DNA from: Ectothiorhodospiraceae bacterium WFHF3C12
GTDB taxonomy: Bacteria > Pseudomonadota > Gammaproteobacteria > Nitrococcales > Nitrococcaceae
Assembly (NCBI GenBank): GCA_013519935.1
Contig: JACDUA010000049.1
Span: 1 to 35,279 of the forward strand
Reading direction: 5' to 3'
DNA: 35,279 nucleotides
Shown here: positions 1 through 35,279 of the stretch, in pieces
How the letters are laid out: each line of letters begins with the position of its first letter
Numbering within the stretch: position 1 is the first letter of the stretch
Made by a program: the position numbers and the translations under genes
The notes under the pieces: generated by a model
What the model was told of the DNA's origin: nothing
Seen by the model: the letters and a program-made list of their open reading frames with translations, nothing else
Databases searched by the model: none

Positions 1-27
1 CCGCGGGGCCGCCCCGACGGCCGGTCC

Positions 28-1605
28 TCAGCCGTTGGCGGCCTCCGACTCCGCCTCTGCGCGGAGGTCCTTGCGCAGGACCTTGCCCACGGCCGACTTC
101 GGCAGCGCCTCCCGGAAGATGATCTGCTTCGGCACCTTGTAGGCGGTCAGGGATTCGCGGCAGTGGCGTTCCAGCTCAGAGGCGTCGTCGAAATCCGGTT
201 CCGCGGGGACCACGTAGGCCCGGACCACCTCGCCGGAGCGTTCGTCCGGTACGCCCACCACCGCGCATTCCATGACCTTCGGGTGCTGGGTGAGGACGTT
301 CTCCACCTCGTTGGGAAAGACATTGAAGCCACCCACCAGGATCATGTCCTTCTTGCGATCGACGATGCGGATGTAGCCGTCTTCCTGGATCAGACCGATA
401 TCCCCGGTCTTGAAGAAGCCATCGCTGGTGAGGACCTCGTCCGTGGCCTCGGGCCGGTTCCAGTAACCCTGCATCACCTGTGGGCCGCGGGCCCAGAGCT
501 CGCCCGGCTCACCGACTCCGGCGCGCTGGCCATCCTCGCGTACGGCGATGATCTCGGTGTCCTTGAGCGGAACGCCGATGGTGCCGAGCTGCTGCGCGTC
601 CGGGGGATTGATGGTCAGCACCGGCGAGGTTTCCGAAAGCCCCCAGCCCTCGCTGATGCGGCAGCCGGTGGTCTTCTCCCAGGCGTTGGCGGCGGCCATG
701 GTGGTGGCTGTGCCGCCGGAGACGGTGAGCCGCAGGGCGCTGAAATCCAGCTCCTGGAATTCCGGATGATGGCAGAGTCCCACGAACAGGGTGTTCAGGC
801 CCGCGAAGCCGGTGAACCGGTAAGGCTTGATCTGCTGCACGAACTGGTCCAGATCCCGAGGGTTGGGGATCAGCACGTTGAGGCCGCCGAAGTTGAAGAA
901 CATCAGCATGTTCACGGTGAACGCATAGATGTGATAGAGCGGCAGCGGCGCGACGAAGATCTCCTCGCCCTCGTGGATGAAGCGGCCGAAGTGGTCATAC
1001 ACCTGGTCGACGTTGGCGGTGATGTTGGCGTGGCTGAGCATGGCGCCCTTGGCAACGCCGGTGGTCCCGCCGGTGTACTGCAACGCGGCCAGCTCGGCGC
1101 TGCCGCGCTGCTTGCCGTCCTCGCGCAGTTCCAGCGAGGCGCCCTCGGTGAGCACGCGGCCGAAGTCCACCGCGTTCCCCGGGGCATCCCCCGGCTGGTC
1201 CGTGAACATGGCGGGCGCCGTGATCACGGTCTGGATGTCCGTGTCCGCCAGGATGGCCTCGGCACTCGGAGCGATGTCTTTCAGCACCACCAGGGCGCGG
1301 GCGCCGGAGTCGGCGAACTGGTGCTGCATCTCCCGCTTTGTGTAGAGCGGGTTGGTGTTGACCAGCACCAGCCCGGCGTATATCGCGCCGTACGCGGCAA
1401 CCGGATAGGCCAGCACGTTGGGCAGCTGGATGGCGATGCGCTCGCCCGGCTGCAGGTCGGTGTTGTGCTGCAGCCAGGCCCCGAAGGCGCGGGCGTGGCG
1501 ATCCACCTCCGAGAAGCTCATTTCCCGCCCGAGGCAGGAAAAGGCCGGTTTTTCGCCGTAGCGCCGGCAGGTCTCGTCGATGAGCTCGGCCAGGTTCTTG
1601 GACAT
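28..1605 (-). CDS. fadD: Long-chain fatty acid-CoA ligase (FadD-like)
   Basis: This enzyme activates fatty acids to acyl-CoA through an acyl-adenylate, the entry step to beta-oxidation. The 525-residue product is a full-length ANL-superfamily adenylating enzyme. The ATP-binding P-loop YTGGTTGVAKG lies at residues 177-187. The A5 motif WGLSETSP is near 321-328, and a FACS signature containing TGD (400-402) and DRKKD follows. The catalytic lysine is K508 in SAVGKVLRK. The frame stays open 50 codons further upstream, but the ATG at 1605 is chosen because GAGGAG precedes it and similarity begins at MSKNLAEL. It diverges from the helical gene at 1776 and the two share a 170-bp control region. It resembles the ligase at 9522 but lacks that protein's N-terminal extension. 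The family is certain; chain-length preference cannot be read from the sequence. Confidence 0.93.
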   Translation of the reverse strand: MSKNLAELIDETCRRYGEKPAFSCLGREMSFSEVDRHARAFGAWLQHNTDLQPGERIAIQLPNVLAYPVAAYGAIYAGLVLVNTNPLYTKREMQHQFADSGARALVVLKDIAPSAEAILADTDIQTVITAPAMFTDQPGDAPGNAVDFGRVLTEGASLELREDGKQRGSAELAALQYTGGTTGVAKGAMLSHANITANVDQVYDHFGRFIHEGEEIFVAPLPLYHIYAFTVNMLMFFNFGGLNVLIPNPRDLDQFVQQIKPYRFTGFAGLNTLFVGLCHHPEFQELDFSALRLTVSGGTATTMAAANAWEKTTGCRISEGWGLSETSPVLTINPPDAQQLGTIGVPLKDTEIIAVREDGQRAGVGEPGELWARGPQVMQGYWNRPEATDEVLTSDGFFKTGDIGLIQEDGYIRIVDRKKDMILVGGFNVFPNEVENVLTQHPKVMECAVVGVPDERSGEVVRAYVVPAEPDFDDASELERHCRESLTAYKVPKQIIFREALPKSAVGKVLRKDLRAEAESEAANG

Positions 1606-1683
1606 CGCTATGGTCTCCTCAAGAAGGGGCTGTTGTTGTAGTGATCTGCTGTGGCCCGGACATGTTCGGCCAACCCGGGTGTA

Positions 1684-1696
1684 CGTGCAATGCACG
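1684..1696. promoter_or_regulatory. Palindrome CGTGCAATGCACG in the fadD/phasin-like divergent region
   Basis: This is a perfect inverted repeat, CGTGCA/TGCACG around a central A. It lies 80 bp before each of the two divergent start codons. On the minus strand it overlaps a weak TTGCAC -35-like hexamer. It could be an operator for fadD or for both genes. No regulator can be named, and a chance short palindrome in GC-rich DNA is possible. Confidence 0.35.
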
Positions 1697-1775
1697 CCCG
1701 GCGCCTGGCCGTCTACACTGATAGAAACGTCCACGGTCGGGGTGGTCCCGATCACGGCAGCGAGCGGAGGAGCGC

Positions 1776-2258
1776 ATGGAACAACCGGACTTTCAGAAGC
1801 TCATCAGCGAGTTCAACGAGCGCAACCAGCAGATCTGGTCGGAGTGGAGCAGGATGATCCAGGAGGGCGGCGCCGGCAGCAGTGAGCAGCTCCACGAGCG
1901 CAATCTGGAAATGATGGAGAAGCTGGTCGGCGAGATGCTGGACACCGAGCAGCGGATGATCGAGAGCTGGCGGGCCCAGGTATCGGGTTATGACCAGCTG
2001 CCGCAACCGGTGCGTTCCATGACGGAGAACTTCTGCGACGCGCTGCAGACGATGCTGGAGAATCGCCGTCAGTTGTGGCGGAACTGGCTGGATCAGACGA
2101 GAAAGATGTCGCCGGACAGCATGCCCGATCTGTTGGGCAGTCAGGACGGCGCCAAGCAGATGATGAAGATGTGGGAGGATTTCTACAAACAGCTGCAGAG
2201 CTCCCAGCAGCAGATGCTCGCCAGCATGGGCATGTCCGACGCCGGCAAAAAGAAATAG
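1776..2258 (+). CDS. Small helical phasin-like protein, function unproven
   Basis: The 160-residue product has no signal peptide or membrane segment. It is dominated by charged, Gln-, Met- and Trp-containing amphipathic helix from about residue 5 to 150, and ends in a lysine-rich tail (GKKK). Size, helical character and lack of cysteines fit phasin-type proteins that coat polyhydroxyalkanoate granules, or PhaE/PhaM-like accessory proteins. I see no diagnostic motif. The start is supported by GGAGG eight bases upstream. It diverges from an acyl-CoA ligase, which is compatible with a lipid or polyester role but does not prove one. No PHA synthase, thiolase or reductase lies in the window. It could instead be a generic coiled-coil protein. 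Confidence 0.6.
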   Translation: MEQPDFQKLISEFNERNQQIWSEWSRMIQEGGAGSSEQLHERNLEMMEKLVGEMLDTEQRMIESWRAQVSGYDQLPQPVRSMTENFCDALQTMLENRRQLWRNWLDQTRKMSPDSMPDLLGSQDGAKQMMKMWEDFYKQLQSSQQQMLASMGMSDAGKKK

Positions 2259-2350
2259 CCCGGCGCCGTGGCCCGACCGGGTGCCCGGCGCCCCGCCTGC
2301 AATTGGCGCCCGCATTCGATATACTGAACTTGTACAAACATTGTGCCACT

Positions 2351-2382
2351 CATGCATGGGCCGGTAACCCGGGCCATGCATG
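2351..2382 (+). promoter_or_regulatory. Strong hairpin in the mltF upstream region
   Basis: Arms CATGCATGG (2351-2359) and CCATGCATG (2374-2382) are perfect complements. Inside them CCGG (2361-2364) pairs with CCGG (2369-2372). The result is a 13-bp stem with one G-G mismatch and a TAAC loop. It ends 29 bases before the mltF ATG. No T-run follows, so it is not a classic terminator. It may be an operator or a 5'-UTR hairpin. Confidence 0.5.
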
Positions 2383-2411
2383 GGGGCGTTTGATCTTCTC
2401 GAGGGGGTTGT

Positions 2412-3773
2412 ATGTTCCGGCGGATCCTGACGATCCTGGCCGTCGTCGTGCTCGCGGGCTGCGAGGATCGGCCCGAGGCCGGCGTTGCGCAGGGCCGCTC
2501 TCTGGAAGCCATCAAGGCCTCCGGCAAGCTCGTGGTCCTGACGCGCAATGCGCCCACCACGTGGTATATCGGCCGCGACGGTGAACCCACCGGGCCGGAA
2601 TACGACATGGTCGAGGCATTCGCCGGGCATCTGGACGTGGAGCCGGAGTTCCGGGAACTGGCGACGGTTGATGCCATACTCACGGCGTTGGCCAACGACG
2701 AGGGCGATCTGGCCGCAGCGGGCCTGACCCGCACCGACGCCCGTGCGAAGCAGTTTCGCTTCGGCGCCGCCTATCAGGACGTCACCCAGCAGGTGGTCTG
2801 CCGTCGGGATAACGTCCAGCCGGAGTCCATCGACGCCCTGACCGGACTCGATATCAAGGTCATCGCCAACAGCAGCTACAGCGAACGACTTGCCCGCCTG
2901 AAGGCCGACGGTCATCCGCGGCTGAGCTGGCAGGAAACGGAGCAGGCGGATACTGAGACCCTGCTGCGCGAGGTGTGGAACCGCGCTCTGGACTGCACCG
3001 TGGCCGACTCCACGATCGTCGACATCAATCGCCGTTACTTCCCGGAGCTCATTGCGCCGATGAACCTCGGCCGCTCGCAGTCGCTGGCGTGGGCCCTGCC
3101 GGCGGGCGCGGAGGAGCTGGAGGCGGCGGTGGACGGGTGGCTCGGGGCGTTCAGGGAATCGGGACGTCTCGCCGCCCTGCAGGAACGCTACTTCGGTTTC
3201 TTCGAGGTATTCGACTACGTGGACACCCGGGTCTACATCCGCCGCATTGACGAGCGTTTCCCGAAGTTCCGAAGCCACTTCGGCAAGGCCGCCTCGGAAT
3301 ACGGTCTGGCGCCGATGCTGCTGGCGGCACAGGGCTATCAGGAGTCGCACTGGAATCCGTCGGCCCGAAGCCCGACGGGTGTGCGCGGCATCATGATGCT
3401 GACCCGCAATACGGCCCAGGCCATGGGCGTCGACAACCGCCTGGACCCGCGTCAGAGCATCTTCGGCGGCGCCAAGTACCTGGCCCGCATGAAGAAGCGG
3501 TTCGTCGAGGCGGTGACCGAGCCGGACCGGACCTGGCTGGCGCTGGCCGCCTACAACGTGGGTCGGGCCCACATGCACGACGCCCAGACCCTGGCGCGCG
3601 AGCAGGGGCTGAGCCCCCACCTGTGGCGCGATATCAAGCAGGTGCTGCCGTTGCTCTCCGAGAAGCGCTATTACCAGGACCTCAAATACGGCTATGCCCG
3701 GGGCATGGAACCCGTGCGGTATGTGCAGCGCATCCGCGAGTACCAGCACATCCTCGAGAACGAGCTTCGCTGA
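2412..3773 (+). CDS. mltF: Membrane-bound lytic murein transglycosylase F
   Basis: The enzyme cleaves the MurNAc-GlcNAc bond of peptidoglycan, forming 1,6-anhydro-muropeptides. The 453-residue protein has the MltF architecture. A lipoprotein signal ends in lipobox LAGC with Cys17. A periplasmic solute-binding-protein-like module spans about 35-262. A goose-lysozyme-type SLT domain spans about 285-410. The catalytic glutamate is E311 in QESHWNP, followed by the SLT-typical SPTGVRGIMMLT and, later, ALAAYNVGRAH. The lipobox predicts outer-membrane anchoring. GAGGGGG upstream supports the ATG. The DUF3047 gene starts two bases after the stop, so the two are probably cotranscribed. In this family the N-terminal module acts as a muropeptide or amino-acid sensor rather than a transporter. 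Confidence 0.93.
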   Translation: MFRRILTILAVVVLAGCEDRPEAGVAQGRSLEAIKASGKLVVLTRNAPTTWYIGRDGEPTGPEYDMVEAFAGHLDVEPEFRELATVDAILTALANDEGDLAAAGLTRTDARAKQFRFGAAYQDVTQQVVCRRDNVQPESIDALTGLDIKVIANSSYSERLARLKADGHPRLSWQETEQADTETLLREVWNRALDCTVADSTIVDINRRYFPELIAPMNLGRSQSLAWALPAGAEELEAAVDGWLGAFRESGRLAALQERYFGFFEVFDYVDTRVYIRRIDERFPKFRSHFGKAASEYGLAPMLLAAQGYQESHWNPSARSPTGVRGIMMLTRNTAQAMGVDNRLDPRQSIFGGAKYLARMKKRFVEAVTEPDRTWLALAAYNVGRAHMHDAQTLAREQGLSPHLWRDIKQVLPLLSEKRYYQDLKYGYARGMEPVRYVQRIREYQHILENELR

Positions 3774-3774
3774 C

Positions 3775-4419
3775 GTGTCGAAGCGCCTCGCCAGGCCGCG
3801 CGGGGCCTGCCTGGTACTCGGCGCGGTCCTCGCGCTGCCGGCGAACGCGCAGCAGGCGCGGATCTTCGAGCCGCAGGCGATCGTCGACTGGGAGGCCCAT
3901 GCCTTTGAAGGCCGCACCGAGTACCGTCTCGGTCGCAAGGCCGGACGGCCCGCCGTGGAGGCGCACTGTGCCGACGGCGCGTCGGGGCTGTTCTTCCGCG
4001 GCGAAATCGACCTCGAAGAGACCCCGGTAATCGAATGGCGCTGGTTCGTCGCCCGGCCGCCGGACGGACCGGACGAAACCACCCGGGCCGGCGACGACTT
4101 CGCGGCCCGCCTCTACGCCGTGGATGAGAACAGCCTGCTTCCGTGGCGCACGCGCGCGCTGAACTATGTCTGGACCCGATCGCGGCCGGTGGGCACCGCG
4201 TGGCCCAATCCCTTCGCGGAGCAAGCCCGCATGATCGCGGTCCAGGCAGGTCCGGCCGACGGCTGGGTCACGGAGCGGCGCAATCTTCGGGCGGATTTCC
4301 GGCGCTACCACGCGCGTGATCCGCAGTCCCTGGATGCAATTGCCATCATGACGGACTGCGATAATACCGGCGTAGCGCGCCGGGCCTGGTACGGCACTAT
4401 CCGGCTGCTCCCCGAGTAG
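3775..4419 (+). CDS. Exported DUF3047 family protein
   Basis: The 214-residue protein belongs, by pattern, to the DUF3047 family of exported proteins of unknown function. A signal peptide covers about residues 1-25, with basic start SKRLARPRG, a hydrophobic core and cleavage at ANA|QQ. The mature part carries family-like segments such as IEWRWFVARPP, DDFAARLY and a C-terminal DCDNTG block. The GTG at 3775 is chosen because it puts the signal peptide at the N-terminus. An upstream in-frame ATG at 3694 would add 27 residues coded inside mltF. There is no clear Shine-Dalgarno site, so translational coupling to mltF is likely. A cell-envelope role is inferred from export and neighbour only. Confidence 0.78.
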   Translation: MSKRLARPRGACLVLGAVLALPANAQQARIFEPQAIVDWEAHAFEGRTEYRLGRKAGRPAVEAHCADGASGLFFRGEIDLEETPVIEWRWFVARPPDGPDETTRAGDDFAARLYAVDENSLLPWRTRALNYVWTRSRPVGTAWPNPFAEQARMIAVQAGPADGWVTERRNLRADFRRYHARDPQSLDAIAIMTDCDNTGVARRAWYGTIRLLPE

Positions 4420-4435
4420 CCCGGCGCACGCTGCG

Positions 4436-4464
4436 TTGACGGGGACGTTTTTCGCCATTAAGAT
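4436..4464 (+). promoter_or_regulatory. Sigma-70-type promoter of the iron-uptake operon
   Basis: A -35 hexamer TTGACG (4436-4441, 5 of 6 to consensus) is separated by exactly 17 bases from a -10 hexamer TAAGAT (4459-4464, 4 of 6). It lies about 50-75 bp upstream of the fbpA GTG. A Fur-box-like sequence begins inside the -10 element. Confidence 0.7.
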
Positions 4465-4480
4465 GCGAATAATTCTTATT
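4462..4480. promoter_or_regulatory. Fur box
   Basis: The 19 bases match the classical Fur consensus at 12 positions and contain the symmetrical core GAATAATTC (4467-4475), the hallmark GAAT-N-ATTC. The site overlaps the -10 element, so Fe(II)-Fur would block RNA polymerase when iron is plentiful. It is AT-rich in an otherwise GC-rich region, as expected for a selected site. Confidence 0.8.
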
Positions 4481-4511
4481 CCTTCATTTAGATGTATTCC
4501 AAGGAGGTTCC

Positions 4512-5534
4512 GTGGGTCACTGGATTCGCCACGCGGCGCGGCTAGCCGCCGTCAGCCTGCTGAGTTTCTGCGCCGCGGTCCAGGCGGCGGATGTGGTCAA
4601 CGTCTATTCCGCCCGCAAGGAGGTGCTGATCCGTCCGCTGCTGGATCGCTTCTCGGAGCAGACCGGCATCCGGGTGAATATGCTCAGTGCGGACGCGGGC
4701 GCGTTGCTGAGCCGCCTGCGCAGCGAGGGCCGCAATACGCCCGCCGACGTGCTGCTGACGGTGGATGCGGGCAACCTGCATCGGGCCCGGGAAGCCGGGG
4801 TGCTGCAACCCACCGAATCCAAGGTGCTCGACGAGCACGTCCCGGCTGCCTTTCGTGACCCCGAGGGCTACTGGTTCGGCCTTTCCAAGCGGGCTCGCGT
4901 GATCTTCCGCTCCAAAGAGCGCACGGAGCAGGGGGCCATCGACAGCTACGAGGCGCTGGCGGACCCGCGCTGGCGCGGTGAAGTCTGCATCCGTTCCTCG
5001 AACAATATCTACAACCAGTCCCTCGTGGCGTCGCTGATCGCCCACCAGGGCGTCGAGGTCACCGAGAATTGGGTCGAGGGGCTGGTGGCGAACATGGCGC
5101 GTTCGCCCCAGGGCGGCGATCGGGACCAGATCAGGGCCGTGGCCGCGGGGCAGTGCGACCTCGCCGTGGCAAACACGTACTACTTCGGCCGCATGCTCGC
5201 GGACGAGGACAGCCGTGCCGTGGCGGAACAGGTGGCCCTGGTCTGGCCGAACCAGGGCGGACGCGGTGCCCACGTGAACGTCAGCGGCGCCGGCGTGACG
5301 AAGCATGCCAAGCACACGGAGAACGCCGTGCGCCTGCTGGAGTATCTGGTCGGCTCCGAGGCCCAGCGCTGGTACGCGGAGGCGAACTTCGAGTACCCCG
5401 TGCGCGAAGGCGTGGAAATCAGTCCGGTGCTGCGCGAATTCGGCGAGTTCCAGTCGGACGATCTGAATCTGAGCAAGCTCGGCGTCTACAACGACGAGGC
5501 CGTCCGTCTGATGGACCGGGCGGGATGGCGTTGA
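4512..5534 (+). CDS. fbpA: Fe(3+) ABC transporter substrate-binding protein
   Basis: This periplasmic protein captures ferric iron and delivers it to the inner-membrane importer. The 340-residue product has a Sec signal peptide cleaved at AVQA|ADVV (about 25|26). The mature start VVNVYSARKE is typical of the FutA/FbpA family. Candidate iron-ligating tyrosines are Y32 (VYSARK), Y167 (NIYNQ) and the hallmark pair Y223-Y224 in NTYYFGR. The pattern is closer to FutA-type than to the His-containing Neisseria FbpA. The start is GTG at 4512, set by AAGGAGG at 4501-4507. It is the first gene of a Fur-boxed unit, followed after 20 bases by the permease. Iron specificity is supported by both the tyrosines and the Fur box. 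Confidence 0.92.
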   Translation: MGHWIRHAARLAAVSLLSFCAAVQAADVVNVYSARKEVLIRPLLDRFSEQTGIRVNMLSADAGALLSRLRSEGRNTPADVLLTVDAGNLHRAREAGVLQPTESKVLDEHVPAAFRDPEGYWFGLSKRARVIFRSKERTEQGAIDSYEALADPRWRGEVCIRSSNNIYNQSLVASLIAHQGVEVTENWVEGLVANMARSPQGGDRDQIRAVAAGQCDLAVANTYYFGRMLADEDSRAVAEQVALVWPNQGGRGAHVNVSGAGVTKHAKHTENAVRLLEYLVGSEAQRWYAEANFEYPVREGVEISPVLREFGEFQSDDLNLSKLGVYNDEAVRLMDRAGWR

Positions 5535-5554
5535 TCCGGGTTCGCTGAACCGCA

Positions 5555-7243
5555 GTGGCGGCTATCGCGACAGCGCGTTTTCGCGCGGGCGGCGCGAGGC
5601 AGTGGCTGCCCAGTGGCTGGTCAAGCGCCGTGCTGCTGGTGGCCGCTGTCCTCGGCCTGCCGGTGGTCACGGTGGTGGTGTACGCGTTCTACGGTGCGGA
5701 TGGCGTCTGGTCGCACCTGGCCGGGACCGTACTGCCCACCTACGTTTACAACTCCCTCCTGCTGAGCCTGGGCGTCGGTGCCGGAACGCTGGTGATCGGC
5801 ACCGGTACCGCCTGGCTGACCGTCATGTGCGACTTCCCGGGCCGGCGGCTGATGACCTGGCTGCTGCTGTTACCCCTGTCCATGCCGGCCTACATCATCG
5901 CCTATACCTATACGGGAATGCTGGACTTCGCGGGCCCCGTACAGTCCACGCTGCGCGCCTGGTTCGGCTGGGGCTACGGGGACTACTTCTTCCCGGAGAT
6001 CCGCTCGCTGCCCGGCGCGGCAGTGATGCTCACGCTGGTACTCTATCCATACGTGTACCTGCTATCGAGGGCCGCGTTCCTGGAGCAGTCGGTGTGCGCC
6101 CTGGACGTTGGCCGAACCATGGGGCTCTCCCCGTGGCAGGTCTTCCGCCGCATCGCGCTGCCGCTCGCCCGCCCGGCAATCGTCACCGGTCTGTCCCTGG
6201 TGCTCATGGAGACCCTGGCCGACTACGGGACGGTGAAATATTTCGGTGTCAGCACCTTCACCACCGGCATCTTCCGCACCTGGTTCGGTATGGGTGAGCC
6301 GGCCGCCGCCGCCCAGCTCGCGGCCGTGTTGCTCGGCGCGGTGGTGCTGCTGATTCTGCTGGAGCGCTGGTCGCGGCGTCAGCGTCAGTATCACCACACT
6401 TCCGGCCGCTACCAGCCCCTCAGCGCCTACCGACTGTCCCTGGGGCGCGGTTATCTGGCGTTGCTGGCCTGCGTGTCGCCGGTAGTTCTGGGGTTCGCGT
6501 TGCCGGCGTTGCAGCTGCTGTCGTGGTCGGCGGACACCATGGCGGAACAGTTGGGCCGCGGCTTCCCGCAGCTGGTCTTCCACAGCCTGCTGTTGGCGGC
6601 GTTGACCTCGATTCTGGCCTTGGGCCTGGCGCTGCTACTGGCCTACGGCCGCCGGTTGCGGGGGACGACGGCCGTGCGCGCCGCGGTGGGCACGGCCGGG
6701 TTGGGTTACGCCATCCCCGGGACGGTGATCGCAGTGGGCGTGATACTGCCGTTCGCCTGGCTGGACAATACCATCGACGCCTGGGCGCGGGCCCATCTGG
6801 GTGTGTCGACCGGATTGATCCTCAGCGGTACCCTGGTGGCCCTGGTGTTCGCCTATCTCGTGCGGTTCCTGGCGGTTTCGTTGCAGACCGTGGAATCCGG
6901 GCTGGCCAAGATCGCCATCTCCCTGGACGAGACGGCACGATCGCTGGGTGCGAACCCGACCCGCACGTTGCGCACGGTGCACATGCCCATCATGCGGGGC
7001 AGCCTGCTGACCGCGGTGTTGCTGGTGTTCGTTGACGTCATGAAGGAGCTGCCAGCGACGCTGATCCTGCGGCCCTTCGATTTCAATACCCTGGCGGTGC
7101 GGGCCTTCGAGCTGGCTTCCGACGAGCAGCTGGCCGCTGCCGCCCCCTCGGCGCTGGCCATCGCCATCGCGGGCCTGGCTCCGGTTATACTGCTGAGTCG
7201 TTCGATTGCCCGATCCCGACCCGGCCAAGGCGCTAATGCTTGA
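5555..7243 (+). CDS. fbpB: Ferric iron ABC transporter, fused permease
   Basis: This inner-membrane channel of the Fe(3+) importer is 562 residues long, with about 12 predicted membrane helices in two homologous halves, as expected for the FbpB/HitB/SfuB family. Each half has an EAA-type cytoplasmic loop that docks to the ATPase. The first is around 185-215 (DVGRTMGLSPWQVFRRIALP) and the second around 465-490 (ETARSLGANPTRTLRTVHMP). The start is a GTG with no convincing Shine-Dalgarno site, which suggests coupling to fbpA 20 bases upstream. The 3' end overlaps the ATPase gene by 8 bases. All hydrophobic segments look intact. Confidence 0.92.
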   Translation: MAAIATARFRAGGARQWLPSGWSSAVLLVAAVLGLPVVTVVVYAFYGADGVWSHLAGTVLPTYVYNSLLLSLGVGAGTLVIGTGTAWLTVMCDFPGRRLMTWLLLLPLSMPAYIIAYTYTGMLDFAGPVQSTLRAWFGWGYGDYFFPEIRSLPGAAVMLTLVLYPYVYLLSRAAFLEQSVCALDVGRTMGLSPWQVFRRIALPLARPAIVTGLSLVLMETLADYGTVKYFGVSTFTTGIFRTWFGMGEPAAAAQLAAVLLGAVVLLILLERWSRRQRQYHHTSGRYQPLSAYRLSLGRGYLALLACVSPVVLGFALPALQLLSWSADTMAEQLGRGFPQLVFHSLLLAALTSILALGLALLLAYGRRLRGTTAVRAAVGTAGLGYAIPGTVIAVGVILPFAWLDNTIDAWARAHLGVSTGLILSGTLVALVFAYLVRFLAVSLQTVESGLAKIAISLDETARSLGANPTRTLRTVHMPIMRGSLLTAVLLVFVDVMKELPATLILRPFDFNTLAVRAFELASDEQLAAAAPSALAIAIAGLAPVILLSRSIARSRPGQGANA

Positions 7244-8276
7244 TCTGAAGAACGTCTCAGTCTCCTATGGCGATTACCCCGCGCTCATCGACGTCTCTCT
7301 CACCCTCCAGGCCGGCCTGATTGGCTGCCTGATCGGGCCCAGCGGCTGCGGCAAGAGCACCCTGCTGCGGACCATCGCCGGCTTCGAGCGCCCGGTGAAC
7401 GGCGAAGTGTGGCTGGACGGACGGCGCGTGAGCTCGGTGGCCCACTGTGTGCCGCCGGAGCAGCGCCGCGTCGGCATGGTCTTCCAGGACCTGGCGCTGT
7501 TCCCCCATTTGTCCGTGGCCGAGAACATCGGATTCGGACTGCAGGACTGGCGCCGCGGCGACCGTGATCGGCGCGTGGCCGAGCTGCTGGATCTGGTGGG
7601 ACTGCGTGATCTGGCCCGCTCTTTCCCCCACGCACTTTCCGGCGGCCAGCAACAGCGCGTGGCCATTGCCCGGGCCATGGCCCCGAGGCCCAAGTTGCTC
7701 ATGCTCGACGAGCCGTTCTCCAGTCTGGACCCGGAGCTGCGTGAGCAGCTGCCCCGCGAGCTGCGGCGCATATTCCGGGAGGACGGCATCACGGCGCTGC
7801 TGGTGACCCACGACCAGACCGAGGCCTTCGCCATGGCGGATCAGATTGGCGTGATGCGCGACGGGCGTATCGAGCAGAGCGGCTCGGCCTATCGGCTTTA
7901 CCATCGCCCGGAAACCCGGTTTGTCGCCGATTTCATCGGCGAGGGCGTCATGATACCCGGCACGGTACTGGATGACCGGCGCGTCGAGACCGAGCTGGGC
8001 ATCCTGGAGGGTTGGCTGCCGGAAGTGTGTCGGCCGGGGATGCTGGTGGACATCCTGCTGCGGCCGGACGACGTGATCCACGACGATGACAGCCCCTTCA
8101 AGGCGCGGATCGTGGACCGGGCCTTTCGCGGTGCCCATTTCCTCTATACCGTGGCCCTGGATAGCGGCCGGCGCGTGCTCTGCCTGGCCGTGAGCCATCA
8201 TGACCACAAGCTGGGGGAGGACATCGGCATCCGTCCGGAGCTGGATCACCTGGTGGCGTTCCCCCAGAGCCTCTGA
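7236..8276 (+). CDS. fbpC: Ferric iron ABC transporter ATP-binding protein
   Basis: This ATPase powers the FbpB channel. From the ATG at 7236 the protein is 346 residues. Walker A GPSGCGKST is at 34-42, the signature LSGGQQQR at 134-141, Walker B LLMLDEP at 154-160, and the switch histidine lies in LLVTHDQTEA. The C-terminal third (about 235-346) resembles a TOBE-type regulatory domain. A TTG 30 bases upstream also opens the frame, but the ATG has AAGG at a suitable distance. It creates an 8-base overlap with fbpB, a common coupling geometry within ABC operons. The gluconolactonase-type gene follows after 47 bases on the same strand. Confidence 0.92.
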   Translation: MLDLKNVSVSYGDYPALIDVSLTLQAGLIGCLIGPSGCGKSTLLRTIAGFERPVNGEVWLDGRRVSSVAHCVPPEQRRVGMVFQDLALFPHLSVAENIGFGLQDWRRGDRDRRVAELLDLVGLRDLARSFPHALSGGQQQRVAIARAMAPRPKLLMLDEPFSSLDPELREQLPRELRRIFREDGITALLVTHDQTEAFAMADQIGVMRDGRIEQSGSAYRLYHRPETRFVADFIGEGVMIPGTVLDDRRVETELGILEGWLPEVCRPGMLVDILLRPDDVIHDDDSPFKARIVDRAFRGAHFLYTVALDSGRRVLCLAVSHHDHKLGEDIGIRPELDHLVAFPQSL

Positions 8277-8323
8277 CGCGGTCAGCCTATCCCCGATAGA
8301 ACGAACGAGGAGGAGTCCCAGCC

Positions 8324-9235
8324 ATGCGGGAGATCGCCAGCGGACTGAAGTTTCCCGAAGGCCCCATTGCCATGCCCGATGGCAGCGTTGTCCTGGTGGA
8401 AATCGCCGGGGGAAGCCTGACGCGCATCAGCGCCGACGGCGAGCGGCGGGTCATCGCCGATCTGGGCGGCGGGCCCAATGGCGCGGCACTGGGCCCGGAC
8501 GGCATGATCTATGTCTGCAACAACGGTGGCTTTCGCTGGCACGAGATGGACGGGATGCTGTTTCCGGGCCGTCAAGCGGACGACTATTCCGGGGGACGGA
8601 TCGAGCGCGTGGATCCGCGGACCGGCGAATTCGAAGCGCTCTACACCGAGGTCGACGGACGGCCTCTGAAGGGGCCCAACGACCTGGTTTTCGATCGCCA
8701 CGGCGGCTTCTGGTTCACGGATCACGGCAAGATCCGCAAGCGGGACAAGGATCATGGCGGGGTCTACTATGCCAGCCCGGACGGCCGGGACATCCGGGAA
8801 GTGATCTTCCCGCTGGATTCGCCCAACGGCATTGGCCTGTCGCCGGCGGAGGACCGGCTCTATGTCGCCGAGACGGTTGCCCGGCGGGTATGGGCCTACG
8901 ACATCGTCGCGCCGGGTGAGATACGCCGCGTACGGCGTTTCGGCGGACCCGGCGATCTGGTGGCCGGGCTGCCCGGTAACCAGATGCTGGATTCACTGGC
9001 CATCGACGCGGAAGGCAATGTCTGCGTGGCTACGCTCATGCGGGGCGGGATCACCTCGATTTCGCCGGACGGGGAGCGCCAGACGTTCAGTGAAATGGGC
9101 GACCCCATGACCACGAACATCTGCTTTGGTGGCGAGGGACTGCGCACGGCCTACGTGACCCTCTCCGCCAGCGGCCGCCTTGTGGCCCTGGAATGGCCGG
9201 TGGCCGGTTTGCCATTGAACTTCCTCAATCGCTGA
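8324..9235 (+). CDS. SMP-30/gluconolactonase family hydrolase
   Basis: The 303-residue protein has the six-bladed propeller pattern of the SMP-30/gluconolactonase/LRE family, divalent-metal-dependent hydrolases of sugar lactones and related esters. Likely metal ligands are E12 (FPEGP), N168 (SPNGI) and D223 (LDSLAID), with substrate-side N119 in GPNDLVFD. Blade repeats such as DGMIYVCNNG and EDRLYVAET recur. No signal peptide is visible, so it is probably cytoplasmic. GAGGAGG precedes the ATG. It lies 47 bases after fbpC with no terminator between, so it may be the last gene of the iron-regulated unit. The substrate is unknown; a link to iron uptake would rest on position alone. Confidence 0.85.
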   Translation: MREIASGLKFPEGPIAMPDGSVVLVEIAGGSLTRISADGERRVIADLGGGPNGAALGPDGMIYVCNNGGFRWHEMDGMLFPGRQADDYSGGRIERVDPRTGEFEALYTEVDGRPLKGPNDLVFDRHGGFWFTDHGKIRKRDKDHGGVYYASPDGRDIREVIFPLDSPNGIGLSPAEDRLYVAETVARRVWAYDIVAPGEIRRVRRFGGPGDLVAGLPGNQMLDSLAIDAEGNVCVATLMRGGITSISPDGERQTFSEMGDPMTTNICFGGEGLRTAYVTLSASGRLVALEWPVAGLPLNFLNR

Positions 9236-9253
9236 AGGGCAACCGGGCCGCGG

Positions 9254-9288
9254 AAAAAAAGCGGGCGAACCCGCGGGTTCGCCCGTTT
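9254..9288. terminator. Bidirectional rho-independent terminator
   Basis: Perfect 11-bp arms CGGGCGAACCC (9262-9272) and GGGTTCGCCCG (9275-9285) are preceded by seven A's (9254-9260) and followed by TTT. The minus-strand T-run is the better one. It sits 19 bases after the SMP-30-type stop codon, so it can end that plus-strand unit and also block minus-strand transcription from fadD. Confidence 0.85.
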
Positions 9289-9436
9289 CAAAGGCGGCGC
9301 CATCCGTTGGCACCTATAGAGGAGACAGAGCAGACGATCCATGATCTGCCCTCCGTGAGCACGGTGCAATCGGCTATTCAGCCAATAGGTGATGCAATTC
9401 TATATTGTGTATCGTTCGTAGTCGACCCCTCGGGGT

Positions 9437-9456
9437 GTGCATTCCGTCGAATGCAC
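9437..9456. repeat. Inverted repeat between terminators
   Basis: GTGCATTC (9437-9444) and GAATGCAC (9449-9456) form a perfect 8-bp stem with loop CGTC. A smaller CCCC-TC-GGGG hairpin sits just upstream (9426-9435). The surrounding 9350-9425 stretch is unusually AT-rich for this window. The role is unknown. It could be part of the fadD 3' untranslated region or a small RNA. Confidence 0.4.
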
Positions 9457-9464
9457 CGCCGGGA

Positions 9465-9498
9465 CAAATAAAGCCCCGGTCACCTGGGGTGCCGGGGC
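9465..9498 (-). terminator. Rho-independent terminator of the second fadD
   Basis: GCCCCGG (9473-9479) pairs with CCGGGGC (9492-9498). On the minus strand the stem is followed by a T-rich run reading TTTATTTG. It lies 24 bases downstream of the fadD stop codon at 9522. Confidence 0.75.
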
Positions 9499-9521
9499 CG
9501 GGGTGCGCCATGGCCGGCGGA

Positions 9522-11288
9522 TCAGCTCACGCCCATCTCCGCAAGGGCCTCGGCCCGCAGGTCCTTGCGCAGGACCTTGCCCACTGGCGTCTTCGGCAGC
9601 TCGGTATCGCGGAATATGAACTGCTTGGGCACCTTGTAGTTGGTCAGGTACTCCTTGCAGTGCTTGCGCATGGTGTCCTCGGTGAGCTTCTCGTCCTGGG
9701 TCACCACGTAGGCCCGGACCGCCTCGCCGGTCTCGTCGTCCGGCACGCCGATGACGCCGACCTCCTGGACGCTGGGATGTTTCGCGATGACGTCCTCGAC
9801 CTCATTGGGATAGACGTTGAATCCGGACACGATGACCATGTCCTTCTTCCGGTCGACGATGTAGAAGAAGCCGTCCTCGTCCATCTTCGCGACGTCGCCG
9901 GTATGAAACCAGCCATCTTCCAGCGCCTCCTCGGTGGCATCGGGCCGGTTCCAGTAGCCTTTCATGACCTGCGGCCCCTTGACGATCAGCTCGCCGGGCT
10001 CGCCCACGGGCATGGGATTGCCCTCGTCGTCGACGATGCGCACGTAGGTGCTCGGGTAGGGAATGCCGATGCTCCCGATGCGGTTCTTGTCTCCCAACGG
10101 GTTGGTTGTCACGCCCGGTGAGGTCTCCGTGAGGCCGTAGGCCTGATAGATGGGATAGCCCACCACCTCCTGCCAGCGTTCGGCCACCGCCCGCTGGACC
10201 GCCGTCCCCCCGCCGATGCTGATCTCCAGGTTCTTCGGCGGATTCTCGCGGAACCACTCTTCATTGAGCAGCCCCTGAAAGAGGGTGTTCACGCCTGCGA
10301 AAAACGTGACATTGAACTGATCGAAGGCGGGCTTGAGGTTGGATACCGGCCTCGGCGAGGGAATCAGCACGTTGTGACCGCCAAGGGAAAAGAAGATGCC
10401 GGCCACGCCCATGGCGAAGATGTGGTACATGGGAAGCGCGGTGAGGGCAACGCGCTCATCGGGCATCTCGTCGCCGAGATTGTTCACCGACTGCGCCACG
10501 CTGGAAACCAGGTTGCGATGGGTGAGCATCGCGCCCTTGGACCGTCCGGTGGTGCCGCCGGTGTACTGCAGGGCCAGAATGTCGTCCAGCTCCACGTCCA
10601 GGCTGTCGAGGCTTTTGCCCGAGGAAAGGGCCTTGGCACCCAGGTCCAGGGCCTTGGGCAGCGCCATGGCGTCTACCGGGCACTTCGGTACCATCTTCTT
10701 GAGCTTCTGAACCGTTTTCACGATGAACCGCCGTGCCGCCGGGAAGAAGTCGGCGACGCTGGTGATCAGCACGGTTTCCACGCTGCTGTCGGGCAGCACC
10801 TTCGGCAGTTTGTCGGCGAACATGTCGATCATCACCAGCACCCGCGCGCCCGAGTCCGTGAGGGTGTGCTCGATCTCGGGAACGGTGTACAGCGGGTTGA
10901 TGTTGACGATGATGCAGCCCGCCTTGGCCGCGCCGAACAGGAAGACCGGATACGCCAGGCAGTTCGGGCTCTGGATGGCCACGCGTTCACCCTTTTCCAG
11001 CCCCAGGTGAAAGCGCAGATACGCCGCGAAGTGGTCCGACAACCGGTCCACCTCCTCGAAGGTCAGGGTCCCGGTCGTGCCCGTGGGCAGGCACGTGGTG
11101 AAAGCCGGCTGCCTGGCGTGCTCCCGCGCCGCTGTCCTGACCAACTCGCCGAAGCTGCCGTACTGGAGTGCCTCCAGGTCCGCGCTGCGATTCTCGTAGT
11201 GCTTGAGCCACGGCCGCGCGTCGTAGGCCTCGAAACCGGTCTTGGCTCCGGCGGACTCCTTCTGGTGTTCCTCGTTGGTCTCTGCCAT
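9522..11288 (-). CDS. fadD: Long-chain fatty acid-CoA ligase (second FadD)
   Basis: The 588-residue ANL-family enzyme forms long-chain acyl-CoA. The P-loop YTGGTTGRSKG is at 242-252, the A5 motif YGLTETSPG follows, then TGD and VDRKKDM. The catalytic lysine lies in TPVGKVLRKDL about 17 residues from the C-terminus. An N-terminal stretch of about 40 residues (including WLKHYENRSADLEALQY) precedes the core, as in the common E. coli-type FadD, so this is the more canonical of the two FadD proteins here. AGGAGGAA precedes the ATG. An AraC-family gene lies 257 bp upstream on the same strand. A T-tailed hairpin follows the stop. Confidence 0.95.
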   Translation of the reverse strand: MAETNEEHQKESAGAKTGFEAYDARPWLKHYENRSADLEALQYGSFGELVRTAAREHARQPAFTTCLPTGTTGTLTFEEVDRLSDHFAAYLRFHLGLEKGERVAIQSPNCLAYPVFLFGAAKAGCIIVNINPLYTVPEIEHTLTDSGARVLVMIDMFADKLPKVLPDSSVETVLITSVADFFPAARRFIVKTVQKLKKMVPKCPVDAMALPKALDLGAKALSSGKSLDSLDVELDDILALQYTGGTTGRSKGAMLTHRNLVSSVAQSVNNLGDEMPDERVALTALPMYHIFAMGVAGIFFSLGGHNVLIPSPRPVSNLKPAFDQFNVTFFAGVNTLFQGLLNEEWFRENPPKNLEISIGGGTAVQRAVAERWQEVVGYPIYQAYGLTETSPGVTTNPLGDKNRIGSIGIPYPSTYVRIVDDEGNPMPVGEPGELIVKGPQVMKGYWNRPDATEEALEDGWFHTGDVAKMDEDGFFYIVDRKKDMVIVSGFNVYPNEVEDVIAKHPSVQEVGVIGVPDDETGEAVRAYVVTQDEKLTEDTMRKHCKEYLTNYKVPKQFIFRDTELPKTPVGKVLRKDLRAEALAEMGVS

Positions 11289-11545
11289 GACTTATTCCTC
11301 CTCAGTGCCGGGTTTCTGCCCGGTGATCGCTTATCTCGCGGGCCATAGCCACCCGCTGTTCTTATTGCCCGGGGTGCCGGCTTCGGCCGTGCCCCGGCAT
11401 GACTGTCTGCTTGAGACGACAATATGCCACAGACACGCCTGTTGGTAAGGGGCAAGGAGAACAAGGCGTGCCGGGACGCGCCGAGCTCCCCGGCCGCCGG
11501 CGGCCCAGCGTGCCTCGAGAGCGAATTCCCGGGGATCAGGCCAGG

Positions 11546-12439
11546 TCAGCGAACCGCGGCGCGTCGGTCAGGCGGTGTTTCGCGTTCGCCGCGTCGGCCT
11601 CCGTCGGGGCGTGGCGCCGAATCCGCGCCGCGGTGACGCGGTGTTCCCAGGCGATGTTCATATCGGGCTGTGCGCACCTGCAGCGACCCGTCGAAGCGCA
11701 CCACGCTCGTCGGTTTGACTCCGAAAACCCGGCGAAAGGTCCGGCTGTAGTGGGCCAGATCCGAGAATCCGGCCGCCGAGGCGATATCGGTGAGGCTCTG
11801 GGTCCGCGTGGCGAGCGTGGTGGACTGGATGACGCGGATCCAAAGGCGCTGGCGCCGAAAGGTGGCACCGGTTTCCTCCTTGAACAGGTGCACCAGCCGG
11901 CTCGGCGAGAGGCAGACCCGTCGGGCGACGTGCTCCAGGCTCAGGTTGCCGGCGTCTTCCGCGCGCAGCGCGGCCAGCGCCTGGGCAATGCGGGGGTCTG
12001 GCTCCCGTCCCGGTGCGCGGGCGAGGATGGCTTCGAAGCGCTCCTGAACGTGGGAGAAGGCCGGTGCGCGGTCGTAGATCTCCCGCATCAGCGCACCCAT
12101 CTCTTCGGCGCATGGTACGCCGTCCGGAATAAGGCGGGCCGGCTGTTGGCCCAGGCAGGCGTAGTAGGCCGGGTGCTCGGCGCTGAGGAACGCGAAGGCC
12201 ATGGGCCGGCGGTTGGCGCGAATGACCGGCCCCTGGGCTTCCGGGGGCACCAGCAGGTTCCAGTAGCGCCGGGCTTCGCCTGTCTCCGGTTCCCGGATAT
12301 TGAGCGGCTCGTCCAGCCCGAAGCAGCAGGACGGAATCGGGTGCCGGTGGTGGTCGACATCCGGCAGGTTCCCCAGGACGATCAACCACCGTTCCCCCGC
12401 GTAGACGAGTCGTTTGTATTCGCGTTGTTGTTGGCTCAT
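11546..12439 (-). CDS. AraC family transcriptional regulator
   Basis: The 297-residue protein has an N-terminal sensor region (about 1-150, with a cupin-like start containing HHRHP) and a C-terminal AraC/XylS double helix-turn-helix. The first helix pair covers about 166-190 (LSLEHVARRVCLSPSRLVHLF). The second covers about 216-247 (SLTDIASAAGFSDLAHYSRTF, then FGVKPTS). About 48 Arg/Pro-rich residues follow the HTH, longer than usual. GGGGGAGGAG precedes the ATG. The gene lies between the EAL gene and fadD on the same strand, so regulation of fadD is plausible. The effector is unknown. Confidence 0.88.
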   Translation of the reverse strand: MSQQQREYKRLVYAGERWLIVLGNLPDVDHHRHPIPSCCFGLDEPLNIREPETGEARRYWNLLVPPEAQGPVIRANRRPMAFAFLSAEHPAYYACLGQQPARLIPDGVPCAEEMGALMREIYDRAPAFSHVQERFEAILARAPGREPDPRIAQALAALRAEDAGNLSLEHVARRVCLSPSRLVHLFKEETGATFRRQRLWIRVIQSTTLATRTQSLTDIASAAGFSDLAHYSRTFRRVFGVKPTSVVRFDGSLQVRTARYEHRLGTPRHRGADSAPRPDGGRRGERETPPDRRAAVR

Positions 12440-12720
12440 CCCTGGGTCTCCTCCCCCTCATTGGGACGCGACGGCGCAGCGGTACCGCGCCGTGCGCTCT
12501 TCCTGTCACGGTGGTTCAGGCGCCAATGCCGCCGCTTCCCGCGACGGCCCGGCTGTTCCAAGTGCCCGCTTGTCTTTGGCGTGGGCCCGGAGGGGACGCC
12601 TCCAGTTGACTATTGCGCTTTTCTTATTCTCTTGACGTTACGGTATTGGTTCACGAGGTACTTGAATGAACTGGCTGGGGTTGGTGGGACCCACAAGCGC
12701 TGCTCCCGCGCCGGCGATGC

Positions 12721-14796
12721 CTAGCCCCCTGCGCCGCTCGCCCCGGGTTGGAACGCGCCGCGGCGCAGCATCTTGACGATCTCGGCGGCGGGCGCGGGCC
12801 GGGAGAACAGGAAACCCTGGGCCTCCTGGCAACCCAGCTCCCGGACGAAGCGGAGCTGTTCCCCGGTCTCCACGCCCTCGGCCACCGTGCCGATGCCCAG
12901 GCTCCTGGCCAGCTGGATGGTCGCCTCGATGATGCGCGCCTCGTTGCTCTCGGTGCTGGCCGCGTCGTCGATGGCCATGACGAAGGACTTGTCCACCTTC
13001 AGGTGGGTCGGCTCGAGCAGGCGTAGCTGGGCCAGCGACGAGTAGCCGGTGCCGAAATCGTCGATGGCGAGATGCACGCCCATGGCGCGCAGGCGCCTTA
13101 ACGCCTGGATGCCGGACTCGCCGGACAGCGCCGTGCTCTCCGTCACCTCGAGCTCCAGCATTCGCGGTGGCAGGCCCCAGCGCTGCAGTGCCGACTCGAC
13201 CTGGGCGACGAAGTCGTCACGCTCGAGCTCCCGCGTTGACAGATTCACCGACACGCGCACGTCGTAGCCGAGGTCGCGCCAGCGCCGGCACTGCTGACAG
13301 GCCTGTTCCATGACCCAGGCGTCGAGGCGATGTATCAGCCCCGTATGTTCGGCCAGCGGTATGAAGCGGTCCGGCGGGATCATGCCGAGCCGGGGATGCG
13401 GCCAGCGCACCAGCGCCTCGAAGCCCGCAACGTCCCCGGTAACCAGGTTGATGCGGGGCTGGTAGTGAACCGCCAGCTGCTCCCTGTCCAGGGCCTCTAT
13501 CAGGTGCTTTTCCAGCGCCACCCGGTCACGGACGTAGCGTTCCACTTCCGGGGAGAAGCACTCCATTGTGCTGCGTCGCTCCTTGGCATCGTTGAGTGCC
13601 AGGTCCGCGCGCTGCAAGAGCTCCGGCAGGCGTGTGCCGTGGGCGGGATACTCGGCCAGGCCGGCGCGCGCCCCGACGCGAACCTGGTGCTCGCCCAGGC
13701 GGTGGGGTCTCTCGATGGCAGCGATGATCCGGTGGGCGGCGGCGCTGAAATCGCTGTCCCTGGAACCGGGCATGACCACCGCGAACTGGTCATTGCCCAG
13801 CCGCGCCGTCACCGCGTCCGCGGGCGCGGCCGAGCCCAGGCGTTCGGCCACGCTGGCGAGCAGCTCGTCGCCCACGGCGTGGCCCAGGGTGTCGTTGATT
13901 TCCCGGAAGCGTTCCAGATCCAGTTGCATGACGGCCATGCCCCGGTCCGAGGCGGCCGCGTGCCTCAGTAGCTCACCCGCGGCGCTCATGAGCCTCCGGC
14001 GGTTGGGCAGGCCGGTGAGACTGTCGAAGAAGGCAAGCCGCTCCACCTCGCTGGCGTGTCGCTGGCGTTCCGTGACGTCCACCACCATGCCGAACAGCGC
14101 GGGTTCTCCCTCGTGCCGCGCCGAGCATGCCAGGACCTCGATGATGATCTCGTTGCCGTCCCTGCGCACGGCGTGGTAGATGACGGATTCCTCGGCGGGG
14201 GTCCCGGCCATGCGCTCGGCGATCTTTTGATGCAGCTTCGGCCGCTCGTCCTCGCGCACGAGCTGCTCGACGCTAATGTCCTCGCTCAGCTCCCGCGCGC
14301 TGTAGCCGAGCATCCGTGTCAAACGGGGATTGGCGTAGACGAGGTGGGGCCCCTGGGCGATGAAGACGCCGACCAGCGACTGCTCCACCAGGGCGCGAAA
14401 CATGGCCTCGCGTTCGACGAGCCTGTCTTCGGCCCGTTTTTGGCGGGAGACCTCTCTGAACGTCGCCAGAAAACGTGCCGGCTCCGCCGCCTCGCCGGTC
14501 AATGGCTCGATATCGCAGGCGATCCAGAGCGTGTCGTCGCCCGCGCGCCGTCGTTGTATGAGCACCGTGGCCGGTTCACGCCGTTCCACGGCGCGCGCTG
14601 GTGAAGGGCCTTCGCACTCGCCGCAGGCCGCGATGACGTCAGCCAGGGATTGTCCCGGAGTCCTTTCCCGTGGAAACCCGGCCAGCTCCGAAAGAGCGCG
14701 GTTGCACCATAGAATGAGCCCTTCGGTATCGGCTATGGCGATGCCGTTGCCGGTCAGGTTGGCCACCCGCGCCAGGAGATGCGGCTCGTCATTCAT
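12721..14796 (-). CDS. PAS-PAS-GGDEF-EAL cyclic-di-GMP phosphodiesterase
   Basis: The 691-residue cytoplasmic protein has two PAS domains (about 5-115 and 128-245), a GGDEF domain (about 255-415) and an EAL domain (about 430-682). The GGDEF signature is degenerate, reading GNDQF at 334-338, so cyclase activity is unlikely. The EAL domain has the full catalytic set: E460 (EALVRW), N518 (SVNLS), E550 (LEVTES), D579-D580 in [10 protein letters not shown]603 (VDKSF) and E640/E643 (VAEGVET). It should therefore hydrolyse c-di-GMP to pGpG, with the PAS and GGDEF parts sensing signals or GTP. The ATG at 14796 fits the start of the first PAS. It has no Shine-Dalgarno site of its own but overlaps the stop of a 22-codon upstream ORF. 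Confidence 0.9.
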
Positions 14797-14861
14797 GGCG
14801 GTGGGCTCGACCGCAGGCCTGGGTTGATGATGAGCACCGCCGGCCCCGCATTTCTGCTCAT
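14793..14861 (-). CDS. Putative 22-residue leader ORF coupled to the EAL gene
   Basis: A short ORF (start [15 protein letters not shown], end SSPPP) begins at 14861 behind AAGGAG at five bases' spacing. Its stop overlaps the EAL gene start as ATGA. The downstream gene has no ribosome-binding site, so ribosomes ending here could reinitiate on it. The peptide ends in three prolines, which could slow termination. Translation is inferred from the RBS and overlap only. Confidence 0.45.
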
Positions 14862-15301
14862 GCCCGCTCCTTGTAGGCAGGTCGGTCCGCGTCGTCTGGG
14901 TGCCGGGGAACAATCGCGCCTGGTCGTGCCCGTCAGGCGAGCAGAGCGGGCGGCGTCCTTTTGCGCAAACACCGCCCATCGCGGCAATCCCGGGCACCCT
15001 ACGGCAGCAGAATACGTGGTCGCTCCGAGCATTTCGATGGTACGCCCAGTGCGTGTACCTGCACGCGGTGGGCACCCGCGTGGCGCTCAGGTTGGCCATC
15101 CGGCTGAACGCCACCCCGTCAAACATAGACCCGTGGGCCTGGTTTGTCTTCGACGAACCCGCCGCAGCCAGTCCCCGACGTTGGCGCGGGATATCCAGAC
15201 GCCAAAGCGTATGGAGGCTACCGGGTGTCGGCCCGCCCCGGATGTCGCTTCCACGCCGGTTGGCTATGCGGCAAACTGCGCGCGCGCCGCGGGCGTCAGG
15301 G
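14862..15301. other. Intergenic region with no recognised gene
   Basis: This region lies between the divergent EAL leader ORF and the acyl-CoA dehydrogenase. Both strands have open frames, but they give Arg/Pro/Ser-rich products with no recognisable domain and are best read as GC-rich artefacts. The promoters of both flanking genes must lie here; I could not place convincing hexamers. Confidence 0.5.
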
Positions 15302-15342
15302 AACCGCCGATCGAGCCCACGCCGGCGAATCGATCGGTGGTT
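15302..15342. promoter_or_regulatory. 13-bp inverted repeat upstream of the acyl-CoA dehydrogenase
   Basis: AACCGCCGATCGA (15302-15314) and TCGATCGGTGGTT (15330-15342) are complementary at 12 of 13 positions across a 15-bp spacer. The repeat ends 33 bp before the ATG. It could be an operator for a dimeric repressor of a TetR- or GntR-type fatty-acid regulator, or a hairpin in the leader RNA. Confidence 0.5.
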
Positions 15343-15375
15343 CCCCGCCAAGCCATTGCAAGAAGAGGGGGAAGC

Positions 15376-17181
15376 ATGCCCGAGTACAAGGCCCCGTTGC
15401 GGGATATCCATTTCGTCCGGGACGAGCTGCTGGATCTGCCGGCGCACTACGCCGCGCTACCGGGTGGCGAGGAGGCTACGCCGGACATGGTCAAGGCGAT
15501 CCTGGAAGAAGGCGCGAAGTTCTGCGAGCAGGTGCTCGCGCCGCTGAATCGCAGCGGGGACGAGGAGGGCTGCCACTGGAGCGATGGCGAGGTAACCACT
15601 CCCGCGGGCTTCAAGCAGGCCTACGAGCAATATGTCGAGGGTGGCTGGCCAAGCCTCGCGCAGTCGCCGGAGTTCGGTGGCCAGGGCCTGCCCGAGTCGC
15701 TGGCGTTCAGCCTCAGCGAGATGGTCGGCGAGTCCAACTGGGCCTGGGGCATGTACCAGGGCCTCTCCCAGGGGTGCATGCGCACCATCTATGCCCATGG
15801 CACCGACGAGCAGAAGCGGACCTACCTGCCGCGGCTGGTCAGCGGCGAGTGGACGGGTACCATGTGCCTGACCGAAGCCCACTGCGGCACCGACCTGGGC
15901 CTGCTGCGCACCAGGGCCGAGCCCCAGGCCGACGGCAGCTACCGTATCAGCGGCACCAAGATCTTCATTTCCTCCGGGGAGCACGATATGTCCGGCAACA
16001 TCGTGCACATTGTCCTGGCCCGGCTGCCTGACGCCCCGGCGGGCACCAAGGGCATCTCCCTGTTCATCGTGCCGAAGTTCCTGCCCGCCGCCGACGGCGA
16101 GGCCGGGGAGCGCAACGCCGTCAACTGCGGCGCCCTGGAGCACAAGATGGGCATCCACGGCAATGCCACTTGCGTGCTGAACTTCGACGGCGCCACCGGC
16201 TTTCTCATCGGGCCGCCCAACAAGGGCCTGAACTGCATGTTCACGTTCATGAACTCGGCGCGCATTGGCACTGCGTCCCAGGGCCTGTGCCACGCTGAAG
16301 TGGCCTTCCAGGGTGCCACCCGCTACGCCCGGGAGCGGCTGCAGATGCGCGCGCTCAGCGGCAAGAAGGCGCCGGACAAGGCCGCCGACCCCATCATCGT
16401 GCATCCGGATGTGCGGCGCATGCTGCTGACGGCCAAGGCGTTCGCCGAGGGTGGCCGCGCACTCATGCATTTCTGCAGCAAGCAGGTCGACGTCGCCAAC
16501 CGTAGCGAGGATGCCGAAGCCCGCGAGCAGGCGGAAGGTCTGTTGTCCCTGCTCACGCCCATCGCCAAGGGCTTCCTGACCGAAGTGGGCTTCGAATCCG
16601 CGTATCACGGCATGCAGGTTTTCGGCGGCCACGGCTACATCGCCGAGTGGGGCATGGAGCAGAATCTGCGTGACGCCCGCATCTCCACGCTCTACGAGGG
16701 CACCACGGGGATTCAGGCCATCGATCTGCTGGGGCGCAAGGTGCTGCAGAGCCGCGGCGAAACCCTGCGACCGTTCACCAGGCGCATCCACAAGTTCTGC
16801 GATGCCAACAAGGACAATGCCGCCGTTGCAGAGTTCGTCGAGCCGCTGGCCACCCTGAACAAGGAATGGGGCGAGCTCACGATGCAGATCGGCATGAGCG
16901 CGATGCAGGACCCGGAAGAGGCGGGCGCCGCGGCGGTGGACTACATGATGTATGCCGGTTATGTCTGCCTGGCCTATTTCTGGGCGGATGCCGCACGCGT
17001 GGCAGGCGAGCGCCTGGCGGAGGGCACCAGCGAGGAGGCCTTTTACCGGGCCAAGCAGCAGACGGCCCGCTTCTATTTCCAGCGGCTGTTGCCGCGGACG
17101 CGGACCCACGTGGAGGCCATGCGCTCGGGGGCGGCCAACCTCATGGACATGGACGCCGAGGATTTCCTGATCGGGGATTGA
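15376..17181 (+). CDS. Acyl-CoA dehydrogenase, 600-residue class
   Basis: This FAD enzyme introduces the 2,3-double bond into acyl-CoA. At 601 residues it belongs to the long acyl-CoA dehydrogenase class with an extra C-terminal helical domain, which also includes 3-methylmercaptopropionyl-CoA dehydrogenase (DmdC). The flavin and substrate-binding stretch has [13 protein letters not shown] and FISSGEHD. The catalytic base is E441 in [10 protein letters not shown], preceded by [10 protein letters not shown]. The frame is open about 200 codons further upstream, but that part shows no homology-like sequence. The ATG at 15376 has AGAGGGGGAA before it and fits the family N-terminus ([11 protein letters not shown]). 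It stands alone on its strand. Chain length and DMSP involvement cannot be decided from sequence. Confidence 0.93.
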
Positions 17182-17230
17182 TCGGGTTGGGGCGGGTGGC
17201 AGGGATGCCGCCGCAAGGAATCGCCACGGC

Positions 17231-17277
17231 CATGGGCCGCTCTCGCGCCAGGTTCGGCGTGGCAGGAGCGGCCCATG
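17231..17277. repeat. Large hairpin downstream of the acyl-CoA dehydrogenase
   Basis: Perfect 12-bp arms CATGGGCCGCTC (17231-17242) and GAGCGGCCCATG (17266-17277) enclose a 23-nt loop that has its own CGCC/GGCG stem. No T-run follows. The sequence GGCAGGAGCGGCCC resembles heads of gammaproteobacterial REP elements. It may stabilise the 3' end of the upstream mRNA. Confidence 0.55.
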
Positions 17278-17384
17278 ACCGCCAATCGGTGCCGGTTGTC
17301 CGGCGCGTCCGAATGGCGGAATTCGCGTCGCTTTTTCACCCTACGACCCAGCACCCCGGATTCCGGTGGTTTTCGGGATCGCGT

Positions 17385-17457
17385 GTGGGAGCGGGACATC
17401 GCCGCGATCCGCAGCGGCGTGGGAGCGAAACTGGTCGCGGCGAGGACGCCCTCCCAC
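17385..17457. repeat. REP/BIME-like palindromic element
   Basis: Two head sequences GTGGGAG start at 17385 and 17419. The second is matched by inverted CTCCCAC at 17451-17457, giving a 39-bp palindromic unit. The inner segments GCGGGACATCGCCGCGATC and GTCGCGGCG are typical of REP stems. The element lies between convergent genes, the usual place for REPs. No RAYT transposase gene is in the window. The rest of 17182-17538 holds nothing else I recognise. Confidence 0.6.
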
Positions 17458-17538
17458 GCTGGCGTGGTCGACCGTTGCGGGCTAACGCGTCTCCGGTCGT
17501 CCGGCCCGCGATGGGCGTGCGCCCGTGCGCGGACCGGC

Positions 17539-18309
17539 TCAGCTGAACTGCGAGAAATCCGGCTGCCGGCGTTCCATGATCGCCTGCATGGCCTCGCGGG
17601 CCTCCGGTGATTTAAGCCGCTCGGTGAAATGGCCGCTCTCAAGCTGCATGCGTTCGCGCAGGCGCTCGCCCTGTCCGTGGCGAAGCAGGTCCTTGGTCTG
17701 CCGCAGGGCCTCCGGCGGTTTGGCGGCCAACCTGGCGGCCACCCCCTGGGCCACCGACTCGGTCTCGGCATCGGCACAGACGCGGTTCACGATGCCATAG
17801 CGCTCGGCGGTGGCCGCGTCGAACGGCTCACCCAGCATGAGCAGCTCCGCGGCGCGCTGCTGCCCGATCAGCGCCGGCAGCAGCAGGCTGGAGCCGGCCT
17901 CCGGGACCAGGCCAAGGTTGACGAACGGCATGTGCAGCGTTGCGCCCTCGCCGGCATAGACCAGGTCGCAGTGCAGCAACATGGTGGTGCCCACACCGAC
18001 AGCCACGCCGTTGACGGCGGCGACAATGGGCGTGCGCGTCCGAGTCAGTCCCTTCAGGAAACGCGAGACCGGCGTGTCCTCGCCCCGGGGGGGATTGTTC
18101 AGGAAGTCGTTCAGATCGTTACCGGCTGTAAAACAGTCGCCGCCGCCGGTGAGCAGGATCACGCGGACGTCGTCTCGCTCATCCGCGGATTGCAGCGCCT
18201 CGGCCACCGTGCCGTACATCGTCTGGGTCAGGGCGTTCTTCTTTTCGGGGCGGTTGAAACGGACGGTCATGATGCCGTCGGCGATCTCGGTGATTACCTC
18301 ATTGCTCAT
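17539..18309 (-). CDS. Enoyl-CoA hydratase/isomerase (crotonase family)
   Basis: The 256-residue protein has the crotonase fold. Oxyanion-hole segments are CFTAGNDLNDF (59-69) and NGVAVGVG (100-107). A single catalytic glutamate, E137, lies in LGLVPEAGSS. The one-Glu pattern and the VNLGLVPEAGSSLLLP segment are more typical of isomerase-type or general ECH-related members than of two-Glu hydratases. The frame extends 30 codons upstream into marR. The ATG at 18309 is chosen because GAGGAC precedes it and the product begins with the family-like MSNEVITEIADGIMTVRFNRP. It overlaps the marR 3' end by 11 bases, so the two form an operon. The substrate is unknown. Confidence 0.9.
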   Translation of the reverse strand: MSNEVITEIADGIMTVRFNRPEKKNALTQTMYGTVAEALQSADERDDVRVILLTGGGDCFTAGNDLNDFLNNPPRGEDTPVSRFLKGLTRTRTPIVAAVNGVAVGVGTTMLLHCDLVYAGEGATLHMPFVNLGLVPEAGSSLLLPALIGQQRAAELLMLGEPFDAATAERYGIVNRVCADAETESVAQGVAARLAAKPPEALRQTKDLLRHGQGERLRERMQLESGHFTERLKSPEAREAMQAIMERRQPDFSQFS

Positions 18310-18763
18310 GGGGCATGTCCTCGTGATGGTCGGAGAACCGGTCGATGACCCTTTCCAGAAAGCGGCGGACCGTGTCCAGCTCCGCCTCGGTGAAATCATG
18401 CCGGATCGTTTCGTTGAAGTGATTCAGCAGGGGGGCCGCGTCCTGCACGACCGCCCGGCCGCGATCGGTGAGCACCACGCGGGCCGTGCGCCGGTCATTG
18501 GGCAAAGGCTGGCGTTCCACCAGTCCGGCCTCGCGCATGCGGCCGACGACCCCGGTGATGGCCGAATTGTTGAGCATCAGCCCGCGGCTGAGCGCGCCCA
18601 GCGTGCACCCGGGATGCTCGTGCAGGTAGTACAGCACGCCCAGCTGCGCGGAGCCGATATCGAGCCTGGCGCGCAAGGATCGATCCACGGCCCGGAACAG
18701 GCTGCGCTGGGCCAGGTGGATCAGGTGCGCGAAGCGCGTCTCTTTCGCCATGGGCCGGGACAT
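18299..18763 (-). CDS. MarR family transcriptional regulator
   Basis: The 154-residue protein has the MarR winged-helix fold. Helices around 30-75 include LGALSRGLMLNNSAITGVVGR. The wing is RQPLPNDRRTARVVLTDRG (about 85-103), followed by C-terminal dimerisation helices. It is the first gene of a two-gene operon with the crotonase and overlaps it by 11 bases. Start choice lies between the ATG at 18763 and a second ATG at 18751; neither has a good Shine-Dalgarno site. An AT-rich 22-bp palindrome sits 7 bases upstream of the first ATG and is very probably the autoregulatory operator. MarR proteins beside acyl-CoA genes often respond to aromatic or acyl-CoA ligands. Confidence 0.9.
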   Translation of the reverse strand: MSRPMAKETRFAHLIHLAQRSLFRAVDRSLRARLDIGSAQLGVLYYLHEHPGCTLGALSRGLMLNNSAITGVVGRMREAGLVERQPLPNDRRTARVVLTDRGRAVVQDAAPLLNHFNETIRHDFTEAELDTVRRFLERVIDRFSDHHEDMPHEQ

Positions 18764-18770
18764 TAGCAGA

Positions 18771-18792
18771 TTTATTTCATATGTGAAATAAA
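18771..18792. promoter_or_regulatory. Palindromic MarR operator
   Basis: Perfect 9-bp arms TTTATTTCA (18771-18779) and TGAAATAAA (18784-18792) flank TATG. The site is almost purely A/T in a 65% GC genome and lies directly before marR. Length and symmetry fit a MarR dimer site. Binding here would repress the marR-crotonase operon. Confidence 0.75.
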
Positions 18793-18968
18793 GGCCTGTA
18801 CCGCCGCTCGGGAAAGTGCCGCCGCGCCGTCGGTCGGACCGATGGGCGGGCGCTGGCGGGCAGCGGTTGACGCAGCTACATTTTCAGGAGCGACGACGGC
18901 GCTCCTGTCGTTCGTTGTACGGCGTGCCGGCCGCGGTAGCGGCCATTGCGGCACGCCTGGAGGCCTCG

Positions 18969-19562
18969 ATGGCATGTGTCCGCCACGGCCGGCTCGCCCT
19001 GTTGCTGGTGATGCTGGCGGTGGTCAACCCAACGACGCTCCGCGCCGAAGAGCTCGTCTCCCATTCCGGCCGTTTCGATGGGACAGCGCAGCAGGTCCTG
19101 GCCATGCAGGCCTTCGATGCCGCGCGCGGGACGCTGCTGCGCGTGCGGCTGGAGGTCTCGGGCGTGGCCAGCGGTGCGGTGGCGCACTACGGCGCCACGG
19201 GCAAACAGTTCACCTACCGGGGAAGATTCGCCCTTGCCGAGACCGCCAACCTGGATCCGCGCGGGCTGGTGGGTACCGCACGGGCCCACGGGGTCGACAG
19301 CGCGCCGCCGAGTCCCGACAGCCTGTCCGCCGTGGACTGGCACGTCGCGGTCTTCGGCAGTCTCCAGAAGACCGACGGTCTGCAGCGCTTCACCGGCCCC
19401 GGCCCGGTCTACGTCCTCTACGTCGCCGAGCGTTCCGAGCTGTCCATCCGGGACGGGGATGCCGTCCCGGCGGCGGTTTCCGTGACGGATTCCACGCTCA
19501 AGGCGCGCGCTACCCTGACGTATTATTACCAGCCGGCGCCGAATATGGACGCGAAGTATTGA
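18969..19562 (+). CDS. Secreted choice-of-anchor-E-like protein
   Basis: The 197-residue exported protein has a signal peptide (about 1-26, hydrophobic LALLLVMLAVV). The mature part resembles choice-of-anchor E domains: an early FDAARGTLLRVRLEVSG, a middle LQRFTGPGPVYV and a closing beta-rich LTYYYQP. Such proteins usually carry a PEP-CTERM or other C-terminal anchor. None is present here, so it should be released to the periplasm or outside. The ATG at 18969 is chosen because GGAGG precedes it and it places the signal peptide at the N-terminus; the frame stays open 51 codons upstream. The function is unknown. Confidence 0.7.
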   Translation: MACVRHGRLALLLVMLAVVNPTTLRAEELVSHSGRFDGTAQQVLAMQAFDAARGTLLRVRLEVSGVASGAVAHYGATGKQFTYRGRFALAETANLDPRGLVGTARAHGVDSAPPSPDSLSAVDWHVAVFGSLQKTDGLQRFTGPGPVYVLYVAERSELSIRDGDAVPAAVSVTDSTLKARATLTYYYQPAPNMDAKY

Positions 19563-19699
19563 ACTGCTCCGCAAACCACTGCCGCCTCACGCCGTAGACT
19601 CGGAAACAGGGAGCGGGTCCGTCCCGGTCGCCAGCGTGAACCGTACGGCAGGGCCACGCGCTGCGCCCCGATAAACGCGCCGGCCCGTACAGGCCTGGG

Positions 19700-19732
19700 G
19701 AATACAGCCCGTCACCGAAAAAGAATACAGCC
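19700..19732 (+). promoter_or_regulatory. Direct repeat GAATACAGCC upstream of the diguanylate cyclase
   Basis: Identical 10-mers lie at 19700-19709 and 19723-19732, 23 bp apart, about two helical turns. An inverted repeat CAACCCG/CGGGTTG (19738-19758) and a -10-like TATAAG (19762-19767) follow. Together they look like a compact control region, but no -35 element is clear. Confidence 0.4.
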
Positions 19733-19778
19733 ACCGGCAACCCGCTGCGGCCGGGTTGGCATATAAGGCTCCGGGATA

Positions 19779-20912
19779 GTGCCAACCGTGAACCAGAGCA
19801 ATCAGCAGGCGCGAAATGTCAATCGCGCCCAGGCCGAGCGCCTGGGTGTTCTGGGCGTCGCCAGCGCCAGCTATGGCCTCGATACGCTGTGGTTGGCGGG
19901 CTTTGCGGGCCTGGGGACCGTCCCCGCGGCCGTGCCGGTGAGCTACGCTCTGGCGGCCGGCTGCGCGACGGGCTTTTTCCTTGTCGCCTTCATTCGTGCC
20001 TGGAACCTGCGCCTGTCCGATCCTCATCTGGCCGCGCCGCAACTGGTGGTGGGCTACCTCTTGCAGCTGTTGTTTCTCGCGGTGGTGCCCCAGCTGGGCG
20101 TACTGTTCCTGGCCAACATGTTCGTGGTCGCCGCCTTCGGCGCGCTGGTGCTGACGTTGCGCCACTTCCTGCTGGCCTGGTTGCTGGTCAGCCTAGCCAC
20201 CGGCCTTGTGCTGTTCATGGTCGGCGACCGTCTGGGCATTCCCGTTGCATCCCGGGCGGAGCAGGTGGTGGTCTGGCTGGCGTTTGCATCGTTCCTGGGG
20301 CGGGCATCGCTGCTGAGCAGCCGCACCACGCACCTGCGCGAGCGCCTGCGGATCCGCAACGAGGCGTTGCGCGCGTCCGTGTCCCAGGTACAGCGGCTGG
20401 CGCAGGTCGACGAGCTTACGCAGGCCTGGAATCGCCGCGCCATACTGGCCCATGCCGAGGACGCGCGGGTGGATGCCGAGGCCTGCGGCGCGCCCCTCTG
20501 CGTGGCCATGCTGGACCTGGACCACTTCAAGGCCATCAACGACCGCTGGGGCCACCTGAGCGGCGACCGTGTTCTGAGCGGGGTTGCCGGCCGGCTCATG
20601 GCGCATCTGCGCCACACCGACCGCCTGGGCCGCTACGGGGGTGAGGAGTTCGTGCTGCTGCTGCCCGGCACCAGCCTGGGCGAGGCCACGGCAGTGGTGG
20701 AACGGCTGCGCCGGGCGGTCGCCGCGGGCGACTGGGAGGAGGGTGTGCCGGCGGTGACCCTGACCCTCTCCGCCGGACTGGCCGAGCTGGCTGCTGCGGA
20801 GTCAGTGGAATCCCTGTTGCAGCGGGCCGATAACGCCCTCTACGAGGCGAAGCGTCGGGGGCGGGACCGCCTCGTGGTGGCCGGGGCGCTCGCCGCTGTG
20901 GATCCCGGTTAG
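19779..20912 (+). CDS. Membrane-anchored diguanylate cyclase
   Basis: The protein makes c-di-GMP from two GTP. The 377-residue product has about six membrane helices between residues 25 and 180, a short helical linker (about 183-208) and a C-terminal GGDEF domain. The active site is GGEEF at 287-291. The inhibitory I-site R278-H-T-D281 sits exactly five residues before it, so product feedback inhibition is expected. Metal-binding LDLDHFK is at 245-251. The start is a GTG at 19779 or 19788 with only a weak Shine-Dalgarno site. A TATAAG -10-like hexamer ends just 11 bases before the first GTG, so the leader may be very short. The 3' end overlaps the convergent monooxygenase stop by 4 bases. Confidence 0.9.
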   Translation: MPTVNQSNQQARNVNRAQAERLGVLGVASASYGLDTLWLAGFAGLGTVPAAVPVSYALAAGCATGFFLVAFIRAWNLRLSDPHLAAPQLVVGYLLQLLFLAVVPQLGVLFLANMFVVAAFGALVLTLRHFLLAWLLVSLATGLVLFMVGDRLGIPVASRAEQVVVWLAFASFLGRASLLSSRTTHLRERLRIRNEALRASVSQVQRLAQVDELTQAWNRRAILAHAEDARVDAEACGAPLCVAMLDLDHFKAINDRWGHLSGDRVLSGVAGRLMAHLRHTDRLGRYGGEEFVLLLPGTSLGEATAVVERLRRAVAAGDWEEGVPAVTLTLSAGLAELAAAESVESLLQRADNALYEAKRRGRDRLVVAGALAAVDPG

Positions 20913-21940
20913 TCCGTGTTCGACGCGGCGGCCGCCGATGGCCGGCCCACCGCCTCGGCCAACAGCCGGTAGGACTCGATCCGGGCCTCGTGGCCGTGGA
21001 TGTTGGTAACCACCATGATCTCGTCGGCGCCGGTTTCCTCGGCCAGCGCCGTAATGCGCGCGGCAACCGTGTCCGGCTCCCCGACGATGTGCATGCCGCG
21101 CAGGGACTCGATCTGCGCCTTCTCGTGGGCCGTATACGGGTAGTCCAGCGCCTCCTCCGGCGTGGGTATCGGAGCCGGCCGCCCGGTGCGCAGCCGCAGG
21201 TAAGAGAGCCGGACGGACGCGGCCAGGCGCTCGGCTTCCTCGGCGGTCGGCGCACAGATGGCGGCCACCGCGAGAATGGCACTGGGCTGGCCCAGGTAGT
21301 CGGAGGGCCGGAACTGCTGGCGATACGCCAGTAGCTCGCGGCCCCCTTCCGGGTTGATATGGCGCGCGAACGCGTAGCCCAGTCCCAGCTCCGCGGCCAT
21401 GCGGGCGCTGTAGCCACTTGAGCCCAGCAGCCACATCGGCGGCAGCCGGCAGTCGTTGGGCATCGGCCGCACCCGTTCGAACGGATGCCCGGCCGGGAAT
21501 TTGTCGTTGTCAAAGGCCAGCAGCTCGGCGATCTGCGCGGGGAATTCCTCGGCACCCTGGGTGTCCTGGTGCCGGCGCATGGCTGCCGCGGCGCTCATGT
21601 CGGAGCCGGGCGCACGGCCCAGACCCAGGTCGATACGGCCCGGGTAGAGGGCTTCCAGGCTGCGGAAGGTCTCCACGACCTTGAAGGGGGCGTGGTTGGG
21701 CAGCATGACACCGCCGGAGCCCACCCGCAGCCGACGGGTGGCCTGGGCCAGTGCCGCGATGACGATCTCCGGCGACGAGCTGGCGACGCTGGGAATGTTG
21801 TGGTGCTCGGCGATCCAGTGGCGGACGTAACCGAAGGTCTCGGCCTGGCGTGCCAGATCCACGGAGTTGTGCAGGGCCTGGCTGGCACCGTAGCCGGTGC
21901 CTATGGGGCACAGATCCAGGAGGGACAGATTGAAGGACAT
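20909..21940 (-). CDS. Luciferase-like flavin-dependent monooxygenase
   Basis: The 343-residue protein is a single-component member of the bacterial luciferase-like (LLM) family, which uses FMN to oxidise small organic substrates. Family marks include the N-terminal LSLLDLCPIGTG, AEHHNIPSVASSSPEI (about 44-59), VGSGGVMLPNHAP, a flavin-binding LGLGRAPGSD (about 105-114) and the C-terminal GEPDTVAARI. This resembles the YhbW/MsnO8-like subgroup. No signal peptide is present. A chemoreceptor gene lies 83 bp upstream on the same strand. The convergent overlap with the diguanylate cyclase leaves no room for a terminator between them. The substrate is unknown. Confidence 0.88.
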   Translation of the reverse strand: MSFNLSLLDLCPIGTGYGASQALHNSVDLARQAETFGYVRHWIAEHHNIPSVASSSPEIVIAALAQATRRLRVGSGGVMLPNHAPFKVVETFRSLEALYPGRIDLGLGRAPGSDMSAAAAMRRHQDTQGAEEFPAQIAELLAFDNDKFPAGHPFERVRPMPNDCRLPPMWLLGSSGYSARMAAELGLGYAFARHINPEGGRELLAYRQQFRPSDYLGQPSAILAVAAICAPTAEEAERLAASVRLSYLRLRTGRPAPIPTPEEALDYPYTAHEKAQIESLRGMHIVGEPDTVAARITALAEETGADEIMVVTNIHGHEARIESYRLLAEAVGRPSAAAASNTD

Positions 21941-22023
21941 GGCGGCATTCCCGAGCGGACGGCGATAGGTTGCAGAATGCTACCGTATCTCGCCGCCGCT
22001 CTTCACGCCAGATGCTTGGCCGT

Positions 22024-23697
22024 TCAGTGTTGGGATTTGTCGGTGCGCACCTTGAAGCCCTTGACCAGTCCTTCCAGCTCGCCGGCCAGCCGGGCCAGCT
22101 CCTGGCTCGCGCTCGAGACCTGACCGGCGCCGGTGGCCGTGCGGGCGGAAGACTCGCTGATCTCGGCGACGTTGCGGTTGATCTCGTCGATGGTCGCGGT
22201 CTGTTCCTCCACGGCCGCCGCCACCTGGCTGTTCATGCCCGTGATCGTGCCGATGCGGTCGGCGATACCGCCCATCAGGGCGCCCGAGCTGCGGGCGTCC
22301 GCCACCGTGTCCTCCACCAGCTCCCGGCTGCGGGTCATCGCGGAGACGGACTGCCGGGCACCGTTCTGCACGCGTTCGATGATGTCGGCGATCTCCTCGG
22401 TGGATTCCTGGGTACGTGAGGCCAGGGTCCGGACCTCGTCAGCCACCACCGCGAATCCCCGGCCCTGCTCGCCGGCGCGGGCGGCCTCGATGGCGGCGTT
22501 CAGTGCCAGCAGGTTGGTCTGCTCGGCGACATTGCGGATCACGTCCAGTACCTGGCCGATGTTCTCGGCGTTGTCGCCCAGCTCGCGGACCTGGTTGGCG
22601 CCCTGCTCGATTTCGCTCGCCAGGGATTCGATGCCCTGAACGGTTTTGTCCATGGCCGCGCGGACCTCCTGGCCCTCGTCATTGGCGGCGCTGGCGGCGT
22701 TGGCGGCGTCAGCCACGTTGCGGGCCACCTCCTGCAGGGTGGCGGTCATCTGGTTTGTGGCGGTACTCACCTGCTCCGTGGAGGATTGCTGGGACTCCAT
22801 GTTGGACTGCGTTTCCTGGCTTGTGGAGGACAGCTCCTCCGCGGAGGAGGCCAGCTGGGTGGTGTTGCCGGCGATCCGGCCGATCAGCCCCTCCAGCATG
22901 TCCAGAAATTCGTCGAAGCGGTGGCCCAGCCGGCCGATTTCGTCCCGGGCGGGGTTGTCGAGCCGCATGGTGAGATCGCCGTTGCCGCTGTTGAGATCCT
23001 TTACCCGGTCGGACATTCGCCGCAGCGGCACCAGGACGAGCCGCGGCACGCTCCAGACGATCAGGCCGAATACGGCCAGGCCCATGGCGATGGCGGCGAA
23101 GATGATCGCCGAGTTGCGGTTAACGTCCGAATTGACCTCGTCGGCCATGCGCGCCGACGCCTGGTTGATGCCATTGGTCATGGCGTCCAGGTGCTCCCGC
23201 GCTGCGTCGAACTGCTGCGCACCTTTCCCGAGACTGAGCTCGATCGCCTCGAAACGGGTCATTTCGTTGCCCTGGCCGATCAACTCGATGACCCGGTTGC
23301 TGGTTTCCACCCAGGCCTGGATGTCCTCGCGAAATGCCTGGGCGCGCTCCTTCACGACGGGCAGCGAGGCGGTCTCGCCGGCCTTGGCCACACGGTCCAG
23401 GGCCTGCTGGATGTTCTCGGAATGCTGCGCCAGCAGGGACTCGTACTTTTCGCTCAGCGGGTTGGTATTGAGTAGCGTGCGTTCAGCCACCAGCGCCTGA
23501 TGCAGGTCCCGGTCGGCATCGAGCACCAGGCTGGACGTAGGCAGGTAGTCGTCGGCCAGCGTCAGTGCGTCGCCGGTCATCTCGGTGAGCAGCGAGCGGG
23601 CGGTAAGCAGCGCGGCCAGGAAAACCACGATCAGGAATACCAGCGGGATCGTGAGTTTCCAGCGCAGTGAAAGATCCCGCCACCAGGCCATGTCCAT
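22024..23697 (-). CDS. Methyl-accepting chemotaxis protein with periplasmic four-helix-type domain
   Basis: The 557-residue chemoreceptor has classical topology: TM1 at about 14-34, a helical periplasmic ligand domain at 35-195, TM2 at 196-216, HAMP at about 217-270, then a long cytoplasmic coiled coil. The conserved hairpin tip that binds CheA/CheW is present ([21 protein letters not shown], then [15 protein letters not shown]). No CheR-tethering pentapeptide is at the C-terminus. The frame is open 30 codons upstream, but the ATG at 23697 has GGAGGGG eight bases before it. A sigma-28 promoter lies about 70-95 bp upstream, so expression should follow the flagellar cascade. The ligand is unknown. 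Confidence 0.93.
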
Positions 23698-23766
23698 CAG
23701 AAATTCCCCTCCAGCAAGTGTAAATCCGTCGCCCGGCGCCCCGTTGCGGCCCGGGCCTACCAACGA

Positions 23767-23793
23767 ATAGCGGCGGCTTCGCGCCATTCTTGA
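23767..23793 (-). promoter_or_regulatory. FliA (sigma-28) promoter of the first chemoreceptor
   Basis: On the minus strand, TCAAGAAT (23793-23786) is followed by 11 bases and GCCGCTAT (23774-23767). This matches the TAAAGTTT-N11-GCCGATAA consensus in layout and most key bases. The predicted leader to the ATG at 23697 is about 60 nt. Confidence 0.75.
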
Positions 23794-23878
23794 AATACGT
23801 CACGGATGATAGCGGGGGCGGAGGGAAGAAATGTGAAGGCCTTCAAGCCTTATCCGGAATGTGGAATACAGTTTTGGA

Positions 23879-23913
23879 ATCCGGCCGGCCCCGGAACCCG
23901 GAGCCGGCCGGAT
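23879..23913. terminator. Stable hairpin after the peroxiredoxin gene
   Basis: Perfect 11-bp arms ATCCGGCCGGC (23879-23889) and GCCGGCCGGAT (23903-23913) enclose a 13-nt loop, 11 bases past the peroxiredoxin stop. The minus-strand downstream sequence is A-rich rather than T-rich, so it is not a textbook intrinsic terminator. It may still end or stabilise the transcript. Confidence 0.5.
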
Positions 23914-23924
23914 CCGTGCCCGCC

Positions 23925-24401
23925 TCAGAGCTGCTCGAGGACGGACTCGGCGCTGCTCTGGTCAACGCCCTTGTCGTCGACGCCGATCCACTGCACCACG
24001 CCGTCGTCGGCGATAAGGGCGTAGCGCTTGCTGCGCTTGCCCATGCCCACGGCGCTGGCATCCTTGGCCAAACCGAGCTTTTCGGCGAACTCGGCGTTGC
24101 CGTCCGCCAGCATGCTGATGCGCTCGGCATTCTGATCCTTGCCCCAGGCGTCCATGACGAAGGCGTCGTTGACGGCGACACAGGCAATCGCGTCGACGCC
24201 CTTGGCGAGGATGTCGTCGGCATTTACCACGAAGCCTGGCATGTGGGTCTGGGAGCAGCCGGGCGTGAACGCCCCGGGCACGGCGAACAACACCACGCGC
24301 TTGCCGGTGAATATATCGCTCGTGGATACCGGCTCCGGGCCTTTCTCGCCCATGCGGTGCAGGGTGGCTTCGGGGATTTTCTCGCCTACTGCTATCGCCA
24401 T
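23925..24401 (-). CDS. Prx5-type peroxiredoxin
   Basis: This thiol peroxidase reduces hydrogen peroxide and organic hydroperoxides, probably with glutaredoxin/glutathione. The 158-residue protein has the Prx5 signature FAVPGAFTPGCSQTH with peroxidatic C49 and supporting T46. An arginine later in GMGKRSKRYALI completes the usual active site. A second cysteine, C74 (IACVAVND), is present; whether it resolves the sulfenic acid is unclear. The frame continues far upstream, but AGGAGG precedes the ATG at 24401. It diverges from the acyl-CoA synthetase operon, with a 213-bp shared control region. Confidence 0.92.
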   Translation of the reverse strand: MAIAVGEKIPEATLHRMGEKGPEPVSTSDIFTGKRVVLFAVPGAFTPGCSQTHMPGFVVNADDILAKGVDAIACVAVNDAFVMDAWGKDQNAERISMLADGNAEFAEKLGLAKDASAVGMGKRSKRYALIADDGVVQWIGVDDKGVDQSSAESVLEQL

Positions 24402-24614
24402 TGGTTGTCCTCCTGGGGTCGGTTGAATGGTCGCCGGAACAAGCCAGCGGCCGCGTTCCTGGAATGTGCGCGGTTGCCGCGTATAGTGCCGGGGAACAAA
24501 GTTGGCACGGGTCGGACGGACCGTGCGTGCCCGACAACATACATAGGGGACGGGCGGCGGCGTTTCCAACCCCTGGAACGATTCCCGCCCGGCCCGTCTT
24601 CCAGTGGAGGAATA

Positions 24615-26150
24615 ATGACCGCGGAGCTGATTTTCCAGGATGTCGCCTTCTCCGGCGCCGAAATCGACGAGCGCGCTGCGCGGCTGGCGGGCGGGCTCGC
24701 ACGGCTCGGGGTGCGCGACGGCGATGTGGTCGCCGTGATGCTGCGCAATGACCCGGCCTTCATCGAGATTATCCAGGCGTGTCGCATCGCCGGCAGCTAC
24801 TACTGCCCGATCAATTGGCATTTTCGCGCCGAGGAGACGGCTCATATTCTGCGCGATTCCGCGGCCCGGGTGCTGTTCGTTCACGAGGACCTGCTACCGG
24901 AGATCGAGGACGGCCTGCCGGCCGGGTTGACGGTCATCGTCGTGCCGCGTTTCCCGGCCCGCTCGGTTGACGGGCCGGTACCGGACGCCGTCGACTACCG
25001 GCAGTGGCTGGAGGCTCAATCGCCCTATGTTGGTCCGCCACGGACACCGCGTGGGCACATGGTCTATACCTCCGGAACCACGGGACGGCCCAAGGGTGTG
25101 CTGCGCAAGCCCGTGCCCGGCGAGGACCGGGCACGGGCTCTGGCCCGCATGCACCCGGTCATCGAGCTGGCCTGGGGCATTCGCCCCGGCGTCCGGGCCA
25201 TGGTCCCGGCACCGCTGTACCACAGCGCGCCGAGCTCTTTCACCGCCATGGCCATGCAGGACGCCGAGGCGCTGGTCCTTACGCCCCGGTTCGACGCCGA
25301 AGAGACGCTGGCGCTGATTGAACGCCACCGCGTGGATACGCTCTACCTGGTGCCGATCATGTTCATCCGCTTGCTGCGGCTGCCCGAGGCCGTCAGGCAA
25401 AGCTACGATCTCGCCTCGGTGCGCTTCGTCGCGTCCACGGGCGCGCCGTGCCCGCCTGCGGTCAAGCAGGCCATGCTCGACTGGTGGGGCCCGGTCGTCC
25501 ACGAGACGTATGCGTCCAGTGAAACCGGCATGATCACCGTCCAGGATCCCGAGTCCGCCCGTCGCAAGCCGGGGAGCGTGGGGCGGGCGCTGGGTGATGC
25601 CGAAATCCGCATTGTCGACGAGGACGGCAGGGAGTGTGCCCCCCGCGAGCCGGGGATGATTTACTGCCGTCAGCCGGCGTTCAGTGATTTCACCTACGCC
25701 AACCAGCCGGAGGCCCGAGAGGCCGCGGGCCTTGGTCACCTGGCTACCGTCGGCGATATCGGCTACCTGGACGAAGAGGGTTATCTCTACGTCTGCGACA
25801 GGGCCTCGGACATGGTGATATCGGGCGGGGTGAACATCTACCCGGCTGAGATCGAGCATGTCCTTTCCGAGCTGCCGGGCGTTGCCGACAGCGCGGTGTT
25901 CGGGGTGCCCGACGAGGAATATGGTGAGTCGCTCGTCGCCGCGGTACAGCCCGAGGCCGGTCGCGTGGTGGATGCCGATACCGTGCGCCGGCACGTCGCC
26001 GGGCGCCTGGCCGGCTACAAGACACCCCGCGCCGTGCACTTCCTCGAAGCCCTGCCCCGGGAAGACAGCGGCAAGGTGGCCAAGCATCGCCTGCGCCAGC
26101 GCCTTTACGGTGAAAAGCGGGGCTTTGCGGCCGAAGGCGGCGTGGGATAA
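24615..26150 (+). CDS. AMP-forming acyl-CoA synthetase
   Basis: The 511-residue ANL-superfamily ligase activates a carboxylic acid to its CoA thioester. The P-loop is YTSGTTGRPKG, followed by an A5-like YASSETGMI and a DIGYLDEEGYLYVCDR hinge region. The catalytic lysine lies in EDSGKVAKHRLR near the C-terminus. It differs from both FadD proteins, lacking the GGTTG-type loop and the KVLRKDL ending, so it probably acts on a different acid such as a medium-chain, cyclic or side-chain substrate. GGAGGAATA places the start at 24615. It leads an operon with a HAD protein (35 bases later) and an EamA transporter. Confidence 0.92.
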   Translation: MTAELIFQDVAFSGAEIDERAARLAGGLARLGVRDGDVVAVMLRNDPAFIEIIQACRIAGSYYCPINWHFRAEETAHILRDSAARVLFVHEDLLPEIEDGLPAGLTVIVVPRFPARSVDGPVPDAVDYRQWLEAQSPYVGPPRTPRGHMVYTSGTTGRPKGVLRKPVPGEDRARALARMHPVIELAWGIRPGVRAMVPAPLYHSAPSSFTAMAMQDAEALVLTPRFDAEETLALIERHRVDTLYLVPIMFIRLLRLPEAVRQSYDLASVRFVASTGAPCPPAVKQAMLDWWGPVVHETYASSETGMITVQDPESARRKPGSVGRALGDAEIRIVDEDGRECAPREPGMIYCRQPAFSDFTYANQPEAREAAGLGHLATVGDIGYLDEEGYLYVCDRASDMVISGGVNIYPAEIEHVLSELPGVADSAVFGVPDEEYGESLVAAVQPEAGRVVDADTVRRHVAGRLAGYKTPRAVHFLEALPREDSGKVAKHRLRQRLYGEKRGFAAEGGVG

Positions 26151-26185
26151 GGTTCGGAACCTCTTCCTGCGAGGGAACCGATACA

Positions 26186-26848
26186 ATGACCCTGAGCGCC
26201 GTCTTCTGGGATTTCGGTGGGGTATTCACCACCAGTCCGTTCGAGGCCTTCCGTCGCTTCGAGGCGGAGAACGGCCTGCCGCGGGATTTCCTGCGCGGCA
26301 TCAACGCCACCGATCCCGATACCAACGCCTGGGCCCGCTTCGAGCGCAGCGAGCTGACGCTGGAGGAATTCGACAGGGCTTTCGAGGCGGAATCCGCCGC
26401 TGCCGGTTACCCGGTTCCGGGCAGCAAGGTGATCGAGCTGCTCGCCGGCGACGTGCGCCCGGAGATGGTAGCGGCCCTGCGGCGTATCCGCGAGGCTTAC
26501 CGGGTGGCGTGCATTACCAACAACGTGCGCGCCGGCGAGGGACGGGGCATGCAGCGCTCGGCCGAGATGGCCACCGAGATCGAGGCGATAATGGACCTCT
26601 TCGAGATGGTAATCGAATCCTCGAAGATAGGCGTGCGCAAGCCCGACCCGCGCATCTACGAGCACGCCTGCGAGGCCATGGCCGTGGCGCCGCAGGAAGT
26701 GGTGTACCTGGATGACCTGGGCGTAAACCTCAAGCCGGCCCGGGCGCTGGGCATGACGACCATCAAGGTGGTTGAGCCGGCCGAGGCCCTGGCGGCTCTC
26801 GAGGACGTGCTCGGCATCGAGCTGACCGATCTGACCCCGGCGGGCTAA
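26186..26848 (+). CDS. HAD-superfamily hydrolase, ACAD10/epoxide-hydrolase-N-like
   Basis: The 220-residue protein has the four HAD motifs: nucleophile D9 in FWDFGGVFTTS, T111 in CITNN, K152 in RKPDPRIY and D176-D177 in YLDDLGVNLKPA. Motif I reads DFGGV rather than DxD, so the general acid/base Asp two residues after the nucleophile is a glycine. The same feature occurs in the HAD module fused to acyl-CoA dehydrogenase ACAD10, which this resembles in its C1-cap and VNLKPARALGM ending. Classical phosphatase activity is therefore doubtful. GAGGGAA precedes the ATG. Position between an acyl-CoA synthetase and a transporter suggests a role in acyl or hydroxyacyl metabolism. Confidence 0.87.
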   Translation: MTLSAVFWDFGGVFTTSPFEAFRRFEAENGLPRDFLRGINATDPDTNAWARFERSELTLEEFDRAFEAESAAAGYPVPGSKVIELLAGDVRPEMVAALRRIREAYRVACITNNVRAGEGRGMQRSAEMATEIEAIMDLFEMVIESSKIGVRKPDPRIYEHACEAMAVAPQEVVYLDDLGVNLKPARALGMTTIKVVEPAEALAALEDVLGIELTDLTPAG

Positions 26849-26851
26849 CTC

Positions 26852-27775
26852 GTGGCCCGGCTGACCTACCAGCTGGCGGTGGTGGCCAACGACCGCCATG
26901 CCCGGACGGCCTTCCTGGTACTACTGGTAGGCGCCGCATGTATCGCGCTGGCACCCATATTCGTCCGACTCTCGGAGATCGGGCCCGTGCCGACGGCCTT
27001 CTGGCGCACCGCTCTGGCGGTGCCGTTCCTCGCCGCCATGGTGCCGCTGCTGCCTGATGAGCCCGACCGCAAGGCCGGCTTGCCGGGCTGGGGCGCGCTG
27101 GGCGGTTTCGCCCTGGCCGGCGCGTTGTTCGCAGGCGACCTGGGCTTCTGGCACTGGTCCATCGTCTACACCTCGGTCGCCAATGCGACGCTGTTCGCCA
27201 ACATGGCGCCGGTGTTCGTGGCCCTGTTCGCTTTTCTGCTCTACGGCACGCGGTTCACCCGGCTGTTCCTGGCCGGCATGGCGGTCGCCCTTGCGGGGGC
27301 CGCGATGCTCATGGGGGACAGCGCCGCGCTGGGCGGACGGCACCTGCTGGGCGATGCGCTGGGGCTGGTGACCGCGATGTTCTACGCGGGCTATTTCCTG
27401 GCCATTGCCCGCCTGCGCGCGCGATACAGCGCCGGGGTGGTCATTGCGCTTTCGACGCCGTTCACCGCGCTGTGTCTGGTGCCGCCGACGCTGATTTCCG
27501 GGGCTGGATGGTTCCCGGAGACGGTGGCGGGCTGGGCGGTGCTGGCGGGTGTCGCCGTGGTGTCCCAGTCCCTGGGCCAGGGACTTATCGCCTACGCATT
27601 TGCGCATCTACCGCCGGCTTTCGGCGCCGTTTCGCTGTTGCTCCAGCCGGTGCTGGCGGCCTGTTTCGCCTGGCTATTGTTCGATGAGGCCGTGGCCGGG
27701 CTGCAGGCGCTGGGCATGGTGGCAGTGCTGACGGGTGTGGTCATGGCCAGGCAGGGGGCGCTCGTCCGGCCCTAG
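26852..27775 (+). CDS. EamA (DMT) family membrane transporter
   Basis: The 307-residue inner-membrane protein has about ten hydrophobic helices in two EamA repeats (about 20-150 and 165-300). Hallmarks are an early APIFVRLSEIGPVPTAFWR, then VANATLFANMAPVFVALFAF in the first repeat and FGAVSLLLQPVLAACFAWLLF in the second. This family usually exports metabolites or amino acids. The GTG start follows the HAD stop by three bases, so it belongs to the same operon. The stop lies 21 bp from the convergent MocR-type gene. The substrate is unknown. Confidence 0.88.
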   Translation: MARLTYQLAVVANDRHARTAFLVLLVGAACIALAPIFVRLSEIGPVPTAFWRTALAVPFLAAMVPLLPDEPDRKAGLPGWGALGGFALAGALFAGDLGFWHWSIVYTSVANATLFANMAPVFVALFAFLLYGTRFTRLFLAGMAVALAGAAMLMGDSAALGGRHLLGDALGLVTAMFYAGYFLAIARLRARYSAGVVIALSTPFTALCLVPPTLISGAGWFPETVAGWAVLAGVAVVSQSLGQGLIAYAFAHLPPAFGAVSLLLQPVLAACFAWLLFDEAVAGLQALGMVAVLTGVVMARQGALVRP

Positions 27776-27796
27776 TTCCGCCAGTGCTGTGGGACA

Positions 27797-29248
27797 TTAC
27801 CCGGATCGGGGCGAGGCCGTTGTCTGCGCCTGAAGCAGTCGGCCGAGGGCGGCGATGGCATCCGCAACGCCAGTGCCGGCGGGCTGGTGGGCACAGTTCA
27901 GGCGCAGGAACCGGCCAAATCGACCGGTTGGCGAGAACAGCGGCCCGGGCGCGATACTGATACCCGCGGCCAGGGCGTCGCGTTGCAGGGCCAGGGTGTC
28001 TGCCGGTGCCGGCAGCTCCACCCACAGCACGAACCCGCCCCGCGGTCGACTGATGCGCGTGCCTTCGGGAAAGTGGCGCCGGACCGACTGTGCCATCTGG
28101 CTGACCTGGCGTTGGTAGGCGCGGCGCACGCGGCGCAGGTAGCGGTCATAGCCCCCCTGCGCCAGGTAGCGGGCGATGGCCAGGGTCTGCAGCGTCGGCG
28201 AGGCCTGGGCCGTGGCGTATTTCAGATAGGTCACCGCCTCCCGGTAGCGGCCGGGCACGGCCCAGCCGATGCGCAGTCCGGAGCCCAGCGTCTTGGAGAA
28301 GGAGCTGCAGTAAAGCACGCCGCCCCGCTGGTCGTACGCCTTGGCCGCCCAGGGCCGGGCGTCGGCAAACCCGAGCTCGCCGTAAACATCGTCCTCGATC
28401 AGGGGAATGCCCTGGCTCGCCAGCAGGTCCACCAGCGCGGCCTTGCGGTGCTCCGGCATGGAGTGACCCAGGGGATTGCCGAAGTTCGGCATGGCCACGC
28501 AGGCGCGTACGGGCCAGCGATCGATGGCCGTCTCCAGTGCCTCCAGATCCATGCCATCCCGGCCGTGGGTCGGGATTTCCAGCGCCCGCATTCCCTGGGA
28601 TTCGATGGCCTGCAGGATGCCGTAGAAGGTAGGGGACTCGATGGCGACGGTATCCCCCGGCGCGGCCACCGACCGCAGACTCAGCACCAACGCTTCCTGG
28701 CAGCCGGCGGTGATCACCACGTCTTCCGGGCTTACCCGGCAGCCGGCCTCCGCCATGCGGCGGGCAACCTGCACGCGCAGTTCCTCGGCGCCGGGCGGAA
28801 AGTCGTAGCTAGCCGCCCGCCGGCCCTGGACGCGCCGGACGTGGCCGATGCAGCGATCCAGTGCGGTCAACGGCAGAAGATCGGGCGGCGGGACGGCCGC
28901 GCCCAGGGGGACGATGTCGGCCATGGCGTGTCGCTGCACCAGTTCCAGAACCCGGGCCTGGCCGGACACCAGAGTCGGGCCAGCCTCGGTACTTTCGGAC
29001 TCCGGCCATTCCTCGCCGGGAACCTCGGCGTCGCTGACGAAGAAGCCGGATCGCGGGCGTGCCTGCACGATGCCGCGGTCCTCCATCAGACGACACGCCT
29101 CCACCGCGGTGGCGATGCTGACCCCGAACTGCCGGCTCAGCCGGCGAACCCCCGGCAGGCGATCGCCGGGCCCGTAGACACCGTCTTCGATCTGCCGGGT
29201 CAGCTGCACGGCGACGTGCTCGTAGAGCAGCTCACTCAATGGCAACAC
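27797..29248 (-). CDS. MocR-type GntR/aminotransferase regulator
   Basis: The 483-residue protein fuses a GntR winged helix (about 5-75, with GDRLPGVRRLSRQFGVSIATAVEA split around the recognition helix) to a fold-type I aminotransferase-like domain (about 100-480). PLP-binding residues are present: K319 in SSFSKTLGSG, N258 in MPNFGNPLG, D287 in EDDVYGEL and R326. It should therefore bind PLP and sense an amine or amino acid. The start is GTG at 29248 with a weak Shine-Dalgarno site. It diverges from the GSMT-like methyltransferase and converges on the EamA gene. MocR proteins usually regulate the divergent gene, so the methyltransferase is the likely target. Confidence 0.9.
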   Translation of the reverse strand: MLPLSELLYEHVAVQLTRQIEDGVYGPGDRLPGVRRLSRQFGVSIATAVEACRLMEDRGIVQARPRSGFFVSDAEVPGEEWPESESTEAGPTLVSGQARVLELVQRHAMADIVPLGAAVPPPDLLPLTALDRCIGHVRRVQGRRAASYDFPPGAEELRVQVARRMAEAGCRVSPEDVVITAGCQEALVLSLRSVAAPGDTVAIESPTFYGILQAIESQGMRALEIPTHGRDGMDLEALETAIDRWPVRACVAMPNFGNPLGHSMPEHRKAALVDLLASQGIPLIEDDVYGELGFADARPWAAKAYDQRGGVLYCSSFSKTLGSGLRIGWAVPGRYREAVTYLKYATAQASPTLQTLAIARYLAQGGYDRYLRRVRRAYQRQVSQMAQSVRRHFPEGTRISRPRGGFVLWVELPAPADTLALQRDALAAGISIAPGPLFSPTGRFGRFLRLNCAHQPAGTGVADAIAALGRLLQAQTTASPRSG

Positions 29249-29266
29249 CCGCGACGTCGGCTAAAA

Positions 29267-29306
29267 CTGTAATGGTATCTTTTTTACGCTTCTGAATCTG
29301 TATTGC
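29267..29306 (+). promoter_or_regulatory. Direct repeat CTGTAWTG, candidate MocR operator
   Basis: CTGTAATG (29267-29274) and CTGTATTG (29298-29305) are direct repeats 31 bp apart, three helical turns. They sit within 60 bp of the MocR start. Characterised MocR regulators such as GabR and TauR bind spaced direct repeats of this kind. The intervening TTTTTTACG tract makes the region AT-rich and bendable. Confidence 0.5.
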
Positions 29307-29576
29307 CTGGAAGGTCTTGCCTAGACTCTCGGTTGGTCGTGGTCGGACACCGCCGGCGACGCAAAGGCCGGCTGCCCCGGGCAGTCGCCGGGCGCGCTGC
29401 GTGTTCCCGTTCCCATCGCTGACCAGTCCCTTGCCGGCCGCTCCATGTCCGGTCGGGGCGGTGCCGCCCGGTGCCTACCGATGGGCAGTGGCCGCCGTGG
29501 CCAGTCCTGGCCGTGGCGTGCCGACACCACGCCGGGGCGTTCCGCGCCCCTCAATGGAAAGAAGGAGCATCCGAAC
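29307..29576 (+). other. Long GC-rich leader region of the methyltransferase gene
   Basis: If transcription starts near the direct repeats, this would be an RNA leader of about 250 nt. It contains a perfect 8-bp stem CCGGCGAC (29353-29360) with GTCGCCGG (29384-29391), enclosing a second stem CTGCC/GGCAG. Open frames here look non-coding. I could not match it to a known riboswitch. Confidence 0.4.
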
Positions 29577-30347
29577 ATGTCAGCAGTAATGAACGCGAAC
29601 CTGGGCAACCAGTACCGCCAGTATACGCCGGGCTTTGCCGACTACTGGGACGAGCTGGTGGGCTGGGAGGACCGGCTGGAGCGGGAAGGCGCCTTTTACG
29701 AACGGCTGCTCAAGGCCCACGGGGCGACGGACGTGGCGGACGTGGCCACCGGTACCGGCGTCAACGCGGTGGCGCTTGCACGGGCCGGTTTTCGGGTCAC
29801 GGCCACCGACGGCTCCGAGAATATGCTTGCCAAGGCCCGGGAAAACGCCGCGGCGCGGGGTGCAGGCTTCGTGGACACCAGGGTCGCCGACTGGCTCACT
29901 CTGGACGAAACCCTGGGTGCCGAGCGGTTCGACGCCGTCGTCTGCCTGGGCAACTCATTCACCCACCTGTTCGACCACGAGGCGCGTCGCGATGCCCTGC
30001 ACGCCATGTACCGCGTACTCCGGCCGGGCGGAATGCTGATCATCGATCAGCGTAACTACGACACGATGCTGGACGAGGGATATAGCTCGAAGCACGCTTA
30101 CTGCTACACCGGCGACGGTGTGGACGTGGGGCCGGTGGAGCTGAACCGGGGTCTGGCGAAGTTCCAGTACCGTTTCGCCGACGGGGCCACGTTCCAGCTC
30201 AACATGTACCCGCTGCGGCAGAACTACCTGACCCACCTCCTGGAGGACGCCGGCTTCATCAACGTGGAACGTTACGGCGACCTGCGGCGGCCTTACGTGC
30301 TGAGCGAGGTGGATTTCATCCAGCAGGTGGCTTTCCGGCCGGCGTAA
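29577..30347 (+). CDS. Glycine/sarcosine N-methyltransferase-like SAM methyltransferase
   Basis: The 256-residue class I methyltransferase closely resembles, from memory, glycine-sarcosine N-methyltransferase of Ectothiorhodospira/Halorhodospira. That enzyme makes sarcosine and dimethylglycine on the way to the osmolyte betaine. SAM-binding motif I is DVATGTG (55-61) and the acidic loop is TDGSENMLAKA. Substrate-side segments are CLGNSFTHLF (123-132) and IDQRNYD (156-162), with later LNMYPLR and a C-terminal GDLRRPY. GAAGGAG before 29577 sets the start; the frame is open 44 codons further upstream. The partner dimethylglycine-forming/betaine-forming enzyme (SDMT) is not adjacent, unlike typical halophile loci. 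A T-tailed hairpin follows the stop. Confidence 0.82.
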   Translation: MSAVMNANLGNQYRQYTPGFADYWDELVGWEDRLEREGAFYERLLKAHGATDVADVATGTGVNAVALARAGFRVTATDGSENMLAKARENAAARGAGFVDTRVADWLTLDETLGAERFDAVVCLGNSFTHLFDHEARRDALHAMYRVLRPGGMLIIDQRNYDTMLDEGYSSKHAYCYTGDGVDVGPVELNRGLAKFQYRFADGATFQLNMYPLRQNYLTHLLEDAGFINVERYGDLRRPYVLSEVDFIQQVAFRPA

Positions 30348-30352
30348 CCGGC

Positions 30353-30381
30353 TCGCCCGGCTGTGCCGGGCGACGGCTTTT
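30353..30381 (+). terminator. Rho-independent terminator after the methyltransferase
   Basis: Perfect 9-bp arms TCGCCCGGC (30353-30361) and GCCGGGCGA (30365-30373) enclose a TGT loop. TTTT follows four bases later. It lies between convergent genes, six bases past the methyltransferase stop. Confidence 0.75.
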
Positions 30382-30390
30382 CGCGCCCCG

Positions 30391-31254
30391 TTATTCGAAC
30401 GGGCGCTCGTCCCACCACGGGTAGAACTCCGGCGCGTCCTGGCTCGGCCGCATCGTGAACCGGGCCGGGCGCTTCTCCAGAAATGAGGTCACGCCCTCGC
30501 GGGCGTCGTCGGACTGGCCCATGAAGGCGATCGCGCGGGAGTCCACCTTGTGGGCTTCCATGGGATGGTCGGCGCCGAGCATGCGCCACATCATCTGGCG
30601 GTTGAGCATGACCGACATGGCCGAGGTGTTGTCGGCGATCTCCCGGGCGAGCTCTCGGGCGGCCGGCAGCAGTTCCTCCGGCTCGTGCAGGCTGCGCACC
30701 AGTCCGCCGTCGAGGGCCTCCCCGGCGTCGAAGACACGCCCCGTGTAGGCCCACTCGGCGGCTTTCTGGAAGCCCACCACGCGCGGCAGGAACCAGCTGG
30801 AACAGGCCTCCATGGTGATCCCGCGCCGGGCGAAGACGAAACCGAACTTGGCTTTGGTGGAGGCCATGCGGATGTCCATGGGCAGGGCCATGGTGATGCC
30901 CACGCCCACGGCGGCGCCGTTGAAGGCGGCGATGACCGGCTTGCGGCACTCGTAGATGCGCAGGGACACCGTGCCGCCGCCGTCCCGGATGCTCTCGGCC
31001 AGGTCGCTGTCCTCGCGCTTGTCCCGGTTGAAGGTGTCGCCGCCCTTGCCGAGATCGGCACCGGCGCAGAAGGCCTTGCCCGCGCCGGTGACGATGACGA
31101 CGCGGACGGCGTCGTCGGCGTCGGCGGCGTCAAAGGCCTCGATGAGCTCCCGACGCATGGTCGGGTTGAAGGCGTTCATGCGCTCGGGACGGCTCAGCGT
31201 CAGCGTCAGGATGCCGTCCTCGACCTGATAGTCCAGGGTCTCGTATGCAGCCAC
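30391..31254 (-). CDS. Enoyl-CoA hydratase/isomerase family protein, long form
   Basis: The 287-residue crotonase-fold protein is longer than the usual 255-265. Oxyanion-hole segments are FCAGADL (62-68) and NGAAVGVG (112-119). Only one catalytic-position glutamate is clear, E149 in GITMEACSSWFLPR; the other position reads GFVFARRG. The extra length is a C-terminal tail ending FYPWWDERPFE. The start is GTG at 31254, set by GGAGGAC seven bases upstream, in preference to an unsupported ATG 57 bases further up. The gene stands alone on the minus strand between the methyltransferase and a chemoreceptor. Hydratase, isomerase or another crotonase activity cannot be separated by sequence alone. Confidence 0.88.
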   Translation of the reverse strand: MAAYETLDYQVEDGILTLTLSRPERMNAFNPTMRRELIEAFDAADADDAVRVVIVTGAGKAFCAGADLGKGGDTFNRDKREDSDLAESIRDGGGTVSLRIYECRKPVIAAFNGAAVGVGITMALPMDIRMASTKAKFGFVFARRGITMEACSSWFLPRVVGFQKAAEWAYTGRVFDAGEALDGGLVRSLHEPEELLPAARELAREIADNTSAMSVMLNRQMMWRMLGADHPMEAHKVDSRAIAFMGQSDDAREGVTSFLEKRPARFTMRPSQDAPEFYPWWDERPFE

Positions 31255-31372
31255 GTCTGTCCTCCGGGTCGTTTGGTTCTCGCGCCCGCGGCCCATCCGC
31301 GGGCGGATCATGGAGGCGACAGTGTAGCGGCTGGCGCGGCGGGTCGTAATGGCCCGGCAAGGCCGGGGACCG

Positions 31373-33073
31373 TTACTCGATGCCCAGGGTGGCCTCGGTC
31401 AGGCCCATGAACAGCCCGCCCCAGTAGCGGCCGCCGACCTCGATGGGCACTGACAGGTTGAACATAACCTCGCCCGTGTCGCGGAGATAGCTCTGCAGGC
31501 GGAAACGGCCCATGTGGGGTATCTCCCGGCTCTGGAAGAAACGCATGTGCCGGCTCCTGGCCAGGTCCACCTGGGGATCGCCGGTGGGCGGCTGTGAGAG
31601 CTCGCTGCGGTGGACGGCCACGTAGCCCTTGTTGTCCAGGGGCAGGCAGTACAGCGCCCCGTCGTTGGACGCAGCCCACTCGTCGATGAGGTGCTGGCAG
31701 GCCTGCTGGAACGGCTTCGCCCAGGGGGTGTCGTACTTCTGCGGCTCCGTGTCGGCGATGGGCTGGTGATTGCGGTCGAACATGTCCACGCCCTGGTCCA
31801 CCAGCCGTTGGATCTCCTGCTGGATCTGGTCGCGCCGGCTCTCGATGGTCTCCAGGGCGGACTCCAGGTGACCGCGGCCGATGCGGAACTGGCAGAGCTT
31901 GTGCAGGGCCTCGTCGGTGGACTCCAGCAGCTCGGCGGTGTTGTCGTTGGAGCGCTCCATGTCCCGCTTGATGCGCAAGCCCAGGTCCCGGATCTCGCCG
32001 CTGCGGCCGTGGATGTCGCGGTTGGTCACGGAGAGTTCTTCCACGGCGGAGCTGACCTGTAGCAGGTCGGCGTGGGTGGTCTCGAAGTCGTCCACCATGC
32101 GCCGGAACTGGCCGGAGGTCTGGTCCACGGTCTCCCGTGCCTGTTCGGAGCGGCCGATCATCTGCTCCGCACCCCCGATAGTACGGGAAACCACGTCGGT
32201 CATGGTCTCCAGCAGGCCGCCGATCTCGTCGGCCGAGCCGCGCACCTTCACCGCCAGCGTCCGCACTTCGTCGGCCACCACCGCGAAGCCGCGGCCCTGC
32301 TCTCCGGCCCGCGCAGCCTCGATGGCGGCGTTGAGAGCGAGCATGTTGGTCTGGGCGGCGAATCCCTGAACGGTCCCCAGAATGGCCTGGATATTGTCGG
32401 AGGTGCTCTCCAGCTGCTGAACCGTGCCGTGGAACTCCCGCATGCTCTCGCTGACTTCGCCAATCTGCTCGGCGGCCCGGGCCAGATCGGCGACGGATGC
32501 CTGGGCGGCCTCGAGATTGCGCGAATTCACCTCGGCCAGCGTGTTGGAGCGGCTGGACAGCTCCTCGATGGCCCGCGCGGTCTCCTCGCTGGCGTTGTAG
32601 ATGAGCTCGGAATACTCCTCCTGCTGGCCGGCGTCGCGCTGGGCCTCCTCCGCGGCCTTGCGGCCCTGGGCGGAGGTCAGTGTCACCTTGATGCTGTGCC
32701 GGCGCAGGTCTTCCAGAGCCGAGCGCAGACGCTCCATGAAACGGTTGAACAGAATGGCCGCCTCTCGCTCACGCCCGGAGGCGCTTGCCGGCAACTCCAC
32801 CGACAGGTCACCGGTCTCGTCCGCGGCCGTACGCAGGGCCTCGATGAGCCGGTCCGAGGACCCCGAGCCGCGCGTACCGCGCATCGTGGCCACAAGCGCC
32901 AGGCCGCACACCGTGAGCACGGCTGCCGCCGCGGTCATGACCGTGCCGCCGGTCCATGCCAGCAGCCCGCCGGTCAGAAGCTGCACGCCGGCGAGGGCGA
33001 GAAACCGCCAGTCCGGGCGTCCGCGCGCCGCCGGCATCTGTATCGTGGTTGCCCCTGAAGTCATAATCGCCAT
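31373..33073 (-). CDS. Methyl-accepting chemotaxis protein with C-terminal cytoplasmic sensor
   Basis: The 566-residue chemoreceptor has two closely spaced membrane helices (about 22-40 and 44-64) with almost no periplasmic loop. There is a cytoplasmic linker, and the signalling hairpin includes [22 protein letters not shown] distinct C-terminal domain covers about 420-566 ([10 protein letters not shown], then [31 protein letters not shown] and [10 protein letters not shown]). That domain looks like a Cache/PAS-like sensor seen at the C-terminus of some marine chemoreceptors. Input is therefore probably cytoplasmic. The ATG at 33073 is preferred over an upstream GTG at 33109 because GGCGGAA precedes it. 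A sigma-28 promoter lies about 70-95 bp upstream. Confidence 0.9.
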
Positions 33074-33139
33074 GGTGTTCCGCCGTAGTATCTCGTGGCC
33101 ACAGGGCACCGTTAACGGATGCCTTCGTTGTGTCTCGTT

Positions 33140-33166
33140 ATGTCGGCACGGCCGCCCCCGTCTTGA
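33140..33166 (-). promoter_or_regulatory. FliA (sigma-28) promoter of the second chemoreceptor
   Basis: On the minus strand, TCAAGACG (33166-33159) is followed by 11 bases and GCCGACAT (33147-33140). Spacing is the same as at the other chemoreceptor and the shared bases are TCAAGA and GCCG-x-x-AT-like. The predicted leader to the ATG is about 60 nt. Confidence 0.78.
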
Positions 33167-33297
33167 GCCGGGCCGGCCGAGGGTGGCTCACTGGACAATA
33201 AATCGTTTGGCGCAGGCGCGGTGTGGAACCGGTCACGCTCTCGGGGGTGCGCCCGCGCCGGCTTGCGCCCGCCCGCCGGGCGTGGTTCCTTTGCGGG

Positions 33298-34098
33298 ATG
33301 CCTCGATTCGCCGCCAATCTGTCCATGCTCTTCACCGAGTATCCGCTCGAGGCCCGATTCGGCGCCGCAGCCCGGGCCGGTTTCGGTGCCGTGGAGATCC
33401 AGTTCCCCTACGCGCTATCGGTCGACGCGCTGAAGCGCGAGCTGGATGCGCATCATCTGGAACTCGTGCTGCACAACCTGCCCGCCGGCGACTGGGAGGC
33501 CGGTGAGCGGGGGATCGCCTGCCATCCGGACCGGCAGAGGGAGTTTCGCGAGGGCGTCGAGCGCGCGCTGACTTACGCCGTGACGCTGGGCTGTCCCCGG
33601 CTCAACTGCCTCGCCGGCGTGCCGCCGGCGGGGGTGAGCGTCGAGCGCGCCTGGGCGGCGTTCCGCGAGAACGTCTCATATGCGGCACGGCGTCTTACGG
33701 CGTCGGGAATCACGCTGCTGGTGGAGGCGATCAATACATTCGACGTGCCCGGCTTTGTGCTGGCGGACAGCGCGGCGGCGCGGGCGTTGCGGGCCCAGTG
33801 CGGCGAGACGAACCTGCGTTTGCAGTTCGATGCCTATCATCTTCAGCGCATGGAAGGGGACCTGGTGGCGAGCGTGGCCGCGAACCGGGACTGGATCGGT
33901 CATGTCCAGATCGCCGATGCGCCGGGACGCCACGAGCCCGGTACCGGGGCGATCGATTTCCCGGCCCTGTTCAGAGCGCTGGACCATGCCGGATACGCGG
34001 GGTGGGTTGGTTGCGAGTACCTGCCGCGCAGCGGCACCGAGGCCGGTCTCGTGTGGATGGAGCGGCTGGGCGGGACTAAACTCAACTCCAGGGAATAG
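33298..34098 (+). CDS. hyi: Hydroxypyruvate isomerase family protein
   Basis: This TIM-barrel sugar isomerase probably interconverts hydroxypyruvate and tartronate semialdehyde, or a 2-oxo-tetronate. The 266-residue protein starts with the family-typical MPRFAANLSMLFTE. Metal-ligand positions match the E. coli Hyi/YgbM pattern with a one-residue offset: E143 (LLVEAIN), D178 (QFDAYHLQ), Q204 (GHVQIAD) and E240 (GCEYLPR). The ATG at 33298 is chosen from that N-terminus although the Shine-Dalgarno site is weak; 25 further in-frame codons upstream look non-coding. No glyoxylate carboligase, tartronate-semialdehyde reductase or otn partner lies nearby. Hyi and OtnI cannot be told apart from this sequence alone. 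Confidence 0.87.
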   Translation: MPRFAANLSMLFTEYPLEARFGAAARAGFGAVEIQFPYALSVDALKRELDAHHLELVLHNLPAGDWEAGERGIACHPDRQREFREGVERALTYAVTLGCPRLNCLAGVPPAGVSVERAWAAFRENVSYAARRLTASGITLLVEAINTFDVPGFVLADSAAARALRAQCGETNLRLQFDAYHLQRMEGDLVASVAANRDWIGHVQIADAPGRHEPGTGAIDFPALFRALDHAGYAGWVGCEYLPRSGTEAGLVWMERLGGTKLNSRE

Positions 34099-34103
34099 GC
34101 CAA

Positions 34104-34161
34104 CGTCGAACGATTTTTCCGGGCCCCGCAGGTCACGGGTTTCGTCGAGCGTTTTCCGGGC
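34104..34161 (+). repeat. Imperfect direct repeat before the muramidase/holin pair
   Basis: A 21-base copy at 34104-34124 (starting CGTCGAACG, ending TTTTCCGGGC) recurs as a 19-base copy at 34143-34161 (starting CGTCGAGCG, same ending). The copies differ by one substitution and a two-base gap and are about 39 bp apart. They lie between the hyi stop and the muramidase. Operator repeats or a remnant recombination site are both possible. Confidence 0.5.
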
Positions 34162-34202
34162 TGCGGACATGGTCCCCGCCCGGCTACAGCGGAGGTTGAG
34201 TC

Positions 34203-34742
34203 ATGTCCAGCGTGGAGCGGATGATCGACGATATCCTGCGTCGGGAAGGGGGCTTTTCGGAGCATCCGCTCGACCGCGGGGGCGCCACCAACTACGGCAT
34301 TACCCAGCGGACCCTGAGCCGTTATTTCGGCCGTGCCGCCACGGTCCGGGAAGTGCGCGAGCTGACCCCGGAACTCGCGCGGGATATCTACGAGCAGAAC
34401 TATTACCTGGGGCCGGGCATTCACCGGCTGCCGGACCTGGTCCAGCCATTCATCTTCGACAGCGCGGTCAACCATGGGCCGAGGCGGGCCATTCGATTTC
34501 TCCAGAATGTCTGTAACGACGCGGGGCTTGGCCCCGTGGACGTGGACGGGGCGGTCGGACCGCAGACCGTCGACGCGGCCAGACGCGCGGTGGAGGAAAT
34601 GGGGCCCGTGCTGCTCGCCGCGCTCATCGAGGAACGGCGCAACTTCTACCACCTGATCGTGCAGGCCGATCCGAGCCAGGAGGTTTTCCTCAGAGGCTGG
34701 CTGCGACGCGTGAAGGAGTTCGAGACGGAGGCGGTGGCGTGA
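34203..34742 (+). CDS. GH108-family N-acetylmuramidase (endolysin-like)
   Basis: The 179-residue enzyme should cleave peptidoglycan between MurNAc and GlcNAc. The GH108 signature ILRREGGFSEHPLDRGG is at the N-terminus with catalytic E15, followed by TNYGIT. A C-terminal PG_binding_3-like region (about 95-170, with DGAVGPQTVDAA) completes the family layout. There is no signal peptide, as in holin-dependent endolysins. GGAGG precedes the ATG. Its stop overlaps the start of the holin gene as TGATG. The pair is typical of prophages, gene transfer agents and holin-dependent secretion loci. Confidence 0.9.
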   Translation: MSSVERMIDDILRREGGFSEHPLDRGGATNYGITQRTLSRYFGRAATVREVRELTPELARDIYEQNYYLGPGIHRLPDLVQPFIFDSAVNHGPRRAIRFLQNVCNDAGLGPVDVDGAVGPQTVDAARRAVEEMGPVLLAALIEERRNFYHLIVQADPSQEVFLRGWLRRVKEFETEAVA

Positions 34743-35279
34743 TGAACGTGTTGAGCTGGATCTCCGGCATACTCAAGCCGGCCAAGGATCTCACCGAGGT
34801 GTTCGTGGAGAACCGCGAAGGGCGGGCGAAGCGCAAGCACGAGGAGACGCTGGCCGACAGCGACCTTAACGCGGCCGTGCTCAACCAGTTCGCCCAGGAG
34901 TTCGCCGCCCGCGAACGCCGTACCTGGTGGGATTCCGTCGTGGATGGACTCAATCGCCTGCCCCGGCCGCTTATCGCGCTCTCGCTGGTTGGTTTCTTCG
35001 CCGCGGCGCCGTTCTTCCCGGAGCGCATCATCCAGGTATCCCGGGCCTACGAGGTGATTCCCCCCGGTTTCTGGGCCCTGTTGAGCATCGTCATCGGCTT
35101 CTATTTCGGCGGCCGCATGCAGCTCAAGGCCCAGGACTTCCGCATGAAGGGCAGGGCGCTCGAGGCGGCGCGGGAGCTGACCCAGATCCGCGAGGAGTTC
35201 CGCTCCTTCGTCATGGCCGAGGAGCCGCCGGAGGAGACGACCTATCAGCGTGCGGTTGCAAACAGCGACGGCCGTCCGC
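34742..35279 (+). CDS. Three-TM-type holin, partial at window edge
   Basis: The frame is open from the ATG at 34742 through the window end, giving at least 179 residues without a stop. The product starts MNVLSWISGILKPAKDL and has a charged helical stretch (about 20-65) and at least two hydrophobic segments (about 76-93 PLIALSLVGFFAAAPFF, and 109-124 FWALLSIVIGFYFGGRM). The C-terminal part is charged. This fits the GTA-type 3TM holin family, the usual partner of GH108 muramidases. The start overlaps the muramidase stop (TGATG), indicating translational coupling. The 3' end is outside the window. Confidence 0.8.
   Translation, partial: MNVLSWISGILKPAKDLTEVFVENREGRAKRKHEETLADSDLNAAVLNQFAQEFAARERRTWWDSVVDGLNRLPRPLIALSLVGFFAAAPFFPERIIQVSRAYEVIPPGFWALLSIVIGFYFGGRMQLKAQDFRMKGRALEAARELTQIREEFRSFVMAEEPPEETTYQRAVANSDGRP

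Follow-up and report, generated by a model that had tools for sequence, protein, structure and literature searches.

A GH108 muramidase and a GTA-type holin as a putative phage-derived operon kept by gammaproteobacteria for opening their own wall

Lysis gene pairs that stand apart from phages are the exit route of gene transfer agents (GTAs) and of type 10 secretion systems, and the known ones serve identified partners. In Rhodobacter capsulatus, the RcGTA lysis genes rcc00555 and rcc00556 are described as separate from the RcGTA cluster; when rcc00555 is disrupted, intact particles reportedly stay within the cells (PMC8601537, PMC3423380). Type 10 systems are described as a holin and a hydrolase, with spanins as an optional component, lying mostly near their cargo (PMC9527704, PMC10109510, PMC10847048). 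Whether they lyse the cell is disputed, the system of Yersinia entomophaga being reported as lytic (PMC10847048) and that of Salmonella as non-lytic (PMC13284979, PMC10109510). Secretion of the Salmonella ChiA is reported to require the holin and the TtsA-like hydrolase of its operon, whose other members are two putative regulators, and the main text of that report makes no mention of a spanin (PMC10109510). As shown for TtsA, the muramidase fold considered here can become specialised for passage through the wall by way of its C-terminal domain (PMC6996933).

The window analysed here (35,279 bp) corresponds to the whole of contig C113, in an assembly of 168 contigs and 4.6 Mb, and it ends with a muramidase gene and a holin gene that overlap (Table 1). 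The muramidase scores 87.3 bits against PF05838 (cut-off 21.2) and 57.8 bits against PF09374 (cut-off 24.6), both GH108 domains exceeding the curated threshold, and the holin scores 58.3 bits against the GTA-type holin family PF11351 (cut-off 24.8). No hydrophobic N-terminal segment or signal peptide is evident by eye in the muramidase. The original prediction, a signal-less GH108 enzyme overlapping a GTA-type holin at TGATG, is thus confirmed by the Pfam scores and the reading of the junction; GTG 34739 is an in-frame alternative start for the holin. The contig ends within the holin frame, which is still open at that point, and the surroundings of the pair are readable on the left side only. 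Judged from its relatives, the window's holin probably lacks some 10-30 C-terminal residues. The last 150 bases of the window contain one 28-base stretch that recurs at 93% identity elsewhere in the genome and otherwise gave no match, so that the rightward extension suggested in the original prediction leads to no other contig.

Table 1. The gene pair in the window, by position, and the genes found beside the pair in relatives
Feature	Position	Strand	Basis
GGAGG, likely ribosome-binding site of the muramidase	34191..34195	+	Sequence reading; 7 bases before ATG
GH108 N-acetylmuramidase, 179 aa	34203..34742	+	PF05838, PF09374, alignment, AlphaFold model
Catalytic GH108 domain, residues 9-92	34227..34478	+	Pfam
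PG_binding_3 peptidoglycan domain, residues 95-170	34485..34712	+	Pfam
GGAGG within the muramidase gene, likely ribosome-binding site of the holin	34727..34731	+	Sequence reading; 10 bases before ATG
GTGATG junction	34739..34744	+	Muramidase stop TGA (34740-34742) and holin ATG (34742) have one base in common
GTA-type holin, no stop codon before the contig end	34742..35279	+	PF11351
Neighbours in L041: Kdo transferase, ThiC, DsbA-domain protein			Pfam
Neighbours in L042: UbiA, Abhydrolase_10			Pfam
Neighbours in L044: MCP, malate/lactate dehydrogenase, ammonium transporter			Pfam
Neighbours in L055: tRNA-queuosine mannosyltransferase, GAF-GGDEF protein			Pfam
Neighbour in L056: AraC-type regulator			Pfam
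Neighbours in L057: beta-propeller protein, CobS			Pfam
Neighbours in L058: SecDF (about 2 kb away), LysR-type regulator fragment, EAL fragment			Pfam

Housekeeping-type genes had been predicted to the left of the pair, and the four nearest genes do belong to ordinary Pfam families (a TIM-barrel isomerase-like protein, an MCP, an enoyl-CoA hydratase and a methyltransferase). We noticed no phage gene in the 34 kb before the pair, these four genes being read with Pfam and the remainder by eye from the list of open reading frames (ORFs). The isomerase gene is also present in relatives. Comparison with four stretches matched no other part of the window (in two of them the ORFs as picked lacked the isomerase itself), and no empty site could be demonstrated. 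We note that the same genome has a second, different PF11351 holin (G000 contig C133:23416-23802; L032 9353-9883, minus strand; 73.8 bits, phrog_3427); the 12.7-kb stretch L032 around it contains no GH108 gene like that of the pair.

Relatives of the pair were obtained with the holin as bait only, the muramidase having given 73 pattern matches in the genome collection and no confirmed one. The window's holin recruited four confirmed relatives, three of them gammaproteobacterial (L041, an unclassified MAG; L042, the Pseudomonadales MAG SP163; L044, Alteromonadaceae bacterium Bs31) and one alphaproteobacterial (L043, a Planktomarina MAG). A profile built from the holins of the window and the three gammaproteobacteria was then used to search 390 genomes from the order to which L044's genome belongs, and it found eight carriers: L041, L042, L044 and five more. 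A GH108 gene lies immediately upstream of the holin in all eight. In the nine loci formed by the window and these eight gammaproteobacterial relatives, a set that excludes L043, the junction is always TGATG or TAATG with a one-base overlap, and both genes have open frames (up to the contig end for the window's holin). With eight other genomes carrying the same unit of two genes, the pair is not a chance arrangement.

The distribution of the trait is rare and patchy. The pair is absent from the 53 other genomes of the window's own order, and in 58 other relatives we found no holin and three GH108 genes, all more distant. When 369 genomes were drawn evenly from the class, only the window's own genome came up, plus one weak match (20.7 bits) of another PF11351 type. 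Relatives of the L044 holin occur in 7 of 72,556 plasmid records, all from alphaproteobacterial genera. A Niveispirillum plasmid (L063 4932-5504) carries a holin of the family, with no muramidase, immediately after a ccdAB toxin-antitoxin pair. Paracoccus pantotrophus pPAN3, a 1.5-Mb replicon, has a holin-muramidase pair (L064 3810-7972) between the cytochrome c maturation genes ccmE and ccmF; among the papers listed by our literature search on a holin with ccmE/ccmF, none pointed to such a pair. In another gammaproteobacterium (G245), a lone PF11351 protein (L045 1270-1854) scores 25.0 bits, just above the Pfam cut-off, and its 3.3-kb stretch contains no GH108 gene.

The nine loci lie in eight distinct neighbourhoods, only L042 and L054 having theirs in common. 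Annotation covered the genes neighbouring the pair, which make up a part of each 20-kb stretch, with Pfam and, for ten genes, PHROGs. Among the Pfam-annotated neighbours of the eight relatives there is no phage gene on either side, and no head, packaging or tail gene adjoins the pair by Pfam or PHROGs. Of the ten genes compared with PHROGs, eight had no match; the other two belong to L056 and fall in regulator or unknown families. Pfam gave no family for several small neighbours in L058 (one adjoining the pair) or for a large L056 protein. The comparison of synteny across related genomes suggested by the original prediction found the same two-gene unit in eight genomes and seven further neighbourhoods, with no phage gene annotated and no prophage or GTA cluster seen directly downstream. 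Of the domesticated lysis or secretion module proposed there, the domestication is supported and secretion is a possible role.

Several other features of the neighbourhoods were considered. No tRNA attachment site lies near the pair, the nearest tRNA gene, a tRNA-Ser in L056, being about 3.8 kb off. Control by the SOS response through LexA found no support, the exact box CTGT-N8-ACAG being absent from the 400 bases upstream in all nine loci. A 175-residue ORF overlaps the holin stop in L054 (G656, 10195-10722). Pfam gives no match for it and nothing corresponds to it in the other seven relatives, so we discarded it as a third member of the unit; it is probably not a gene. In L056 (G574), the next large gene after the pair (10889-14074) encodes the protein without a Pfam family; in PADLOC it strongly matches the candidate defence protein HEAT-ARM_XIII (1269 bits), and a large WD40/HEAT protein comes after it. 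A reading of the pair itself as a defence system was rejected, neither the muramidase nor the holin having a PADLOC match.

In the muramidase, E15, D24 and T29 are invariant in all 13 homologues of the multiple alignment; we take them to be a lysozyme-like E/D/T triad, with the catalytic glutamate in the EGG motif. The AlphaFold model is confident (mean pLDDT 91.4), and its best match in the PDB is Brucella SagA (7dnp, TM 0.82), with further matches to Salmonella Sen1395 (6v3z), to TtsA (6v40) and to NMB1012. The holin model is poor (mean pLDDT 57) and unusable for structure search, and no related solved structure was found by sequence. Hydropathy shows two hydrophobic segments, one near residues 83-86 and one near residue 115 (numbered from GTG 34739), and two such segments are seen in all nine gammaproteobacterial holins, compared with the three transmembrane helices expected of a GTA-type holin of PF11351. 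The invariant stretches of the holin alignment are kept as far as the alphaproteobacterial copy and the copy in the viral contig L040.

Selection could be assessed in one species pair, L042 and L054, the only one close enough. The GH108 gene gave dN/dS of 0.056 and the holin, for which dS is saturated, pN/pS of 0.082. Five flanking genes gave dN/dS of 0.046-0.107 and pN/pS of 0.083-0.204, so the pair is in the same range or lower. Both genes are under strong purifying selection in these two genomes.

Reasoning from the sequences, we suggest that the pair is probably a lysis cassette of phage origin, retained by its gammaproteobacterial hosts as a free-standing operon of two genes for opening their own wall. 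In such a scheme, a host signal would cause the muramidase and the holin to be produced together, and the holin would gather in the inner membrane and then trigger. Triggering would let the folded muramidase enter the periplasm, where its cleavage of the glycan strands would open the wall and release something encoded elsewhere in the genome, whether periplasmic or cytoplasmic material. Controlled release through wall opening would be the most likely job of the pair. By analogy with described systems, the cells may survive, as in the type 10 secretion of Salmonella, or a few of them may lyse, as with that of Yersinia entomophaga and with RcGTA.

The alternative that survives best is a strict two-gene type 10 system, with which living cells would export a defined cargo across their wall and whose cargo would be encoded elsewhere on the chromosome; we regard this as possible, if somewhat unlikely. 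The muramidase shares its family and its fold with TtsA and Sen1395, and two genes may suffice for such a system because, in Salmonella, ChiA needs a holin and a TtsA-like hydrolase, with a spanin unmentioned in the main text (PMC10109510). A coarse hydropathy and lipobox scan for spanins, which the original prediction had suggested looking for, saw no spanin pair within 1.2 kb of the pair in the nine loci (left side only in the window, its right side being unreadable), although one L058 ORF contains a lipobox-like string. Spanin pairs often serve to recognise type 10 systems. With none seen, a Gram-negative cell would depend on factors in trans to lyse fully. Against a strict type 10 system stands the position of the known ones close to their cargo, whereas no cargo family recurs beside the pair in the nine loci, generic families aside, in a test that a locus-specific cargo would escape. 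No regulator recurs beside the pair in the nine loci either. An MCP gene lies close to the pair in the window (31373-33109) and in L044 (10748-11923), and one is present somewhere in the stretch examined in four of the nine loci; this recurrence is probably due to chance, since such genomes tend to carry many MCP genes. As no linked cargo was seen, we do not class it as a type 10 system.

The pair could also be the lysis cassette of an ordinary prophage, with the phage genes starting just past the contig end. This would agree with a contig that stops inside the holin, but we consider it improbable. Phages do have a related pair, since the viral contig L040 holds head and tail genes by PHROGs and L136 a terminase, and L040, L135 and L136 all hold closely similar pairs. 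Four viral loci recruited by the holin queries carry this holin type, which in three cases is directly preceded by a GH108 gene, and two GH108 genes from the window's relatives (L034, L035) look phage-like when their ORFs are read by eye. Holin queries with the proteins of the window and L044 gave no match in 50,697 phage records. The muramidase recruited 74 viral locus records, from 66 distinct contigs and with flanks of up to 10 or 4 kb, and none of them contains this holin type. The nine muramidases are mutually 57-87% identical, compared with 43-47% for the best viral sequence of each (blastp, at least 140 residues); the viral L006 is 48% identical to the window's enzyme in the multiple alignment. 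In the tree, the nine group together (support 88/88) and the eight of the other order form one group (91/91), with one long viral branch, L006, falling within the nine at an uncertain place. The prophage reading is opposed by the window's own genome, which has neither a Terminase_6N nor an HK97 capsid match, by the non-phage annotated neighbours in eight relatives and by the 34 kb to the left, where no phage gene was noticed.

The structural match to SagA raises a further alternative, in which the muramidase would be a wall-remodelling aid for a trans-envelope machine and the holin merely its exporter. Such a part has been suggested for SagA in Brucella, where it acts in type IV secretion, a role on which our literature search turned up nothing. 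The modelled likeness is consistent with such a function, but the nine loci show no repeated occurrence of a gene family for envelope machines near the pair, and we think this reading quite unlikely.

Release of a GTA or tailocin from a pair separate from the structural genes, as in R. capsulatus, is in our view very unlikely. It would agree with the naming of PF11351 for gene-transfer release and with the reported position of the RcGTA lysis pair outside its cluster (PMC8601537, PMC3423380). Three marker families were searched for: Terminase_6N, HK97 capsid and GTA_TIM, the last of which we take to be a gene family of RcGTA-like agents. Most of the carriers are draft genomes, G614 being a single 4.08-Mb contig. 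Terminase_6N is found in none of the nine carrier genomes (6 of 14 well-known control genomes were positive) and HK97 capsid in one, G442, on contig C12 with the pair on C13 (4 of 14 controls). GTA_TIM is absent from the five genomes searched (those of the window, L041, L042, L044 and the alphaproteobacterial L043), a Caulobacter control being positive. The three families thus do not indicate an RcGTA-like structural cluster in the carriers. Of course, tailocins require neither Terminase_6N nor an HK97 capsid, and unrelated or unmodelled particle proteins, or losses in draft gaps, are conceivable. The GTA fragment of the original prediction is therefore partly right, by descent, because the holin belongs to a GTA-type family; it fails as regards a partner, no GTA or phage packaging gene having been found in the carriers. 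The lysis relic offered in the same prediction, a decaying remnant of an old prophage that no longer serves a function, fits the patchy distribution but is barely credible, because all nine loci have open frames, the catalytic-site residues are invariant and purifying selection is strong in L042 and L054.

We therefore return to a host-kept operon for wall opening. More tentatively, the pairs may form a distinct gammaproteobacterial lineage of host-owned, cargo-less holin-muramidase operons that shares its ancestry with the GTA lysis pair and would serve as a general device for wall opening or release, acting on cargo in trans, in species that lack a GTA. Among the papers listed by our search of the literature on GTA-type or 3TM holins, on GH108 with a holin and on gammaproteobacterial GTA lysis cassettes, we did not find such a pair; those on GH108 with a holin concern phages and skin phage endolysins. 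If real, the lineage would be the missing link that joins type 10 secretion to the GTA lysis pairs. A pair that several bacteria keep with no partner seen nearby implies either that its partners act from afar or that wall opening is itself useful. It offers an easily deleted two-gene target in environmental bacteria such as strain Bs31, which belongs to a group rich in secreted enzymes.

Among described systems, the RcGTA lysis pair is like the window's in that a lysozyme-type endolysin and a holin are, as reported, paired away from the structural cluster, a likeness of gene arrangement. Unlike R. capsulatus, the carriers lack GTA_TIM (none of the four gammaproteobacterial genomes) and Terminase_6N. 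The NCBIfam family NF040573, 'holin-associated N-acetylmuramidase', has the same architecture of a GH108 muramidase adjoining a PF11351-type holin. Its cut-off of 240 bits is exceeded by the enzymes of Planktomarina L043 (277), Paracoccus L064 (345) and the viral contigs L040 (300) and L135 (330), whereas the four gammaproteobacterial enzymes compared score well below it (120 bits for the window; 114-125 for L042, L044 and L058). A C-terminal extension seen in the L043 and L040 enzymes is missing from these four. The GH108 'secretion activators' SagA of Brucella abortus and ZliS are likewise host-encoded and share the fold; neither is known to be coupled to a holin.

The type 10 systems (ChiWXYZ; TtsA; STM0015/STM0016-ChiA; YenLC) share with the pair a signal-less peptidoglycan hydrolase and a holin outside a phage, as judged from the annotated neighbours on both sides in the eight relatives and from the left side in the window. 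Two of their hydrolases belong to the same type as the window's muramidase: TtsA itself and, through the similarity to TtsA stated for it, STM0016. The pair differs in that no linked cargo, spanin pair or recurring regulator was seen and in its GTA-type holin. In descent, then, the pair comes from GTA or phage lysis stock, and its working mode would most resemble that of a two-gene type 10 system.
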